This document shows, one piece after another, positions 1-64,000 of a stretch of DNA of 64,000 nucleotides; the stretch's first letter is position 1, and every line of letters starts with the position of its first letter. The DNA lies in assembly GCA_035295165.1 (NCBI GenBank), contig DATGJN010000073.1, positions 1 to 64,000 on the forward strand, written 5' to 3'. The notes below the pieces were generated by a model that was not told where the DNA came from, did no database searches, and saw nothing but the letters and a program-made list of their open reading frames with translations. The position numbers and the translations under genes were made by a program. The DNA is from a bacterium (GTDB lineage Bacteria; Sysuimicrobiota; Sysuimicrobiia; Sysuimicrobiales; Segetimicrobiaceae).

Positions 1-62
1 ACCGTGCCCCGATGGACCTGTGTCAGGACCTGCACGCGCTGTTGATCCTTCTGACTCAACAT
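1..62 (-). CDS. Transposase N-terminus, cut by window edge
   Basis: Read leftward from ATG at 62, the frame stays open to the window edge and begins MLSQKDQQRVQVLTQVHRGT. This resembles the first helix of HTH-type transposases of the ISNCY/IS481 kind, which commonly open with an M-x-x-K-x-x-x-R-x-x-V-L pattern. A GGGAG motif lies 7 bases before the ATG; an in-frame ATG at 80 is a weaker alternative. The repeats at 88-135 just outside the start support an IS end. Only about 20 residues are visible, so the family is a guess. Confidence 0.45.
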   Translation of the reverse strand, partial: MLSQKDQQRVQVLTQVHRGT

Positions 63-87
63 GATCGTCTCCCTGGTCATAGTCCCA

Positions 88-135
88 GGGTGACATAGTC
101 ACGGAACTGTTAGGGGGTGACATTATTGCTGAACT
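88..135. repeat. Tandem subterminal repeats of an IS end
   Basis: Two imperfect direct copies start 27 bases apart: GGGTGACATAGTCACGGAACT at about 88-108 and GGGTGACATTATTGCTGAACT at about 115-135. Repeated short motifs just upstream of a transposase start are typical transposase-binding ends. The outer boundary and any target duplication were not resolved. Confidence 0.5.
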
Positions 136-178
136 ACTACAATCCGGAGAAGGCGGGATCATGTCTGCCGACCTTCTG

Positions 179-187
179 TGATATAAT
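179..187 (+). promoter_or_regulatory. Extended -10 promoter for the 553 gene
   Basis: TGA directly followed by TATAAT (182-187) makes an extended -10 element in an otherwise GC-rich region; the -35 is weak. Transcription from about 194 would give a 5' leader of about 360 bases before the gene at 553. Apart from the pseudoknot at 471-522 I see nothing recognisable in that leader. Confidence 0.5.
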
Positions 188-470
188 CCAGCATGGTTGC
201 GTGTGCAGTCGTCTGCTCGACAGCACAAATGAACGTTGTGCCCGAGGCATCGACGTTGTTCGAATCCACCGTACGTTGACCTGAGCGAGGCGGCGCCTGC
301 GTGTTTGGGTTCTTTGACGAGATCCAGGGATCGACCGCGCGCACATGCATGCTCGATTCACTCCGATGTCCCGTTTTCGGTTCTGTGACTTCTTCGACCG
401 TGCAACGTCGATTCACCCGATCCGGCTATCGGTGTGCGGCACTGTCGAGGTCGGAGCGCGGGCAGATATC

Positions 471-522
471 GCGCCAACGCCCGCAGGGTGGAGGCGTGGC
501 GCTTCTCCGTTCAAAACCCTGC
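471..522 (+). promoter_or_regulatory. Candidate H-type pseudoknot in 5' leader
   Basis: Stem 1 pairs 471-475 with 498-502 and 477-481 with 493-497 (ten base pairs, A476 bulged). Its loop contains GCAGGGT (483-489), perfectly complementary to ACCCTGC at 516-522, which lies just before AAAAGGAG. Loop-to-downstream pairing of this kind is typical of structured regulatory leaders. It matches no riboswitch class I know. Confidence 0.35.
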
Positions 523-552
523 AAAAGGAGAGTCGGCACGCAGTGAGGGACG

Positions 553-2688
553 ATGCATAAATTGCCGATAGGGACCGTTCGCGGAGTCGCATTCAGTCGG
601 AGGGTTCTTCTGCGCCTCGGAGCCACGCTCGCGGGCGCCGTTGGCGTCGGAGCAGCCAGCGTAGCATGCAAACCTATCTCCGGTGTAGATCCGCGGCACA
701 TCGCGTCGGGCGTGCTCGCTTCGGTCGCCCCGAAGAGCGCGTCGGGCGCAGGAAAGCTCACGCTTCAACAGAGCTTCATCACCGGGCAGGGAATGGCTGC
801 CAATCTCGCGTGGAGTGATGACGGGACGGCGCTTTATGTCGCCAATGAAGAGTCTGACTCGACCGCTGCCATTCGGATAGACGCAAAGGTCCCGAGCCGT
901 CCGTCGATTACCGGTGGGCTTGGCGGTCCGACCACCCAGGCTTGGGCAGTCGCGCAGAAGGATGGGTTGCTCGTCTTTTCGACCTCGCTCGGCAACACGA
1001 CGGTGAGCCGGGTCGATCCGTCGACATGGAAGATCGCCTGGACCCAACGCATGCCGTCGCGCGGCCATGCGATCGCCACAGACGGCAAGTACGTCTACGT
1101 GCCGCTGGAGTCCAACCCCGGCCGTGTAGTTGTGCTTGATGCGCGTGGAGACCAACGCGGTGGCATCACCCTGGACCAGACCGACTGGTCAAATGGTGGA
1201 AGGGCGCAGACGATCTATAGCACCGTTTTCAACGAGCGCGTGAAGACCCTCGCCGTTGCGGTCGCCGGCGTCAATCGTGTCTTCCTGTTCGATGTTTCCA
1301 ATCCGACCGCCCCGGCGCTGCGCGGAACGATTCCATCCCTCGGGAATCTGGCTACCGCCGGGACGAAGCTGTGGGTGAGCGAATCGAGCGAGATACACTG
1401 CTGGGACATTTCGGCACCGGCCTCACCCAAGCTGATGGGCACGCACAGCACGGCTGGGGCGCGTGTGGTCACCAGCTACGGCCAGGTGAGCGCAAACCGT
1501 GCGGGCACGCGTCTCTACGCACTGTACCAGGCCGCGAGCGTCGACGGGCATTCAACAAGCGCCGGGACGTCGGCCGGCCTTGCGGCGTTTGACTCGAGTG
1601 GGAGTACCCCGGGGCTCCTGCAGACGAACGAGTGGAAGCTCCCTGCCCAGAGCGCCGTTCCTACGGCATTGGCCGTTTCGTCAAAGGATGTTGTGGCGGT
1701 CACGTACTTCTGGTTCGGGGTCCGGTTGCATGCGGTGGCCGGCGACAACATCGTTCCGCTGAGTGTCGTGCAGACGGCTGGTGAATCCCGGGACGTCTAT
1801 GTCGATGCCCAAGGCTATATCTATTCGTTTGGGGATTACCTGATCGGCGCCTACGATCCAAGCGGGAACCGACTGACAACGTACTACGACGGGCCCTATC
1901 ACGAAGGAGGCTGGATCCGGTTCAAGGACGGCCTCGTGTTGTGCCCGGGAGGGTGGGCTGGCAATCAAGGTATCACCGGATGGGCGCTCTCGGGGGGCAC
2001 GATCGCGAGAAAGTCGTTCTTCTGGGACGACGAACACAGTTGGGCCCTGGCGTTTGATGGCACGTACCTCTATCAGGGCGGGACGACCGGGGTCGTCGTG
2101 TATTCGGTTGGCTCCGCCGCAGATGGGTATCGCTTGACCCAGATCGGCGCTCTTGCCATTCCCGGTGCGGCTGGCAACACATCCGCCGTCGTACGGGCGA
2201 TTGGATTGCACGGATCGGTGTTGTGGGGAACTGGGGACAAATGCGGCGTGGTGGCAGTGGACGTTAGCACGCCACAGTCCCCGAGGCTCCTGCGTCAAGA
2301 TAGCTTCTCATACGCCACCAACGGTGGCCACTGTGCCGTCGTTGCCGCTCGAAACCGCATCTACGTCGGATGCGGCAGCGCGAGCGTCCGGATCTACAAC
2401 CCGGCAACGATGGCCGCGAGTGGTTCGATCCCCGGGTATTTCGCGACCTTCCTGGACAAGGTCAACGACGACCTCCTGGTGCTCTCCCACTACGGAGATG
2501 GCATACAGCGCTTTGACAATGAGGGCGTGTATCTCTTCGATCTTCGACGGAACCCGGATTCCCCGACCCTCTTTGCACGCGCCCCGGACGACAGCTCCCC
2601 TAATTTTCGCGCACGGTACCTGAACGGGGCCATTTATCGGTGTCCCCTGTGGGGAGTCGAGAAACTCGCGATCGCAGGGTATCCATAG
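553..2688 (+). CDS. Tat-exported LVIVD-like beta-propeller protein
   Basis: The 711-residue product opens with a twin-arginine type signal (SRRVLLRLGATLAG, then a hydrophobic run ending ASVAC, possibly a lipobox). The rest is a series of repeats with patterns such as VFLFDVSNPTAPALRGTIPS and VAVDVSTPQSPRLLRQD, the LVIVD-type repeats that build secreted beta-propellers. No catalytic motif is visible. It heads the rightward arm of the polysaccharide locus, and a paralogue (9906-12056) closes the leftward arm; both end with an NFR..NG..YRC.LWGVE.LA.. motif. A surface or polysaccharide-associated role is inferred from position only. ATG 553 lies only two bases after GAGGGA, so a start at TTG 562 is possible. 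Confidence 0.75.
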   Translation: MHKLPIGTVRGVAFSRRVLLRLGATLAGAVGVGAASVACKPISGVDPRHIASGVLASVAPKSASGAGKLTLQQSFITGQGMAANLAWSDDGTALYVANEESDSTAAIRIDAKVPSRPSITGGLGGPTTQAWAVAQKDGLLVFSTSLGNTTVSRVDPSTWKIAWTQRMPSRGHAIATDGKYVYVPLESNPGRVVVLDARGDQRGGITLDQTDWSNGGRAQTIYSTVFNERVKTLAVAVAGVNRVFLFDVSNPTAPALRGTIPSLGNLATAGTKLWVSESSEIHCWDISAPASPKLMGTHSTAGARVVTSYGQVSANRAGTRLYALYQAASVDGHSTSAGTSAGLAAFDSSGSTPGLLQTNEWKLPAQSAVPTALAVSSKDVVAVTYFWFGVRLHAVAGDNIVPLSVVQTAGESRDVYVDAQGYIYSFGDYLIGAYDPSGNRLTTYYDGPYHEGGWIRFKDGLVLCPGGWAGNQGITGWALSGGTIARKSFFWDDEHSWALAFDGTYLYQGGTTGVVVYSVGSAADGYRLTQIGALAIPGAAGNTSAVVRAIGLHGSVLWGTGDKCGVVAVDVSTPQSPRLLRQDSFSYATNGGHCAVVAARNRIYVGCGSASVRIYNPATMAASGSIPGYFATFLDKVNDDLLVLSHYGDGIQRFDNEGVYLFDLRRNPDSPTLFARAPDDSSPNFRARYLNGAIYRCPLWGVEKLAIAGYP

Positions 2689-3022
2689 CACAGCAGGCGA
2701 GCCCGACGGGTTGATGGCCGCAGACGCTGTTCGACCTCCTTAGGGGTCCGGACAACGCGATGCCTGCCTGCGATGCGGATGCTGCCCCCGGTGTCTCGAG
2801 GGCGATCGTGCTGTGCGGGAAGCGCCCAAGGTCGTCGGGATGGGTCGAGACGACTTCGCCTCCCTGGGATGGCTCACCATCGTGGGCACGCTTGAGCGTC
2901 GGCCGGTCCCGCCCGTTCCCCTCGGGCGCCGCATGCCGCGAGGGCCCGGAACGGGCGCCGCTCGTTCCTCCCGCAAGACATGCTCTATACTTGACGTATA
3001 TGGTGGAGTGTAGGGGTCCTGT
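2689..3022. other. Intergenic, no feature recognised
   Basis: This gap between the propeller gene and the CapK-like gene carries shadow frames only. A TATACT and a TTGACG occur near 2985-2998 but neither has a properly spaced partner, so no promoter is called. Confidence 0.5.
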
Positions 3023-4339
3023 GTGGTGACGGTGTCTGCGCGGAACATGCTGAGAGGGCTCCTTTTGGGCGGGCAGCTTCAGATCGTTCTCCCCATCCTT
3101 CAGGCGGAGCAATGGTTGGCCCCTCTCGAGATTCACGACCGGCAGGTGAGCCGGGCTCGCCAGATTCTCCGAAATGCCTATTCTCAGTTCGGGTTCTACC
3201 GCAGGAAGTTGGAAACGTCCGGGCTTGGCGGCGACATCATCGACACGTCCTTCGAATGGTCGCTCGTTCCTCCGCTACACCGATCGGAGATTAGTTCGTC
3301 TCTCGACGGTCAACTGTCAGCCCGGGCCTATGCCTGGCGCACGACGGGAGGCTCGACGGGGGCCCCTCTCAGAATCCCGCTTGACCGCAGTGCCTACTGT
3401 TGGTATATGGCCGGACAATGGCGGGGGCTCCAGTGGTGGGGGGTGGACGTCGGGGATCGAGGCGCCGTCTTGCTTTCCTCCGGCAGGCTAGGTCGGATCC
3501 AGGCGCTTGCAAGGCTGGTGAAGGACCGGGCCCTCAACTGGCTGACGTGGCCAGTCGATGATGCCTTCGATCAACGCGCGGACGCGGCACTGACGCGGAT
3601 CGAGGCGTTTCGACCCGCGTTCATCTACGGGTATCCTTCGGCGCTGGCGCGCCTCGCGCAGCACCTGGTCCGTCGACGCTCGGCGCGAGGGCGCGGGCCT
3701 CGCCTGATCGTGACCTCTGGGGAGCATTTGTACGGATTCCAGCGGAAGCTGATCGAGCGCGCGTTTGGGAGCCCGGTCGTTGAGGAGTATGGGTGCAGTG
3801 AGGTCGGCTCGATCGCATTCCAATGTCCGGAAGGGAGGCTCCACGTCGCGGCTGAAAGCGTGCTCGTCGAAGCAATCGGCGCAGCAGAGGCCTCCGACCG
3901 TCCCGGCACGGTGCTGGTCACGGGGTTACGGAACCCGCTGGTCCCCTTGATTCGCTACGAAGTGGGCGACCTGGCTGCGCTCGGCACGGACCCCTGTCCT
4001 TGCGGCCGGGGGCTCCCCACGATTCGCGTCCTTGGACGGGTCGACGATCAGCTTTCGTTGAGGGGCGAACGAGTGCCTGCGCAAGTGGTCATCGATCGAC
4101 TTCTGGCCTTGGTCAAGGGATCGGAGCATCTCGCGAGCGCGCGGCTCATCCAGCGTCATCCGTCCGCCCTGGTCCTTCAGATTGAGCTCGGCGACATTGG
4201 TCGGATCGAGGTGAATGATGTGGAGGACGCGGCGCGTCAGCTCGGCTATCCCATTACCGTCGAAGCCACGCCGCGACTTCCCCGGACGGCACAGGGGAAG
4301 ATCCGCGCACTGGAGCACGAGTCGGGAGAGCGCGAATGA
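3023..4339 (+). CDS. CapK/PaaK-type adenylate-forming ligase
   Basis: The 438-residue product belongs to the phenylacetate-CoA-ligase/CapK branch of AMP-binding enzymes. It shows the phosphate-binding motif TTGGSTGAPL near residue 107, YGCSEVGSIAF near residue 255, RYEVGDLA near 310 and LGRVDDQLSLRGERV near 340. Length is normal for the family. CapK homologues are common in capsule and exopolysaccharide clusters, where they are thought to activate or transfer an acid substituent; the substrate here is unknown. It starts with GTG and lies between the propeller gene and a GT4 gene on the same strand. Confidence 0.8.
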   Translation: MVTVSARNMLRGLLLGGQLQIVLPILQAEQWLAPLEIHDRQVSRARQILRNAYSQFGFYRRKLETSGLGGDIIDTSFEWSLVPPLHRSEISSSLDGQLSARAYAWRTTGGSTGAPLRIPLDRSAYCWYMAGQWRGLQWWGVDVGDRGAVLLSSGRLGRIQALARLVKDRALNWLTWPVDDAFDQRADAALTRIEAFRPAFIYGYPSALARLAQHLVRRRSARGRGPRLIVTSGEHLYGFQRKLIERAFGSPVVEEYGCSEVGSIAFQCPEGRLHVAAESVLVEAIGAAEASDRPGTVLVTGLRNPLVPLIRYEVGDLAALGTDPCPCGRGLPTIRVLGRVDDQLSLRGERVPAQVVIDRLLALVKGSEHLASARLIQRHPSALVLQIELGDIGRIEVNDVEDAARQLGYPITVEATPRLPRTAQGKIRALEHESGERE

Positions 4340-4683
4340 CAACGACTCGCTCCGCCACTCCCGCTCGGCTGTGTCATGCGGCAACGATCCGTTGCATCGG
4401 ACGTGTTGAGCCGCATTTGGCAGTCCGCCGCTGCTGTGCTGCCGCATGGCGGTTGCGCGCGCGTTGCGGAATCGCGAGACGGTTGTGAGGGGTTATACCT
4501 TGACGCCGGACGGCGCAGACTGGATGTCGTCCTTCGGAGAGGATAGGGGAATGCAAGTGATCAGGGCGGCCCATGTCGTGGTGAAGCCCTGTGGTATGGT
4601 TCGGGTTACGCGGTGATTGTCGACCCGCTGCAGAGTGTGCGCGCAACGACACGGGATCGCTGAGGGACCGAGAGGCTGTGAGC
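4340..4683. other. Intergenic, no feature recognised
   Basis: No gene is supported here. The GT4 frame extends upstream in this gap, but GAGAGG at 4670-4675 eight bases before ATG 4684 marks the real start. No clear promoter or hairpin with a T-tract was found. Confidence 0.5.
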
Positions 4684-5832
4684 ATGAGAAAAGTCCTGTT
4701 GATTACCGATGACTTTCCGCCCGTTATTGGGGGGCTGGCGAGATGGTACGAACGCGTGTGCACCGCCGTGCCACCGGATCGCGTGGTGGTACTTACCCCG
4801 CAGGTGCCCGAGGCTCACCGTTTTGATGTTCGGCAGCGCTATCGAATCGTCCGCCGACGCGTTCCCCGCGGCACTCACCCTCTGGGCCGATTGCTGCAAA
4901 TCGCCCTTCTCGTGATCTATGCCGCGCGCATCGCGCGCCGCGAGCGGGCGCAGGTCATTCACATTGCGCATCTGCACTTGGGACTGATCGGGATCGCGCT
5001 CAAGCGCTGGCTCGGGACGCCGTACGTTCTCTATTTGCATGGCGGAGAGATGGCGCCTTACATGCGCTTTCGGCTCGTTCGGACTGTCGCACGGGCGATC
5101 GTTCGTGAGGCGTGCCTCATGGTGGTCAACAGCACGTTCACACGGCGGCACTTCGAGGCCTTAGGCATGAGCAATTCCCATGTTGAACTGCTGACCATGA
5201 GCGTCGAGACTGATCGGTTCCGCCCGGACCTGGACGTGCAGGAGACGCGAGTCAAGTACCATCTTGATGGGAAGCGGACTATCCTCACGGTGGGACGCCT
5301 CGTGGAGCGAAAAGGGCACGACATGATCATCCGGGCGCTCCGCAGCGTGCAGGAGCGTGCCGGTCCAACAGTGTACGTGATCGCGGGGACCGGGCCTCAG
5401 GAGGAGAAGCTGCGCAAACTCGCCGTTGACGTCGGGTGCGAGGGGGACGTTGTGTTTGCTGGCTACGTGGCCGAGGACCAGCTACCGCTCCTCTACGCGG
5501 CGTGTGATGTGTTCGCCATGCCAAGCCGTGCGCTCAACACTCGCGACGGCGTCGAGGGGTTTGGCATTGTGTTTCTTGAAGCCGGCGCCTGCGGGAAACC
5601 GGTGGTCGGAGGCCGCAGCGGCGGGATTGCGAATGCCGTGGCCGACGGGGTGACCGGGCTCCTCGTGGATCCGGTCGACGTCAACGACGTGACCGATGCG
5701 CTGGTCCGACTGCTCGTCCAACGGGAGGTGGCGCGACAATTGGGAGCAAGCGGGAGGCGACGGGCCGAATCGCTCAAGTCGGCATGGGAAGATGCCGTTC
5801 AGCGTATCTGGAATCTGCCATCGGTCGGGTAG
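4684..5832 (+). CDS. GT4-family glycosyltransferase
   Basis: The start is set at ATG 4684, preceded by GAGAGG at an 8-base spacing and giving a typical GT4 N-terminus (MRKVLLITDDFPPVIGGLAR). The 382-residue product has the GT-B two-domain layout: an N-terminal acceptor domain and a C-terminal donor domain with TVGRLVERKGHDMIIRAL and EGFGIVFLEAGACGKPVVGG, the E-x7-E region that binds the nucleotide sugar. It probably adds one sugar to a lipid-linked repeat unit at the cytoplasmic face. Neighbours are the CapK-like ligase and the GT fusion. Confidence 0.88.
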   Translation: MRKVLLITDDFPPVIGGLARWYERVCTAVPPDRVVVLTPQVPEAHRFDVRQRYRIVRRRVPRGTHPLGRLLQIALLVIYAARIARRERAQVIHIAHLHLGLIGIALKRWLGTPYVLYLHGGEMAPYMRFRLVRTVARAIVREACLMVVNSTFTRRHFEALGMSNSHVELLTMSVETDRFRPDLDVQETRVKYHLDGKRTILTVGRLVERKGHDMIIRALRSVQERAGPTVYVIAGTGPQEEKLRKLAVDVGCEGDVVFAGYVAEDQLPLLYAACDVFAMPSRALNTRDGVEGFGIVFLEAGACGKPVVGGRSGGIANAVADGVTGLLVDPVDVNDVTDALVRLLVQREVARQLGASGRRRAESLKSAWEDAVQRIWNLPSVG

Positions 5833-6086
5833 CCGAGAGTATAGCCGCCGCATGTACCGGCAGGACGCGGGAAGACGGTCCGGGGATTCGGTCGCCGTTG
5901 CAGCGCGTCCTTGGCCAGAGATGTGCGGCCGGCCGGACCGGTTCGCTCTGACGGAATCTCGGCGGAAAGAACCCAGCGAGAGACGAACGGAGTCCGAACA
6001 CGGGTTGCCTGGGTCTCACGCGGACTCTGGAAGCCGGTGGGAGCAACTGGCAACACCATTGCTGGCAAGGCGATAGGAGCGGAGTC

Positions 6087-8330
6087 GTGCGCGAGTTTCC
6101 CCATCTTGTGGACGTGATCGGTCAGTCCCGCAGCGAGGCGCCGCCTGCGCAGGACCGAGACGCGAGCCCGCGCGCCCCGCTCAAGGTATGTCTCGTCGCG
6201 CCGGTCGACGACGGGCAAGGATTCGCCGAGGACGCCGTACTCGGGATCACGACACTGGCGGATCATTTGGCCGGCGCCGGACATCTCGTGACCCTGCTCC
6301 TGCCTACCGCGGACGGGACGGACTCCGGCGCATTCGCCGAACGCATGCAGCGCGGGAAGAGTCGGGGGATCCAAGTCGTTCTCCTGCCCGCGGATACGGC
6401 TTTCGCGGTCGGGGCGTATGCGAATAACGGCCTTTCCTATCGCATCTTTCTGTGGCTGCGCGGTCAGCAATTCGACACGGTCCATTTCGCGGACCGGGGC
6501 GGCTACGCCTACTACAGTGTCCTAGCCAAACATCAGGGGCTTGCGTTTGGTAACACAGCGTTCGTCATCGACGCTTACGGGCCCACGCTGTGGGCGCAAG
6601 CCGGCGGTTTCCTCCCGCTCGGGGGTGTCGAACCGATAATCGCGGATTTTATGGAGCGTCAGAGCCTCTCGCTGGCGCAAGCTGTCGTAGCCTCAAGCCA
6701 GTATTTGCTGTCCTGGTTGGACCGTTCCGGTTGGCGCTTGCCCGATCACACGTACGTCGCGACCGGTGCGGGTACCGCGACCCCCAACGGCCGACCCGAG
6801 GATGCGCCGCGACCGCCCCGTGAAATCGTCTTCGCGATCTCCTGGGAGACCGACCTCGCGCTCTTTTGCGACGCGCTCGACCGAATCGGTCAACTGTCCC
6901 GCCCGGACGTGACCGTCATGTTCCTCATCAACACCGCGGGTTCGCAAAAGGAGGACATGCTCCGGAATGTCGCGCGTCGCGCCAAACGCTGGAAGTGGTC
7001 CGTACGCACACGCGCCTGCCGGACGTGGGCGGACGTTGGAGCGTATCTGGTGGCAGATGGGCAAATCGCGGTCATGGGCCCATCCGCGTGTGGCATCCCG
7101 TGTCACCTGTCTGACTTCCTGGCGACCGGCACCCCGCTCCTGGTCCCCGCGGTGGCCGGGATTCCCGAACTCGTGAGCGAGGTGGATCGCCCGCGTGCCT
7201 GCTTCGATCCGCTGCCTGGGCACCTCGCCGACCGATTGGCGCAGGTGGCTGTCGCAGGCATGCGGTCGGTGCGTCCAGGAGTAAGCGTGGACACGAACGC
7301 ACACGCCTGGACGAAGTGGCATGAACTCCTGCGTCCACCGTTGGAGGGTGGGGGCGCCGCCGCGTCCCCGCAGCCGTCTTCTCCGCTCGTGACGGTCTGC
7401 CTGACCCACCACAATCGCCCGAGATATCTCGCGCAGGCCTTGGCATCGATTCGGGCTCAGGAATATCCTAACGTGGAAGTAGTTCTCGTCGACGACGGGA
7501 GCACGGACGCCGACGCGGTCGATTACGTGCGGCAGCTTGAGTCAGAGTTTGCCGCGCGAGGCTGGCCCCTTATCAGACAGGAGAATCGATTCTTAGGCGC
7601 AGCCCGCAACACGGCCGTCAAACACAGCCGAGGGAAGTATCTTCTCTTTATGGACGATGACAACTATGCGAAGCCGGGCGAAATCGCCACGTTCGTCACC
7701 GTGGCGGAGCGGACAGGCGCGCAAATTTTGACGTGTTTTGCGGACGTCTTCTCGGGGGAAGATGCCCCGGACGCGACCACCCGACCGTCCAAGCGGAACG
7801 TCGCACTCGGCGCAGCACTTGCCTTTGGAGTGTTTCATTGTGGATTTGGCGACGCGAATGCGCTGGTCCTGCGCGACGCGTGTCTTCGCGTGGGCGGGTT
7901 TTCCGAGGACTATGGCGTACCAGGAGTGGACTGGGAATTCTTCGCCCGGGCGGCGCTCGCGGGCACGAAGCTTGAGGTCGTGCCGGAGGCGCTCTTCTGG
8001 TACCGTGCGCATCGTAGGACGATCACGGGCAGCGGGAGGCAGCGTGAAGCCCATCTTCGGATCTTGCGACCCTATCTTGACGCGACGGGCCCCGAGTTGC
8101 GCAGTCTCCTGCTCTACACCACCGGCCAGTTCCTGGAAGACAGATATCCGAAGCCGGCTCGCGGTCTCGCCCAAGCCTTCTATCTGAGCCGGGCGATTGT
8201 CGCATGGGCCCGCGACTCCGATAGACGGATGGTGTCGTGGCTCTGGCGCAGTTTTGTCGCGACGGCGAGAGAATCCGGCTTGCGGAGCGCGGTGCGGGCC
8301 GCCATCCGCGCCGGGCAGAGGCGATGGTGA
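6087..8330 (+). CDS. Two-domain glycosyltransferase (GT-B plus GT2)
   Basis: This 747-residue protein seems to be a fusion. Residues about 30-410 resemble a GT-B glycosyltransferase (KVCLVAPVDDGQGFAEDAVL, and a donor-domain-like LATGTPLLVPAVAGIPELV). From about residue 432 a GT2 (GT-A) domain begins with VTVCLTHHNRPRYLAQALAS, followed by VVLVDDGSTDADAV and the metal-binding FMDDDN near 521. It could add two sugars in succession. The start is GTG 6087 with AGGAGCGGAG just upstream. The gene converges with the PAP2 gene. The N-terminal half is divergent and may have lost activity. Confidence 0.8.
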   Translation: MREFPHLVDVIGQSRSEAPPAQDRDASPRAPLKVCLVAPVDDGQGFAEDAVLGITTLADHLAGAGHLVTLLLPTADGTDSGAFAERMQRGKSRGIQVVLLPADTAFAVGAYANNGLSYRIFLWLRGQQFDTVHFADRGGYAYYSVLAKHQGLAFGNTAFVIDAYGPTLWAQAGGFLPLGGVEPIIADFMERQSLSLAQAVVASSQYLLSWLDRSGWRLPDHTYVATGAGTATPNGRPEDAPRPPREIVFAISWETDLALFCDALDRIGQLSRPDVTVMFLINTAGSQKEDMLRNVARRAKRWKWSVRTRACRTWADVGAYLVADGQIAVMGPSACGIPCHLSDFLATGTPLLVPAVAGIPELVSEVDRPRACFDPLPGHLADRLAQVAVAGMRSVRPGVSVDTNAHAWTKWHELLRPPLEGGGAAASPQPSSPLVTVCLTHHNRPRYLAQALASIRAQEYPNVEVVLVDDGSTDADAVDYVRQLESEFAARGWPLIRQENRFLGAARNTAVKHSRGKYLLFMDDDNYAKPGEIATFVTVAERTGAQILTCFADVFSGEDAPDATTRPSKRNVALGAALAFGVFHCGFGDANALVLRDACLRVGGFSEDYGVPGVDWEFFARAALAGTKLEVVPEALFWYRAHRRTITGSGRQREAHLRILRPYLDATGPELRSLLLYTTGQFLEDRYPKPARGLAQAFYLSRAIVAWARDSDRRMVSWLWRSFVATARESGLRSAVRAAIRAGQRRW

Positions 8331-8492
8331 GGTTGGCGACGCTGGCTACAGAATGGGAAAACCCATGTGATCGTCCGCGGATCACTGTCAAGAGAAGAGC
8401 CGACCCCGCATCCTGAACTGGCGCAGAATCTCGCTTCAACACACGCGGCCATCGGTAGTGGTACCGTGACCGTGTCGGGGGCGGACCTCCCG

Positions 8493-9326
8493 TCAGGGCC
8501 TGCGCAGCCACCGAATCTCGGCGATCCGTTGCCAGACTCCCCGCGAAACTTCGACACACGCCCAGCCTAAGCAAAGCCCCCCGAACACCTCGGAGGTCCA
8601 ATGATCGCCGAGGTCGACGAGCGATACCATCATGGCCGTCACGAGGATCGCGCCGACGGCCGGGGTCCGACGCAGCGCCGTGCCCGCGAGGAGCGTCATC
8701 CTTGTGACGTGGCCCGACGGGTATCCGTAGGCCGCATAGTCCCTCATCATGGCAATCAGCGCCCGCGGCACGCCGATGGCGAAGTGCTTGAGCAGCACCA
8801 CAGTCGCTCCAATGGCGATCACGGCGGCGGCCGGCCACAACGATGTCGGTCGGCGCCGCCTGTCCCGCACGACGACGAGCAGCAACATGACCGTCACTGC
8901 CACCGCCACGAGCACCGCGGCGTTGGCGATCGAAGCCGCCGATACCCGCAAGTCGTCTGCCGGCCGCCGGAACTGCAGAAGCCTCAAGGCGTTAGGCGGA
9001 CCGGGATGAACGATTACGTGTCCGAAGAAACCGACCACGAGACTCGCCCCGACCATGCCTACCGCCAGGGCCAGCATCGCGGACGCGTGTCGCTCATCAC
9101 CCAGGACCAACAGGGCGAGGCCGATCGCTGCCACCAACGGGATGATCGTCGCCGCGTTTCCAAAGAATACAAGCGTCGCCGCAGCGCGCCCGACATCCAC
9201 GCTCGGTATCGCGCTGTGCAGCCATATCGTGATGGCCCGATCGACGTCTGAGGCGACGGCAAGCGTTGACCCAACGGCAAGCGCGGCGAAGCAAATGAGG
9301 GCGACCGTCAGACGGAAAATGGACAC
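8493..9326 (-). CDS. PAP2-superfamily membrane phosphatase
   Basis: A 277-residue polytopic membrane protein with the PAP2 signature spread over three motifs: K-x-F-x-x-x-V-P-R (KHFAIGVPRA), the catalytic YPSGH, and a final DLGDHWTSEV carrying the second catalytic histidine. PAP2 enzymes recycle undecaprenyl pyrophosphate or dephosphorylate lipid phosphates, which fits the last position of a polysaccharide operon. The frame extends upstream without a start signal; GTG 9326 was chosen because GAAAGG lies six bases before it and the first helix (IFRLTVALICFAALAVGS) follows directly. Confidence 0.82.
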   Translation of the reverse strand: MSIFRLTVALICFAALAVGSTLAVASDVDRAITIWLHSAIPSVDVGRAAATLVFFGNAATIIPLVAAIGLALLVLGDERHASAMLALAVGMVGASLVVGFFGHVIVHPGPPNALRLLQFRRPADDLRVSAASIANAAVLVAVAVTVMLLLVVVRDRRRRPTSLWPAAAVIAIGATVVLLKHFAIGVPRALIAMMRDYAAYGYPSGHVTRMTLLAGTALRRTPAVGAILVTAMMVSLVDLGDHWTSEVFGGLCLGWACVEVSRGVWQRIAEIRWLRRP

Positions 9327-9905
9327 GGGAGACCTTTCGCCACCGGACGGGTGCAGACCGATCCTTGCTTCGCTTCCCTCACTCCGTCCTGACCTGTGAT
9401 GGACGCACAGGGCCATCGACGACGTGTCCGGTCCAGAACGGAAGCGATGCGCACAGACTCCAGTCGGCTCCTTTCTTGTCCCGCAGGATCTTACTGCGAG
9501 CGGTGTCATGACCTGCCGCGCCGCCTGCCTCAAATGAGGATACCACTGGGGCGGTGGGTTCGCGACGGATTTCTCGGACGATGCAGGTAATCAACGGAGA
9601 GGCGAGTGTCTTCGTTCATTCACGATCGGAGAGGAGGAGACACACGTCGATCATGCGCGAGATGACACGAATTTCGGGTCCCGCTGCCGTGCGTGCCGTG
9701 TGCTGGTGTGACCGTAGCGGGACAGGCTCTGCGCTGGGCGGTGTCCCGGTGGGCGGCGACGGGCACATGCCCGCAGATCCGTTAGGGACGCGGTGACGGC
9801 GAGGGCCCGACCGAACCGAGGATCGGTCAACACCGAACAAGCGACGTCACGGCGGACGCCAGCAGAACCACCGCGGCAGGAGGCGCGCCGCGTGCGTCGG
9901 TCACG
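9327..9905. other. Intergenic between PAP2 and propeller genes
   Basis: About 580 bases without a convincing gene. A 47-codon frame on + (ATG 9653 to 9796) follows AGAGGAGGAG, but 13 bases separate the two, and the sequence shows no domain, signal or membrane segment. It runs against the flanking operon and is not called. Confidence 0.4.
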
Positions 9906-12056
9906 CTAAAGACCGGTGAGCGCCAGCTCTTCGACGCCCCACAACGCGCAGCGGTAGAGACGCCCGTTCGCGACCCGGCAGCGGAAGTTGGGATCGTCGG
10001 AGATCGGGTAGTGGTCGACGAGTTCCGGTGCATCGGGATTGGTCAAGCCGTAGATCCGGAGCCCCTCGGGGGGATTGTACGACACCCCATCTCCGTAGTG
10101 ACAGACGCACAGGTACGGCTTTTGCGTCGCGGGGCTGGTGTACGGCTCCACCCAGGTAGGAAAGATCCTGCCCGAATAGGGATCCGCGATGATGGCGCCC
10201 GTTCTCCTCAGGAGCCGCGGGTCGTAGATACGGACGCCGCTGCTTCCACACGCGGCGTAGACGCGGCCGGCGATGACGCAGAGACCGCAGATGCCATTGT
10301 CCTTGAACAAGTCGGCGTCGTGGAACACCACCACCATCGACGATGGATCGCGGACGTCGACGCACGCCACGCCGAACTTTGGACCAGCGACCCACGCTTG
10401 GGTCTTCCCGTTCAACATCACCCAGCGCGGGCGGACCGGGAGCGCACCGACCTGCGTCACGCTTAGTGGGTCCGATGGCACAATGCGTCCGGCAACGAAC
10501 CCCCCGTCGCTACACACGTATAGATGCTCCGCCCCGTCGTACGCGGCGTCGGTCACACCCCCTCCGCCGAGACGGACCTCGCCGAGCCTTGATAGTTGGC
10601 CATCCGACACCGCGTACGCGCGCGGGAATCCGCTGCCCGTGTTGTTGTCGATGACCAGGATCGCCCCGCGCGCGTACGGACGCCACCCTTCGAATAGGCT
10701 CCCGATCTCGTTGTAGTGTGAGACCGCGCCGGCCGCAGATCTGCTGGTGACCACCCACCGGCCCAACACCGTTTGGTTGCCTGCGGTGTCCACATAGACG
10801 TCTCGGCACTCCCCGGTTGTTGGCACTGCGCTGGCGAGGCTCCATCCGTCGTCCGTGCTGCGGCGCCAGATCTCGACGCCGTAATAGTAGCTGGTCAGTG
10901 CAAGCACCCCGGCGGTTGCATCGACGGCGATGGCTCCCGGATCCACATATCTGCCATTCGTGAACTGGTGGGCAACGCGGCGCAAGGGCCGCGGCGTGCT
11001 ATCGGAGACATCGAATACATAGAACCCGCTGACATGGCCGCCAGCGCTGGCCGGGCCGTCTTGAAACGTGACATACAGCCTCGTCCCGGCGGTGTTCACC
11101 GTCGGGCTGCCGAACGTGACCGGACCGTCCCCGCCGGTGGCGTGGCTCGGTGCCGCTGTGTATACACCGTGTTGACGGGGTGTCGCTGGAGTGCTCACGT
11201 CCCAGCAGCGCAGCGCCGGTCCGTCGCACATCCACACACGGGTCTTGTTCGCGGCGATGTTGCTCGTTCCCGGTCCGAACCTCGTGACATAGGACGGAGA
11301 CGACGGATCCGCGACATCGAACGCGATCACACCGAGACGCGAGTCGCCGACGTACACATGGCCGGCGGCATGGACGGTCGCGTAGACTTTTTCGAACGTT
11401 CCGCCATGAAGCGCGCCGACTCCGAGGGTCGTTCCGTTTCTTCCGTTGAGCACGAGGAAGTTGCTGGTCCCTTCTTGCGCCAAGAACACGTTCGTGCCAT
11501 CCGTGGCCACCGCATGCGTCTGCGCCGGGAGGGAGCGCTGCCAGACGCGGGCCAGCGTGGTCGGGTTGTACACCCCGACCGTTGCCCCCAACGACGACAC
11601 GAAGGCCGCGAGCGATCCGGCGGCGCTGATGCCCCAACAGAACTGGAACGGAGCCGTCTCTGCAAGCAACGCCGGCGAGTCCGGCCTCGAGACGTCAAAC
11701 GCGAGTTGATTCATGTAGGCGCTCTCTTCGTTCGCCATCAGCAGCACGGTTTTCGAGCCGACCGACAACAACGCACATTGCCCCGCGAATCCGTGCGGTG
11801 TACGAAGGAGAGCGACTCGAGCGAGCCGCGCCCTCGGCGGTCCGGGCGGACTGGCTGCCCAAACACGTGCCGTGCGAAGGGGGCGCTCCAGGCCCACCGC
11901 ACCGACCGCGAAGAGCGCGACCCGCGTGATGAGGGCGCGTCGCGACGAGCGCGTGGCCTCGCCGATCCGCCTCGTCGGACGCTCCACCGTCATGCGGGTT
12001 GCCGATCCGGTCGGAGGCTCGTCCGGTTCATCGCGGACGCCGAGATGAACCGTCAA
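9906..12056 (-). CDS. Tat-type LVIVD-like propeller protein, paralogue
   Basis: A 716-residue paralogue of the 553-2688 product. The N-terminal region has a twin-arginine-like SSRRALITRVALFAVGAVGL about 37 residues in, unusually far from the ATG, so the true start may be internal. Repeats such as VIAFDVADPSSPSYVTRF and FYVFDVSDSTPRPLRRV match the LVIVD pattern, and the C-terminus (RLYRCALWGVEELALTGL) parallels the first copy. ATG 12056 overlaps the TGA of the upstream GT4 gene (ATGA), indicating coupled translation. Function unknown; export with the polymer or assembly at the surface is inferred. Confidence 0.75.
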   Translation of the reverse strand: MTVHLGVRDEPDEPPTGSATRMTVERPTRRIGEATRSSRRALITRVALFAVGAVGLERPLRTARVWAASPPGPPRARLARVALLRTPHGFAGQCALLSVGSKTVLLMANEESAYMNQLAFDVSRPDSPALLAETAPFQFCWGISAAGSLAAFVSSLGATVGVYNPTTLARVWQRSLPAQTHAVATDGTNVFLAQEGTSNFLVLNGRNGTTLGVGALHGGTFEKVYATVHAAGHVYVGDSRLGVIAFDVADPSSPSYVTRFGPGTSNIAANKTRVWMCDGPALRCWDVSTPATPRQHGVYTAAPSHATGGDGPVTFGSPTVNTAGTRLYVTFQDGPASAGGHVSGFYVFDVSDSTPRPLRRVAHQFTNGRYVDPGAIAVDATAGVLALTSYYYGVEIWRRSTDDGWSLASAVPTTGECRDVYVDTAGNQTVLGRWVVTSRSAAGAVSHYNEIGSLFEGWRPYARGAILVIDNNTGSGFPRAYAVSDGQLSRLGEVRLGGGGVTDAAYDGAEHLYVCSDGGFVAGRIVPSDPLSVTQVGALPVRPRWVMLNGKTQAWVAGPKFGVACVDVRDPSSMVVVFHDADLFKDNGICGLCVIAGRVYAACGSSGVRIYDPRLLRRTGAIIADPYSGRIFPTWVEPYTSPATQKPYLCVCHYGDGVSYNPPEGLRIYGLTNPDAPELVDHYPISDDPNFRCRVANGRLYRCALWGVEELALTGL

Positions 12057-13288
12057 GGGCCGTGCGAGGATCGGCGTGAGCCCGCAGAGTCTCGATCACG
12101 GAGCTGAAGCCGCTGGTACACCGCGTTCAGTCGAGACGTGATGGTGGACCACGAGTATTCGGTCACCGCCGCGGAGCGCGCCGCTTCCCCAAGGCGCGCA
12201 CGCCGGGCGGGATCTCGAAGGAGAGCGATCGTCGTCGCGGCGAACGTCTCGGCGTCGTCTGCGATCTCGATGTCTTGCCCCGCGCTGACGCGCAGCCCTT
12301 CGGCTCCGAGGGCGGTGGACACGACCGCCTTGCCCATCGACATCGCCTCGAGCACCTTGAGCCGCGTTCCCGAGCCCAGGCGGATTGGTACGATCGCGAC
12401 GGCCGCCTTGGCGAGGTACGGACGGACGTCCGGGACCCAGCCGGTCACCTTCACTCCGGGGATGGTCTCGAGCTGCTTGATTTGCGGGCCGGGGTGCTGC
12501 CCTACGATACACAGACGGACGTCGGGGACCGCGCGTTGGATCAGCGGAAGGACCTTGCGGCAGAAGAACAGCATGGCGTCAACGTTCGGCAGGTACGTGA
12601 AGGTTGCCGTGAAGACCAGACCCTCGGGGTCTTCGTCGTCCGCCTGTGGGCGGAATTCGTCGATGTCGACGCCGTTTGGGATGACGGAGATGTTCGCCCG
12701 CGGCGCCAACCGCCGCAGTTGTTGCGCATCAACCTCGGACACCGCCAAGACCTCGTCATAACCGCGCAGGATCCTCTGTTGATACCTGGGCAACTTCACT
12801 GTGTCCGTGAGCAACAGAAACTTCGTCAGACCCGGACGGACGTGCTGGAGCAAGCGCCGGTAATACGTGGACTCGACATTGTGCATGTCGACCACCTTGG
12901 CGACGTCCCGGAGGTGCGTCGCGAGATGCGCCGTCTGCAGAAGCTCGACCTGCACGGCGTCGTATCGTCGCCGCTCGGTTTCCCGATGGAGCGCTTCCTC
13001 GAGGGCTGGGGAGTGCATCGTTACGCGGTAGTATGGCGCGGGCGACAACATGCCCGTTACGTGCGCGCCGAGCGACCGTCGTTGGGTCGGCACCATCACC
13101 GGGACGACTTTGTGGCAGTACGGTTGCAACGTGGAGGCCAGCTCATACTCGCGGTCATCATTCACGGCGGTGAGCAGGGTGAGGTCATGCCGCGATGCGA
13201 GCCCCCGGAGCAGGTGAAAGTTCCGAATCCGCCCGCCGGACGACGTGGCGGAGGGCAGGAACGGCGAAAGCATCAAGATGCGCATCAC
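12053..13288 (-). CDS. GT4-family glycosyltransferase
   Basis: The 411-residue product begins RILMLSPFLPSATSSGGRIR, the usual GT4 glycine-rich start, and carries a donor domain with FTATFTYLPNVDAMLFF, WVPDVRPYLAKAAVAIVPIR and GSGTRLKVLEAMSMGKAVVS, the E-containing nucleotide-sugar loop. It resembles sugar transferases of exosortase-linked polysaccharide clusters. GTG 13288 or ATG 13285 could start it; no strong ribosome site is visible. The last bases overlap the propeller gene. A 206-base gap separates it from wzt. Confidence 0.87.
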   Translation of the reverse strand: MMRILMLSPFLPSATSSGGRIRNFHLLRGLASRHDLTLLTAVNDDREYELASTLQPYCHKVVPVMVPTQRRSLGAHVTGMLSPAPYYRVTMHSPALEEALHRETERRRYDAVQVELLQTAHLATHLRDVAKVVDMHNVESTYYRRLLQHVRPGLTKFLLLTDTVKLPRYQQRILRGYDEVLAVSEVDAQQLRRLAPRANISVIPNGVDIDEFRPQADDEDPEGLVFTATFTYLPNVDAMLFFCRKVLPLIQRAVPDVRLCIVGQHPGPQIKQLETIPGVKVTGWVPDVRPYLAKAAVAIVPIRLGSGTRLKVLEAMSMGKAVVSTALGAEGLRVSAGQDIEIADDAETFAATTIALLRDPARRARLGEAARSAAVTEYSWSTITSRLNAVYQRLQLRDRDSAGSRRSSHGP

Positions 13289-13494
13289 CGCACCCGGGCC
13301 GGCGCGGTCCGGCCCGGTTTCCGCGGCGCTCCCGCGGCTGGGCGTCTCATGCGGCCTGTCTCGTTACCGCGGCCGGTTGAGACGCACGCGGTCATCGATC
13401 TCCGTCTGCCGTTGGCGCCACGACATCCGCCGACCGTCGGGAAACCGGGGTCAAACGCCAGGACAGGGCCCTCCGTGAGGACGCAGACAAGTCG

Positions 13495-14802
13495 TCAGGG
13501 TCGCACGATTCCCGGCGCCGCCTGCAATTCCGGCGCATCAAGCATGGCGCGATCTGCCGGTGTCTCATCGAGACTCCATCGGTGCGGCACACGGATCGCG
13601 CCGAACTGCCAGGGTCCCGTGACGCCGGCGATCCCTTCGACCTCTTGGGGTACCTGGATCCGGAACGTGCTCGCGTGCGTCCAATCCACGAGTTCGGTCG
13701 CCCCGACGCTCTCCCGCACGGTCATCCACAACTCATACGTTCGGGGTCCCAGGGGGAGTGGCCCCATCTGGCAACTGACCATGTGGTGCCCGGGCGACAG
13801 GTGGAACGCTTGGTTGCGCTCGAGCATGGAGCACACGGTCAGCATCCCCGGGCGACCGTCGGTGATGCCGAGGCTGAACCACGGGCTGTGGATGTCGTGC
13901 TCCGCCTTCAGGTGGACACGAACGGTCACGGCTTCTCCGGTTTCGAATACAGAGCGCTCCCGGCCCGATCCGTCGTGGAGTGAGACATGCTCCACGATCA
14001 GGCCGCGCCCGCGAATCTCGGCACCGCCGGCCTTGCGCTGCACTTGCATCTGTTCCGTCCAGTCGATGTACTGTCGCAACACCTCGCGTACATCTCCGAT
14101 CGCCGCGACCTTGCCACCAAGCAAGAACACAGCGCGTCGGCAGATCGCTTCAACGGTGGTGAGATTGTGCGAGACGAACAAGAGGGTCCTTCCGTCGCTC
14201 AGCAGTTGCGTCATTCGCTCGACGCACTTTGCCTGGAACCCGGCGTCCCCGACAGCTAGCGCCTCATCCACGACGAAGATCTCGGGATCCAGGTGGCTCG
14301 CGATCGAGAAGCCCAACCGCAGCTGCATCCCGGTGGAGTACATCTTGACCGACATGTCCAGCGAGTCCCACAGCTCGGCGAACTCGACGATCTCATCGAA
14401 CCGGCGGGCAATTTGATCGCTGGACATGCCCATGATGCGGCCGTACAACCAGATGTTCTCACGACCGCTGAGCTCGGGATGCAGGCCAGCCCCCACCTCG
14501 ATCAGGGCGCCGATGCGGCCGCGGACGCGAACGCGGCCTTTGGTGGGGAAGGAGATCCGGGTAAGCATTTTCAGCGCCGTGGTCTTGCCGGCGCCGTTCG
14601 GGCCGACGAGCGCAAACGACTCGCCCTCGGGCACCTCAAACGAGACGTGATCCAGGGCCAGACGACCCAGTGGCGCGGGCGCGTTCCGGCGAAGCTTCGC
14701 CACGAGCGCGCCTCGAAGGCGCGCGAGGTCGTGGCGGAGATGGAACTCACGCATGCCGCGGTACCGCTTGGAAACGTCCTCGAAGCGAACGGCCCAGCTC
14801 AT
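13495..14802 (-). CDS. wzt: Wzt-type polysaccharide ABC exporter ATPase
   Basis: A 435-residue ATPase with Walker A GPNGAGKTT, a signature YSTGMQLRLGF and Walker B IFVVDEALAVGD, typical of the polysaccharide/teichoic-acid exporter group. About 180 extra C-terminal residues after 255 match the length and position of the Wzt carbohydrate-binding domain that recognises a finished chain (SVFETGEAVTVRVHLKAEHD). It lies 3 bases downstream of the Wzm permease gene. ATP-driven export of lipid-linked glycan across the inner membrane is expected. It shares the operon with a Wzy-like polymerase, which is unusual. Confidence 0.92.
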   Translation of the reverse strand: MSWAVRFEDVSKRYRGMREFHLRHDLARLRGALVAKLRRNAPAPLGRLALDHVSFEVPEGESFALVGPNGAGKTTALKMLTRISFPTKGRVRVRGRIGALIEVGAGLHPELSGRENIWLYGRIMGMSSDQIARRFDEIVEFAELWDSLDMSVKMYSTGMQLRLGFSIASHLDPEIFVVDEALAVGDAGFQAKCVERMTQLLSDGRTLLFVSHNLTTVEAICRRAVFLLGGKVAAIGDVREVLRQYIDWTEQMQVQRKAGGAEIRGRGLIVEHVSLHDGSGRERSVFETGEAVTVRVHLKAEHDIHSPWFSLGITDGRPGMLTVCSMLERNQAFHLSPGHHMVSCQMGPLPLGPRTYELWMTVRESVGATELVDWTHASTFRIQVPQEVEGIAGVTGPWQFGAIRVPHRWSLDETPADRAMLDAPELQAAPGIVRP

Positions 14803-14805
14803 GGC

Positions 14806-15627
14806 TTACACCGCATCCGCGAATCCCGGCTCCATGCGTTTGAAGAGCCAGTATCCCACGCACGCGATCGCGACCGCTTCAACGGTGCTGAGCGCCAGCA
14901 GCCGCGGATCCGGGGGAAGCCCCCGGGCCAGTACGCGGTGAAAGCCGTCGATCACGCCGGTCGCGGGGTTTGCGACGACATAGAGCGTCCGCCATCGTCC
15001 CTGCACGACCTCCAGCGGATACGCCACGGGAGTCGCGTACATCCACAACTGCATGGCCAGGGGGATCACGTACCGGATGTCCCGGTAGTAAACATTGAGC
15101 GCGCTGAAGGCCATGACGACGCCGGTGACTTGTACGGCAAGGATGGCCCACAGGGGGATCGCTAAGAACATGTACCACGACAGCCGGCCGCCGAGGAACG
15201 GCTCCAGGATCAGCACCAGGGTGAGTCCGATGCAGAAGTCGAGGCTGGAGCTCAGCACCGCCCCCAGCACCGGCGCTTCGCGGGGGAAGTAGATCTTACG
15301 AACCAATGCCGAATCCCGAAGCAGCGTCTGTGCGCCGAACGAGACGGAACTCTGCACGAAGAACCAAGGAACGAGCGCGGCCAGCGCCAGCGCGCCGTAC
15401 GGCACGTTCCCGGTGTTGATGTGGGCGACCCGTCCGAACACCACGATGAATACCCCGAGGAATACTAAGGGTTGCAAGACCGCCCATGCGACGCCCAGCA
15501 CGGCCTGCTTGTACTTGACTCGCGTGTCCCGCTCTGCGAACGCCCACACCACCTCGCGGTAGGCCCACAACTCGCGGAGACATCCCGCGAGATCCGAACG
15601 TTCCCCGTCGACGACGACCTCAATCAC
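14806..15627 (-). CDS. wzm: Wzm-type polysaccharide ABC exporter permease
   Basis: An ABC-2 family permease of 273 residues with six predicted membrane segments. It shows the family patterns FAERDTRVKYKQAVLGVAWA near the N-terminus and SALNVYYRDIRYVIPLAMQL in the middle. The frame is open upstream to 15681; GTG 15627 was preferred because GGGGGG lies about ten bases before it. It partners the adjacent Wzt ATPase. The protein would form the membrane channel for flipping the glycan. Confidence 0.9.
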   Translation of the reverse strand: MIEVVVDGERSDLAGCLRELWAYREVVWAFAERDTRVKYKQAVLGVAWAVLQPLVFLGVFIVVFGRVAHINTGNVPYGALALAALVPWFFVQSSVSFGAQTLLRDSALVRKIYFPREAPVLGAVLSSSLDFCIGLTLVLILEPFLGGRLSWYMFLAIPLWAILAVQVTGVVMAFSALNVYYRDIRYVIPLAMQLWMYATPVAYPLEVVQGRWRTLYVVANPATGVIDGFHRVLARGLPPDPRLLALSTVEAVAIACVGYWLFKRMEPGFADAV

Positions 15628-15745
15628 GATGACGCACGTCCCCCCAAGGTTAGCATTTCCATGTGCTTCCGACACCTGCAAGAACTCGCCGGCAGTCTGT
15701 ACCGTCCCACAGACCGCGCCCAGCCGTCTGTTCTCATGGCCGGCC

Positions 15746-17314
15746 CTAGCCGTGTGGTCCGGAGAGAGTCCGCGGGGCGGTGAGCGCCGGCCGACTGCGC
15801 AACGGCGTCCAGAGTTCGCGGCGCGTACGGGGGGGCGATGGCTCAGGCTGCGGCCGCGGCGGTGTCTGCCGGAGCACCCTGAGTCGTCCCCACGGGTTCG
15901 CGGGAGCCGGTCCGGGGAGCAACAATGGATGACGCTCCCCCCCGTACGATCGTCGGCTCCCGATGCGTTCGCGAGGCGTTTCGGTGACCGACGCCGGCAC
16001 GAGCACGCGATACAAGACGCCGATCACCGCCACGACCACGAAGAACGGGCTGCCCGTGTGCGTTGCCGAGATCGATGCGGCGAACACACTGTAGAAGGCG
16101 TAGCCGACGACGATCAAGCCGAGCCCCTGGACCAGTCCGGCCGATACCGGATCGGTCGCGGCGCGGCTCATCTCCCGAATGACACGGAACAGCGTCATGC
16201 TGAAGATCACGAAAATCGCCAGTCCGATGAGTCCGGTATAGAAGAGTTGCGTCACGTATTCGCTGTCGATGGCCCCCAGCGGAACGCTTCCCATCCCGAG
16301 ACCGAGCAGCGGCGACGTTCCGAGCGCCCAGAGGGCGTAGTAGATTGGTGCCTGCGCCCGATAGAACACCGATGCGGATGCGGTCGAGGTTGGACCGGAC
16401 GAGGTGTCCGGTGACAACACGCTCTGCAGCGTCACGATCCGGTGGGCGACACCCTCCGGATACACGAGCAAGGCGAGCGCGGCGATCGCCGGGACCGCGA
16501 ACAGCAGCCACCGTTGTTCTTTCACGCCGACGTACAGCAGAATGAGCAGCGTGGCGACGATATAGTTCCGGCCGAGCGCGAGCGGCAGCGTGGCGATGGC
16601 GAACATCATGATCCCGCCAAGGATGACTCTGCCGGTCGGCGTGGACGAGCGCATCAACCCCAGCGCCAACGCCACGGCGACCATCGACGCCATCCCCGGC
16701 TCGTGGTACGGTGCGCCTTCGGGCCCGACCGCGATCGACTGGTTGGTATGGTACTGCCACAGCGAGTACAGGCTCAACGCGACCATGGACCCGAGGAGTA
16801 CATACACCATCTTCCGCACGTCGGAGAGCGTCTCCAGCGTGTCTGCCGCGATGAGGAACAGCGCGACGAACTCGACCCGCTTGAGCATGTGGAGCGGCGA
16901 ACTTTCATATTTATTGACCGTGAGCAGATGGACGGTGCCAAACAGGCTGCCCCACACGGTCGCCAAGATGCCGACGAGCGCGTAGGCGATCAGAATCCGG
17001 TCGAACGGCGTCTGGCGCCGCATCTTGCTGACGCACAGATGGGCCAGCCAGCCGATCACGAGCGGCACCATCATCAGATCCTCGCTGCGCACCGCCACCC
17101 CGTGCATTGGCAGATCCGGCGACAGCACCATCGCGGGGACGATCAGGTACAGGGCGATCCTCGTATTGAGCAGCGCCAGCACGGCCACCGCCGCGGCGAT
17201 CATCCCGAGCAGCGCCTGGGCGCCCGGTAACAGGAGCGCGGCGAGCGCGCCGATCGCGCCGAGTCCGAGGGCGATGTAGAGTGGTGCCCGGCCGGGCGAT
17301 GCGTGCCCGCTCAT
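15746..17314 (-). CDS. Wzy/O-antigen ligase family membrane protein
   Basis: A 522-residue membrane protein with about ten to twelve hydrophobic segments and a large periplasmic loop, the layout of Wzy polymerases and WaaL ligases (Wzy_C family). The region GLGMGSVPLGAIDSEYVTQL resembles the conserved loop near the active site. The C-terminal 60 residues are arginine- and proline-rich and look disordered. It should join repeat units or transfer the glycan. It lies between the UDP-sugar dehydrogenase and the ABC exporter genes; polymerase and ligase cannot be told apart by eye. Confidence 0.8.
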   Translation of the reverse strand: MSGHASPGRAPLYIALGLGAIGALAALLLPGAQALLGMIAAAVAVLALLNTRIALYLIVPAMVLSPDLPMHGVAVRSEDLMMVPLVIGWLAHLCVSKMRRQTPFDRILIAYALVGILATVWGSLFGTVHLLTVNKYESSPLHMLKRVEFVALFLIAADTLETLSDVRKMVYVLLGSMVALSLYSLWQYHTNQSIAVGPEGAPYHEPGMASMVAVALALGLMRSSTPTGRVILGGIMMFAIATLPLALGRNYIVATLLILLYVGVKEQRWLLFAVPAIAALALLVYPEGVAHRIVTLQSVLSPDTSSGPTSTASASVFYRAQAPIYYALWALGTSPLLGLGMGSVPLGAIDSEYVTQLFYTGLIGLAIFVIFSMTLFRVIREMSRAATDPVSAGLVQGLGLIVVGYAFYSVFAASISATHTGSPFFVVVAVIGVLYRVLVPASVTETPRERIGSRRSYGGERHPLLLPGPAPANPWGRLRVLRQTPPRPQPEPSPPRTRRELWTPLRSRPALTAPRTLSGPHG

Positions 17315-17390
17315 TCGGGTCGGTACACCCCGGCGGGCGTGACCCGCGCCGCCGAATCCGCGGCCGGGGTCCGGGACGAAGGCGTCGTCA

Positions 17391-18719
17391 TCAGAGCCGA
17401 ACCACGTGGGGCGCCCGGAAGGCGCGGAGCCGGTTCCGGGTGTCGACGACGAGCGACGCTTGCGCCACGATCCGTTCGTAATCGAGATCGCTGTGATCGG
17501 TCGCTAGGATGACGCAATCCGCGCCCGCGAGGGCCTCGTCGGTGAGCGGCACCGAGCGAATCGTTCCGGGATTGGTCAGCGCCACCTCCGACACGTGCGG
17601 GTCGTGGTAGGTCACCGACGCGCCGCGCTTCTCAAGCAGCGCCATGATCTTCAGCGCCGGGGACATCCGGACGTCCGGAATGTCCTTCTTGTACGCCACG
17701 CCGAGGATGAGGATGTTGGCGCCGCACACCGTCTTCCCCATCGTTTCGAGCGCCCCCGTCGTGCGGGAGACGACATAGTACGGCATGCTGTCGTTCACCG
17801 TCGCCGCGAGCTCGATGAACCGGGCGTGGAAATCGTACTCCCGGGCTTTCGCCGACAGGTAGTAGGGATCCACGGGGATGCAGTGCCCGCCGACCCCTGG
17901 GCCGGGATAGAACGGCATAAACCCGTACGGCTTCGTCGCCGCCGTCTCGATGATCTCCCAGACATCCAAGCCCATCCGATCGCAGAGCAGCGTCAGTTCG
18001 TTCACCAGCGCGATGTTCACGTTCCGGAACACGTTCTCGTAGACCTTGACCATCTCGGCCACGGTCGGCGAAGAGACGGACACGACCGTGTTCGCGACCT
18101 GTTCGTAGAACGACCGCGCGATCTGCGTCGACGCCGGTGTGACACCGCCGACCACTTTCGGGATGGTTCGCAGACTGTAGCGGCGGTTGCCCGGGTCGAT
18201 CCGCTCCGGCGAGAATGCCAGCGCGAAGTCGGTTCCCGCCCGCAGCCCGCTGGTTTCCAGGATTGGCTGGACGACCTCGACCGTCGTGCCGGGATAAGTC
18301 GTGCTCTCCAGCACGACCAGGATCCCCGGGCGAAGCATGGGCACGCATGCCTCGGCCGCAGCCATGACGTGGGACAGATCCGGCTCCTTGCTCTTGGTGA
18401 GCGGCGTCGGCACGCAAATGATGATGACGTCCACCCCGCGCAGCTCGCCGTAGTTCGTCGTCGCGGTCAGCTTGTGGCTGTCGACGACGTGCCGCAGCAT
18501 GTCGTCGGTGACGTCGGCGATGTACGGTTCGCCGGCGTTCACCATGGCGGCCTTCGTCGCGTCGATCTCCACGCCTACGACCGGAAACCCGATCTCGGCG
18601 GTTTCGACGGCGAGCGCCAGGCCGACGTACCCGAGCCCGATCACTCCAACGCGGGCCGTTCGCGCGTGAATCTTCGATTCGAGCGATGCATCGTGGTGCG
18701 GTGCGGTGACAACATTCAC
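17391..18719 (-). CDS. UDP-sugar 6-dehydrogenase (WbpA/WecC type)
   Basis: The 442-residue product shows the Rossmann start VGVIGLGYVGLALAVE, the middle-domain ENVFRNVNIALVNELTLLCD and the catalytic cysteine in GPGVGGHCIPVDPYYLS, followed by the C-terminal ILGVAYKKDIPDVRMSPALK. These are standard for UDP-N-acetylglucosamine or UDP-N-acetylmannosamine 6-dehydrogenases, which supply uronic acid precursors. The polymer is therefore probably acidic. GTG 18719 is preceded by GGAGGT nine bases upstream, located across the end of the previous gene, so the two are closely coupled. Confidence 0.9.
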   Translation of the reverse strand: MNVVTAPHHDASLESKIHARTARVGVIGLGYVGLALAVETAEIGFPVVGVEIDATKAAMVNAGEPYIADVTDDMLRHVVDSHKLTATTNYGELRGVDVIIICVPTPLTKSKEPDLSHVMAAAEACVPMLRPGILVVLESTTYPGTTVEVVQPILETSGLRAGTDFALAFSPERIDPGNRRYSLRTIPKVVGGVTPASTQIARSFYEQVANTVVSVSSPTVAEMVKVYENVFRNVNIALVNELTLLCDRMGLDVWEIIETAATKPYGFMPFYPGPGVGGHCIPVDPYYLSAKAREYDFHARFIELAATVNDSMPYYVVSRTTGALETMGKTVCGANILILGVAYKKDIPDVRMSPALKIMALLEKRGASVTYHDPHVSEVALTNPGTIRSVPLTDEALAGADCVILATDHSDLDYERIVAQASLVVDTRNRLRAFRAPHVVRL

Positions 18720-18726
18720 GGAACGA

Positions 18727-20895
18727 CTACCTCCGGGTCGTGGTCGTTGTAATGGTCGGCGCGTTGGTCGTTGACTGGGCGAGGGCCCGTGCCGCGCTCC
18801 CGCCCGAGTGGAACCACAGCCACAATCCTATCGTGAGCCCGCCTGCGATGAGCAGCAGCCCCAGGCTCGTGGCGGCCGCCGTCGGCGCGATCTTGGCCAC
18901 CGCGCGCGACCTGTAGAAGTACTCCTGATAGTAGTAGCTGTCAACGAGGTCGGGTCGGACCTTGCTCAAGACCGAACCGATCACCGGCGTGCCGAGCCGG
19001 TCGAATTGAAGCTTGACCTGTTCCTCGATCCCGCGCGGCGCCCGGCTTCCATCGAGCACGAGCAGCGCGCCGGACGCGAGCGGCGCGAGGGCGTAGACGT
19101 CCGCGAACGCGCCCGCAGAGGACGTATCGATCAGCACGATGTCCGCGCGTCGCCGAAGATCCGCGAGCACCGACGCCATCATCGTGGAGCCGAGCTGCAT
19201 CCCCGTATCTGGTGTGCGTTCGGTGCCGCTAGTCACCAGCCACAGGTTTGGCTTCACCGGCGTGAGGATCTCGGGAAGCGTGGCGGTGCCCACGAGCGCC
19301 TCGGCGACGCCCTTCTCGTTGGCCACGTTAAACAGGAGATGTTGCACGGGGTCGCGCAGCGCCGCGTCCACAACGACCGTTCGCTGCCCCGCCGCCGCGA
19401 ACGCCTGGGCCAGGTTGGCCACCACGGTTGACGTGCCCGAGTGCGGTTGCGGGCTCGTCACCGCGATGACCTCCCCACCGTCGTTGCCGGGGTCGTGCGC
19501 CATCAGATTGACGCTGAGCAGCCGATACGCCTCGTCGAACGGCGGGTTGTGGCGTGGGATCGCCGCCAGCGCCGGCACACCGAGCAGCCGCTCGGCAACC
19601 TCGGGCGTCTTGATGCTAGTGTCCACGTACTCCAAGAAGAACGCCAAGCCTACCCCGCCGAGTAGCCCGAGCACGCCCGCCAACGTCAGCTTGAAGGGTT
19701 TGCCCGAGAGCGGGGACGACGTCGCTGAGTTCGCATGGTCGAGCACGGTCAGACTGCCGAGATTCTCCAGTTCCTGCTCGCGCACGCGCGCCTGCGCGAG
19801 CTGGTCCTGCAGGGCCGTGACTTGGCTGGTGAGGATATCGGCCGTCCGGTTCAGCCGGGATGCATCGAGCTGCGTTTGAGCGACGCCGGGGAGATGCGCC
19901 GCTGCTCCGGTGAGCGCCTGCTGGATCGCCTGCTTCCGGGCCTCGAGCGCGATCTTGTCGGTCTCGGCGGCGACGCGATTCACCGCGAGCGCTTCGTAGA
20001 TCGGCGTATGCTGCCCTTGCCCCGTAGTCATCATCTTCTGGAGCTCCACGTTGAGCCGGCTCTTGACGGCGTCGATCTGCGCCTTGAGCGCGACGACCGC
20101 GGGGTAGGCGTCCGTGTGGACAGCGAGCTGGGCGGCCAGGGCGACTTCCAGTTGGGTCAGCTCCGATCGGAGCTGGAGCGTCACCGGATTGTCCTGGATC
20201 TGCGCCGGTGAAGTCGCACCCGCCGCCTGCATCTGCGCGGTGTACGAGGCGATCCTGGCGTTCGCTTCCTGAAGCGCGAAGTCGTTTTGCTGGTCCTCCG
20301 CCTGCAGCGCACCCAGTTGGGCGTTCTGGCTTGACGCCAGCACGGTGCCGTTTTTCTGCTGGAAGGCGAGCATCGAGTCTTCCGCCGCGCGCAGATTCGT
20401 CTGGGCGTCCGCGATCTGTTTTTCGATGAACTCCCGCGCGAGCGTCGCCTGGCGGCGCTGCACTTCCTGGCTGAACGACGCCGCCGTGTCGGCGACGGAG
20501 TTCGCGAGCATCACCGCGGCGGCCGGCGTCGGGCCTTTCGCCGTGACGTGGATCGTGCCGGTGGTCGCATCCGAGAACACCACTAGCCGGTTCGTGAGGT
20601 CACCCGGGCTCGCGTTGAGTTGCAGCTGTTGGATGACGCGATTGGCCACGTCTCGGCTCCTGACGAGATTCGCCGCGAGTTGCAGCAGTTGGTCCGATGT
20701 CGGCATCGACCCGCCGCCCACGTTCGCGATGAGCAGGAACTGCGACGCCGTCGGCACCGCGAGCGTCGCGCTGGCTGCGTACTCGTCGGTGTTGGTGCGC
20801 GTCCCAAGCAAGCCCACCACAAGCGCCGCCGCCATCGCGACCATGACGACCGGCCAGCGCCGCCGGAGCACTCGATAGTATCGCCAGAACTCCAT
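18727..20895 (-). CDS. Wzz/BY-kinase-like protein, degenerate ATP site
   Basis: A 722-residue inner-membrane protein. Residues 1-30 (membrane helix near 15-31) and 400-422 frame a Wzz chain-length domain with long coiled coils (150-370). Residues 475-650 resemble a BY-kinase, but the Walker A region reads SPQPHSGTST (481-490) where SxxPGEGKST is expected, so the catalytic lysine is replaced by Thr488. Walker A' is VVVDAALRD (507-515) and Walker B DIVLIDTSS (585-593). A tyrosine cluster (Y654-656, Y659, Y661) survives, and an extra membrane helix (676-696) follows. Probable role: polymer length control, with kinase activity doubtful. Confidence 0.87.
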   Translation of the reverse strand: MEFWRYYRVLRRRWPVVMVAMAAALVVGLLGTRTNTDEYAASATLAVPTASQFLLIANVGGGSMPTSDQLLQLAANLVRSRDVANRVIQQLQLNASPGDLTNRLVVFSDATTGTIHVTAKGPTPAAAVMLANSVADTAASFSQEVQRRQATLAREFIEKQIADAQTNLRAAEDSMLAFQQKNGTVLASSQNAQLGALQAEDQQNDFALQEANARIASYTAQMQAAGATSPAQIQDNPVTLQLRSELTQLEVALAAQLAVHTDAYPAVVALKAQIDAVKSRLNVELQKMMTTGQGQHTPIYEALAVNRVAAETDKIALEARKQAIQQALTGAAAHLPGVAQTQLDASRLNRTADILTSQVTALQDQLAQARVREQELENLGSLTVLDHANSATSSPLSGKPFKLTLAGVLGLLGGVGLAFFLEYVDTSIKTPEVAERLLGVPALAAIPRHNPPFDEAYRLLSVNLMAHDPGNDGGEVIAVTSPQPHSGTSTVVANLAQAFAAAGQRTVVVDAALRDPVQHLLFNVANEKGVAEALVGTATLPEILTPVKPNLWLVTSGTERTPDTGMQLGSTMMASVLADLRRRADIVLIDTSSAGAFADVYALAPLASGALLVLDGSRAPRGIEEQVKLQFDRLGTPVIGSVLSKVRPDLVDSYYYQEYFYRSRAVAKIAPTAAATSLGLLLIAGGLTIGLWLWFHSGGSAARALAQSTTNAPTITTTTTRR

Positions 20896-20961
20896 ACCCT
20901 ATACCCTCCTCACTATCACATCACCGCGGCGCGTTTGGACGCGCCGCGGACCCGGATTGAC

Positions 20962-22029
20962 TCAGTGCACGAGGAGGAACAGCCAGCCCATGCTCCCGAG
21001 CGAGTTCAGGAAGGCGTTCCAGACGACGTGCTGCCCCTGGTCCGGCACGTAGACGATGTCGCCGGAGTGGAGCTCCAGGTTCTGGGTCATATCCCCGCTC
21101 TTATAGAACTTGGTGAGATCGACCTCGGTGACGGTCGGCTTCGTCGCCGACGTAGGGGCCGGTACCGCTTGACGGACCACGCCAACGTCGTTGATCTTCG
21201 CGGTCTGCGTCATGCCGCCCGCGGCCGACAGCAGATCCACAAGACGGTCTCCCGGACTGATGATGTACGGGCCCGGCCGGACGACGGCGCCCATCAGCAC
21301 CACACGGTCTCGGCCTTCGGGGACGATGATGACGTCGCCGGGTTGAATCACCATGTTGGCCTGCGTGTTCCCATCGATCAGCAGTTGCTGGAGATCCACC
21401 GGGATCGTCTGGGTCTTACGCAGAACGAACGCGCGCGGCAGCGCGGCGCTCGGGGTCGGGCCGCCGGCCGCGGCGATCACGGCCGCGATCGTCAGGCCGT
21501 CCCCGATCTGATACGCGCCGGGGCGCACGACCTGCCCGAGCAGATAGACGAACTGCTGCCGCGTGGCCGTCTGGGTGATCGTGATCGCCACCTGCGGATC
21601 CCGGATGTACGTTTTCAGCGCCTGGGTCACGCGGTCGGTCAGCTGCGGAAGCGTCGCCCCGCCGGCTGGAATCCGACCCACCATCGGCACCATGATCGAG
21701 CCGTCCTGGCTGACCGTGACGGAGCCGCTGACTTCGGATTCGCCGACGACCGCGATCTGCAGCACGTCCCCCGGCTGCACCGTGTATTGCTGATCCGGTC
21801 CTGTGGTTGGCACGGCGCCCCCACCGATCGCCGGCGTCTGCGTGGCCGGCTGCCCGGGAGGCGGTGCGCTCGGTTGTTGCCCTGCGGCCGGGGCGCCGGG
21901 CTGCTGCGGCGGAGGCGGTCCTTGATACACCGGCGCGGGCGCCGCCTGGCCGACGGCACCCAGCAACACTACGGCGACGGCCAATCCCACCGTGGCGTTC
22001 CGTCGAAGCATTCCGAGAATCCGTTCCAT
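20962..22029 (-). CDS. Wza-like polysaccharide export protein, SLBB
   Basis: The start is ATG 22029, preceded by GGAGG at nine bases and followed by a signal peptide (VGLAVAVVLLGAVGQAAPAP). The 355-residue product has a proline-rich linker, a Poly_export domain (YTVQPGDVLQIAVVGESEVS) and SLBB repeats (VYLLGQVVRPGAYQIGDGLT; VVLMGAVVRPGPYIISPGDR). The C-terminus ends in a hydrophobic segment (LNSLGSMGWLFLLVH), comparable to the Wza outer-membrane helix. No lipobox cysteine is seen at the signal cleavage region, unlike E. coli Wza. It is first in the leftward polysaccharide operon. Confidence 0.9.
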   Translation of the reverse strand: MERILGMLRRNATVGLAVAVVLLGAVGQAAPAPVYQGPPPPQQPGAPAAGQQPSAPPPGQPATQTPAIGGGAVPTTGPDQQYTVQPGDVLQIAVVGESEVSGSVTVSQDGSIMVPMVGRIPAGGATLPQLTDRVTQALKTYIRDPQVAITITQTATRQQFVYLLGQVVRPGAYQIGDGLTIAAVIAAAGGPTPSAALPRAFVLRKTQTIPVDLQQLLIDGNTQANMVIQPGDVIIVPEGRDRVVLMGAVVRPGPYIISPGDRLVDLLSAAGGMTQTAKINDVGVVRQAVPAPTSATKPTVTEVDLTKFYKSGDMTQNLELHSGDIVYVPDQGQHVVWNAFLNSLGSMGWLFLLVH

Positions 22030-22315
22030 CACTATTCGCCTCCGCTGTCGAGGTCCGAAACCTCTGGTTTCTGCTCGTCCAGGATCCACCACAACTCCCG
22101 GCTCCCAGACGATGTCGCTGCAAGGTAGAGTCCCTGAACACGCCAGATGGACGACTGGTACGCGAACGCCGAACCGATCGGCCACCGCGGATGCTGGAGA
22201 CCGCCGTTTTTCTCGCTCAGCTTAACGTGTCGTTCCGCCATCGTCCCCCCCCGTTCTGCCAGCGTGGGCGTGGGTGCTGCCGTTCGCTGACTCGACCCCT
22301 GCTCGATCTGCCGCG

Positions 22316-23011
22316 CTAGGTGATCAGTCGGTTCTTGAGGACGTACACAACGGCCTGAGTGCGGTTGCGTGCGCCGATCTTCCTGAAGATCGACCGAATG
22401 TGGCTCTTGACCGTGGTGGTGCTCACGAAGATTTTGTTCGCGATCTCCCGATCGGTCGCGCCCTTGGTCATCTCGAGCAGAATCTCGAACTCGCGCGTCG
22501 TGAGCCCGCCGAGGTGCGTCCCGTCCGTCTTCGTCTGTTCGCGCGCGAGGGTGCGGAACCGCTCGACGAGTTGCCGGGTGACATGCGGGTGGATCAGCGT
22601 CCGGCCGTTGCAGACGCCTTCCACCGCCCGGGCGAGGTTCTCGGGTGTGATATCCTTCAACACGTAGCCGGTCGCGCCGGCCTCCAGGGTGCGGAACGGC
22701 TTTTCGTCATCCGCCCCCTCCGCCAGCACGATGATCTCGGACTTCGGGTGGCGCGCCTTGATCAGCTTGATCGCCTCGATGCTGTCGAGGCCGGGCATGT
22801 CCTGATCGAGCAGGATCACGTCCGGCTCGAGCGTAGCGGCCAGTTCCGTCGCTTCCTCGGCGCTCGACGCTTCCCCGACGAACTCGATCGTGCTGCGCTT
22901 CTCGAGAAAGCTCTTGATTCCCTGACGCATCAGGGTCGTGTCGTCGACCACGAGCACGCGAACTTTTGATGTCGTCCGGCTACTCTCCACTGGAACCATC
23001 CTTTGCCCCAT
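22316..23011 (-). CDS. NarL/FixJ-type response regulator
   Basis: A receiver domain (VRVLVVDDTTLMRQGIKSFL, phosphoacceptor aspartate in VILLDQDMPG) is joined to a LuxR-type HTH (LTTREFEILLEMTKGATDRE, then TVKSHIRSIFRKIGARNRTQ). About 231 residues if it starts at ATG 23011; ATG 22999 is also possible, and the frame is open to 23155. It lies upstream of the polysaccharide operon on the same strand, some 290 bases before wza, and is a plausible regulator of it. No kinase is adjacent on this strand; the kinase at 23482 is divergent and could serve both regulators. Confidence 0.88.
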   Translation of the reverse strand: MGQRMVPVESSRTTSKVRVLVVDDTTLMRQGIKSFLEKRSTIEFVGEASSAEEATELAATLEPDVILLDQDMPGLDSIEAIKLIKARHPKSEIIVLAEGADDEKPFRTLEAGATGYVLKDITPENLARAVEGVCNGRTLIHPHVTRQLVERFRTLAREQTKTDGTHLGGLTTREFEILLEMTKGATDREIANKIFVSTTTVKSHIRSIFRKIGARNRTQAVVYVLKNRLIT

Positions 23012-23204
23012 TGTCGTTTGGACGCTCCTGCTCCTGATGAAGGAGCGATTGGCGCACCTGCACCCGACTCCCCACGTCCTGAAGAAGAGTCCTGGGAGGT
23101 TTTTTGGAGGAACTTCCGCACATTTGGATGCGAACAAATGTTTGGTTTCCTTCATAAATATGTGATCGGACGGAGGAGAAGCTTCGAGCGAATGTTACTG
23201 ATCA

Positions 23205-23233
23205 TTCGACGGGTGATACCGTGCAGATATAAT
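23205..23233 (+). promoter_or_regulatory. SigA-type promoter, upstream copy
   Basis: TTCGAC (23205-23210), a 17-base spacer and a perfect TATAAT (23228-23233) in an AT-richer stretch. It points toward the histidine kinase gene. Confidence 0.55.
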
Positions 23234-23260
23234 CGCGCGGGGTTAAACATTCAAGAGAAT

Positions 23261-23290
23261 TTCACGCATCGTTCCGGTCTATGCTATAAT
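23261..23290 (+). promoter_or_regulatory. SigA-type promoter for kinase-regulator operon
   Basis: TTCACG (23261-23266), an 18-base spacer and a perfect TATAAT (23285-23290). Start near 23297 would give a leader of about 185 bases or more before the kinase gene. Together with the copy 56 bases upstream it forms a tandem promoter. Confidence 0.6.
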
Positions 23291-23481
23291 GTGCCCGCCG
23301 AAACATCGCAGGTTGGCAATCCGAGGTCGCGGTTAGAGAGTCAGGTCACCTTCAGTTGATGACCCGTCCGCGATATCGCTTGTGCGATGCCCGCCGTTCC
23401 GGGAACCCGCCGGTAGGGCCCAGAGGATCATTCTTCCGATGCGCTCGGAGGATATCACCCCGATGACACCCGTCCACGTCG

Positions 23482-24339
23482 GTGAGCGTTTCACCCGCCA
23501 AAAGTTCGTCAACGCGTGGTCAGGATGATACGCAAAACGGGTATGTCATAATGGGACGTAGTCGCGTGCGAGCCGAGCGCATCCATGGTCTCCCTGTGAA
23601 TGCATTGAGCGATGTGAAGCGATTGAGCAAAGCGATGACGGACGCAAGTCCGCCCGACGTCCCGAGCGACGCCGAGGAGAAGCTGCTGCAGGTCGCCTTT
23701 CAGATTCACAACGGACCGGCGCAGTGTCTCGCGACGGCGCTCGCGCTGTTTCGGGCCATGGACCGGCACTTGCCGCCGGAGATGGCGGAGGCGCGCGAGT
23801 CGTTGCGGGCCACGATCGCAAGCACCGAAGCGGCGCTTGAGTCTACGCGCCGGGCCATCGGCGCGCTGCGCTCGCCTGCGTCCGGTCCCGCGATCGGCAC
23901 GTTTGCCACGTATCTGCGCGACGCGTTCGAGGAGGTTCGTGCGCACACCGAGGCGGAACTTTCCCTCGACATCGGGCCGATCGACGACCTGCCGTCCGGG
24001 ACGGTGACGGGGCTCGCAGAGGTGGGGCGCGAGGCGCTGGTGAACGCGGCCCGGCACGCAGCGGCGCGGCACATCTGGGTCACCCTGCAGCGCACGCGTC
24101 GCGCGGTCGTGCTCGAGGTGAAGGATGACGGCCGCGGGTTCGAAGTTGGGCGCGCCGGCGAAGGCCGGCGGGAGGGCGGATTCGGGCTGGCCCTCATGCA
24201 TGACCAAATGCGCCTGCTCGGGGGCACATTGAATATTCGGAGGGTTCCGGACGAGGGCACGGTGGTGCGGGCGTCCATTCCGTTAGCGGAGGGGGCGGGC
24301 GCGTCGGTGCGGCGGGTACGTCGCTCCGCCACCGCGTGA
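23482..24339 (+). CDS. Soluble NarX-type histidine kinase, no sensor
   Basis: A 285-residue kinase with no membrane segment and no PAS, GAF or other sensor domain. The HisKA_3 H-box reads QIHNGPAQ (H76), where H-D is the usual pair, so the acidic neighbour of the histidine is replaced by asparagine. The ATPase domain has the N-box EALVNAARHA, G1 KDDGRGFEV and a G2-like GGFGLALMHDQMRLLGG. It precedes a NarL-type regulator by 28 bases and should phosphorylate it. The N-terminal 50 residues are of uncertain reality: GTG 23482, ATG 23551 and ATG 23635 are all possible starts. Confidence 0.82.
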   Translation: MSVSPAKSSSTRGQDDTQNGYVIMGRSRVRAERIHGLPVNALSDVKRLSKAMTDASPPDVPSDAEEKLLQVAFQIHNGPAQCLATALALFRAMDRHLPPEMAEARESLRATIASTEAALESTRRAIGALRSPASGPAIGTFATYLRDAFEEVRAHTEAELSLDIGPIDDLPSGTVTGLAEVGREALVNAARHAAARHIWVTLQRTRRAVVLEVKDDGRGFEVGRAGEGRREGGFGLALMHDQMRLLGGTLNIRRVPDEGTVVRASIPLAEGAGASVRRVRRSATA

Positions 24340-24367
24340 TTATTTCTCCCGGGACGGGGGCAATCTG

Positions 24368-25153
24368 ATGACGATCCGGCTGCTGATCGTGGACGATCAG
24401 AGCTTGACCCGTGTGGGACTGCGGGTCGTGCTGCAGGACGCCCAGGACGTGGAGGTTGTCGGGGAGGCCGAGAGCGGCCCCGAGGCGGTGCGTCTTGCAG
24501 CCCAGCTCAATCCCAACGTCGTCCTCATGGATCTCAAGATGCCGGGCGGCGACGGGATCGAGGCGACGCGCGCGATCAAGCAGCAGTGCCCGGCGACGCA
24601 GGTGCTGATCTTGACGGTGTACAGCGAGCCGGGGCTGTTCCGCAAAGCAATCGCCGCCGGCGCCGTGGGATACGTGCTCAAGGACATCTCGCCGGAGAAT
24701 ATGATCCGCGCGATCCGGGCCGTACACCAGGGCAGAACCATGATCAACACCAACGTCGCGCGCCAGTTGCTTGAGGAACTCGCCAGCAACGGATTCGGCA
24801 CCGAGCCGGTGCGGCGGGGTCTCCACGGTCTGACGGACCGCGACCTCGAGGTGCTGGTGGAAGTCGCCCGAGGTCTCGCCGACAAAGAGATCGCGGCCAA
24901 GCTCTTTCTGTCCGAGTCCACGGTGAAGAGCCATCTCCGTTCGATTTATCGTCGCCTGGGTCTGCGGAACCGCGCGCATGCTGCGGCGTGGGCGATCGAG
25001 AAGAACCTCCTCCAGCCGCAGGCCGCGTGGCCGCGGCCCGACATCGCGGCGGAGGAAGCCCCGGATGCCGTGGCGCCCACAAAAGAAGGCTTGCCGCCAA
25101 GCGACACCGGCCCGGCCGCGAAGCCCGGTCGGGCGTCCCCTTCGACCGACTAA
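24368..25153 (+). CDS. NarL/FixJ-type response regulator
   Basis: A 261-residue regulator with a receiver (IRLLIVDDQSLTRVGLRVVL, phosphoacceptor in VVLMDLKMPGGDG) and a LuxR-type HTH (LTDRDLEVLVEVARGLADKE; STVKSHLRSIYRRLGLRNRA). About 45 extra C-terminal residues rich in Ala and Pro are not part of the usual fold. It is co-transcribed with the kinase upstream. Its last codons lie about 130 bases before the c-di-GMP riboswitch, and readthrough into the CAP gene is possible because no terminator hairpin with a T-tract was seen. Confidence 0.9.
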   Translation: MTIRLLIVDDQSLTRVGLRVVLQDAQDVEVVGEAESGPEAVRLAAQLNPNVVLMDLKMPGGDGIEATRAIKQQCPATQVLILTVYSEPGLFRKAIAAGAVGYVLKDISPENMIRAIRAVHQGRTMINTNVARQLLEELASNGFGTEPVRRGLHGLTDRDLEVLVEVARGLADKEIAAKLFLSESTVKSHLRSIYRRLGLRNRAHAAAWAIEKNLLQPQAAWPRPDIAAEEAPDAVAPTKEGLPPSDTGPAAKPGRASPSTD

Positions 25154-25283
25154 CCGCCGGAGCTGAGTTCGACGCGTCCGATCTGACGGAAACAGCACGC
25201 TGCCTCCGCGCGTGTAGACGGTCCACCGTGGATCCACGCGGAGCAGACTAGGCCGGCCGTTTCCTGGGCATAGAAACATACTG

Positions 25284-25384
25284 CGGGGCTTCCGAACGGG
25301 CAAACCCGTCGCGAGGCGGGGACGCAAAGCCACGGGACTTCTAGCGAAGTCGGCCGGGCTGCCGAAGAGCCGGAACCAGCCCCG
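25284..25384 (+). promoter_or_regulatory. c-di-GMP-I (GEMM-I) riboswitch aptamer
   Basis: The strand matches the GEMM-I consensus in order: GGGCAAACC at 25298-25306, a hairpin closed by a GCGA loop, GGGACGCAAAGCC at 25319-25331, a second variable stem, then GGCCGGGCTGCCG at 25352-25364. P1 pairs 25284-25294 with 25371-25374 and 25378-25384. The base equivalent to Vc2 G20 is G, as in c-di-GMP-selective rather than cGAMP-selective members. It lies just upstream of the CAP-domain gene. Confidence 0.93.
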
Positions 25385-25417
25385 AATGGAGGTACATCAT
25401 CATTCGCGGCTGGTTCC
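25372..25417 (+). promoter_or_regulatory. Riboswitch expression platform, start-site hairpin
   Basis: GGAACCAGCC (25372-25381) is the exact complement of GGCTGGTTCC (25408-25417). One mismatch inward, CGAATG (25383-25388) pairs with CATTCG (25401-25406). This 16-bp hairpin puts the Shine-Dalgarno GGAGGT (25388-25393) mostly in the 12-base loop and the ATT start (25402) in the stem. Its left arm is also the 3' strand of aptamer P1, so the two structures exclude each other. There is no T-tract, so control is most likely translational, with ligand favouring expression. Confidence 0.8.
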
Positions 25418-26007
25418 TGATTGCGTGCGCGTTGTCGGCACTGCTTGCGTGGTCGACGCCACTCGCCTTCAAGACCTCGCGTGCACGGGTCCCGCTGGCA
25501 CTCGGAACGACGGAGCCCGTCGCGTACGCGCTGCCGTATCACCTCGAAGCCGTGCCGGCCCGCCCGGATCTCGCGACGACGGTGCTCAACCTCCTCAACG
25601 AGACGCGCGTCGCCGCGGGACTCGCGCCGCTGATGCCTCATGAGACCCTGCAGCGAATCGCGCGCGCGTACGGCCGGGAACTGTTCGCCCGCGGCACCCT
25701 GTCGCACGTTTCACCCGATGGGAAGACGCCGCGGGACCGCGTCGTCGGCGCTGGTATCCAGGTCCGCGTGGTCGGGGAAAACCTCGCGTACGCCGACGAC
25801 GTGACCGAGGCCCACGATGCGCTCATGGCGAGCGCGCCCCACCGGTCGAACATCCTCTACCCGGGGTACCGCCTCGTTGGGATCGCCGTGCTCGACGGCG
25901 GCTCCGATGGCGTAATCGTCGTCGAGGACTTCACCGACGACAGCGTGTCCTACCCGTTGGCCAAGTGGTGGAACAGCCCGGCGACCGCCTCGACGCCACG
26001 CCGCTGA
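25402..26007 (+). CDS. Secreted CAP/SCP-domain protein
   Basis: The CAP domain runs from about residue 50 (LLNETRVAAGLAPLMPHETL) through ELFARGTLSHVSPDGKTPRD, the conserved GENLAY and APHRSNILYPGYRLVGIAVL. These are hallmarks of bacterial SCP/PR1-like exported proteins of unclear activity. The frame holds no ATG, GTG or TTG at the right place. ATT 25402 lies eight bases after GGAGGT and yields a complete signal peptide (RGWFLIACALSALLAWSTPL); the first conventional start, TTG 25432, would cut it in half. Expression is governed by the c-di-GMP riboswitch upstream. It converges with the NTP_transf_5 gene four bases away. Confidence 0.85.
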   Translation: MRGWFLIACALSALLAWSTPLAFKTSRARVPLALGTTEPVAYALPYHLEAVPARPDLATTVLNLLNETRVAAGLAPLMPHETLQRIARAYGRELFARGTLSHVSPDGKTPRDRVVGAGIQVRVVGENLAYADDVTEAHDALMASAPHRSNILYPGYRLVGIAVLDGGSDGVIVVEDFTDDSVSYPLAKWWNSPATASTPRR

Positions 26008-26011
26008 CCGG

Positions 26012-27115
26012 TTATCGTGCCAGCAGGCGATGGCGCAACCGCCGGGCGCCGGCGGCGCGCCGGTGCGCATATGCGCGCGCCCGTGCCCACTGCACGTGGA
26101 CCCGATCCGCGACGAGCGCCGCGTAGCGCGGGGACGCATCCCCGTCGGCCCACCGCATCACCGCGATCCGTACGAGCGCTTCGAGCGGCGAGGGGCGGCG
26201 GAGCACCGTCGTCCAGGCGCGGCGTTGTACCAGCCGGTCGATGGAGTGACCACGACGGGGGCGGATCGCCGCGAGCACCGGCGCCGGAACGTCCGCATCC
26301 AGGAGCGCCTGGGCCGCCCGCAGGGTCAGCCGGAGCGGCGCCCGGAGATGCCGGCTCGCGCGCGCGCACGCGACGAGGCGGTCCCAGTCGACGCGGTGGC
26401 GGCGCATCGTCTCTGCGGCGTCGTACAGATATCGAAGGACCGGCTTGCTCTCCCACGTCTCCCGCGCGACGTGTACGCTGAGGGCCACAAGGAGATCCTC
26501 GGGGGACGGCAGCAATGCCGTTTCGTGTCCCACCTGCACGAGCGCCGCCCGAGCAAACAGCCCCGCGTAGTCCATGTCGATCGCGTGGAACGGTTCCGCG
26601 TACTGCCAGTGGATGTCGACCGGCAGGCGCTGCCACGAGGGCGCGAAGTAGCAGTGTTCGTACGCGCCGGTTCGACGCTCCGGACCTCCCGGGGCGTACC
26701 CGGCGCCGCGCATCGCCTGGGCGGCCACGGCGATCTCGTCTGCGGGCACGAGGAGATCGAGATCCGTGAACGGTCGGAGCGACGTGTCCTCGTAGATGAA
26801 GCGCGCCAGCGCGGCCCCCTTCAATAACATCGCGCGGACCCCGGCGGCCGCAAGCGCCCGCAGGACCGTTTCGAGTTCCGCGTAGGCCCTGGCGGTGCGC
26901 TGTGCACCTTCGTTGTACTGGCGCGTCAGCGTCGCGGACGCGGACGCCGGCACGCCGGTCGCCGGTGCGCCCCCGCGCACCCGCGCGCATACGATCGAGG
27001 AGATCCCCTCGCGTTGCGCGAGAGCCAGGATCGTCTCCCAGGTGCCGTCCGGCAGCACCGTGGCCGGGCGCCCGTCGCGGAGGAGGTCCAGGAGTGCGTG
27101 CTCGGCCGGGGACAT
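26012..27115 (-). CDS. NTP_transf_5-family nucleotidyltransferase
   Basis: A 367-residue protein of the nucleotidyltransferase family (PF14907 type), with AMLLKGAALARFIYED followed by the metal-binding FTDLDLLVP, and a later LPVDIHWQYAEPF. Such proteins recur in peptide-modification and HprK/PqqD clusters, but their substrate is not established. ATG 27115 follows the permease gene after five bases, so it is third in a leftward operon. The divergent rightward operon contains PqqD- and HprK-like proteins, the usual companions. The frame runs far upstream, but that part overlaps the permease and is not coding. Confidence 0.83.
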   Translation of the reverse strand: MSPAEHALLDLLRDGRPATVLPDGTWETILALAQREGISSIVCARVRGGAPATGVPASASATLTRQYNEGAQRTARAYAELETVLRALAAAGVRAMLLKGAALARFIYEDTSLRPFTDLDLLVPADEIAVAAQAMRGAGYAPGGPERRTGAYEHCYFAPSWQRLPVDIHWQYAEPFHAIDMDYAGLFARAALVQVGHETALLPSPEDLLVALSVHVARETWESKPVLRYLYDAAETMRRHRVDWDRLVACARASRHLRAPLRLTLRAAQALLDADVPAPVLAAIRPRRGHSIDRLVQRRAWTTVLRRPSPLEALVRIAVMRWADGDASPRYAALVADRVHVQWARARAYAHRRAAGARRLRHRLLAR

Positions 27116-27120
27116 CGCGA

Positions 27121-27924
27121 CTATGCGGTGAATCCGCCGGACCGCCGGACCTCGTAGAGCGCCACCCGGCACGCCAGCAGCGCGACCGGCAGGAGTACTG
27201 CGGCGAAGACGAGCAGGGCGCCGAGATCGCCCTGAAGCGCCGCCGGTCCGTCGCCGCGGATCGCGGCCAGGCGGAACGCCCGGAGGGCGTGCGTCAGCGG
27301 CACAAACTCGGCCGCGCGCTGCAGCACGGGCGGGAGTACGGTCGACGGGTAGAACACGCCGGCCAGCAGCACTGAGATGCTGGCGAGTGTTCCGGTGAGG
27401 ACGTCGGGGCGCCGGAACAGCAGCACAAACGCCGCGGACAGCATGCCGAGCGGGATGAACGTCGCGATGGTCGCGGCGGCGACGACCGCGACGCCGGCCA
27501 GGTTCGCGTGGGCGAGGTGCATCGGAAACACCACACTCGCCAGTACGAAATAGAACAGCGCCTGCCCCGCGGCGATCACGAGCGTCCACAACGACGATCC
27601 GAGTGCCATCACCGGCAGAGACGTGGGCATGACGAGCAGGGTCTCGAAGGTCCCGCCCAGCTGCTCGTTGCGGATCGCCGCGGCACACGCCCCCATCATT
27701 GCGGCAAAGAACGTCGCGGTGGAGACGCCTAGCACGACGAAGGTGAAGTAGTCGCCCCCCGCTGCGCGCAGCGACGGGATCGCCGACGGGTAGATCAGCC
27801 GCCCGAGATAGTATAACGTGGGCACGGCGAACCCGACCGCCATGATCTGCCATGCGAGTGCGAGGCGCGACGTGCTGGCGAGGAGATAGTCCCGGCGGAA
27901 CAGCGCGAGCACCGGCGCGGTCAT
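27121..27924 (-). CDS. ABC-2 type permease
   Basis: A 267-residue permease with six hydrophobic segments. It shows the ABC-2 pattern of an N-terminal amphipathic region (VLALFRRDYLLASTSRLALA), a middle NEQLGGTFETLLVMPTSLPV and PLTHALRAFRLAAIRGDGPA near the end, like DrrB/NodJ exporters. ATG 27924 overlaps the TGA of the ATPase gene (ATGA). It would form an exporter with that ATPase. The cargo is unknown; position suggests a product of the divergent PqqD/HprK/sortase operon. Confidence 0.87.
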   Translation of the reverse strand: MTAPVLALFRRDYLLASTSRLALAWQIMAVGFAVPTLYYLGRLIYPSAIPSLRAAGGDYFTFVVLGVSTATFFAAMMGACAAAIRNEQLGGTFETLLVMPTSLPVMALGSSLWTLVIAAGQALFYFVLASVVFPMHLAHANLAGVAVVAAATIATFIPLGMLSAAFVLLFRRPDVLTGTLASISVLLAGVFYPSTVLPPVLQRAAEFVPLTHALRAFRLAAIRGDGPAALQGDLGALLVFAAVLLPVALLACRVALYEVRRSGGFTA

Positions 27925-28676
27925 TCCGTCGCCCCCAGCAGCGCGCGGTAGCGCCGCGTCAGCCCACCTGCGCCGTCCATCGAGACGATCTCTCGAACGG
28001 TGCCGCCGGCGAGAATCGCGGCCCGGCGGCACAGTGCCTCCGCTTCGTCGAGGTTGTGGGTGGCCATGACCACGGTGCGCCCTTCCTCTCTGGCGAGCTT
28101 CGCGGCCAGCGTGCGGAATCCCGCGGCGGCCATCGGGTCGAGGCTCCGCGTCGGCTCGTCGAAAAGGAGCACCGGCGGGTTACCGAGCAGCGCCCTGGCA
28201 ATCGCGAGGCGCTGGCGCATGCCGCTCGAGTAGCGGCCCACCGGCTCGCGGGCCATCGGGAGCAGATCCAGACGCTCGAGCGCGTCGACTGCTCGCCGCC
28301 GGGCCTCGGACGCCGGAAACCCGAGCAACCCTGCAAAGAAATCCAGGTTCTCGAGCCCGCTCAACCGCCAGTAGAATCCGCGATCGTCGCCGGCGGCCAG
28401 TCCGATCGCGCGCCGGACCCGGTGTCCCTCGCGCGCCACGTCCGCGCCGTTCACCCGCGCCGTTCCTTCCGAGGGAAGCAGGAGGGTGGCGAGTATTCTT
28501 AGAAGCGTTGTTTTACCGGCGCCGTTGGGCCCCACGAGACCGAAGACTTCACCAGACGCAATCTCCAGGGTCGCGCCGTGGAGAGCGCGGACCGAGCGAG
28601 CGCCGGTGCGCGGCCGGGAGACGATCGCCCAGGGCGGTCGGCGGAAGGTTTTTCCAAGGTTCTGCGTCGTAATCAT
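27921..28676 (-). CDS. ABC transporter ATPase
   Basis: A 251-residue ATPase with Walker A GPNGAGKTT, signature YSSGMRQRLAIARAL and Walker B VLLFDEPTRSLDP, then the switch histidine in MATHNLDEAEAL. It belongs to the DrrA/CcmA-type exporter group. First gene of the leftward operon with permease and NTP_transf_5 protein. Its start faces the poly-glycine gene across about 250 bases, in which a consensus TTGACA is present on this strand (28792-28787) without a clear -10. Confidence 0.92.
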   Translation of the reverse strand: MITTQNLGKTFRRPPWAIVSRPRTGARSVRALHGATLEIASGEVFGLVGPNGAGKTTLLRILATLLLPSEGTARVNGADVAREGHRVRRAIGLAAGDDRGFYWRLSGLENLDFFAGLLGFPASEARRRAVDALERLDLLPMAREPVGRYSSGMRQRLAIARALLGNPPVLLFDEPTRSLDPMAAAGFRTLAAKLAREEGRTVVMATHNLDEAEALCRRAAILAGGTVREIVSMDGAGGLTRRYRALLGATE

Positions 28677-28923
28677 CGGTGCCGCCCCACCGGCCCGCTG
28701 GGGTCACCGAATGACCGGTGCGGCGACAATCGAATGATACCAAGCGGCGCCGGTCTCGGCCGATTGATCGACGGGATGATCGGAAGTGTCAAACAGATAG
28801 AGACAACCTGATCCTTTGGGTGATCGGGACGCCGGCCGTCCTAGGATACAATTGCTCCACCGCAGCCGGGCGGGACCCCACGCGGCACGAGCGCGTGGGA
28901 GGGCGATGGCGGGAGACCAGAAC
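28677..28923. promoter_or_regulatory. Divergent promoter region
   Basis: This spacer separates the leftward ABC operon from the rightward sortase operon. On + a TACAAT (28847-28852) about 72 bases before ATG 28924 may be a -10, with only a weak -35. On - a consensus TTGACA (28792-28787) is present, but the -10 candidates at 17-18 bases match only three of six positions. No riboswitch or operator is recognised. Confidence 0.35.
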
Positions 28924-29544
28924 ATGTTCGGTTTTCGTGGCGGGGTAACGGTGCAACCGATCCCATTCGATCTCGGGGTCATGACGTCGTTTTCGCCCGC
29001 ACCCCCCGGCCCGCCGCCACCGTCCGGTGGCGGTGGCGGTGGGGGCGGCGGCGGTACTGGCGGTGGTGGTGGCGGCGGTGGCGGTGGCGGTGGTAATGGT
29101 GGTGGTGGTGGCGGCGGTGGCGCTGGTTGGCTCGCGCTCGGGCTGTTACCGCTCCTGTTTGGAATTCCGCTGTTGGCGCACGCCCCTCAGCCAACGGCTC
29201 CGGTCGCCGCGGTCGTTGCGCCGGTAGTGACGAGCGGCACGACCGGGGCGACAGACGGTGCATCAACCACGACGACTACGCCGCCTACGGGGACAGCCCC
29301 GGTGGTACTCGCTCAGGGCCCGCGGACGGTCGCGCCCCCGCACAGGCCGGTGGCCGCGGTCGCTGGCCCGATGACTCACGGCGGCCACGTGTTGCCGTTT
29401 ACAGGGGCGAACCTGTGGCTTCCGTTTATGGCCGGCGCGCTCTTGATCTGGACCGGTGTCTGCCTGCGGTTCCTCCGGAAGCGCGTCCTCGGACCGGGTG
29501 CGGTCGCGCCCGACGATGACTCGCAGTCGCCGCTTCCAAGCTAG
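28924..29544 (+). CDS. Poly-glycine LPFTG sortase substrate
   Basis: The 206-residue protein starts at ATG 28924, with GGGAG eight bases upstream. Residues 35-66 are almost pure glycine (10 Gly, Thr, 12 Gly, Asn, 8 Gly). A hydrophobic segment (69-87, WLALGLLPLLFGIPLLAHA) ends in an A-H-A signal-peptidase-like site. A Thr/Pro/Ala-rich stalk follows, then LPFTG (157-161), a membrane helix (WLPFMAGALLIWTGVCL) and the basic RFLRKR, the classic cell-wall sorting signal. The glycine block therefore lies before the export segment. The sortase gene overlaps its last 29 bases. The mature role is unknown; a surface anchor is inferred. Confidence 0.8.
   Translation: MFGFRGGVTVQPIPFDLGVMTSFSPAPPGPPPPSGGGGGGGGGGTGGGGGGGGGGGGNGGGGGGGGAGWLALGLLPLLFGIPLLAHAPQPTAPVAAVVAPVVTSGTTGATDGASTTTTTPPTGTAPVVLAQGPRTVAPPHRPVAAVAGPMTHGGHVLPFTGANLWLPFMAGALLIWTGVCLRFLRKRVLGPGAVAPDDDSQSPLPS
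29026..29121 (+). repeat. GGN codon run encoding poly-glycine
   Basis: Thirty of 32 consecutive codons are GGN (mostly GGT and GGC, mixed), interrupted only by ACT and AAT. The mixed third bases suggest selection on the protein and not simple slippage alone, although length variation between strains is likely. Confidence 0.9.
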
Positions 29545-30130
29545 CCTCCTCGGCGTCCTCTCCGTCGCCTGTGTGCTCGCAGGCATTACCCTTGTTTTCT
29601 TGCCCGGCGTCTGGACGGTCACGACGGGGTTGGGGGCCGGGAGCGCTCAGATCAACGCCCTCGCCGCATGGGACAAGGACACCGGGACTGAGCGCACGTC
29701 TCCGGCGGACGCGCTCGTGATCAGCATCCCGCGCCTCGGTGTGCGGCGGTACGTGCCTGATGGGGCGACGCCAGACCATCTGCGCCGCTATGGCGTGGGC
29801 CGGATTTCCTGGACGGGGTGGCCCGATCGCCCGGGTCTCGTGGGCATCGCGGGACACCGCACCACGTACGGCGCTCCATTCTTCTGGATCAACAGGCTGC
29901 AGCCTGGAGACTCGATCGAACTCGACTACCACGGTCGGCGTTACGCGTACCACGTGGTCCGGCAGGAGACTGTCACGCCCGACCGGGCGGATGTGCTCGA
30001 CCCCGACATGCTTCAGCACCAGGTTGCGCTCGTGTCGTGCACGCCGTGGTACAGCGCCGCATATCGCCTCGTGGTGTTCGCGGACCTCGCCGACGTCACG
30101 GCCCTTGCTCCTGCCCATGCCGGGCGGTGA
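29516..30130 (+). CDS. Class E/D-like sortase
   Basis: A 204-residue transpeptidase with an N-terminal membrane anchor (residues 9-31) and the sortase catalytic triad: His114 in GIAGHRTTYG, Cys175 in VALVSCTPW and Arg184 in YRLVVFAD. Sortases cut LPxTG-type signals between T and G and join the protein to a cell-surface nucleophile. ATG 29516 lies inside the end of the LPFTG gene, so substrate and enzyme are coupled in translation. The PqqD-like gene overlaps its end by 14 bases. It is probably dedicated to the neighbouring substrate, as I saw no other sorting signal in the window. Confidence 0.9.
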   Translation: MTRSRRFQASLLGVLSVACVLAGITLVFLPGVWTVTTGLGAGSAQINALAAWDKDTGTERTSPADALVISIPRLGVRRYVPDGATPDHLRRYGVGRISWTGWPDRPGLVGIAGHRTTYGAPFFWINRLQPGDSIELDYHGRRYAYHVVRQETVTPDRADVLDPDMLQHQVALVSCTPWYSAAYRLVVFADLADVTALAPAHAGR

Positions 30131-30434
30131 CGACGCCGGGGAGACCGTACCGGTTTCTCCGGCACACCAGGACGATTCGACCGATCCTGCACGGGTAACG
30201 TTTCTGGCTGCGGCGCTTGACGACGAGGTCGTGCTCCTCGACCTCGTCCGGGGACAACTCGTGTTGCTGGATCCCGCCGCGGCGCGGGTCTGGCGGGCGT
30301 GTGACATCCCCGCGACGTCGTTCTCAGGGTCGGCCGGCCGGCGCGCGGCCGGAATCCTGCGCCGTCTCGCCAACGCCCGTGCGGTCGTTCGTCACGGCGA
30401 CCGGTGGGCGTGCGCGCCCGTGCGGTGGGTGTGA
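30117..30434 (+). CDS. PqqD-family protein
   Basis: A 105-residue protein with the PqqD core (ALDDEVVLLDLVRGQLVLLD, then PAAARVWRACD). PqqD-type domains bind a precursor peptide and present it to a modifying enzyme in many RiPP pathways. Here it is followed at once by an HprK-like kinase, a pairing known from HPr-related systems. The start ATG 30117 overlaps the sortase end by 14 bases. No conventional precursor peptide is obvious nearby; the poly-glycine protein is the only candidate partner in the operon. Confidence 0.75.
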   Translation: MPGGDDAGETVPVSPAHQDDSTDPARVTFLAAALDDEVVLLDLVRGQLVLLDPAAARVWRACDIPATSFSGSAGRRAAGILRRLANARAVVRHGDRWACAPVRWV

Positions 30435-31261
30435 CGGCCCCGGTCCACCTCACGCTCGGCGACTGGGGCGTTCAGATCTCTGGTCCGGAGTCGGCGGCAA
30501 CGACGCTCGCCACCGTGCTCGCGGGATTGCGCGTGTACGGCGAGACGCCCGCGGCGTTCGAAATCGCCATCTCGCCCGACCTGGGGTCCGCGACCGGCAG
30601 CGTTGAGATGCGCCCCCTCTGGACGATCGCGTTGCCCTCCTCCGGCTGGCTTGGGACCCTCGTGGGGCACACGATCGCCACGCTGGCGACATTGCTCACG
30701 CGGCTCCTGTTCGTCCACGCGGGAGCTGTCTCCGTGGACGGGCGGGGATGCGTTGTGATCGGCGAAAGCGGCGCGGGAAAAACGTCGCTCATTGCGTCGC
30801 TCACACGCCTCGGGGCGCGCTACGTCTCGGACGATCTGGCGCTGCTCGATCCGGGGGCGGGAACGATCGTGCCGGTTACGGTTCCACTCGCGGTAAAGGT
30901 GTGGACCGCTCGCGCCGCAGGGACGCTGCCGCCCGGCCGCGAGGTGGCGTCCGAGGGAGGCACCCGCTACTGGCTGCCGGACGCCGTCGCCGCCGGTCCG
31001 GTTCCGGCGGCAGAGTTCGTGTTTCTGCGGCCTGGGGGGCGGGTGCCCCGCACCCGCGCGCTGACGCGCGCCGGCGCGTTGCTCGCCCTGGCTCGACACA
31101 CCTCATCGTTTGCCCACCGTCACCGGGTGGAGGACGCGTTTATCGGCTTCGCAAGAATCCTCACGGCCGCGCAGTGCCTTGCGGTCGAGAGCCGCAGCCC
31201 CGCGGCGTTTGCGCCCGCGATGTTGGCGCGCCTGCGCGCCGCCTCCCCGCAGGGGCACTGA
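30431..31261 (+). CDS. HPr kinase-related protein
   Basis: The 276-residue product has His96 in FVHAGAVSV, Walker A GESGAGKTS (111-119) and a second motif SDDLALLD (133-140), the arrangement of HPr(Ser) kinase/phosphatase C-terminal domains. It lacks the N-terminal domain of true HprK, and no HPr gene is nearby. GTG 30431 overlaps the PqqD stop (GTGA), so it is coupled to that gene. In related clusters such kinases act with a PqqD-like protein and a nucleotidyltransferase, but their substrates are not known. It converges with the MBL gene 12 bases away. Confidence 0.83.
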   Translation: MTAPVHLTLGDWGVQISGPESAATTLATVLAGLRVYGETPAAFEIAISPDLGSATGSVEMRPLWTIALPSSGWLGTLVGHTIATLATLLTRLLFVHAGAVSVDGRGCVVIGESGAGKTSLIASLTRLGARYVSDDLALLDPGAGTIVPVTVPLAVKVWTARAAGTLPPGREVASEGGTRYWLPDAVAAGPVPAAEFVFLRPGGRVPRTRALTRAGALLALARHTSSFAHRHRVEDAFIGFARILTAAQCLAVESRSPAAFAPAMLARLRAASPQGH

Positions 31262-31273
31262 AGACCGCCCGCG

Positions 31274-32128
31274 CTACGCGTCGCGTTCCCAGCGCGGGCC
31301 GGACGCGGCCTGTACGATCCGGCCCCACGCCGGAAACTGTTCGTGCGAGAACACGAGCAGCGTCGGGCGTCCGGCCACGGCGGCGATGATCCGTTCGCGC
31401 GAGGCGCGCAGCGCCGCGGCGTCGCGGTTGGGCGGCACCCAGTCGATGCGTGCGACCTCGCACGGATGATGGAACAGGTCCCCGAGATAGTAGAACTCCT
31501 TCCCCGCGGCTCTCAACCGCACCGCGAGGTGGCCGGGTGTCTCGCCCGGGGTCGGCACGAGCGTGACCCCCGGGACGATCTCGTGCTCGCCGTCGATCGG
31601 GTCGAGGAGGCCGAGCCGCTCGATCAGCCCGAGGCGCGTCACGTGGTCCGATGCCGGGTCGCGGCGCGCCGGATTGCCGTCCCAATCCTGACGGCCGATG
31701 AGGTGGCGGGCGCGAGGAAAGCGGGGCACCAGTCCGCCAGCGCGTTCGGCGGCGACCCCCGCGAAGTGGTCGGCATGCGCGTGTGTGATCACGACGTGCG
31801 AGACTTCGTCGGGCCGTTCCCCGATGCGCTCCAGCGCCGCCGCGAGGCCCGGCGACCGCGTGAGGCCGGGCCACTTTGCGGCGAACTCGCGCTGCCACGC
31901 GGACGCGGGATCGTCCAACCCGGGGTCCAGCACGATCGACGCGTCGCCCACGCGCAGGTGCGCCGCGATCAGCCCGAGTCTGACCTTGCCCTCCGCGTCC
32001 GCGTCCGGCATCGCACGGCGGCGTTCCTCATCGGAGATCGAGAACCGCGGCGTCCACACGAGCGTGCCCTCGGAGACGACGGTGACGACCGCGTCCCCCA
32101 CGCGGCGCGACGCCACGAACTCTGTCAC
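31274..32128 (-). CDS. MBL-fold metallo-hydrolase
   Basis: A 284-residue metallo-beta-lactamase fold protein with the zinc motif THAHADHFAG, a later PTPGETPGHLAV and YYLGDLFHHP carrying the bridging aspartate, and VFSHEQFPAWG near the C-terminus. It resembles the lactonase/AHL-lactonase-like branch, but the substrate cannot be told. It stands alone, convergent with the HprK-like gene, and follows the NCS2 permease gene after 27 bases on the same strand. Confidence 0.87.
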   Translation of the reverse strand: MTEFVASRRVGDAVVTVVSEGTLVWTPRFSISDEERRRAMPDADAEGKVRLGLIAAHLRVGDASIVLDPGLDDPASAWQREFAAKWPGLTRSPGLAAALERIGERPDEVSHVVITHAHADHFAGVAAERAGGLVPRFPRARHLIGRQDWDGNPARRDPASDHVTRLGLIERLGLLDPIDGEHEIVPGVTLVPTPGETPGHLAVRLRAAGKEFYYLGDLFHHPCEVARIDWVPPNRDAAALRASRERIIAAVAGRPTLLVFSHEQFPAWGRIVQAASGPRWERDA

Positions 32129-32155
32129 AGGCAGACCTCCTCCCGCGCGCCGGTG

Positions 32156-33433
32156 TTACGCGTATACGTCGTCCCGCTCGATCCCCGAACCCGGCCGCAG
32201 CAACTGATACAGGATGATTGCGCCGAGCGCGCCGAGGCCTAGGTTGTTGATCTCAAACGCGCCCGCCTTGATGTCGGCGCCGCTCGCGGCCAGGATCAAC
32301 GGGATCGCCGCGGTCGCGAGATTCGCCCGGTTCGAGAAATCCACGCGGCCGTCCACCCAGATCTTGCCGCCGATCGCCGCGATCAACCCGAACAGATAGA
32401 GCTCGATGCCGCCGAGGACGCTCAATGGGATGCTGCCCACGAGGCCGCCAAATTTCGGGATGAACCCGAGGAGGATCGCGACGACCGCCGCGGTCGCGTA
32501 CACGGAGATCGAGAACACCCGCGTGACGCCCATGACGCCGATGTTCTCAGCGTAGGTCGTCTCGCCGGTGCCTCCAAACAGCGCGCTCAACATCGTGCCG
32601 AGTCCGTCGCCCATGAACGCGCGGCCGAGAAAGCCGCTCAGATCCCGCTTCATCAGGCCGCTGATCGCGTACACGTGGCCGGTGTTCTCCGCGATCAGCA
32701 GAATCGGGACGAACCAGAACAGGCTGAGCGCCTTCCAGGTGAACTGCGGCGGGAAGCTCAACTTCGGATGGCCGAGCCAGGGTGCGCCGCTGACGAGCTG
32801 CCAGTTGACGTGGCAGCCGGCCGCGGCCGCCGCGCACGCGGGATCGAGCAGCGCCACCACGTAGCCGACGACGATCCCGATCAAGATCGGCAGGAGGCGG
32901 AGGAATCCCCGCAGGTAGACGCTCGCGAGCACCGCGGCCAGAATGGTCACCGTGGCCGTGACGAGGTCCTTCGAATAGCTCCCCCAGGCGACCGGGGCGA
33001 GAGCCAAACCGATGACCGCGACCACGGCGCCGGTCACGACGGGCGGCATGAAGGCCCGGATGATCCGGGTGCCGGCCCGGTGGACCACGAACCCGGCGAC
33101 GAAGTAGAGGGCGCCCGCGATGAAGATCCCGGCGAAGGCGAGCGGCTGATTGTGTCCAGCGCCGCCCTGGATCGCGAGCACGGAGCCGATGAACGAGAAG
33201 GACGAGCCGAGGTAGCTCGGTACCTTGCCGCCCGTGATGGCGAGGAACAGCAGCGTCGCGATCCCGCTGAACAGCAGCACCGTGTTGACGTTGAAGCCGA
33301 GGATCAGCGGGACCACGACCGTGGCGCCGAACATCGCCATCACGTGCTGGATGCCCATGAGCGCCGTCTGCCCCCAGGGCAGGCGGTCCTCGGGATAGTA
33401 GATCGGTTCCTGCGCGGCGGTCGAAGCGGCCAT
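32156..33433 (-). CDS. NCS2 uracil/xanthine permease
   Basis: A 425-residue transporter with about fourcteen hydrophobic segments and the NCS2 signature region (FGGTGETTYAENIGVMGVTR), close to uracil permeases of the UraA/RutG group. Ser-Phe-Ser near GSSFSFIGSVLAIQGG is the usual first motif. It should import a nucleobase with protons. ATG 33433 is preceded by GGGGGAGG at nine bases. No purine riboswitch or PyrR-type leader was recognised upstream. Confidence 0.9.
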   Translation of the reverse strand: MAASTAAQEPIYYPEDRLPWGQTALMGIQHVMAMFGATVVVPLILGFNVNTVLLFSGIATLLFLAITGGKVPSYLGSSFSFIGSVLAIQGGAGHNQPLAFAGIFIAGALYFVAGFVVHRAGTRIIRAFMPPVVTGAVVAVIGLALAPVAWGSYSKDLVTATVTILAAVLASVYLRGFLRLLPILIGIVVGYVVALLDPACAAAAAGCHVNWQLVSGAPWLGHPKLSFPPQFTWKALSLFWFVPILLIAENTGHVYAISGLMKRDLSGFLGRAFMGDGLGTMLSALFGGTGETTYAENIGVMGVTRVFSISVYATAAVVAILLGFIPKFGGLVGSIPLSVLGGIELYLFGLIAAIGGKIWVDGRVDFSNRANLATAAIPLILAASGADIKAGAFEINNLGLGALGAIILYQLLRPGSGIERDDVYA

Positions 33434-33735
33434 CGTGATCAGCCTCCCCCCGACGAATCGACCTGAGGGAGGGCTGTTCGCTGGTAACGGCGCGGTACCC
33501 TCCGGCGCGAGGCGACCTGTTTTCGGCGGTGGCTACGGCTTGAGCGAGGGAGGGTTCGGAGCGGACGGATGTTCCTGAGGAGAGCCGCTGATGGCGAACC
33601 GGCAAGCTGTCCGTATGGACGCGATCTGAAGCCTGATGAACAAATAGCAGCCGGACCTTTCGTTGCTTGAGGCTACGTTGGCCGCCATTTGTCTCAACAA
33701 ACGACCCGCCTCACCGGGAGAGCGCGCGATGACGA
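33434..33735. other. Intergenic, no feature recognised
   Basis: Between the NCS2 start and the DinB end. An AGGGTACCGCG on the minus strand recalls a T-box core but lacks its TGG, and no stem I is visible. Nothing else is supported. Confidence 0.4.
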
Positions 33736-34248
33736 TTACTCCCAGCCCGTCCGGATCCACTTGAGGGCGGTCCGGTTCTGGAGCGTCTCATCGATGCGCC
33801 GCAGATAGGCACTCAATTGACCAGCATGATGCTGTACATGGCGGATGTTGTACACGTGCAACTCACCGCGCGAAAACGGCAGCCAGGCGAATCCCGAGTT
33901 GCGTTCGAGGGACTCACGTGTTTCGGCGGCAAGCGTTGCTACCGCCTTCTGCCGGCAGATCGCCACGTATGCGCTTAGCTCGCTTTTGTCGAAGCGTCTG
34001 CTCGGAATCTCCGCGTGGAACTCGTCCCACCCTCGGGGATGAAGACCGTCCCGCGGCTGAAATGACTCTTCGTTCGGTGAAAGGTACAAATCGACAAAGC
34101 AGAGCGTGTGGTAGGCGACGGTCCAGAACGTGAATTTGGCGATTCTGCCGTCCCAATGCGTCGCAGGACACTTCTGGATGCACGCATTGAGCATGCACAG
34201 CGACGCCCCGAATTGGCCCGTGAGAATCTTCCGGACGTAGTCGATCAT
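33736..34248 (-). CDS. DinB-family putative hydrolase
   Basis: A 170-residue protein with the DinB/YfiT four-helix pattern. Candidate metal ligands are His in TVAYHTLCFVDLYL and the pair in YNIRHVQHHAGQLSAYLRR. Function of this clade is unknown; related proteins are thiol transferases or stress-induced proteins. ATG 34248 has GGGAGGGG seven bases upstream. It is single and unlinked to its neighbours. Slightly lower GC than the surroundings in its leader suggests it may be a mobile or recently acquired gene. Confidence 0.75.
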   Translation of the reverse strand: MIDYVRKILTGQFGASLCMLNACIQKCPATHWDGRIAKFTFWTVAYHTLCFVDLYLSPNEESFQPRDGLHPRGWDEFHAEIPSRRFDKSELSAYVAICRQKAVATLAAETRESLERNSGFAWLPFSRGELHVYNIRHVQHHAGQLSAYLRRIDETLQNRTALKWIRTGWE

Positions 34249-34524
34249 GGCTGCCCCTCCCTTGCACGGATCCGCCGCGCTCTTCGACCCTTGCCCACAT
34301 CTGCCCACTCCCCGAGCGGCGGGAACACATGTCTGCGCGAACAGAAGGCGCGTCTGTACGGTATTGGCCCCGCGCCGAATTTCCTCCCGAGACGGCGTTG
34401 GGGCGCACGGTCATGTCAGGCGCGGATGTACGATCGTCAGACGTACGCCCCACGGCCGGCGTTGTGATGGGCCGCGAGGATCCGGGAGCAGGGGGAACAA
34501 CGCGCTCGATGGAAGACAAGGAGC

Positions 34525-35604
34525 ATGGCACAGTCACCGGCATTCCCACCGATCTTCGACGGTCACAACGACACGGTGCTCAGCCTCGAAAAGACGGGGC
34601 GATCGTTCCTGGAGCGATCCGCGGAGGGGCATATCGACCTGCCTCGGTCGCGCACCGGCGGCCTCGGCGGCGGCTTTTTCGCGGTCTACATTCGCGATCC
34701 CATCATCGCGGACAAAGAGCGGGCGGGCGCGGGCGGGCTTGACCCCGTGCTCGGCATCTACGGCGACGAGCGCACGTGGCCCGAGCCGATGTCCCTCGGA
34801 TACGCGCAGTCGATGGCGGTGGATCTCTTCGGGCGGTTGCTCCGGGTCGCCGAAGGGTCCGGGGGACAGGTCAAGGTCGTCCGCACCGCGTCCGAGTTGC
34901 AGCACAATTTGGATCACGGGATCTTCTCGATGTTGCTGCACTTCGAGGGCGCGGAGCCGCTCGATCCGGAGGGGCGTGCGCTCGAGACGTTCTACGCGGC
35001 GGGGCTCCGGTCCGTTGGTCTCACGCACAGCCGGCGCAACCGGTACTGTCAGGGCGTGCCGTTTAAATTTCCCAGTTCGCCCGACCTCGGGCCGGGCCTC
35101 AACGACGCCGGCAAGGCGCTCGTCCGCCAGCTCAACGTGCGGAAGGTGATGATCGATCTCTCGCACCTGAACGAGCAGGGGTTCTGGGACGTCGCGAAGC
35201 TGAGCGACGCCCCGCTCGTGGCGACACACTCCAATGCGCACGCGCTGTCGCCGACCCCGCGAAACCTCACCGACCGGCAACTCGACGCGATCCGCGACTC
35301 CCGGGGCGTCGCCGGGTTGAATTTCCACGTCGGGTTCCTGCGCAAGGACGGCGGGCGGGACGTGAACACACCGATCGCCACCATGGTGGATCACATCGAG
35401 TACATGGTTAAGCGAATGGGGATCGACCATGTCGCGCTGGGGTCCGATTTCGACGGCGCCACCATGCCGGAGGAACTTCGGGACGCGGCGGGGCTGCCGG
35501 CGTTGGTGCGGGGCTTCCAGGATCGCGGATACCAGGGTGAGGACCTGCGCAAGCTGCTCCACGGCAACTGGGTGCGCGTGCTGCGGGAGACCTGGGGCGG
35601 CTAG
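34525..35604 (+). CDS. Membrane dipeptidase-like M19 peptidase
   Basis: A 359-residue zinc peptidase. Metal ligands are visible as FDGHND (H14, D16), the bridging Glu in LLHFEGAEPL, and two histidines in ATHSNAHALSPTPRNLTD; HVALGSDFDGA near the C-terminus is the M19 signature. No signal peptide, so it is probably cytoplasmic. M19 enzymes cleave dipeptides, including those with D-residues or dehydro residues. Length matches the family. Neighbours are unrelated. Confidence 0.9.
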   Translation: MAQSPAFPPIFDGHNDTVLSLEKTGRSFLERSAEGHIDLPRSRTGGLGGGFFAVYIRDPIIADKERAGAGGLDPVLGIYGDERTWPEPMSLGYAQSMAVDLFGRLLRVAEGSGGQVKVVRTASELQHNLDHGIFSMLLHFEGAEPLDPEGRALETFYAAGLRSVGLTHSRRNRYCQGVPFKFPSSPDLGPGLNDAGKALVRQLNVRKVMIDLSHLNEQGFWDVAKLSDAPLVATHSNAHALSPTPRNLTDRQLDAIRDSRGVAGLNFHVGFLRKDGGRDVNTPIATMVDHIEYMVKRMGIDHVALGSDFDGATMPEELRDAAGLPALVRGFQDRGYQGEDLRKLLHGNWVRVLRETWGG

Positions 35605-35663
35605 CGCGGGACGCACGGGGTCCGACGTCGGTCCCGGCCGATGTCGACGCGGCCCGCGCCGGG

Positions 35664-35768
35664 TCAGCGGTCGAGCACCTCGGATCGACCCATCGGGCTG
35701 ACGTATTCCCGCACCTCTGCGATGCGGTTGTCGCGGACGCGGAGCCCCTACACGAAGGGCATACAGAG
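35664..35768 (-). pseudogene. SnoaL/NTF2-like C-terminal remnant
   Basis: On the minus strand a frame reads MPFV, a stop, then GLRVRDNRIAEVREYVSPMG and RSEVLDR before TGA at 35664. The stretch R-V-R-D-x-R-I-x-E-x-x-E-Y is the end of SnoaL-like (NTF2 fold) proteins. The internal stop and the absence of upstream domain in the right frame indicate a decayed gene; only the last 35 codons are recognisable. Confidence 0.45.
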
Positions 35769-35816
35769 CGGGGTCAGCCCCGTATGTCGCGACGAACGCG
35801 AGTGTGCTGACCGGTA

Positions 35817-36374
35817 CTACGTCGCGGCGCGAACCAGCTTCTCGCGATAGTGTTGCCGGAACTTGGCCAGCTTGGGCGCGATGACCGCGCGGCAGTACGG
35901 CTGGCCGCCGTTGTTCGCGTAGTACTCCTGATGGTAGGCCTCGGCTTTGTAGAATGTTGCAAACGGCGTGATCTCGGTTACGATCGGCTTCGGCCACAGC
36001 TTCGCCACGGTGATCTCCCGGATCACCTGCTCGGCCACTGCCTTTTGCTCCGGTGTGTGGTAAAAGACCGCCGACCGGTACTGCGTTCCGACGTCCCCAC
36101 CTTGCCGGTTTAACGTCGTGGGATCGTGCGTGGTGAAAAAAACCTCCAGGATCTCTTTGAGGGAGATCACGGAAGGATCGAACGTCACCTGGACGACCTC
36201 TGCGTGGCCGGTCGCACCGCTGCACACCTGCTCATACGTCGGGTTCGGCCTCGTCCCGCCTGAGTATCCCGATTCCACCTTCTCGACACCCCGCAGCTCC
36301 GAGAACACCGCCTCGGTGCACCAGAAGCAGCCTCCCGCGAGCGTGATGACCTCGTGTCCTTGTGCGTGCTCCAT
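35817..36374 (-). CDS. msrA: Peptide-methionine (S)-S-oxide reductase
   Basis: A 185-residue enzyme with the catalytic GCFWCTEAVF (Cys near residue 16), GYSGGTRPNPTYEQV and GHAEVVQVTFDP, all standard MsrA motifs. It reduces methionine S-sulfoxide in proteins using thioredoxin. The frame is open well upstream, but ATG 36374 gives the usual MsrA start. It lies 148 bases downstream of the amidohydrolase gene on the same strand. Confidence 0.96.
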   Translation of the reverse strand: MEHAQGHEVITLAGGCFWCTEAVFSELRGVEKVESGYSGGTRPNPTYEQVCSGATGHAEVVQVTFDPSVISLKEILEVFFTTHDPTTLNRQGGDVGTQYRSAVFYHTPEQKAVAEQVIREITVAKLWPKPIVTEITPFATFYKAEAYHQEYYANNGGQPYCRAVIAPKLAKFRQHYREKLVRAAT

Positions 36375-36522
36375 CGGTCCACCCTCCGTCGTGTCAGGCC
36401 GTCGCGGCGCTGTTCGGCGACGCCCCATTCTCCATACGACGGCCGCATCGGAATTCATCCCACCCGCGAGTTCGTGCGCCGGGCGCCCGATGCGAGCGAC
36501 ACTGTTGGGATCGCTCGGACGG

Positions 36523-37668
36523 TTAGCGCGAACCGTGCGACCCGATTCCGTAGAGCGCGGCCGCGTTGTCGTGGAGCAGCAGCCGCGCCAGCGCGTCGCG
36601 GTCCGCCCGCGGGAGGTAGCCGCGCGCCTCGACCGCCTGCGCCGCGACATCGAGCGCCTGCCGCGCGTGGCGGGCGCCCAGCCAGAACAGCTCCGGGATC
36701 GAGAACGCGTCCGTGGCCAGCAGGATCTTTGTGGCCGGCGCCATCGCGAGCGCATCGGCGATCGCGTCCGCGGCGCCGTGCGCGAGAAACGGGATGGTCA
36801 GGGAGAGATCCACGTGCACGTGCGGGTAGACCGCAGCCAGCCACGCCGCCTCGCGGACGTACGGGTGGCTGTGGAGGAGTACGAGCGGGGCGCCACGGAA
36901 CGCGGGCTCCTCGATGATCGGCCGCAGCCATACGGGGTTCACGAGGCGCAGGTCGAGGTCGCGATCTCCGAACCCGGCGTGGATCTGCACGGGCAGGCGC
37001 CGTCGCGCGGCCACCTCGAGGGCGCGTCTCAGGAGGGTGTCCAGAAGCGGTTTGGACTGCAGGCGCGGGCGGCCCGCCAGGAACGCGGCGCGCGTCTCGC
37101 TGAACGCCGTCTCGCGGGCGTCCTGATCCCACAGGTCGATCGCGAGCCCGGTCCGGTACGCGATGATCGTCTTGAACGCCCACAGGTCCGCCTCGGCGGC
37201 GGCCTCCACCGCCGCGACGAACCGATCTTGAAAGTCGCGCCACGTCGTCGCCCCAGGGACGAGGCGCTCCGCGAGCGTCTCCAGCCGAAGCACGGGAAAC
37301 GCCGGGCAAGGGAGGAGGGCCCGCAGGCCTTCGAGGTCGTAGTGCTCCTGCACGCGCAGCCCGAGATCGACCAGGATGCCCGCGATGCCGGCGTCCGCGA
37401 GCATCTTGCGGACGAGCCGGTCGAGTGGCCACCCCGCCCGGGCGGCGAACACCGCGTCCTCAGTCGGGGCACACCCGAAGAACGTCGCCAGATCGCGCAG
37501 CGCCCGTCGGTAGAAGAGGCTCCACGGCACGTGTCGTTCGATGATCTCGGCGGCGTCGCTCTCGGTGAAACAGGCGCGGAACTCGCGCGGCGTGGCGGGT
37601 TGCCGGAGCAGCAGAGAGTGGGCGTGCTGGTCCAGGAGGGGAATATGGGCGAAGGGGTCGTCCATCAC
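36523..37668 (-). CDS. Amidohydrolase_2-family enzyme (FluG N-half-like)
   Basis: The 381-residue product has the metal motif LLDQHAHSLLL near residue 11, VQIHAGFGDRDLDL, VLLHSHPYVREAAWLA and the catalytic aspartate in ILLATDAFSIPELFWLGARH. It resembles the N-terminal half of FluG-type proteins. The gene lies 13 bases downstream of a glutamine-synthetase-like gene resembling the other half of FluG. GTG 37668 or ATG 37665 can start it. Together the pair may ligate and hydrolyse gamma-glutamyl or related amides; this is inference. Confidence 0.83.
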   Translation of the reverse strand: MMDDPFAHIPLLDQHAHSLLLRQPATPREFRACFTESDAAEIIERHVPWSLFYRRALRDLATFFGCAPTEDAVFAARAGWPLDRLVRKMLADAGIAGILVDLGLRVQEHYDLEGLRALLPCPAFPVLRLETLAERLVPGATTWRDFQDRFVAAVEAAAEADLWAFKTIIAYRTGLAIDLWDQDARETAFSETRAAFLAGRPRLQSKPLLDTLLRRALEVAARRRLPVQIHAGFGDRDLDLRLVNPVWLRPIIEEPAFRGAPLVLLHSHPYVREAAWLAAVYPHVHVDLSLTIPFLAHGAADAIADALAMAPATKILLATDAFSIPELFWLGARHARQALDVAAQAVEARGYLPRADRDALARLLLHDNAAALYGIGSHGSR

Positions 37669-37681
37669 CGCACCGGTCGCC

Positions 37682-39016
37682 TCAGTACTTCAGGAGGTGC
37701 GCCTGCACCTGGGTGTCGTCGGGCAAGTCCCGCAGCCCGTCCCATTCGCCGCGCCGGACGGCGATGTAGGAGCGGGCGAGCGGGGCCCCGAGCGCGTCCA
37801 GCAGCACGGGATCGTCCAGGAGCGCGTCCACGGCCTCGCCGAGGGTGCGCGGCAATGCGCGAATGCCCCGCGCGGCGCGCTCGGCTTCGGGCAGGTCCGC
37901 CGGATCTCCCGTGACGGGAGCGCCGGGCGGCAATTCCCGGCGAAGGCCGTCGAGTCCGGCCGCGATGACGCCGGCGAGCGCTAAGTACGGGTTCGCGCTG
38001 CCGTCCGCGGTCTTAAGCTCCAGGTTGAACGAGGTGGGACCGCGCCGCGGCGATACGATTCGGACGGCCGCCTCCCGGTGGTCCACGCCCCAGCAGGCGA
38101 ATGCACCGGCCCACGTGCGGGGGCGCAGACGCGCGTAGGAGTTCACGGAGGGCGTGGTCAGCGCGCACAGGCCCGGCAGGTGGTGGAGCAGGCCCCCGAC
38201 CCAGGCGTTGCCGTCCCGCGAGAGGTACGCAGGATCGCGTTCGTCATACAGCGCATTGCGCCCACCCCGCCACAGGCTGAGGTGCAGGTGGCACCCGCTG
38301 CCGGCCGCGTCCGGCACCGGCTTCGGCGCGAACGACGCCACCGTGCCGTGGCGGAGCGCGACGCCGCGCACCGCGTCGCGCAGCAGCACGTGACGGTCGG
38401 CGGCGGCGACCGGGGCTGCGTGGTGGATCGAGATCTCAAATTGACCCGGGCCGGACTCGGGATAGAGCAGGCCGACCCCGAGCCGCATCGTGTTGAGCGT
38501 GTCGATCAGGTCCCGCACCGTGTCGTGCGCCTGATCGTGCGCGACCGTCATGGCGAAGTTGGTGCGGTCCACGGGCTCGTAGCCTGCGCCGGTCGGCCGG
38601 AACAGATAGAACTCCGGTTCGAACGCCGCCTGGATCTCGATCCCGTCGGCGGCGGCCGCCGCTACGGCGCGCTTGAGACACGCGCGCGGGCACTGCTCCC
38701 ACGGCGCGTCGGACATCGTCACGAAGTCGCCCAGCATCGTCGCGCATCCGGCACTGTACGGAAGCGGCGTGAACGTCGCCGGATCGGGAATGAGCCACGC
38801 CTCGCCCGCCGCGGTGAGGCCACTCGCGGCCAGGACCGTGTCCCTCATCATGGGGAGCGCCTGCTGGGCGACGCTGAACCCCACGCCCCACCGGAGGACA
38901 TCCTCAAGTCCGTCGAGCGGGACGGTCTTCGCCCGGATGAGGTTGGCGTTGTCGCAGTATGCGATCCGGACGAGGCTCACGCCGGCGGCGCGCGCGCGGT
39001 CGGTCAGCGACTCCAT
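37682..39016 (-). CDS. Glutamine synthetase-like ligase (GS type I fold)
   Basis: A 444-residue GS-family protein with the catalytic-domain motifs AAFEPEFYLF, SGPGQFEISIHH, GSGCHLHLSLW, FACWGVDHREAAVRIVSPR and ELKTADGSANPYLALAGVIA. The N-terminal beta-grasp domain is short and the adenylylation tyrosine loop is absent, so it is a GS-like gamma-glutamyl ligase and not the housekeeping enzyme. It is first in a two-gene operon with the amidohydrolase. Substrate unknown; amines or polyamines are common for the group. Confidence 0.87.
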   Translation of the reverse strand: MESLTDRARAAGVSLVRIAYCDNANLIRAKTVPLDGLEDVLRWGVGFSVAQQALPMMRDTVLAASGLTAAGEAWLIPDPATFTPLPYSAGCATMLGDFVTMSDAPWEQCPRACLKRAVAAAAADGIEIQAAFEPEFYLFRPTGAGYEPVDRTNFAMTVAHDQAHDTVRDLIDTLNTMRLGVGLLYPESGPGQFEISIHHAAPVAAADRHVLLRDAVRGVALRHGTVASFAPKPVPDAAGSGCHLHLSLWRGGRNALYDERDPAYLSRDGNAWVGGLLHHLPGLCALTTPSVNSYARLRPRTWAGAFACWGVDHREAAVRIVSPRRGPTSFNLELKTADGSANPYLALAGVIAAGLDGLRRELPPGAPVTGDPADLPEAERAARGIRALPRTLGEAVDALLDDPVLLDALGAPLARSYIAVRRGEWDGLRDLPDDTQVQAHLLKY

Positions 39017-39125
39017 GGCACGCTACCGATTCGAGGCGCGCGAGCCGATCACCCCCGCACGGCCGCGGCGTCCTCGGCGAGTGGTCCGGCGCGCCGCCGG
39101 GAACCGGGCGGCGCCTCGCGGACGT

Positions 39126-39155
39126 TTGACGACGCGGGCGGAATCGGGGAATAAT
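39126..39155 (+). promoter_or_regulatory. SigA-type promoter
   Basis: TTGACG (39126-39131), an 18-base spacer and AATAAT (39150-39155) read toward the hypothetical gene at 39230. Confidence 0.6.
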
Positions 39156-39171
39156 CAACGGAGGAACGCGA

Positions 39172-39222
39172 GTGTGGCCGCTGCACCGTTCGGCTCGTGC
39201 GTCTTGGGGGTGCGCGGAGTGA
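39172..39222 (+). CDS. Possible 16-residue leader peptide
   Basis: After GGAGG (39160-39164) an eight-base gap leads to GTG 39172, which opens MWPLHRSARASWGCAE and stops at 39222, eight bases before the next ATG. It lies just downstream of a good promoter. Whether it is translated is unknown, and its composition matches no known attenuator. Confidence 0.25.
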   Translation: MWPLHRSARASWGCAE

Positions 39223-39229
39223 GGACGGT

Positions 39230-39718
39230 ATGATGGATCCTGGCAGGAAGCCTATCGCCCTGTTCGTTGCGGCCGGCGCGACGATCGCCGTGCTCGCCGC
39301 CGGGTTGGCGTATGTGGGGCGCAACGGCCTCCCGGGCGGCCTGGTGGCACCGGCGGGACACTCGCAGGTCTCGCCTCGCTCGGCCGGCGGAGCCCACGGG
39401 CCGGTTTCCGCCCCGCCATCGGTACCCGCGCAGAGATCCGGCGGTGCGAGCGGAACCGGCGCGGAGGGCCGCGGCGCCGCTTCTGCTCCCGCGTCGGGCG
39501 TTCACCCGGCGACGCCGCGTGTCCACACGTCAACGCCGAACGGTCTGGGTGCGTCCACTTCGGCGCGCACCCGGGCGTCGATCCACCTCACGTTCCCCCG
39601 ACACTGGCGCCCGACCACCTATGAGATCGGGCCGGCGAAGCCTCGGCCACCCGTCACCCTTGTTTCACCGGTTCCGCTCGACTGCGCCGCCTGCCCGCCG
39701 AACGCGGTCAACCACTGA
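39230..39718 (+). CDS. Hypothetical exported or membrane-anchored protein
   Basis: A 162-residue protein that I do not recognise. It starts with a short basic N-terminus and a hydrophobic helix (ALFVAAGATIAVLAAGLAYV), followed by about 100 low-complexity residues rich in Ala, Ser, Pro and Gly, and ends PLDCAACPPNAVNH with a CxxC-like pair. This suggests a membrane-anchored or secreted stalk. A TTGACG/AATAAT promoter lies just upstream. The frame and helix support a real gene; function is unknown. Confidence 0.6.
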   Translation: MMDPGRKPIALFVAAGATIAVLAAGLAYVGRNGLPGGLVAPAGHSQVSPRSAGGAHGPVSAPPSVPAQRSGGASGTGAEGRGAASAPASGVHPATPRVHTSTPNGLGASTSARTRASIHLTFPRHWRPTTYEIGPAKPRPPVTLVSPVPLDCAACPPNAVNH

Positions 39719-39771
39719 CGACGCGGCCCTTGGCCGCTTTCCCGCGGTGACCGCCGCGCAGCCGGCCGGGA

Positions 39772-40146
39772 TCACCCGTCGTAGCTGCCCAAGATCGTCG
39801 TGAATTCGATCAGGTTCCCAAACGGGTCCCGGCAGAAAAACCGAGGCCGGTTGTGAATCGGCGGCGCGGCAAGCGGCGCGTGCCCGGCTGTCTCGAGCCG
39901 GCGGTGCACGTCCTCGAGGTCGTCCACCGCGAGTGACAGGTGGCGGCGATGCGTCGGATCGGGCGTGCCCTCGAAGAAATGCAGCTCGAGATCGCCGCGG
40001 CCGGCGGCGAACCAGACGAGGCGACTCCAATCCAGCGTGGCAGGAACCGGAATCTCGCGGAGACCGAGCAGGCGGCCGTAGAACTGGCGTACCTCGTCCT
40101 GCCCCCCTGGCCAGAACGGCGACGACACGTGCTGTAGTCGGGCCAT
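39772..40146 (-). CDS. VOC/glyoxalase-fold protein
   Basis: A 124-residue protein with the vicinal oxygen chelate pattern: VRQFYGRLLGLREIPV near the start, LELHFFEG, HLSLAVDDLEDVHRRLETAG and FFCRDPFGNLIEF at the end. The length is that of a single VOC unit pair. Such proteins are dioxygenases, glyoxalases or resistance proteins; the reaction here is unknown. It is convergent with the hypothetical gene and divergent from the cupredoxin gene. Confidence 0.85.
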   Translation of the reverse strand: MARLQHVSSPFWPGGQDEVRQFYGRLLGLREIPVPATLDWSRLVWFAAGRGDLELHFFEGTPDPTHRRHLSLAVDDLEDVHRRLETAGHAPLAAPPIHNRPRFFCRDPFGNLIEFTTILGSYDG

Positions 40147-40338
40147 CGCAGATCCTCTCCTCCTCGGCGCTGTACCGGCGGCACCCCGAGGGAGAAGTTC
40201 GCGCCGCGTGGGACGCGTCCTCCGGTCCGGCTGGGGATACGGGCGCGTCAGCCGACGCGTCCCGGCGCAGGGCCGGGCGTGTTGACGAGGCCGGAGCCTC
40301 GAGTTCGTCAGGACCGGAACAGGGTTTCGCGCCCGCCG

Positions 40339-40359
40339 GTGAGAACACTACGTTCTCAC
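40339..40359. promoter_or_regulatory. Perfect 8-bp inverted repeat, operator candidate
   Basis: GTGAGAAC, five bases (ACTAC), then GTTCTCAC. It lies about 67 bases before the cupredoxin start in the divergent VOC-cupredoxin spacer. The perfect symmetry suits a dimeric repressor site; a transcript hairpin is the alternative. Confidence 0.4.
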
Positions 40360-40425
40360 GTTCACGCGAAATGTGCGACTCGCGCCGGTCGGTGGACCGC
40401 TCGCGGCGCGAAGAGGGGGGAATCG

Positions 40426-41433
40426 ATGGCAAGGATCGCGGCTGCACTGGTCTCGGTGGCACTGGGGATTGGCCTTTTTGTCGGATTGGGGAACGCGGCC
40501 CCGGGGAAGACGTGGAAGGTGGCGGTCGGCGCGGACTCGCCCGACCACGCGGTGCAAGTGCTAGACTACTTTCCGCGGTCGATCACGATCGACGCCGGCG
40601 ACTCGATCACCTTCACCATGGCCGCCGTCGCGGACCACACGGTGACGTTGCTCTCGGGGGCGAAGCCGCTCCCGCTGGAGGAGCCACAGAAGGACGGACG
40701 CCTGCGGTTCCCGTCCAATGTGGCCTTTCCACAAGGGGGTCCCGCCTACAACGGTACCGGCCTCGCCAGCTCGGGCTTGATGTCCGGTCTCGGGAAGAGC
40801 TGGACGGTGACCTTTACCAAGCCCGGCCGGTACACGTACCAATGCCTGTTGCATCCGGCGCAGGTGGGGACCGTCGTCGTCCAGGCCGCGGGAGCGCCGT
40901 ACCCTAAGACTCAGGCCGACTACGACCGGTTGGCCGCGCAGGCTCGGACGCAGGCGCTCGCCGCCGGCGCAAAACTGCGGGCGGCGACCCGAGCCACCGC
41001 GTCCAAGGGCGCACACGGGGCCGTGTACACCGCGCCGATGGTGGGCAACTATGCGCAGCGCCTGGCGCTATACCGGTTCGGCAGCGACACGTTGACGATC
41101 AAGGCCGGTGACACCGTCAAGTGGGTGATGACGGACCCCGACGAGATCCACACGGTCACGTTTGCGGGAATGGACTCGCTCCCCGACTTCATCGTGCCCT
41201 CGCCGAAGCCGCAGGGACCGCCTGATCTCTACTACAATCCGAAGGTGCTCGCGCCCGCGGGCGGCCCGACGCATACGGGCGTCGGGTTCTACAACTCCGG
41301 CATCCTGGTTCCGGTAACCCCGCCGGGGCCGACCACCTACAGCCTCAAATTTACCAAGCCCGGGACGTACACCTATTGGTGCGTGGTGCACGTTCCGGAG
41401 GGCATGCGCGGAACAGTCGTCGTCACGCCGTAG
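40426..41433 (+). CDS. Secreted two-domain cupredoxin
   Basis: The 335-residue protein starts at ATG 40426 after AAGAGGGGGG and has a signal peptide (IAAALVSVALGIGLFVGLGNAA). Two plastocyanin/azurin-like domains follow. Domain 2 keeps a full type 1 copper set: His242, Cys319, His322, Met327. Domain 1 has His71, Cys140, His143 and Gln146 where the methionine is expected. A charged linker (160-195) joins them. It probably transfers electrons outside the cytoplasmic membrane. A 14-bp terminator hairpin follows. Confidence 0.85.
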   Translation: MARIAAALVSVALGIGLFVGLGNAAPGKTWKVAVGADSPDHAVQVLDYFPRSITIDAGDSITFTMAAVADHTVTLLSGAKPLPLEEPQKDGRLRFPSNVAFPQGGPAYNGTGLASSGLMSGLGKSWTVTFTKPGRYTYQCLLHPAQVGTVVVQAAGAPYPKTQADYDRLAAQARTQALAAGAKLRAATRATASKGAHGAVYTAPMVGNYAQRLALYRFGSDTLTIKAGDTVKWVMTDPDEIHTVTFAGMDSLPDFIVPSPKPQGPPDLYYNPKVLAPAGGPTHTGVGFYNSGILVPVTPPGPTTYSLKFTKPGTYTYWCVVHVPEGMRGTVVVTP

Positions 41434-41452
41434 CGCGCGGCGCCAGGGTGAG

Positions 41453-41486
41453 ACGCGGGCGGCGGGCGAGACCCCGCCGCCCGCGT
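41453..41486 (+). terminator. Strong hairpin terminator after cupredoxin gene
   Basis: A 14-bp perfect stem (41453-41466 with 41473-41486) and a CGAGAC loop, followed by TTCGTT. The T-tract is short. It may act on both strands, since the tag gene converges from the right. Confidence 0.65.
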
Positions 41487-41583
41487 TCGTTCCGGATCCG
41501 CCGACAACCGCCGGTCCGGAATCCCGCCCGCACGCGGCGGTTGTGGTCGTGGAGGTGCGCACGGAGGCCGCCGGCCGCGCCCA

Positions 41584-42144
41584 TCAGCCGCGGATCCGCC
41601 GGAAGCACGTCACCAGGTGGTCGTCGACGAGGCCGACCGCTTGCATGAACGCGTAGCACGTCGTCGGACCGACGAAGGCGAAGCCCCGGCGCTTCATGTC
41701 CTTGCTCATCGCGCGCGACTCGTCCGTCTCGGCGGGAACGTCCCGGGGACTCCGCCGGGTTCTTTGGATCGGCGTGCCGTCGACGAACTGCCATACGTAC
41801 GCGTCGAAGCTGCCGAACGCGTCACGCACGGCGAGGATCGCGCGGGCATTTGTCACCGCCGAGGCGATCTTGAGCCGGTTCCGGACAAGGCCGGGATCGC
41901 GGAGGAGCCGTCGGCGCCGGGCGGCGTCGAACCGCGCCACCGTCTCCGGATCGAACTCCTCGAACGCGGCACGGTAATGCGGGCGTTTCCTGAGGATGGT
42001 GATCCAACTCAGGCCGGCCTGCGCGCCTTCGAGCACGAGGAACTCGAACAATACGCGGTCATCGTGGACCGGCGTGCCCCACTCGGTGTCGTGGTAGGCC
42101 GTCAACAGCGGATCGCCCGCCGCCCACCAGCAGCGCGTCACCAT
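41584..42144 (-). CDS. tag: DNA-3-methyladenine glycosylase I
   Basis: A 186-residue base-excision enzyme. It shows CWWAAGDPLLTAYHDTEWGT near the start, LFEFLVLEGAQAGLSWITIL, and the end motif FAFVGPTTCYAFMQAVGLVD followed by DDHLVTCF. These define the Tag family with its zinc-binding Cys and His pairs. It removes 3-methyladenine from alkylated DNA. ATG 42144 was chosen because MVTRCWW is the usual start. An Ada-like alkylation protein lies 5 kb away but not in the same operon. Confidence 0.93.
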   Translation of the reverse strand: MVTRCWWAAGDPLLTAYHDTEWGTPVHDDRVLFEFLVLEGAQAGLSWITILRKRPHYRAAFEEFDPETVARFDAARRRRLLRDPGLVRNRLKIASAVTNARAILAVRDAFGSFDAYVWQFVDGTPIQRTRRSPRDVPAETDESRAMSKDMKRRGFAFVGPTTCYAFMQAVGLVDDHLVTCFRRIRG

Positions 42145-42350
42145 ATGCGGTCCCCCCGTGCGGCACCGATTGCCGGCGCCGCACCGCGCACCTTCTGCAG
42201 ACGTGGGTCTGTCCCTGCCGTCGACGGGCCGCGCCTCCTCAGCGGCGTCGGCGCGGCCGGAGCGCCGATTGTGCGGAGGGGAGCGGCGCGCCGCGCTGAA
42301 GACCACCGGGACGTCCACGCGTCGGACGCGACGGCCAACGGGAGGCGCGC

Positions 42351-43496
42351 ATGACGGGCCACGCAGGTCGGGTGAACGGGTTTACACAGATCGGGTATCT
42401 GGACTGCCCGGGGGGCGGTCAGGTCATCGTGGAGGGGCGCTATGCGTATGTGGGGCATATGGCGCCGCCCCATGGCACCAGCATCATCGACGTTGCGGAT
42501 CCCGCTTCGCCCCGGCTCGTGGCGCGCCTGCCCGTCCCGGACGCCGTGCACTCCCACAAGGTGCGCGTCCTCGGCGACGTGATGCTCGTCAACCATGAGC
42601 GGTACGGCGCGGGCGCGGGAGACGAAGGTATCACGCCAGAGGTGGGCCTCAAGATCTACGATATCGGCGACCGGTCGCGGCCGCGCGAAATCGCGTTCTT
42701 CCGCACGCACGCCCGGGGCGTGCATCGCTTCGACTTGCAGGGTCCGCGCGTATTCATGTCCACCGAGTGGGAGGGTTTCGTCTCGAACATCCTCGCGATT
42801 GTGGACATTGCTGACCCCGCACGCCCTTCGCTTGTCGGGCGCTGGTGGCTTCCGGGACAGCACGCGGCCGGGGGAGAGGTGACGCCGGGCGGAGCGCACT
42901 ATTGGATGCACCTCGCGCTCGCTCGCGGCGATCGGGCGTACGCGGCGTGCGGGCGCGCCGGCGCCGTCATCGTGGACATCTCCGATCCCCGTCGTCCCGC
43001 GACGGTCGGCGCCGCGGCGTGGAGCCCCCCCTACGATTCGCCGACGCACACGTTTCTGCCGGTGCCGCACCGCATCCGCGGCCGGGAGTTCGCGGTCGTC
43101 ACCGACGAGGACGTCACCGATGACGTGCTGGAGGATCCGCCGGCGTTTATGTGGGTGCTGGACATTACCAACGAACGCCTGCCGGTGCCCGTGGCGACGT
43201 ATCAGGTGGATCCGGCCGGGCTCGCGGTCGCGGGGAAGCGGTTCGGCGCGCACCAGCCGTGGGAGCATATCCGGGAAGACAACGTGGTGTTCCTCGCGTG
43301 GTTCAGCGGTGGAGTGCGCGCGGTCGACATTGCCAATCCCTACGCGCCCCGCGAGCTGGGATGGTACGTCCCCGCGGCGCCGGCGGGCGCAAGCGTGCCC
43401 CAAACCAACGACATTGCCGTGGATTCGCGAGGCCTGGTCTTCGCGATCGACCGGCATCGCGGGCTCAGCATTCTCGAGTTCGATCCCGCGCGCTAG
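42351..43496 (+). CDS. LVIVD-repeat beta-propeller protein
   Basis: A 381-residue protein of LVIVD repeats (TSIIDVADPASPRLVARLPV; LAIVDIADPARPSLVGRWWL; AVIVDISDPRRPATVG; VRAVDIANPYAPRELGWY), giving about six blades. It lacks a signal peptide, unlike the two Tat-type propellers at 553 and 9906, and it is about half their length. Function is unknown. Starting ATG 42351 lies 200 bases from the tag gene on the other strand. A GCCGCACC/GGTGCGGC hairpin follows it. Confidence 0.85.
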   Translation: MTGHAGRVNGFTQIGYLDCPGGGQVIVEGRYAYVGHMAPPHGTSIIDVADPASPRLVARLPVPDAVHSHKVRVLGDVMLVNHERYGAGAGDEGITPEVGLKIYDIGDRSRPREIAFFRTHARGVHRFDLQGPRVFMSTEWEGFVSNILAIVDIADPARPSLVGRWWLPGQHAAGGEVTPGGAHYWMHLALARGDRAYAACGRAGAVIVDISDPRRPATVGAAAWSPPYDSPTHTFLPVPHRIRGREFAVVTDEDVTDDVLEDPPAFMWVLDITNERLPVPVATYQVDPAGLAVAGKRFGAHQPWEHIREDNVVFLAWFSGGVRAVDIANPYAPRELGWYVPAAPAGASVPQTNDIAVDSRGLVFAIDRHRGLSILEFDPAR

Positions 43497-43809
43497 CCCC
43501 GCGCGTGTGACCGGGTGTCTCGCACGCCGCACCACCGGGGTGCGGCCCACGGCCGGACCCGGCGTCTTGCCCGATCGGCCTGGATGGCTCGTTGCGGTTC
43601 GGCATGAGGTTCGGACCTCGCCGGAGAAGTAGCGCGCGACCGAATCGGGGGAGCGCCGCCGGTGTTCGTCCTGCGCCCGGACGTCGGGTCCGTCGCCCGA
43701 TCGCGCGACGTCGGCGTGGCGATACGGGGCGACAGATCAGCGTGACCGCGGTGCGGCCGCGGGCGCCGGCGTGAAAACGGGCGCAACTTCCCTTCCGGTA
43801 TCCGGGACG
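43497..43809. other. Intergenic with one hairpin
   Basis: Between the LVIVD and GT2 genes. GCCGCACC (43526-43533) and GGTGCGGC (43539-43546) form an eight-base-pair stem without a T-tract, perhaps a weak terminator of the first gene. Nothing else is recognised. Confidence 0.4.
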
Positions 43810-45009
43810 ATGGTGAGACCCCTCGTCAGCGCGATCATTACAACTCACAACCGCGCCGGCCTTCTCGCAGAGGCGCTCTCTTCGGTCTACGCGCAGGAGC
43901 GGCGCGGGGAGTTGTTCGAGTTGGAAGTGATCGTGGTCGACGATGCGTCCTCGGACGACACCCCGGCGGTGGTCGCTCGATTCCCGGCCACGTACCTGCG
44001 TCACGGCGTGAATCGGGGCGCGGCGGCCGCCCGCAATACCGGCGTCGAGGCCGGCCGAGGCGCCTACGTCGCCTTTCTGGACGACGACGACCTTTGGTTG
44101 CCAAGCAAACTGCGGACCCAGGTGCCGGTGCTCGAGGCCCATGCGGACGTCGGGGTCGTGTACAGCTCCTTCGTGTTGACGCAGGACGGCCGGGAGAAGG
44201 AGTGGCCCGTGTTCGGACCGTCCGGCGATATCTTTGATCAGCTCCTGATGGGGAATTTCATCGCGATGATGACGACGCTTGTGCGCCGATCGGCGCTGTT
44301 GCAGGTCGGCGGGTTCGACGTCGAACTCGCCAGCGCAGAAGACTATGACTTCTGGCTCCGGCTCAGCCATCGCGTCCCGTTTCACTTCGTTCGTGGGCCT
44401 GTCGCCGCGGTGCGCCCGTCGCTGCAGGGTCTGGGGTCCAGCGCCGTGGCGACCGGCGCCAGTCGAAAGGTGCATCGCCGCATCGTCGCACGGGCGTTGG
44501 CGCTCGAGCCGAACCTCACGCCCGAGGCAGTGCAGGACGTGATCGACAACATGGAGTTGCGGAACGCCGAGCTCCTGTACATCATGCCACGCGCCGTCGC
44601 CCTCGCCCAGATGCTCGCCCACCTTGGGGAGTATCCGCGAGTGATCCGACATGTGGGGGTTCGCGAGCAGTTGGCAGCGCTCGCCTGCCAGGAGGCGGTC
44701 GACTCGCCTGATCCGTTTCACGCGGCCGCAGCGGTCTGCGGCGCGGTCGCGCAGGCTGCGGGTACCACGGGGGAGGCGCGGCGTCTCGCAAGCGCGGTGT
44801 GGACCGAGCTTGCCCTTCGGCTCTTGCGACAGCGGCGCGTGGGCCTCGCCGTGCGCGCGGCATGGGGAGGCGTGCGTCGTGATCCGGTACAGTTCGTCGG
44901 ACGCGGGTTCGACGCCGTGCGCCACGCCGCGGGGCTCCGTGAGGTCGTGCGGACCGCCCCGCGCGATTTCACCCGTCGTCTGCAACGGCGTGCCACACTA
45001 CCCGGATGA
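43810..45009 (+). CDS. GT2-family glycosyltransferase
   Basis: A 399-residue GT-A enzyme with VSAIITTHNRAGLLAEALSS at the start, VIVVDDASSDDTPAVV and the metal-binding FLDDDDLW near residue 94, then FDVELASAEDYDFWLRLSHR, the ED motif of the acceptor site. The C-terminal half is helical and unknown. It is a probable sugar transferase for a surface glycan, but it lies 22 kb from the polysaccharide locus. ATG 43810 is used; the ribosome site is weak. Confidence 0.87.
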   Translation: MVRPLVSAIITTHNRAGLLAEALSSVYAQERRGELFELEVIVVDDASSDDTPAVVARFPATYLRHGVNRGAAAARNTGVEAGRGAYVAFLDDDDLWLPSKLRTQVPVLEAHADVGVVYSSFVLTQDGREKEWPVFGPSGDIFDQLLMGNFIAMMTTLVRRSALLQVGGFDVELASAEDYDFWLRLSHRVPFHFVRGPVAAVRPSLQGLGSSAVATGASRKVHRRIVARALALEPNLTPEAVQDVIDNMELRNAELLYIMPRAVALAQMLAHLGEYPRVIRHVGVREQLAALACQEAVDSPDPFHAAAAVCGAVAQAAGTTGEARRLASAVWTELALRLLRQRRVGLAVRAAWGGVRRDPVQFVGRGFDAVRHAAGLREVVRTAPRDFTRRLQRRATLPG

Positions 45010-45358
45010 CCGCACCGGGCATCGCGGCGGCGAGCGCCGACAGCGCGGTCATGGATCAGACCGTCCGCTGGACCTGCGGGTGATCCCGGCCCGCTCTCGT
45101 GGCAGTTCCGACGCCCAGCTGCGGACGGTGCCCAAACGCCGCGCCGGTCGGCGACTCGCGAATCCGTGCGGTCGGGTTGACCTCCCTCCTTTCCGAGCGT
45201 CGCGCGGAGTGCGTACGTTCCGGCCCGGCGGCGCGCGCTGAGGCGGACGTGACGCCCGGCGCAGGCGTGCGCTCCTTCGTCGTCGCGCGCGTTCTGTCGC
45301 CCGGGGGCTTTCGGGTCGCGAAGCAGGCGACGCGCTCAGTCGCACGAAACCTCCGTTC
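45010..45358. other. Intergenic, no feature recognised
   Basis: Between the GT2 and antiporter genes. It holds shadow frames only; no promoter, hairpin with T-tract or small gene could be supported. Confidence 0.4.
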
Positions 45359-46558
45359 ATGACGGCGCTCAGTCTTGCGCTCCGATTCATGCTCGTCGCC
45401 GCGGCCGTGTCGATTGTCACGGAGCAACTGCGCGTGCCGTACACGATCGCGCTCGTCCTCGCGGGTCTCGTGATCGGCAACATGCACCTTGCGCCTGCGA
45501 TCCCAGTCACCCCCGAGATCCTCCTGACGCTGCTCATCCCGCCGCTGCTGTTCGAGGGCGGACTGCGCCTTCCACCCCGTCACCTGAAGACGTACTGGGG
45601 GCTGATCGGGCTCCTGGCGGTGCCCGGCACGCTGGTGACGGCCGCGGCGCTCGGCTGGGTCGCAAGCGCGCTGTTTCACCTGGACTTTCGCAGCGCGCTG
45701 CTGCTCGGCGCCATCGTTTCCGCGATCGACCCCGTGAGCGTGCAGGCGTTGCTGCGCGAGGCCAGGTTGGACCTCCGGCTCGGCACCGTGCTGGACGGCG
45801 AGGCGATCCTGAACGACGGTGTGGCGATCATCTTGTTCACGATCGTGGCCGGCGCGGCCGTTGGGCCCGTCGGCGCAGCCCTCCGGTTTGTCTGGCTACT
45901 CGTCGGCGGCATGACGATCGGCGGACTCGTGGCCCTGGCGACATCGTACGCGCTGGGCCGTACGCAGCGCCCGCTCGTCGAGGCGCTCGGCAGTCTGATC
46001 GCGTCGCTGGGCGCGCTTCTTGTCGCCGGCAGCGTGGGGGCGAGCGGGGTGATCGCCGTGGTCACCGCGGGCGTCGTGTTCGCCAGTTACGGCCCCCGCA
46101 ACCTCACCGACACTGGCCGCGAGACCGTGAACACCATCTGGGACATGATCGCGTTTCTCGCCAACTCGGTGTTGTTTCTCCTCATCGGCATCGAGGTGCC
46201 CGCGGCGCTGCTCGGACACTACTGGCAGCTCATCGCGGTCGTGGCGGGGGCGGGGTTGATCGTGCGGTGGGCGGTGGTCCACGGGTCGATGGCGATCTGG
46301 CAGACTCGAACGCACCTGCTGCCGAATGCGTGGCGCCCCGTGCTCGTGTGGGGCGGGCTGCGCGGCGGCGTCGCCATCGCGCTCGCGCTCGGTATCGATC
46401 CGGCGCTTCCCGCGCGGGACGCGATCGTGGCCGGCGCGTTCGGCCTCGTCGTGTTCACCCTGCTCGTGCAGGGACTCTCGATGCGGCCGGTGATGCGGTG
46501 GGCCGGCATGCTGTCGGCACCCCGCGGAGGCACGGAGGCGGCGGACGCGACCCCGTAG
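45359..46558 (+). CDS. CPA1-family Na+/H+ antiporter
   Basis: A 399-residue antiporter with about twelve membrane segments. It carries AIDPVSVQALLREARLDLRL and the ion-binding DGEAILNDGVAIILF, the CPA1 (NhaP-type) ND motif, and WGGLRGGVAIALALGI near the C-terminus. It exchanges sodium or potassium for protons across the inner membrane. It converges with the exported protein gene 18 bases away. Confidence 0.92.
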   Translation: MTALSLALRFMLVAAAVSIVTEQLRVPYTIALVLAGLVIGNMHLAPAIPVTPEILLTLLIPPLLFEGGLRLPPRHLKTYWGLIGLLAVPGTLVTAAALGWVASALFHLDFRSALLLGAIVSAIDPVSVQALLREARLDLRLGTVLDGEAILNDGVAIILFTIVAGAAVGPVGAALRFVWLLVGGMTIGGLVALATSYALGRTQRPLVEALGSLIASLGALLVAGSVGASGVIAVVTAGVVFASYGPRNLTDTGRETVNTIWDMIAFLANSVLFLLIGIEVPAALLGHYWQLIAVVAGAGLIVRWAVVHGSMAIWQTRTHLLPNAWRPVLVWGGLRGGVAIALALGIDPALPARDAIVAGAFGLVVFTLLVQGLSMRPVMRWAGMLSAPRGGTEAADATP

Positions 46559-46576
46559 ACGTCGCGACACGCCGGT

Positions 46577-47251
46577 CTAGCGGCCGTTGCCCCCCGGTTG
46601 CGTCGCGGGCGCGGACTCGCGGCCCCGCGCCGTCAGCCGGAACGTCCCGATGATCCTGGTCAACAGCGGGGCGTCCTCTTCGACCCGGGTCGCCGTGTTG
46701 GTCGTCGTGCCCGTCATGAGGAACGCCTCGCGGTTCACCACCACGCACACCTGCAGGCTCCAGCGGTCCTGGCCGTCCTTCGTGCGCCAGGTGTAGGCGT
46801 GGGTGTACCCGGGCAGGTCGCCGACCGTCGTCGGCCCCTCGCTCGCGGTCGCGAACGCGATGTGCCCGAACACCCGCATCACCCGCTCCGCCTCGCGTAC
46901 GCAGGTCTTCGACGACATCGCCACGACGGTGTCGTGGGCGATGATGTTCACGGTTTCGGGGAGCTCGCCGGCGCGGGCGGGGCCCGTCGCCACGACCGTG
47001 GGATCTCCGGACGAGGTTCTGACGTTCCACGACACAGGGACAGCGATGGTAAAGCGGTCGCCGGGATCGTGCACGAGCCGCGATCCTCCCGGTTGGCCGG
47101 CGGCGGGCGCGCCGAAGAGCGCTCCGGCGACCAGCGCCGCCACGACCGCCAGCACGCCCGTCGCACGCCGGCTACGGCAAAAAGGCGGCGCCTGTGCGGG
47201 GCCCGCGTGGTCGTCGCGCGACGGGTGGGCGAAACGTGAACGACGCGTCAT
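46577..47251 (-). CDS. Exported PsbP/DUF1795-like protein
   Basis: A 224-residue protein with a signal peptide (ATGVLAVVAALVAGALFGAP) and a single domain starting VHDPGDRFTIAVPVSWNVRT, the opening of PsbP-like/DUF1795 folds, which read -f-i-x-x-P-x-x-W. Two cysteines (KTCVREAE; LQVCVVVN) may form a disulfide. Function is unknown; related proteins are secreted lipoproteins. The first 30 residues before the hydrophobic core are basic and long, so an internal start is possible. It is divergent from ada. Confidence 0.7.
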   Translation of the reverse strand: MTRRSRFAHPSRDDHAGPAQAPPFCRSRRATGVLAVVAALVAGALFGAPAAGQPGGSRLVHDPGDRFTIAVPVSWNVRTSSGDPTVVATGPARAGELPETVNIIAHDTVVAMSSKTCVREAERVMRVFGHIAFATASEGPTTVGDLPGYTHAYTWRTKDGQDRWSLQVCVVVNREAFLMTGTTTNTATRVEEDAPLLTRIIGTFRLTARGRESAPATQPGGNGR

Positions 47252-47468
47252 CGGTCGTCACACGGGTGGTGCGTCATCTGCAGCGCTCGCTTCGAGTGCG
47301 GTTCGGCGCGCGTGGCGGGGTTCTCCTGCCCGCGATCCGGATGGCATATACTTGGCGTAGGCTGCGACGCGTGCGCCGGCCTCACCACTCCCGATGAGTT
47401 TGGCCGCAAGAATCGGATAGCGGCGACCGCCTCGGCGTCCTACGATGGGCCCCGGAGGTGGACGCGCG

Positions 47469-48605
47469 ATGCTGATGAGAGCGGAAGTGCGATCAGAGAC
47501 GGGAACGGGAATCGACGATCCGAGATGGCTCGCCGTGTTGGCCCGTGACGCGGCCGCGGACGGCGCGTTTGTGTTCGCGGTGCGGTCGACCGGGATCTAC
47601 TGCCGGCCGTCGTGTCCGGCGCGCCGTCCCGGCCGGGCGCAGGTGGTGTTCTTCGGGCGCCCCGCCGACGCAGAGCGCGCGGGCTTCCGGGCATGCCGGC
47701 GGTGCCGGCCGACCGCCGCGAGCGTGGAAGAGCAGCAGGTACAGTTGGTGCAGGACGCCTGCCGGTACATCGAAGCCCGGGTCGACGACGGCGCGACGCG
47801 CTTGGCCGAACTCGCCGCGCACCTCGGGCGGAGCCCCCATCACGTGCGTCGGGTGTTCACGCGGCTCGTGGGGATCTCGCCGCGGGACTACGCCGACGCG
47901 TGCCGGCTCGACCTCGTGCGGGCTCGGCTTCGCGCGCAGGAGGCGGTCGCGTCCGCGCTGTACGCGTCCGGGTTCGGGTCGAGCAGCCGTCTCTACGAGC
48001 GCGCACCCAAGGATCTCGGGATGACGCCCGCCGCGTACCGGCGGGGCGGCCGCGGGATGCGGATCGCGTACACGACCGTGTCCACGCCCCTCGGGCGCCT
48101 CCTCGTCGGGGCGACGCCCCGGGGCGTGTGTGCGGTCAGTCTCGGCGCCGACGACCGGACGCTCGAGACGGCGCTCGCCGGCGAGTATCCATTCGCGGAG
48201 CGCCGCCGGGACGACACCGGCCTCGGGCCGTGGGTGGCCGCGATCGTGGCCTACGTTCGCGGCCGGCGTCCCCACCTGTCGCTCCCCCTCGACATCCAGG
48301 CCACGGCGTTCCAGCGCAAGGTGTGGACTGCCCTGCAGGCGATCCCGTACGGAGAGACGCGGTCGTACGCCGAGGTCGCGCGCGCGCTCGGCCGGCCGTC
48401 GGCGGTGCGGGCGGTGGCCCAAGCGTGCGCCGCGAATCCGGCGGCCCTGATCATCCCGTGCCATCGGGTCGTGCGGTCCGACGGGAATCCGGGCGGGTAC
48501 CGGTGGGGCGCGGAGCGCAAGCGCGCGTTGCTGCGCCGCGAGCGCGAAACCGCGGGTGCGCCGCGCGAGCGAGAAGAGCGACGAGCGGCGCACGCCGCGC
48601 ACTAA
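47469..48605 (+). CDS. ada: Ada-type alkylation response protein and methyltransferase
   Basis: The 378-residue product has all three Ada parts. The N-terminal zinc domain holds GIYCRPSCPARRP and FRACRRCRP, where the first cysteine accepts methyl groups from phosphotriesters. An AraC-type HTH follows (LAAHLGRSPHHVRRVFTRLV; GISPRDYADACRLD). The C-terminal O6-alkylguanine-DNA methyltransferase has PYGETRSYAEVARALGRPSA and the active cysteine in LIIPCHRVVRSDGNPGGYRW. It both repairs DNA and activates alkylation genes. ATG 47469 is the preferred start. No Ada box was identified upstream. Confidence 0.94.
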   Translation: MLMRAEVRSETGTGIDDPRWLAVLARDAAADGAFVFAVRSTGIYCRPSCPARRPGRAQVVFFGRPADAERAGFRACRRCRPTAASVEEQQVQLVQDACRYIEARVDDGATRLAELAAHLGRSPHHVRRVFTRLVGISPRDYADACRLDLVRARLRAQEAVASALYASGFGSSSRLYERAPKDLGMTPAAYRRGGRGMRIAYTTVSTPLGRLLVGATPRGVCAVSLGADDRTLETALAGEYPFAERRRDDTGLGPWVAAIVAYVRGRRPHLSLPLDIQATAFQRKVWTALQAIPYGETRSYAEVARALGRPSAVRAVAQACAANPAALIIPCHRVVRSDGNPGGYRWGAERKRALLRRERETAGAPREREERRAAHAAH

Positions 48606-48623
48606 CCGGCGCGTTCCGCACCG

Positions 48624-49511
48624 TCACCGCCGCGCCAGCGCCACACCCGCAAGGACGCACGCCGCGCCGAGCGCTTGGCTGGTGGTCAGGCGCTCTCCCA
48701 GCAGCCACCACGCCGCGGCTACCGCGACGACGGGGTTGATATTGGTCAGGATCGCGGTCCGCGTCGTACCGATCCGGCGCAGCGCCAGGGACCAGACCGC
48801 GTACCCGAGCGCGATCGTTAGCACGCTCGTGTAGAGGACCGCGCCCCACGCCCGCCAGTCGAGTGCCTGCCAGGACTGCGCCCGGAGGTCCGGGAGTCCG
48901 AGCGCGACGAGCACGAGCGTCGAGATCGAGATCGTCACGGCGGTGAGCGCGGCGGGCGGATACCGCACGGCCAGCGGCCGGCTGACGAGGGTGTACGCCG
49001 CCCAGCACACGGCGGACCCGAGCGTCAAGAGGTCTCCCCACACGGCGGTCGCGGGGAGATTGGACGCGCCCGGGCGGACCAGGAAGGTCAGTCCAACCAG
49101 CGAGAGGAGGATCCCCGCCCACGCCCTCGCCGACACGCGATCCATACGCAGCGCCATCGCGCCAAGCGCCACCATGACGGGGGAGAGCCCCATGATCAGG
49201 GCCGAGTGCCCGGCGGTCGTCAACCGGATGCCGTTAATGAAGGTGAGCTGCTGCAGCACGATCCCCACGGCCGCGAGCGCGAGGACGCGGCCGCGATCGT
49301 CCGGCGCGATGCGGAGCGACTCCCGCCGCGCTGCGGTGATCGCCAGCAGGACGATCGAGGCGAGCACCCAGCGCATCGCGTTGAATGCAGCCGGGGAGGC
49401 GAACGCGGGCAGCGCGCCCTTGATCACGATGAAGTTCAGGCCCCACACCACGGGGACGAACGCCACGATGGCCGCGTCCTCGAGCGCCGTGCGGCGCCGC
49501 TCGTTCGTCAT
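48624..49511 (-). CDS. EamA-family metabolite exporter
   Basis: A 295-residue transporter with ten predicted helices in two EamA repeats (AIVAFVPVVWGLNFIVIKGA and AVCWAAYTLVSRPLAVRYPP starts; the second ends ALGAACVLAGVALAR). It belongs to the drug/metabolite transporter superfamily and may export an amino acid or similar small molecule. ATG 49511 was chosen as the earliest plausible start after the open frame. It converges with ada 18 bases away and is divergent from the alcohol dehydrogenase gene. Confidence 0.88.
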   Translation of the reverse strand: MTNERRRTALEDAAIVAFVPVVWGLNFIVIKGALPAFASPAAFNAMRWVLASIVLLAITAARRESLRIAPDDRGRVLALAAVGIVLQQLTFINGIRLTTAGHSALIMGLSPVMVALGAMALRMDRVSARAWAGILLSLVGLTFLVRPGASNLPATAVWGDLLTLGSAVCWAAYTLVSRPLAVRYPPAALTAVTISISTLVLVALGLPDLRAQSWQALDWRAWGAVLYTSVLTIALGYAVWSLALRRIGTTRTAILTNINPVVAVAAAWWLLGERLTTSQALGAACVLAGVALARR

Positions 49512-49580
49512 CACACAAGGATTCCACGCGGGTCGGCAGGAAAGCCTCTGCGCACGCTCCGGAGGGAAGGAGGCACGCGC

Positions 49581-50678
49581 ATGCGGGCGGCCGTCTTCTA
49601 CGATGTCGGCAAGCCGTTGGTGGTGGAGGAGGTCGAGCTCGCCCCGCCGCGAGCCGGCGAGGTGCTTGTGCGAATCGCCGCGACCGGCGTCTGCCACAGC
49701 GATCTGCACTACATCAAAGGCGATCTGGCGATGCCGTTGCCCGTCGTCCTCGGGCACGAGGCCGCGGGCGTCGTGGAGACGATCGGTCCCGGCGTCGAGT
49801 CGGTGCGGCCGGGCGACCACGTGGTGCTGCTGTTCGCGCCGGCGTGCGGCCACTGCCGCTACTGCGACAGCGGCCGCCCCCATCTGTGCGAGATGCGCTA
49901 TCGGGTTCGCGGGAAGATGCCAGACGGCACGACGCGGCTGCGCTGCGGCGACCGGGAGCTCCATCACTTCACGTGCGTCTCGTCGTGGGCGGAGCAGGCC
50001 GTCGTCCCGGAGTCTGGGGTGCTGCCGATCGGCAAGGACGTGCCGCTGACCATTGCCGCGTTGTTGGGGTGCGCGGTGACCACCGGTGTCGGCGCGGTGG
50101 TCAACACCGCCCGCGTGCGACCGGGCACCAGCGTCGCCGTGTTCGGCCTCGGCGGCGTCGGCCTAAACGTCGTGCAGGGGGCGCGGATCGCCGGGGCGGT
50201 CATGATCATCGGCGTGGATCTTCTCGATCACCGGCTGGAGGCCGCGCGGCGGTTCGGCGCGACGCACACGCTCAACGCCAAAGCGAACGATCCGGTGCAG
50301 GCGATCCTGGACCTGACGGGCGGCGGCGCGGACTATGCGTTTGAGGTGATCGGGCGCGCGGCGACGGTGCGGCAGGCCGTAGACAGCGTCGCGCGCGGCG
50401 GCGTCGCGGTTGCCGTGGGCCTCCCGCCGACGCGCGAGGAGCTGGTGGTGCCGGGTCCGACGTTCGTGCTCAACGAGAAGACGTTGCAGGCGTGCTTCTA
50501 CGGGTCGTCGCGGCTGCGCTCCGACATTCCCCGGCTGCTCGCGATGTACGACGCCGGCCAGCTGATGCTCGACGAGCTCGTGACCGCTTCGTTTCCGCTC
50601 GATCGCGTCAACGACGCGGTGGCGACGCTCGATCGCGGCGACGGCCTACGCAGTATTCTTCAGATGTCCGCGGCATGA
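49581..50678 (+). CDS. Zinc-dependent alcohol dehydrogenase
   Basis: A 365-residue MDR-superfamily enzyme. Catalytic zinc ligands are visible in GVCHSDLHYIKG and GHEAAGVVETIGPGVESV; the structural zinc site is ACGHCRYCDSGRPHLC. The NAD(P)-binding fold reads AVFGLGGVGLNVVQGARIAG. It resembles class III-like or Zn-ADHs acting on short alcohols or S-hydroxymethyl thiols. ATG 49581 follows GGAGGGAAGGAGG. Its TGA overlaps the D,D-carboxypeptidase start (ATGA). Confidence 0.92.
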   Translation: MRAAVFYDVGKPLVVEEVELAPPRAGEVLVRIAATGVCHSDLHYIKGDLAMPLPVVLGHEAAGVVETIGPGVESVRPGDHVVLLFAPACGHCRYCDSGRPHLCEMRYRVRGKMPDGTTRLRCGDRELHHFTCVSSWAEQAVVPESGVLPIGKDVPLTIAALLGCAVTTGVGAVVNTARVRPGTSVAVFGLGGVGLNVVQGARIAGAVMIIGVDLLDHRLEAARRFGATHTLNAKANDPVQAILDLTGGGADYAFEVIGRAATVRQAVDSVARGGVAVAVGLPPTREELVVPGPTFVLNEKTLQACFYGSSRLRSDIPRLLAMYDAGQLMLDELVTASFPLDRVNDAVATLDRGDGLRSILQMSAA

Positions 50679-51916
50679 TGCGCGCCGTCCGCCCGTCGCT
50701 GGTGCTCCTGTTGTGCCTGGCGCTTGGCGTCCCGGCGTCCTGGGCCGCTCCGCGCGCCCACCCCGTGCGGCCCCCGGCGGACGCCGCGGCCGAGTCCGGC
50801 CCGACGGCACCGCCCGCCACGTTGCTGATGGAGGTGTCGACCGGGCAGGTCCTCGCGTCGAGCGATGCGCACCGGCACCTGCCCCCGGCGAGCCTCGACA
50901 AGCTCATGACCCTGTATCTCGTGCTTCAGGCCATTCGCGGCCACCAGATTACGCTCGACACCTCGGTCACCGTGAGCGCCACCACGTGGCGGATCGGGCG
51001 GACCGCGGGGAGCAGCCGGATGTTCCTGAACGTCGGGGACGTCGTTCCCGTGCGGGACCTGCTCAGCGGTTTGATGGTGGCGTCCGGCAACGACGCCGCC
51101 GAAGCGCTGGCCGAGGCCGTCGGGGGTTCCGGGGAGCAGTTCGTCACGCTGATGAACGCGCAGGCGGCACGACTCGGCATGCACGACACGCACTACGTCA
51201 CCCCGCACGGGCTGCCCGCGCCGGACGAGTACACGAGTGCGTGGGACATCGCGCTGCTGGCCCGACGCGTCCTGCTCGACTTTCCGGACGTCGTGCAGAT
51301 CACCGGGGCGCGGTACGAGGCGTACGGCGGGATCCGGCAGGCGAACTGGAACAACCTGGTCTTCCGCGATCCGCGGGTCGACGGGTTGAAGACCGGACAC
51401 ACCTCCGAAGCCGGGTTCAGTATCGCCGCGACGGCACAGCAGGGTGGGATGCGCCTGCTCGCGGTCGTGATGGGCGCGCCGACACTCCGGCGTCGCACCG
51501 ACCTGGCGGAGGGACTGTTCGCGCAAGGGTTCGGCCGCTACGCGCTCGTGCCCGTGCCGTGGCAGCGGGTCGTCCCCGCGTCGCTGCGCGTCTACGGCGG
51601 CACGACCGGGGAGGTGTCTTTGGAAACCTCCGGGCCGGTTGCGGTGCTGGTTGGGCGTGACACGCGCCCCTCGCTGGTGATCGCCGAGGCGATCACGGCG
51701 CGGCCGTTTGCGCCGGTCGCACGCGCGCAACAGGTCGGCGTGCTCACGGTCAGCGTCGACGGACGCGCGCTCGCCGCGACACCGCTGCTCGCGGCGCAGC
51801 CGGTGGCGCGCGCCGGGTTGTTCGGGCGCCTATGGGGCTACATCCGATACGAGGTGGGGGTGCTGTTCCACCGCCACCGCGCCCGCGCTCAGGGAGCGTA
51901 CGAGCCTCCGCAGTAG
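50675..51916 (+). CDS. D-alanyl-D-alanine carboxypeptidase (PBP5-like)
   Basis: The 413-residue protein has a signal peptide (SLVLLLCLALGVPASWAAPR) and three catalytic motifs of serine D,D-peptidases: SLDK (Ser73, Lys76), SGN (137-139) and KTG (239-241). A C-terminal beta-domain and an amphipathic anchor (LFGRLWGYIRYEVGVLFHRH) follow, as in PBP5/6. It trims the terminal D-Ala of peptidoglycan stem peptides in the periplasm. It overlaps the alcohol dehydrogenase gene, an odd partner. Confidence 0.93.
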   Translation: MMRAVRPSLVLLLCLALGVPASWAAPRAHPVRPPADAAAESGPTAPPATLLMEVSTGQVLASSDAHRHLPPASLDKLMTLYLVLQAIRGHQITLDTSVTVSATTWRIGRTAGSSRMFLNVGDVVPVRDLLSGLMVASGNDAAEALAEAVGGSGEQFVTLMNAQAARLGMHDTHYVTPHGLPAPDEYTSAWDIALLARRVLLDFPDVVQITGARYEAYGGIRQANWNNLVFRDPRVDGLKTGHTSEAGFSIAATAQQGGMRLLAVVMGAPTLRRRTDLAEGLFAQGFGRYALVPVPWQRVVPASLRVYGGTTGEVSLETSGPVAVLVGRDTRPSLVIAEAITARPFAPVARAQQVGVLTVSVDGRALAATPLLAAQPVARAGLFGRLWGYIRYEVGVLFHRHRARAQGAYEPPQ

Positions 51917-52039
51917 GCCGGGCGGACCGCGCGTCGCCAGTCGGCCGCCGGTCCCCCCGCGCGCATTTTTCGCCGCGCGACTGTTCCGCGGTGAACTTCC
52001 GCAGGAGTGAGCCTGCGCGGTCCCGAAATTCGGCGTGGG

Positions 52040-52642
52040 ATGAGCGAAGACTTTGAGGTCGACGCGCGCATCGAGCCGGAGGAGGGGGCATCGCGCACCT
52101 GGTTGATCCCGGCGATCGCGGTGACGACCGCCGTGTTGGCCGTCGCCGCGGCCTACAGCAGCATGCTCGCCGGCGAGTCCGCGCACGAGTCGCTCGCGCA
52201 ACTGAATCGGGCGGCGATCCTCCAGGCGCAGGCGTCCGATCAGTGGGCGTTTTACCAGGCGGAAGGCATCAAGCGGCACACGTTCGAGGTGCAGCGCGAC
52301 ATCGGCCGGCTGCAGACCGACGCGCCGCACGTCGCGCTCGTCGCGGCGCAGGATGCGCAGGCGAGGCGGTACGCGACGCAGCAGGCGGCGATCCGCCGCG
52401 ACGCTGAAACGCTGGAGCAACGGCGAGACGCCGCGCAAACGATCGCGGAGCGGTACGATGCGCGCTACCAGCGTCTGGGCCAAGCGGTGGCCGTGTTCCA
52501 GGTCGGCATCGTCGTCTGTTCCGTCGCAGCGATCGTGCGCCGTCCGGCGCTCTGGTACCTCGGGCTGGCCGGCGGGCTCGTCGGCGCCGCGATCCTCGCA
52601 CAGGCCGTGTTCGCGTCCGCTGCAGGTGCTCGCGCGGGCTGA
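52040..52642 (+). CDS. DUF4337-family membrane protein
   Basis: A 200-residue protein with a membrane helix near the N-terminus (WLIPAIAVTTAVLAVAAAYS), a charged coiled-coil middle (about 55-140, alternating Gln/Ala/Arg) and two C-terminal helices (VFQVGIVVCSVAAIV; WYLGLAGGLVGAAILAQAVF). This helix-coil-helix-helix layout is that of DUF4337. Function is unknown. ATG 52040 was preferred to an upstream extension. Confidence 0.8.
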   Translation: MSEDFEVDARIEPEEGASRTWLIPAIAVTTAVLAVAAAYSSMLAGESAHESLAQLNRAAILQAQASDQWAFYQAEGIKRHTFEVQRDIGRLQTDAPHVALVAAQDAQARRYATQQAAIRRDAETLEQRRDAAQTIAERYDARYQRLGQAVAVFQVGIVVCSVAAIVRRPALWYLGLAGGLVGAAILAQAVFASAAGARAG

Positions 52643-52741
52643 TCGCCGCGGAAAATTACTGTGGAGAATTGCTGTAGAATGGCAGGAGGCCCGGTGCGGA
52701 AGACGTAGCATTGCCTGGACAGGAATGCGTGGAGGTGTCGT

Positions 52742-53041
52742 GTGGAGAATGAAGCACATTCGGCGGAAGGTGCCGGGGCCGCAGCGGCGCCGGGAGCCGG
52801 ACAGGAGCGTCGCGCCTGGGCCGAACCGCTCCTGGCGGGCGTTGTCGTCTCACTGATCGCAGAAGCGAAGGACGCTGGGTGGAGCGGCAGGCTCGAATAC
52901 GTGGTGGAGATGTGCGTCCAGGAAATGACCTCCACGCTCGGGATGTCTCACGATGAGATCGTTGAGGTCTTGCTGCGGTGGGCCGGCGAGTTGGGCGAGG
53001 ACCTCAGCCGGGAGGACGTGGAGAAAGCGATCGAAGCATAG
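52742..53041 (+). CDS. Hypothetical small acidic protein
   Basis: A 99-residue protein that I do not recognise. It starts at GTG 52742, five bases after GGAGGT. The first 30 residues are low-complexity (Ala, Gly, Glu); the rest is helical (WAEPLLAGVVVSLIAEAKDA, VVEMCVQEMTSTLGMSHDEI, VEVLLRWAGELGEDLSREDV), with the look of a small helical-bundle or degenerate EF-like protein. No membrane segment. It precedes a 23-codon membrane peptide gene. Confidence 0.6.
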   Translation: MENEAHSAEGAGAAAAPGAGQERRAWAEPLLAGVVVSLIAEAKDAGWSGRLEYVVEMCVQEMTSTLGMSHDEIVEVLLRWAGELGEDLSREDVEKAIEA

Positions 53042-53166
53042 CGCGGATCCCGTCCGGCGTGTCGACGTCGTCCGCCCCCTGCTGCGGGGGGCGGACGACG
53101 TTTAGGGCCCGCGCGGGGCGGGGTAAAACAGCGGCGCAAGCGGGCAGGGAGAGGAGGTGGGGGACG

Positions 53167-53238
53167 ATGCTTTTGGCCGGGCTCCTGGCCCTCATCGGCA
53201 TCGCGCTGTGGGCCACCGGGCACCTGATCCTTCGATGA
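53167..53238 (+). CDS. 23-residue membrane peptide
   Basis: ATG 53167 follows AGGAGGTGGGGGACG, a strong ribosome site. The product is a single hydrophobic helix (LLAGLLALIGIALWATGHLI, then LR and TGA). A strong terminator follows at 53270. Such tiny membrane proteins occur in many bacteria; its role is unknown. A one-helix regulator of the neighbouring proteins is possible. Confidence 0.55.
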   Translation: MLLAGLLALIGIALWATGHLILR

Positions 53239-53269
53239 CGGCGTCATCGTGATCCGGCTTGGCGTGACC

Positions 53270-53315
53270 GGGCTCCGGCACCGCTGACCATCGGGTGCCG
53301 GAGCCCGGAGCTTTT
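53270..53315 (+). terminator. Intrinsic terminator
   Basis: A 13-bp perfect stem (GGGCTCCGGCACC 53270-53282 with GGTGCCGGAGCCC 53294-53306), followed by GGAGCTTTT. It ends the transcript of the small genes and may also serve the convergent amidohydrolase. Confidence 0.75.
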
Positions 53316-53342
53316 CCGCGCGATCGCGGACGGCCGCGGACC

Positions 53343-54320
53343 CTACGAACTTCTCGGATGCAACGCCGACCGCGCGGCGATCCCGAACGCCCGCTCTGCG
53401 TTTTTCCAGTAGATCTGCGACAGCACGTCTTCGGGGAGGTCGAGGCCGCGCAGCATCGGAGTGCCGTCGGCGTCCGGATCCGGGATCGGCGACGGGCACT
53501 CGAGATCCGTTTCCCAGAACATCTGGTGCACCCAATAGCGCACCGTATAGCGCACGGGGTCGGACTCCTTCAGGACCACCTGGTCGGTCCCGAAGCAGAT
53601 CCGCTCCGCCCACCGTCGGAAGAACTCCCTGGCCTGGACCCGTTGTTTCCCCAGTTCACGGACGATCCACTTCGTCGCGCTCGTGTCTAGGTGGAGGTTC
53701 GGATACCGCTTCAACAGGTCCGTGAGGTGGTCCAGGTGCTCGGGATCGCCCCCCATGTGCGCGGCCAGGAACGGGACCCCGGGGAACTGCCGCAGGCGCG
53801 TCTCTAGCATCGGATACTGTTGCTGTTTCGTGCCGTACTTCGCGGGGTCGTATTTGCGCTCGAACCAGCGGTCGGGGTCGCTGACGTGGACCAGCACCCC
53901 GAGTCCGTGGTCGGCGATCGCCCGAAACACCGGGTCGAGCCGCGGGTCGTCGAAGAGCAGGTCCAGACGGTCGCGGACCCGCGGCGCGAACCAGAACTTG
54001 ATGAGCGGCGCCCCGTGGGCACGCGCCTTCGGGATCATCCGGAGCGTCCGGTCCTCGAACGGCACGGGGGACTGCCAGTGCTCGCGCGCCGCGATCACGA
54101 TCTCGTCCGGGTAACGCGCACGGAGCTCCACCCCCTCCTCGAGCGGCGTGATCGCGACGATTCGGTTGACGCCGTAGACCCGCGCCGCATCCACTAGTTC
54201 GTGGTTGGTGGCCGGTTCGGTCATGTGCGTGTGGACGTCCACGATGGGCCCGCGGACCTTGCGCGGCGGCGGCGTCCGGAACCCCGTGGCCTGTGCGTCG
54301 TCGAGCGGCTGTCCGTGCAT
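53343..54320 (-). CDS. Amidohydrolase_2-family protein
   Basis: A 325-residue TIM-barrel hydrolase with the metal motif VDVHTHMTEPAT near residue 28, LVHVSDPDRWFER, VPFLAAHMGGDPEHLDHL and FGTDQVV near the end. It resembles decarboxylase/hydrolase members of PF04909. Substrate unknown. ATG 54320 gives a usual N-terminus; the frame is open much further upstream but overlaps the aldehyde dehydrogenase leader. It is divergent from the aldehyde dehydrogenase operon. Confidence 0.85.
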   Translation of the reverse strand: MHGQPLDDAQATGFRTPPPRKVRGPIVDVHTHMTEPATNHELVDAARVYGVNRIVAITPLEEGVELRARYPDEIVIAAREHWQSPVPFEDRTLRMIPKARAHGAPLIKFWFAPRVRDRLDLLFDDPRLDPVFRAIADHGLGVLVHVSDPDRWFERKYDPAKYGTKQQQYPMLETRLRQFPGVPFLAAHMGGDPEHLDHLTDLLKRYPNLHLDTSATKWIVRELGKQRVQAREFFRRWAERICFGTDQVVLKESDPVRYTVRYWVHQMFWETDLECPSPIPDPDADGTPMLRGLDLPEDVLSQIYWKNAERAFGIAARSALHPRSS

Positions 54321-54531
54321 TCCGATCTCCCGGGAGCGCCGCGTGCGTGCACGGCGGTCCCCGTTGGTGCACAACGCCCTGATCCATCGCAGGCTTCCAA
54401 GGGGAGGAGTTTCGTTTTGGCGGGCGGAAGACCCTCGCGCCGATATGGACCGCACGGCGCGGCGGGCTGCCCGGCCGCGCCCAGGACGCCACCGCGGGCC
54501 CGGCCCGCGACGCGAACGGCGAGGAGAATCC

Positions 54532-55986
54532 ATGAGCACCGCGCAGGACGCGCAGCGCACCCGCGTTATCGTCGACACCAATCCCGCCGACTCCGGCGAC
54601 GTGCTGGCCGAGGTGGCCTCGCAAACGGCCGCCGATGTCGCCCGCGCGATCGAGGGGGCCAAGCGCGCCTACCCCGCGTGGAGGGCCACGCCGCCGCCGG
54701 AGCGAGGACGGATACTCGCCCGCGCCGCGGCGCTCGCGCGGGCCAGGCTCGACGAGCTTGCGCGCCTGCTCACGCGCGAGGAGGGCAAGATCCTCAGCGA
54801 GGCGCGGGGCGAGGTGCTGAAAGGGATCAACCTGCTCGAGTGGTACTCGGGCGAAGGGTTCCGGCTCGGTGGCAAGACGCGGCCGTCGGAGATGCCGACC
54901 ACGCTGCTGTGGACGATGCGGCAGCCCGTCGGCGTGGTCGCGGTGATCACGCCCTGGAACTTTCCCTGGGCGGAACCCGCGTGGAAGGTTGCCCCTGCGC
55001 TCGTCGCCGGCAACACGGTGCTCCTCAAGCCGGCGTCCCTCACGCCCCTCGTGGCCCAGCGGTACGTCGAGATTCTGACAGAAGCGGGCCTTCCGGACGG
55101 CGTGCTGACGTTGATCGTCGGGGCAGGTGGGGAGGTCGGGAATGCGTTGGTGACCGACCCCGAGATCCGCGCTGTGTCGTTTACGGGGTCGTGCGAGATC
55201 GGCGGCGACGTATATGCGCGCGCAGCCGGGCGCCTCGCCAAGGTCACGTGTGAGATGGGCGGGAAGAACGCCGTGGTGGTCATGCCCGATGCGGACCTGG
55301 ACCTGGCCGCGACCGGGATTGCGCAGGGGGCGTTCGGGAGCACCGGCCAGCGTTGCACGGCGACGAGTTTGGGCGTCGTGCATCGCGACGTGTCGGCACG
55401 GATGCGCGACCTCGTCGTCGATCGGGCGCGGGCGCTTCGGGTCGGCAACGGGCTCGAGGACGGCGTCGAGATGGGGCCGCTCGTGGACGCCCACCAACTC
55501 GAGACCGTGCTCGGCTATATCGAGGCCGGCCGTCGCGACGGCGCACGCCTGCTGACCGGCGGGCGTCGGCTCGCCGACGGGGCGCGGGCGCGCGGGTTCT
55601 TCGTCGAGCCCACCGTGTTCGCGGACGTGCGGCCCGCCCACCGCATCGCGCGGGAGGAGATCTTCGGGCCCGTGCTGTCGCTGATCGAGGTGACATCTCT
55701 CGACGAGGCACTTGAGGTGACGAACGGCTTGCGCTACGGCCTCACGTCATCGATCTACGCCAGCGACGCGAACACGATCATGCGGTTCGTGGACGGGGTC
55801 GAGGCGGGGATGGTGCACGTCAACTCACCGACGGTCGGCGGCGAGGCGCAGATCCCGTTCGGGGGGATCAAGTGGAGCGGGGCCGGCGGTCGGGAGATGG
55901 CGGAGGAGGGCTTGGAGTTTTTCACCGAACTGAAGAGCGTGTTCTTCGACTACACCGGCCGCGCGCGCTCGGGCAACGTCTACTAG
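54532..55986 (+). CDS. NAD(P)-dependent aldehyde dehydrogenase
   Basis: A 484-residue ALDH with the cofactor-binding TPWNFPWAEPAWKVAPAL, the catalytic glutamate in VTCEMGGKN and the nucleophile cysteine in GSTGQRCTATS. The C-terminal EIFGPVLSLIEVTSLDEALE and PFGGIKWSGAGGREMAEEGL are typical. It resembles the 2,5-dioxovalerate/succinate semialdehyde subgroup. ATG 54532 follows GAGGAGAATCC. It begins a long same-strand series (M20 deacylase, ECF transporter) and may be co-expressed with it, suggesting a catabolic or uptake role. Confidence 0.93.
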   Translation: MSTAQDAQRTRVIVDTNPADSGDVLAEVASQTAADVARAIEGAKRAYPAWRATPPPERGRILARAAALARARLDELARLLTREEGKILSEARGEVLKGINLLEWYSGEGFRLGGKTRPSEMPTTLLWTMRQPVGVVAVITPWNFPWAEPAWKVAPALVAGNTVLLKPASLTPLVAQRYVEILTEAGLPDGVLTLIVGAGGEVGNALVTDPEIRAVSFTGSCEIGGDVYARAAGRLAKVTCEMGGKNAVVVMPDADLDLAATGIAQGAFGSTGQRCTATSLGVVHRDVSARMRDLVVDRARALRVGNGLEDGVEMGPLVDAHQLETVLGYIEAGRRDGARLLTGGRRLADGARARGFFVEPTVFADVRPAHRIAREEIFGPVLSLIEVTSLDEALEVTNGLRYGLTSSIYASDANTIMRFVDGVEAGMVHVNSPTVGGEAQIPFGGIKWSGAGGREMAEEGLEFFTELKSVFFDYTGRARSGNVY

Positions 55987-56031
55987 CGCGTGCACCGGCG
56001 CCCGCCCACGTCGTGCCGGTGCCATCGGTCG

Positions 56032-57261
56032 ATGAGTGACGCCCCCCGCGCGGTTGACGACGCGTTGGCCGCCATCGACGACGCGTACGTGGTCGACCTG
56101 GCGCGCCGGCTCGTGCGGACGCCGAGCGTCTTTCGCCCGGGCGAGCCGGGCGGCGACGAGACCGCGGCGGCGGGTCTCGTGGCGTCGGAACTCCGCGCGC
56201 TCGGCCTCGAGGTCCACGTCGAGGAGGTCGCGCCGGGCCGCCCCAACGTGATCGGGGATTGGATCAGCGCCGCGCCCGGTCCCCTGCTGATCCTCGAAGG
56301 CCACACCGACGTCGTGACCGAGGGCGACGCGTCACTGTGGTCCGTGCCGCCGTTCGACGGCATCATCCGCGACGGGCGGCTCTACGGGCGCGGCGCGGCC
56401 GACATGAAGGGCGGCGTCGCCGCGGCGATCGCGGCCGTGCGTGCGCTGCGGGACGCCGGCGTCCAACTGCGCGGCCGCGTGCGCCTCGCGATCGTGGCGG
56501 ACGAGGAAGGCATGATGCTCGGCATCAAGACGTTCGTCCGGAACGGTTGGGCCGACGGCGCCGTGGGCGCGATCATCTGCGAGCCCGAGGCGAACTGTCC
56601 CTGCCTGGTCCAGAAGGGCGCGATGCGGGCGGTGGCGCGGTTTCAGGGCCGCATGGCGCACGGGGCGATGCCCACGACCGGGATCAACCCGATTCCCTCG
56701 GCCGCCGCGTTCGTCGGGCGCGCCGCGGAGCTGGAGACGGCGTACGCGGCGCGGTACGGGGACCACCCGCTGCTCGGCCGGCCGAGCGTCACCCCGACGG
56801 TGTGCCGGGCCGGGGACCTCGCGCAACTGAACGTGATGCCGGCCGATGCGCTCGTCGCGCTCGACATCCGCACGATCCCCGGGCAGGCCCACGCGACGAT
56901 TCACGCGGATCTCGACCGGGCCGCGGCGGCTGCCGCCGCGGCGGTGCCCGGCTGCCGGGGCGCGGTCGAGGTCATCGAGGAGCGGCCCTGGACCGAAACG
57001 TCTCCCGAGGCGGTCGTCGTGCGGGCGGTCGAGCAGGCGTGTCGCCGCGTCCAGGGGCGCGAGCCGGAACGTCGCGGGGTGCCCGGGGCGACCGACGGGA
57101 CGTTTCTCAACGCCTGGGCGGCGGTGCCGATCGTGACGATCGGCCCCGGCGACGTGACGATCCCGCATCAGGTCGACGAGTTCGTTCGGATCGCGGATCT
57201 CGTGGAGGCCGCTCGTATCTTCGCGGCCGCCGCTTGCTACTGTCTCGGCGCTCCGTTGTGA
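56032..57261 (+). CDS. M20 peptidase/deacylase (ArgE/DapE type)
   Basis: The 409-residue product has the M20 metal motifs LILEGHTDVVTEG, RGAADMKGGVAAAIA and the catalytic Glu-Glu in IVADEEGMM, followed by CEPEAN and, near the end, TIGPGDVTIPHQVDEF. The dimerisation domain lies between residues 200 and 320. It should hydrolyse an amide bond of a small N-acyl compound. Its TGA overlaps the EcfA GTG (GTGA), so it is in the transporter operon and may process the imported compound. Confidence 0.9.
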   Translation: MSDAPRAVDDALAAIDDAYVVDLARRLVRTPSVFRPGEPGGDETAAAGLVASELRALGLEVHVEEVAPGRPNVIGDWISAAPGPLLILEGHTDVVTEGDASLWSVPPFDGIIRDGRLYGRGAADMKGGVAAAIAAVRALRDAGVQLRGRVRLAIVADEEGMMLGIKTFVRNGWADGAVGAIICEPEANCPCLVQKGAMRAVARFQGRMAHGAMPTTGINPIPSAAAFVGRAAELETAYAARYGDHPLLGRPSVTPTVCRAGDLAQLNVMPADALVALDIRTIPGQAHATIHADLDRAAAAAAAAVPGCRGAVEVIEERPWTETSPEAVVVRAVEQACRRVQGREPERRGVPGATDGTFLNAWAAVPIVTIGPGDVTIPHQVDEFVRIADLVEAARIFAAAACYCLGAPL

Positions 57262-58109
57262 CCGGCGCCCCGCTGATCGCCTGCGAGGGCGTAGAGTTCG
57301 GGTACGGGGTTCGGTCGGACGGCGGAGCCCTCGTGCTGCGGGGCGTGTCCCTGCGGTTGGCGGGCGGCGAGCATGTGGCGATCATTGGTCCGAACGGCTC
57401 GGGGAAGTCCACGCTTGCGCGACATCTGAACGCCCTGTTGCGGCCGTGGGCCGGGACCGTTCGCGTCTGCGGGCTCGACACGCAAGATCCGGCGCACACG
57501 CGCGCGATCCGCCAAACGGTCGGGATGGTGTTCCAGCATCCCGACAGCCAGATGGTCGCGACGATCGTCGAGGAGGATGTCGCGTTCGGTCCGGAAAACC
57601 TGGGCGTGCCCCACGAGGAGCTGCGCGAACGCGTGCGTGAGTCGCTGGCGTTCGTCGAGATGTGGGAGGATCGGGCCCGACCGCCGCACATGCTCTCGGC
57701 TGGGCAGAAGCAGCGCGTGGCGATCGCCGGCGTGCTGGCGATGCGGCCCGCGTGCGTGGTGCTGGACGAGGCGACCTCAATGCTCGACCCGCGGGGGCGC
57801 GAGGACATCGCGCGCATCGTCGCGGGCCTGCGCCGGAAGGGCACGGCGGTCGTGTCGATCACGCACTTGATGGGCGAGGCCGCGGTCGCGGACCGCGTCG
57901 TCGTGCTGGCGCGCGGCGCCGTCGTGGCGGAGGGGCCCCCGCGAGAGGTCTTTGCCGAGGCGGCCCGCCTGCAGGAGATCGGGTTGGACCTGCCGCCCGT
58001 GACCGCGCTCGCGCTGCGCCTCAGGCGCGAGATCCCAGATTTTCCCGCGAACGTCCTGACCGTGGACGAGATCGTCGACGCCATCACCGCGCGCGCCGAG
58101 GCTCAATGA
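57258..58109 (+). CDS. ecfA1: ECF transporter ATPase, first subunit
   Basis: A 283-residue ATPase with Walker A GPNGSGKST, the Q-loop VFQHPDSQM, signature LSAGQKQRVAIAGVL and Walker B VVLDEATSMLDP. The Q-loop and the QKQRVAIAG signature are typical of group II ECF ATPases (CbiO/EcfA). It energises vitamin or metal uptake with EcfA' and EcfT. It overlaps the M20 gene and the next ATPase gene; which of the two is EcfA1 is a matter of convention. Confidence 0.93.
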   Translation: MTGAPLIACEGVEFGYGVRSDGGALVLRGVSLRLAGGEHVAIIGPNGSGKSTLARHLNALLRPWAGTVRVCGLDTQDPAHTRAIRQTVGMVFQHPDSQMVATIVEEDVAFGPENLGVPHEELRERVRESLAFVEMWEDRARPPHMLSAGQKQRVAIAGVLAMRPACVVLDEATSMLDPRGREDIARIVAGLRRKGTAVVSITHLMGEAAVADRVVVLARGAVVAEGPPREVFAEAARLQEIGLDLPPVTALALRLRREIPDFPANVLTVDEIVDAITARAEAQ

Positions 58110-59047
58110 CGGCGCGGGACGCCGCCGGGGATCGAGGCCAGCCGGTGTCCGGCGGCACCGTGGGTCGGGACGCGGCGGGTCGCGCCGAACCGCTCATCCA
58201 CGTCGAGGACCTGTGGCACACCTACATGAAGGGGACCCCGTTTGCGCAGACGGCGCTGCGCGGGGTGACGGTGGAGATCCGCGCCGGCGAGGTCGTCGGG
58301 ATCATCGGCCACACCGGGTCGGGGAAGTCGACGCTGATGCAGTACCTGAACGGCCTGCTCCGGCCCGCGCGGGGCCGTGTACGTGTGGCGGGCCACGACT
58401 TGGCGCGCCCCGACGTCGACATCGCGGCGGTGCGCCGGTTCGTCGGCGTTGTGTTTCAGGATCCCGAGGACCAGGTGTTCGAGCCGCTCGTCGGGGACGA
58501 CGTCGCCTACGGCCCGCGTCAGCTTGGGTGCGCCCCGGCGGAACTGCGTGAGCGCGTGCGCTGGGGGATGGACGCCGTGGGGCTTCCCTTCGAGGCGTTC
58601 AAGGATCGCTACACGTATACGCTGAGCGGCGGCGAGCTGCGCAAGACCGCGCTCGCCGGAGTGCTAGCGATGCGCCCGCAGGTGCTCGTGCTCGACGAAC
58701 CCACGTCGGGGCTCGACCCCGGCGCCCGGCGGGACCTTCGGGAGCGGCTCCAGGCGCTGCGCGACCGCGACGGGCTCACCCTGGTCCTCGTGTCCCACGA
58801 TATGGACGAGATCGCGCGCCTCAGCGACCGAGTGTACGTCCTGCACGCCGGCGCGGTCGTCGCCTCGGGCCCGCCGCGGGACGTGTTCGCCCGGGCCGAC
58901 GCGCTGGCACCGTACGGGCTCATGCCGCCGCATGCAACCCAGGTGTGCGACCGCCTCCGGGCCCGCGGGCTGGCAGTGCGGGCCGACGCGCTCACGATTG
59001 AGGAAGCGGGGGACGCGATCGCGGCCCTGCTCCGGGGGAACCGGTGA
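58106..59047 (+). CDS. ecfA2: ECF transporter ATPase, second subunit
   Basis: A 313-residue ATPase with Walker A GHTGSGKST, Q-loop VFQDPEDQVF, signature LSGGELRKTALAGVLAM and Walker B VLVLDEPTSGLDP. It has about 30 extra N-terminal residues. The GHTGSGKST form is typical of the EcfA' partner. It overlaps the upstream ATPase by an ATGA and EcfT by a GTGA. Confidence 0.93.
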   Translation: MTARDAAGDRGQPVSGGTVGRDAAGRAEPLIHVEDLWHTYMKGTPFAQTALRGVTVEIRAGEVVGIIGHTGSGKSTLMQYLNGLLRPARGRVRVAGHDLARPDVDIAAVRRFVGVVFQDPEDQVFEPLVGDDVAYGPRQLGCAPAELRERVRWGMDAVGLPFEAFKDRYTYTLSGGELRKTALAGVLAMRPQVLVLDEPTSGLDPGARRDLRERLQALRDRDGLTLVLVSHDMDEIARLSDRVYVLHAGAVVASGPPRDVFARADALAPYGLMPPHATQVCDRLRARGLAVRADALTIEEAGDAIAALLRGNR

Positions 59048-59883
59048 ACGAGTTCGAGCTGCTCCGGAACATCACGATCGGTCAGTACTTGCCGACGGGC
59101 TCCTGCCTCCACCGGCTGGATCCCCGCGCCAAGATCGTCGCGGCGATCTTCGTGGTCGGCGCGGTCACGTTCACCCCGAGCCTCGTCGGCAACGCGTGCC
59201 TGTTGGTCGCGTGCCTCGCGATCGTGTGGCTCGGCCGCATCCCCCTTTCGTACGCGCTGCGCGGCCTGCTGCCCGCGGTCCCGCTCCTGGTGGTCCTCGC
59301 GGTGATGCAGCTGCTGTTCTTCGGACGGAACTACGACCCGACGAGCCCGGTGGTGTTCCGATGGGGATGGATCGTCGTGACCGCCGCGGTGCTCAAGCTG
59401 GTCGTGATTTCCGCGGCGCGGTTCGTGGAGCTGCTGCTGGTGACGAGCGTCTTCACGCTCTCGACCAAGACGACCGAGCTCACGCTCGGCATTGAGAGCC
59501 TGCTCCGCCCGCTGCGGCGGCTGCGGGTGCCGGCGCACGAGCTCGCCCTGGTGGTCACAATCGCGATCCGGTTCGTGCCCACGCTCGCGCTCGAGGCGGA
59601 ACGGCTGATGAAGGCCCAGGCGTCGCGCGGCGGACGCCTGGGCGCGAGCCGCTGGCGGCTCGTGACGCGCGTCCGGCAACTGCTGCCGATCCTCGTTCCG
59701 CTGTTCACGTTCGCGCTGCGGCGCGGCGAGGAGTTGATCGTCGCGATGGAGGCGCGCGCCTACACGGGCGGCGAGGGCCGGACCTCCTACACCGTGCTGC
59801 GCAGCGGGCCGGGCGACTGGGCCGCGGTCGCCGCCGGGGCGCTTTTCCTCGCGGCGATGCTGCTGGCGCCGTTTCCCGTTTGA
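59044..59883 (+). CDS. ecfT: ECF transporter transmembrane subunit EcfT
   Basis: A 279-residue membrane protein. It shows HRLDPRAKIVAAIFVVGAVT at the start, five or so hydrophobic segments, and two coupling motifs with Ala/Arg (MKAQASRGGRLGASRW; MEARAYTGGEG), the ARG-type helices that contact the ATPases. It forms the scaffold to which S components bind. GTG 59044 overlaps the ATPase stop. A 107-base gap separates it from the S-component gene. Confidence 0.92.
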   Translation: MNEFELLRNITIGQYLPTGSCLHRLDPRAKIVAAIFVVGAVTFTPSLVGNACLLVACLAIVWLGRIPLSYALRGLLPAVPLLVVLAVMQLLFFGRNYDPTSPVVFRWGWIVVTAAVLKLVVISAARFVELLLVTSVFTLSTKTTELTLGIESLLRPLRRLRVPAHELALVVTIAIRFVPTLALEAERLMKAQASRGGRLGASRWRLVTRVRQLLPILVPLFTFALRRGEELIVAMEARAYTGGEGRTSYTVLRSGPGDWAAVAAGALFLAAMLLAPFPV

Positions 59884-59990
59884 CGGAGCGTCCGAGTGAG
59901 CAGGGAGCGTGTCGGCGTATGGGGAATCCCGCGGCAGGCCCCGCTGGGGGTGGTCCGACACGCACCGTGGGATGAGGGGAGGGAGCGGTG

Positions 59991-60542
59991 ATGCAGGACG
60001 CAGGACGAAGTGCACTCTCCACCCGGGGCATCGTGATCTCCGCGGTCCTCGCGGCAGTCGCAATCTTCTTGGGCGCGACGCGCCTCGGGTTCATACCCAC
60101 GCCGACGGGGATCGCCGCGACGATCATGCACGTGCCGGCGATCATCGGCGGCGTTCTGGAAGGGCCTGTCGTCGGCGGCATCATCGGGACGATCTTCGGA
60201 CTGTACAGCTTCTTCTACGCCACCGTGCCGATGTTCAAAGACCCGATCGTGGCGATCCTGCCGCGTATTTTCATCGGCATCTTTGCGGCGTGGGCCTATC
60301 TGTCGCTGCGCCGGTCGAGCGAGTTCTGGGCGATCGTGGTGGCGGCGATCGTCGGCACCGCGACGAACACCGTGCTCGTGCTCGGGTTCGGCGTCGTCCG
60401 GCACTACCTGCCCGCCAAGGTGGCGTGGGTCGTCGGGGTCACGCACGGCATTCCGGAGGTGGTCGTCGCCGTGATCATCTCGGTCGCCGTCCTGGTCCCC
60501 TGGAAGCGCGCGCACCGCGGACAAGCGCGGGCGCGAGTCTAG
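59991..60542 (+). CDS. ECF transporter S component, substrate unknown
   Basis: A 183-residue membrane protein with six hydrophobic segments and the loop PAIIGGVLEGPVVGGIIGTI, typical of ECF S components of the PF12822 type (folate, pantothenate and similar). It binds the substrate and docks on EcfT. The neighbouring genes (M20 deacylase, aldehyde dehydrogenase) do not identify the substrate. ATG 59991, or GTG 59988 just before it, follows GAGGGGAGGGA. A bidirectional terminator hairpin lies just downstream. Confidence 0.85.
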   Translation: MQDAGRSALSTRGIVISAVLAAVAIFLGATRLGFIPTPTGIAATIMHVPAIIGGVLEGPVVGGIIGTIFGLYSFFYATVPMFKDPIVAILPRIFIGIFAAWAYLSLRRSSEFWAIVVAAIVGTATNTVLVLGFGVVRHYLPAKVAWVVGVTHGIPEVVVAVIISVAVLVPWKRAHRGQARARV

Positions 60543-60554
60543 CACAGCCCCGGC

Positions 60555-60588
60555 GCGGGCGACGGCCGCTGCGGCGGCCGCCGCCCGC
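60555..60588. terminator. Bidirectional hairpin between S component and queT
   Basis: A stem of about fifteen base pairs with one mismatch (60555-60569 with 60574-60588) around a four-base loop, in a very GC-rich stretch between two convergent genes. No T-tract on either side. Confidence 0.5.
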
Positions 60589-60599
60589 CCGGCGGGGAC

Positions 60600-61094
60600 C
60601 TATCGGGCGTCGGCCGCGCGGGCGCCCAGCACGCGGCGGAGCGCCAGGTGTACGGGCCACATCACCGGCACCCCCAGCACGATCAACAGCGCCTCGCTCG
60701 CCAGGATCGGCGGTGCGATCGCGGCGAACGGAGCGCGCAGCAGCACCGACAACATCGTCCCCACCGCCGCGGCGGTGATCGCCGCGTACACGGCGGCGCC
60801 GAGATACGCGTTGACCCGTCCCACCCGCCAGCACGCCCACGCGCCGACCAAGTTGGCGAACGGCATCCACACGAGCTCCCACGGACCCGCGAACGGGCTG
60901 CCGAGATTCCCAAGGAAGTTGCCGATGACGAACGCGGGGATGAGCTCGGGTTCCCAGAGGACCAGCGGTTTGAGCGTCTCGGCCAACCGCAACTGCAACG
61001 GTCCGTACGACGCGGGGGCGAGGTAGAGCGTCAGCGCGGCGTATGCGGCCGCCACCACCCCGATCTGAGCGATCCTGGCCACCGGCGTTCTCAC
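60600..61094 (-). CDS. queT: QueT-type ECF S component
   Basis: A 164-residue membrane protein with the QueT pattern: YAALTLYLAPASYGPLQLRL near the start, ETLKPLVLWEPELIPAFVIG and NFLGNLGSPFAGPWELVW, then VNAYLGAAVYAAITAAAVGT. QueT imports queuosine precursors (preQ1 or preQ0). GTG 61094 overlaps the queF TGA (GTGA), so the two are coupled. The gene converges on the ECF module, the likely energiser. Confidence 0.88.
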   Translation of the reverse strand: MRTPVARIAQIGVVAAAYAALTLYLAPASYGPLQLRLAETLKPLVLWEPELIPAFVIGNFLGNLGSPFAGPWELVWMPFANLVGAWACWRVGRVNAYLGAAVYAAITAAAVGTMLSVLLRAPFAAIAPPILASEALLIVLGVPVMWPVHLALRRVLGARAADAR

Positions 61095-61549
61095 CGCGGC
61101 GCTCCGGGCCAACGGACCCTGACGACGGTATGGATTCCCCCGCGCACCCGGTAGTCCAGGTCCACCTCCATCCACGCCGGCGCGCAGGAGGCGACGAGGT
61201 CCCCGAGGATGCGGTTCGCGGCGTGCTCCTGGTAGATGCCAACGGGTCGATACGTGAGCAGATAGAACTTCAACGACCGAAGCTCAAGGATCCGGTCCTG
61301 CGGCATGTACCGGACCGTGACCGTCCCGAAATCTGGCAGCCCGGACCACGGGCAGACCGCCGTGAACTCATCCGTCGAGATCTCGACGGTTGCCGGGGAT
61401 CCCGGGTACTCGTAGGAAAACGTCTCCAGCACATCCGCCCGGATCGCCGACGTGTCGCGAATCTCGAGGTCCGGCGGAGCCGGCTCGCCCACGGCTCCCC
61501 GTCCGGCCACGGGGACGGCGGGCGGCCGTGTGTTCTGATGGTGTGCCAC
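61091..61549 (-). CDS. queF: NADPH-dependent 7-cyano-7-deazaguanine reductase
   Basis: A 152-residue reductase with the catalytic cysteine in FTAVCPWSGLPDFGTV, the ELRSLKFYLLTYR motif and YQEHAANRI, the family's H-E region. QueF reduces preQ0 to preQ1 in queuosine synthesis. GTG 61549 has AAGGAG eight bases upstream; ATG 61554 would be too close to that site. The length matches the short type-I enzyme. Upstream I looked for a preQ1 aptamer and saw none. Confidence 0.94.
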   Translation of the reverse strand: MAHHQNTRPPAVPVAGRGAVGEPAPPDLEIRDTSAIRADVLETFSYEYPGSPATVEISTDEFTAVCPWSGLPDFGTVTVRYMPQDRILELRSLKFYLLTYRPVGIYQEHAANRILGDLVASCAPAWMEVDLDYRVRGGIHTVVRVRWPGAPR

Positions 61550-61573
61550 GTCATGGGCTCCTTTTCGAAGAAA

Positions 61574-61602
61574 TTGAACCCCTGGTCGTCCTGTGGTAGA
61601 AT
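61574..61602 (+). promoter_or_regulatory. SigA-type promoter for the DEAD-like gene
   Basis: TTGAAC (61574-61579), 17 bases, TAGAAT (61597-61602). Start near 61609 gives a leader of about 125 bases. Confidence 0.7.
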
Positions 61603-61639
61603 AGTAGCAGAAAGTTCACTTTTTCGCGTCCTTTGACGG

Positions 61640-61662
61640 CGGGAGGCCGAAGGGCTCTCCCG
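61640..61662 (+). promoter_or_regulatory. Leader hairpin upstream of the DEAD-like gene
   Basis: CGGGAG (61640-61645) pairs with CTCCCG (61657-61662) and GCC with GGC inside, T61656 bulged, closing a GAAG tetraloop. It lies in the 5' leader; a TTCTGTGTGTGT run follows. It may be an attenuator, a protein-binding site or a stabilising hairpin. Confidence 0.4.
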
Positions 61663-61733
61663 TTCTGTGTGTGTCCCAGACCCCCGGTCTCGCGCGTCTG
61701 CGGGCACACGACGCAGACCCTCACGAGGGGCGT

Positions 61734-62438
61734 GTGATTGCGATGGCTGTGGAATCCCGCACGGCTGGTTTTTCCGGTCTGGTAGATGCTAGGATCCAGC
61801 GAGCGATCCAGGAAATTGGGTGGGCGACGCCGACCCCGATCGAGGCGCGCGTGATCCCGAGCTTGACGATCGGGAGGGATCTGGTCGGGCAGGCGGACCC
61901 CGGGTCGCGCACCACCGCGGCGTTCGGCATCCCGATGCTGCAGCGCCTCGACCCGCGGAGCAAAGCGGTACAGGGGCTCGTGCTGGCGCCGACCCGTGAG
62001 CAGGCGCGGCGCGTGGTTGCGGATCTTTCGAAACTCGGCGCCCACACCCGCCTCCGCATCGTCGCGATCTACGGCGGCGAGCCGATCGCGCGGCAGATGC
62101 AGCGCCTTCGCGAGAAGCCGCACATCGTCGTCGGGACGCCCGCGCGCGTGCTCGAGCACCTGGGCAAGGGCACGCTGACGCTGCGTAGCGTACACATGCT
62201 CGTACTCGACGACGCCGATCGGATGCTCAAGATGGGGCTGCGGCCCGAGGTGGAGCAGATCCTCGTGCGGACGCCGTCGACCCGGCAGACGGCGCTGTTC
62301 TCCGCCGCGCTGCCGGAGCCGATCCGTGCGATGGTCGGGCGGTACCTGCGCAATCCAATCTGGGTGACCCCCGGACCGTCGGACGCCGATCTTTACCAGG
62401 AGACCCCTCGACGGAGCCAGCGGACGGCGGTATCCTAG
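61734..62438 (+). CDS. Degenerate single-domain DEAD-box-like protein
   Basis: A 234-residue protein that matches only RecA domain 1 of DEAD-box helicases and stops before domain 2. Key residues have changed: Walker A reads ADPGSRTT (54-61) instead of AxTGSGKT, so the lysine is Thr60; the DEAD box is DDAD (159-162); motif III is SAA instead of SAT; the Q motif ends TPIE. PTREQA and TPARVL persist. ATP hydrolysis is therefore unlikely. It may bind RNA or partner proteins as a pseudo-helicase. GTG 61734 or ATG 61743 starts it, behind a good promoter and a hairpin leader. Confidence 0.8.
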   Translation: MIAMAVESRTAGFSGLVDARIQRAIQEIGWATPTPIEARVIPSLTIGRDLVGQADPGSRTTAAFGIPMLQRLDPRSKAVQGLVLAPTREQARRVVADLSKLGAHTRLRIVAIYGGEPIARQMQRLREKPHIVVGTPARVLEHLGKGTLTLRSVHMLVLDDADRMLKMGLRPEVEQILVRTPSTRQTALFSAALPEPIRAMVGRYLRNPIWVTPGPSDADLYQETPRRSQRTAVS

Positions 62439-62446
62439 GCCGCGGG

Positions 62447-62475
62447 TTGCGGCGTCGCCCGGGTGTCACTATAAT
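62447..62475 (+). promoter_or_regulatory. SigA-type promoter for the methyltransferase
   Basis: TTGCGG (62447-62452), exactly 17 bases, and a perfect TATAAT (62470-62475). Transcription would start about 25 bases before GTG 62507. Confidence 0.78.
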
Positions 62476-62506
62476 AGGGAAACGAGGTCGCCGCGAGGGG
62501 GAAGTC

Positions 62507-63355
62507 GTGGAGGAGTTGCGCGCGTCTTCCGGGGCTGACGAGTTGGCAACCGAGGGCGATCGATTCGGGTTCTGGCGGTTTGCGAGACACCCGTTTTTCA
62601 CCGACGTAAACCGCTGGCTGGTGCAACGCGTGGCCGAGCTCGGTCCCCGCATCGTCGACCTGGCGTGCGGTCCGGGCGCGATCACCGAGCTGATCCTGGC
62701 CAGCGTCAAGGAGCGGAGCCGCGTCCTCATCTACGCGGTGGATCCGTCGCTTGCCGAGCTGGACCGAGCGCGCCGCCGGATCGCCTCCGGGCTCGTGCGG
62801 TTCGTCCAGGGCGGCGCCGAGAACCTCAGCCGCCTCGTTCCACAAGTCGATGTCGTCATCTTCTGCAACGCCATCCACCTCGTGGCCGACAAGAGCCGGG
62901 CGCTGAGCGAGATCCGGCAGGTGTTGGGGCCCGGCGGCACGCTCGCGTTCAACACCACGTACTTCAAGGGCTGCTACGTGCCGGGCACGGAACGCTTCTG
63001 GCGGTACTGGGCGCTGCGGGCGGCGCAGTACCTGCGCGACCGGGGCATCCCGGTGCTCCGCACCGGCAAGACCCAGGCAATGGAGTGGTTTACGCCAGAG
63101 GAATACAGTGCGCTCGCGGCCGCGTCGGGCTTCGTCGGGGCGTCGTGGCATCTGCAGGAGGCCACGCTGTCGCCGGAGAGCCTCGAGGACATCGGCCAGT
63201 TCTCGATGTTCATCGAGGGCGCGCTGCCGGGCGTGCCGCTGGAGATCGGCGCCACGGCGTTGCGCGAGTCGGTCCGGATCGCCATGAACGACGTGCATCT
63301 CACGGACGGCATTCCGCGGTACTGGTTGCAGTTCATCGCGCAGGCGCCGGCCTGA
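62507..63355 (+). CDS. Class I SAM-dependent methyltransferase
   Basis: A 282-residue methyltransferase with motif I VDLACGPGAITELIL near residue 52, motif II IYAVDPSLAELDRA and a post-I region VDVVIFCNAIHLVADKSRAL, as in Methyltransf_11/25 enzymes. A C-terminal lid (about 155-280) is specific and not recognised. Substrate unknown. GTG 62507 follows GAGGGGGA and fits the promoter just upstream, so the longer frame from 62447 is not used. Confidence 0.85.
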   Translation: MEELRASSGADELATEGDRFGFWRFARHPFFTDVNRWLVQRVAELGPRIVDLACGPGAITELILASVKERSRVLIYAVDPSLAELDRARRRIASGLVRFVQGGAENLSRLVPQVDVVIFCNAIHLVADKSRALSEIRQVLGPGGTLAFNTTYFKGCYVPGTERFWRYWALRAAQYLRDRGIPVLRTGKTQAMEWFTPEEYSALAAASGFVGASWHLQEATLSPESLEDIGQFSMFIEGALPGVPLEIGATALRESVRIAMNDVHLTDGIPRYWLQFIAQAPA

Positions 63356-63460
63356 TCCCGGCGGTCGTCGCGCAGGTGCCGACACCCGTTCCGTCGGGGC
63401 GCTCGATGCCGGGTGCGGCCGGTCCGCTCGTGGCACCGGTGATCTACTGGTGACTAATCG

Positions 63461-63490
63461 ACGGCCCGCGCCACAGGGCGCGGGCCGTTC
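63461..63490 (+). terminator. Hairpin before thrC
   Basis: A perfect 12-bp stem (ACGGCCCGCGCC 63461-63472 with GGCGCGGGCCGT 63477-63488) and an ACAG loop, then TCT. It probably ends the methyltransferase transcript; a role in the thrC leader is possible. Confidence 0.55.
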
Positions 63491-63509
63491 TCCGTGGAGA
63501 GGGGATCCG

Positions 63510-64000
63510 ATGGGCTACCTGCGTCATCTCGAGTGCACCGCCTGCGGCGCCACGTACAGCGCCGACGAGCTCCACACCGTGTGTGCCAAGTGCGGTAAAG
63601 TGCTGTATCCGCGGTACGACCTCGAGCGAGCCAGGTCGGGGGTATCCCGCGAGATCATCGCCGGGCGGGCGCCGACGATGTGGCGGTATCGCGAGTTGAT
63701 GCCGGTCGACGATCCCGGCAACATCGTGACCCTCGGCGAGGGGATGACGCCGCTCCTCCCACTCCCGCGCGTCGCGGCGAAGCTGGGGCTCCGCCAGGTG
63801 TTCGTCAAGGACGAGGGGATGAACCCGACCGGGTCGTTCAAGGCGAGGGGGCTCTCCGCGGCCGTGAGCAAGGCGAAGGAGCTCGGGGCCCGGGCCGCGG
63901 CGCTGCCGTCGGCCGGCAACGCGGCGTCCGCGGCGGCGGCGTACTGTGCGCGGGCCGGCATGGATTGCTACATTGTGATGCCGGTCGACGCGCCGCACCC
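63510..64000 (+). CDS. thrC: Threonine synthase, cut by window edge
   Basis: The open frame from ATG 63510 (RBS GAGAGGGG, five bases) continues past the window end; 163 residues are visible. It begins with a zinc-ribbon-like pair (LECTACGATYSADEL; TVCAKCGKVLYP) and then the PLP domain: TLGEGMTPLLPLPRVAAKLG, KDEGMNPTGSFKARGLS with the PLP lysine, and LPSAGNAASAAAAYCARAGM. It converts O-phosphohomoserine to threonine. The frame has no stop inside the window, which is why its end is undefined. Confidence 0.93.
   Translation, partial: MGYLRHLECTACGATYSADELHTVCAKCGKVLYPRYDLERARSGVSREIIAGRAPTMWRYRELMPVDDPGNIVTLGEGMTPLLPLPRVAAKLGLRQVFVKDEGMNPTGSFKARGLSAAVSKAKELGARAAALPSAGNAASAAAAYCARAGMDCYIVMPVDAPH

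Follow-up and report, generated by a model that had tools for sequence, protein, structure and literature searches.

We propose that, in the 64,000-nt window (the whole stretch of DNA analysed; contig C73 of a metagenome-assembled genome of 4.8 Mb, 121 contigs and 98% completeness), a c-di-GMP-I riboswitch acts at the level of translation on a gene for a secreted CAP protein. In this reading, a hairpin sequesters the Shine-Dalgarno (SD) sequence and the start, initiation occurs at a non-canonical codon, and switching is kinetic and in the OFF direction; we consider the combination about evenly poised between holding and failing. Judged by sequence comparison, the structure itself is real and conserved, and the type of start is unusual yet has precedents. 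A more tentative suggestion, which we rate below even, is that the gene is gated doubly: c-di-GMP would act via the hairpin, and initiation factor 3 (IF3) via an AUU (or AUC/GUC) start that is specific to the genus, lies in or at the stem and replaced the ATG of relatives. If true, second-messenger sensing and start-codon discrimination would be joined on one mRNA, and the relatives with ATG offer a ready-made comparison. Gene callers limited to ATG, GTG and TTG would place the start at TTG 25432 and miss the signal peptide. The features discussed below are as follows.

25285–25294, forward strand: 5′ strand of an alternative helix, here called helix B, pairing with 25371–25383 (folds)
25287–25294, forward strand: 5′ strand of P1 (RF03167 alignment and folds)
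25289–25367, forward strand: c-di-GMP-I (GEMM-I) aptamer (RF01051 and RF03167 covariance matches; kept in both sister species, L036 and L037)
25363–25371, forward strand: 3′ strand of P1, stopping one base short of the hairpin (RF03167 alignment and folds)
25371–25383, forward strand: 3′ strand of helix B (folds)
25372–25388, forward strand: 5′ arm of the sequestering hairpin (folding, conservation and covariation)
25388–25392, forward strand: SD sequence GGAGG (sequence; kept in L036 and L037)
25399–25401, forward strand: ATC, rival start, 6 nt after GGAGG; GTC in L036 and L037, equivalent to ATG in G011
25401–25417, forward strand: 3′ arm of the sequestering hairpin, overlapping the first CAP codons (folding, conservation and covariation)
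25402–25404, forward strand: ATT, most likely start, 9 nt after GGAGG, kept in three species
25402–26007, forward strand: CAP-domain (SCP/PR-1-like) protein with an N-terminal signal peptide, 201 aa from ATT (PF00188)

Aptamer, hairpin and genomic setting

The original prediction of a complete GEMM-I aptamer was borne out by the covariance models. RF01051 matched at 25289–25366 with 68.2 bits, well above its gathering threshold of 35, and RF03167, the c-di-GMP-I-GGC variant, matched at 25290–25367 with 67.1 bits, passing its cut-off of 59. The base that tells this variant from ordinary GEMM-I was of the ordinary type in the alignment (GCAAAGCC): the leader reads GCAAAGC, with an A in place of the defining G of the consensus GCGAAgC, and the aptamer was therefore treated as ordinary c-di-GMP-I. 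The ligand-contact bases of the c-di-GMP type were present in the RF03167 alignment (GGGCAAACC, CGCAAAGCC and GCUGCCG), and we take them to be G20, A47 and C92 in Vc2 numbering. An A at position 20 is the mark of cGAMP binders (PMC6456294). By its sequence, the element at 25289–25367 is a c-di-GMP-I riboswitch sensor and a predicted c-di-GMP binder. P1, whose exact outer pairs we infer, was drawn with C25293–G25364 and G25294–C25363, a 2-nt bulge, and then 25287–25292 with 25367–25371.

The genome of the window (G000) contained ten c-di-GMP-I aptamer matches, nine of them above the cut-off, and 27 GGDEF matches. Three GEMM-I aptamers (L001–L003) lay within 1.3 kb on another contig (C57, 3992–5316); one stood upstream of another CAP gene, whose SD lies in P1, and the other two were followed by terminator-like hairpins. 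Further along the window, a frame for a glycine-rich repetitive protein and then a sortase-domain gene (PF04203) were found at 28816–30127.

Orthologues of the CAP protein were found in two sister species of the same genus, with 72% identity in G005 (L036) and 68% in G004 (L037), both represented by assemblies from Centralia soil that are filed as Bacillota. Gene order was the same in the window and both sisters: a histidine kinase, a LuxR-type regulator, the riboswitch with the CAP gene, and an NTP_transf_5 gene. The contigs of L036 and L037 both start in the aptamer; the first 103 bases of each (1–103) recur unchanged at the end of the contig upstream, and the upstream part of these loci was recovered through that overlap. 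The two species do not differ from each other over this stretch, which has probably tangled the assembly graph.

The predicted 16-bp hairpin (25372–25388 with 25401–25417) was likewise recovered. It consists of 16 pairs with one C·C mismatch (25382/25407) and reached −29.8 kcal/mol, with z = −4.7 against shuffled sequences, none of which equalled it. The placement of GGAGGT in its loop held for most of the SD but not for all of it, since the first G of GGAGG is paired and the remaining bases lie in the 12-nt loop; ATT 25402–25404 lies within the 3′ arm. The hairpin core, GGAGG and ATT were identical in the window, L036 and L037, while some of the three outermost pairs were missing in the sister species. 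In two other genera, represented by G011 (L018) and G003 (L015), the CAP gene also followed a GEMM-I aptamer and a hairpin, and started with ATG. In a hand-made structural alignment that leaves out one unpaired G of G003, 11 (G011) and 12 (G003) of the 12 lower-stem positions paired; at three and five of them, respectively, both bases differ from those of the window. Pairing has thus been kept through compensatory changes, indicating that the hairpin is a structure under selection and not a chance fold. A conserved hairpin covering both SD and start, as seen here, is what marks a translational sequestering platform. Read as an intrinsic terminator, the hairpin was rejected because no U-tract follows it on the 3′ side (UUCCUGAUUGCG).

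A probable non-canonical start

The CAP frame (PF00188, E = 4.5e-14) is open from 25345, and its first ATG, GTG or TTG is TTG 25432. No canonical start was present near the SD in the window, L036 or L037, so that a conserved SD stands without a canonical start in range in three species. Comparative sequence evidence therefore suggests that the CAP gene starts at a non-canonical codon of the AUH/GUC kind, a state kept in all three. That the ATG was lost by pseudogenisation or misread is very improbable: the window does come from a metagenome-assembled genome, and relatives beyond the genus do carry ATG, but the same state recurs in three species and dN/dS of the CAP part was only about 0.14–0.18 (dN 0.134/dS 0.95, 0.153/0.93 and 0.038/0.21). 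Values so far below 1 argue for a live gene that must be translated, and the reading was largely refuted. The original prediction had itself named homologues with an ATG at this place as a sign of sequencing error; the sister species lack it, which makes such an error unlikely.

The in-frame near-cognate codons by the SD are ATC 25396, ATC 25399 and ATT 25402. GGAGG and ATT are separated by nine bases, which read TACATCATC, AGTACCGTC and ACTGCCGTC in the window and its sisters; 5–6 of the 9 differ between the sisters and the window, as does much of the signal-peptide code, and ATT is the only near-cognate codon common to all three. An Arg-bearing signal peptide requires a start at or upstream of ATT. 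On these comparisons, AUU 25402 is most likely the start, ahead of AUC/GUC 25399. This preference is to be read with the stem in mind, as the three species have the same sequence in the arm that contains ATT, so that conservation of this codon is confounded with pairing; the sisters, sharing 103 identical bases, are also not independent of each other. The spacing of 9 nt between GGAGG and AUU falls at the long end of the sibling leaders (4–10 nt, mostly 5–8). A survey of GGAGG spacing across the window gave no usable peak, and spacing was therefore judged from the sibling leaders alone.

The original prediction of an ATT start inside the stem thus stood as regards a non-canonical start, now seen in three species, whereas the codon itself may be the one at 25399. 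G011 reads GGAGG-6 nt-ATG-TAT-CGG-GGC where the window reads GGAGG-6 nt-ATC-ATT-CGC-GGC, and the shared SD spacing and the following Arg-Gly codons identify 25399 as the position of the ATG by descent. Initiation could accordingly have remained there, at AUC or, in the sisters, GUC, with ATT as the second codon. Besides the G011 alignment, a spacing of 6 nt is typical of sibling leaders, U and C at 25400–25401 are kept in three species, infC in this lineage has an ATC start, and GTC is the proven, IF3-repressed start of Streptomyces sigR (PMC5472188). Nevertheless, the codon varies between ATC and GTC, GTC is two changes away from ATG, and ATT does not vary among the three species; we regard this alternative as a serious one, though less likely than not.

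It is considerably less probable that translation begins at TTG 25432, outside the hairpin, with the SD and hairpin as decoys. Although this is the first canonical in-frame start, and TTGs are also present 3′ of ATT in L036 and L037, the three lie at non-homologous codons (+10, +5 and +4 from ATT), all without an SD. From TTG, the window product would have no charged n-region and only a minor part of its hydrophobic core (mean KD 1.23 vs 2.62), giving no Arg-bearing signal peptide, and the conserved GGAGG would be left without a start. A start at ATG 25386, which opens an 85-aa frame in a different register, was rejected as well: this codon abuts the SD, lacks a separate one and would require a frameshift, and the homologous ATG in relatives opens an unrelated hydrophilic frame.

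As a positive control, infC was inspected across the family. In 10 of the 10 family genomes in which it was found (L116–L125), ATC stood at the conserved place after the SD with no canonical start between, which shows, at the level of sequence, that the lineage uses non-canonical starts in a gene where they are expected. Two studies describe AUU, AUC and AUA starts as a known trait of infC (PMC5472188, PMC13009471), and the latter reports about 10% of AUG output for non-canonical AUU and AUA starts in S. aureus reporters. We also read by eye 55 distinct aptamers retrieved by regular expression from loci of the family. The clear cases combining a strong SD, a long frame and no nearby canonical start were the leaders of this genus; no rate is claimed, as the expression misses some aptamers and another listing has over 90. 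In G006 (L017, C24 1378–1440), a GEMM-I CAP orthologue has a frame without ATG, GTG or TTG near the SD and might be a further case; an ATC and an ATG lie close by, both out of frame, and either an indel or one more unusual start could account for this. Inspection of a different family of the order (e.g., L096) revealed the same CAP gene with ATG behind an aptamer and an apparent terminator hairpin, implying that one platform has replaced another during evolution.

Direction of the switch

The hairpin had been expected to compete with P1, so that ligand binding would free the start and c-di-GMP would turn the gene on. Neither expectation was supported by the folds. P1 ends at 25371 and the hairpin starts at 25372; the two adjoin and coexist, and in equilibrium folds of the window the stem had p = 0.999 whether or not the P1 core was enforced. 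With P1 enforced, the stem remained at 0.95–0.999 in G000, G005, G004 and G011 and was 0.44 in G003. Equilibrium folds with and without P1 enforced revealed no ligand-dependent exchange of structures. Since the hairpin wins either way by nearest-neighbour energies, a switch would have to work kinetically or with assistance.

Helix B could provide such a route. In the folds it is mutually exclusive with both P1 and the lower hairpin, and a similar pairing appeared in G011 when the 3′ arm of the hairpin was held unpaired. In the full leader, enforcing helix B gave −62.3 against a free minimum of −78.4, or 16 kcal/mol worse, whereas helix B was dominant in nascent transcripts with 3′ ends from 25383 to about 25410. 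Because helix B uses the 5′ strand of P1, a ligand-stabilised P1 would favour the hairpin, that is, OFF. By inspection, the sibling CAP leaders of the family, L003 of this genome among them, carry an SD that is complementary to the 5′ strand of P1, as in an OFF switch.

The opposite direction is rather improbable in our estimation. It would have c-di-GMP lock a P1 extended through 25378–25383 and thereby break the hairpin. When the P1 core was held in place, the outer half of helix B (25285–25290 with 25378–25383) could still form, and was indeed favoured, in nascent RNA to about 25400; in the terminator-type GEMM-I leaders of this genome (L001, L002 and L004), P1 by inspection overlaps with the terminator, as in an ON switch; and the drop of the stem in G003 points the same way. 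Against it, P1 with the hairpin was 16 kcal/mol better in the full leader than the P1 core with the outer helix, and the stem persisted under an enforced P1 in the other four genomes. From these models, we lean somewhat towards OFF, and give a switch that works in the OFF direction or kinetically at least the probability of one that turns the gene on.

Under the OFF reading, SD and start would sit apically in a very stable hairpin adjoining P1. With ligand bound, the P1 5′ strand would pair with the P1 3′ strand, the full hairpin would form and expression would be off; with no ligand, the P1 5′ strand would pair during transcription with the 5′ arm of the hairpin, delaying the hairpin and leaving the gene on. 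In this genus, where the ATG of relatives is gone, initiation would most likely occur at AUU 25402, or else at AUC/GUC 25399. Such a poor start codon may cap output and make it sensitive to IF3, as in infC, with the hairpin adding structural repression.

Comparison with known systems

In the literature searched, which covered few subscription journals, we found no riboswitch-controlled gene with an AUU, AUC or AUA start. The aptamer core is shared with Vc2 of Vibrio cholerae and the RF01051 family; Vc2 has been described as a translational OFF switch (PMC9262584). Here, in contrast, SD and non-canonical start are placed in a single hairpin adjoining P1. Cd1 of Clostridioides difficile resembles the proposed mechanism in that an alternative helix competes kinetically with a stabler downstream hairpin (PMC9262584), but Cd1 controls transcription, whereas the present leader has no U-tract and its alternative helix takes the P1 5′ strand. 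A conserved non-canonical start with a strong SD is also known, from the available text of PMC13009471, in infC and pcnB (AUU/AUC/AUA) and in cvfC1 (AUU) and ccpN (AUA) of S. aureus; that text describes no aptamer upstream of them. In Streptomyces sigR, the conserved rare GTC start likewise serves as a regulatory brake through IF3 (PMC5472188), although no riboswitch is described there and the product is a sigma factor instead of a secreted protein. Related layouts are those of the sibling CAP leaders L003, L027 and L032 of the same family, in which GEMM-I aptamers also precede CAP genes with a translation-level arrangement; their SD, however, lies in the P1 3′ strand, and their starts are ATG or GTG.
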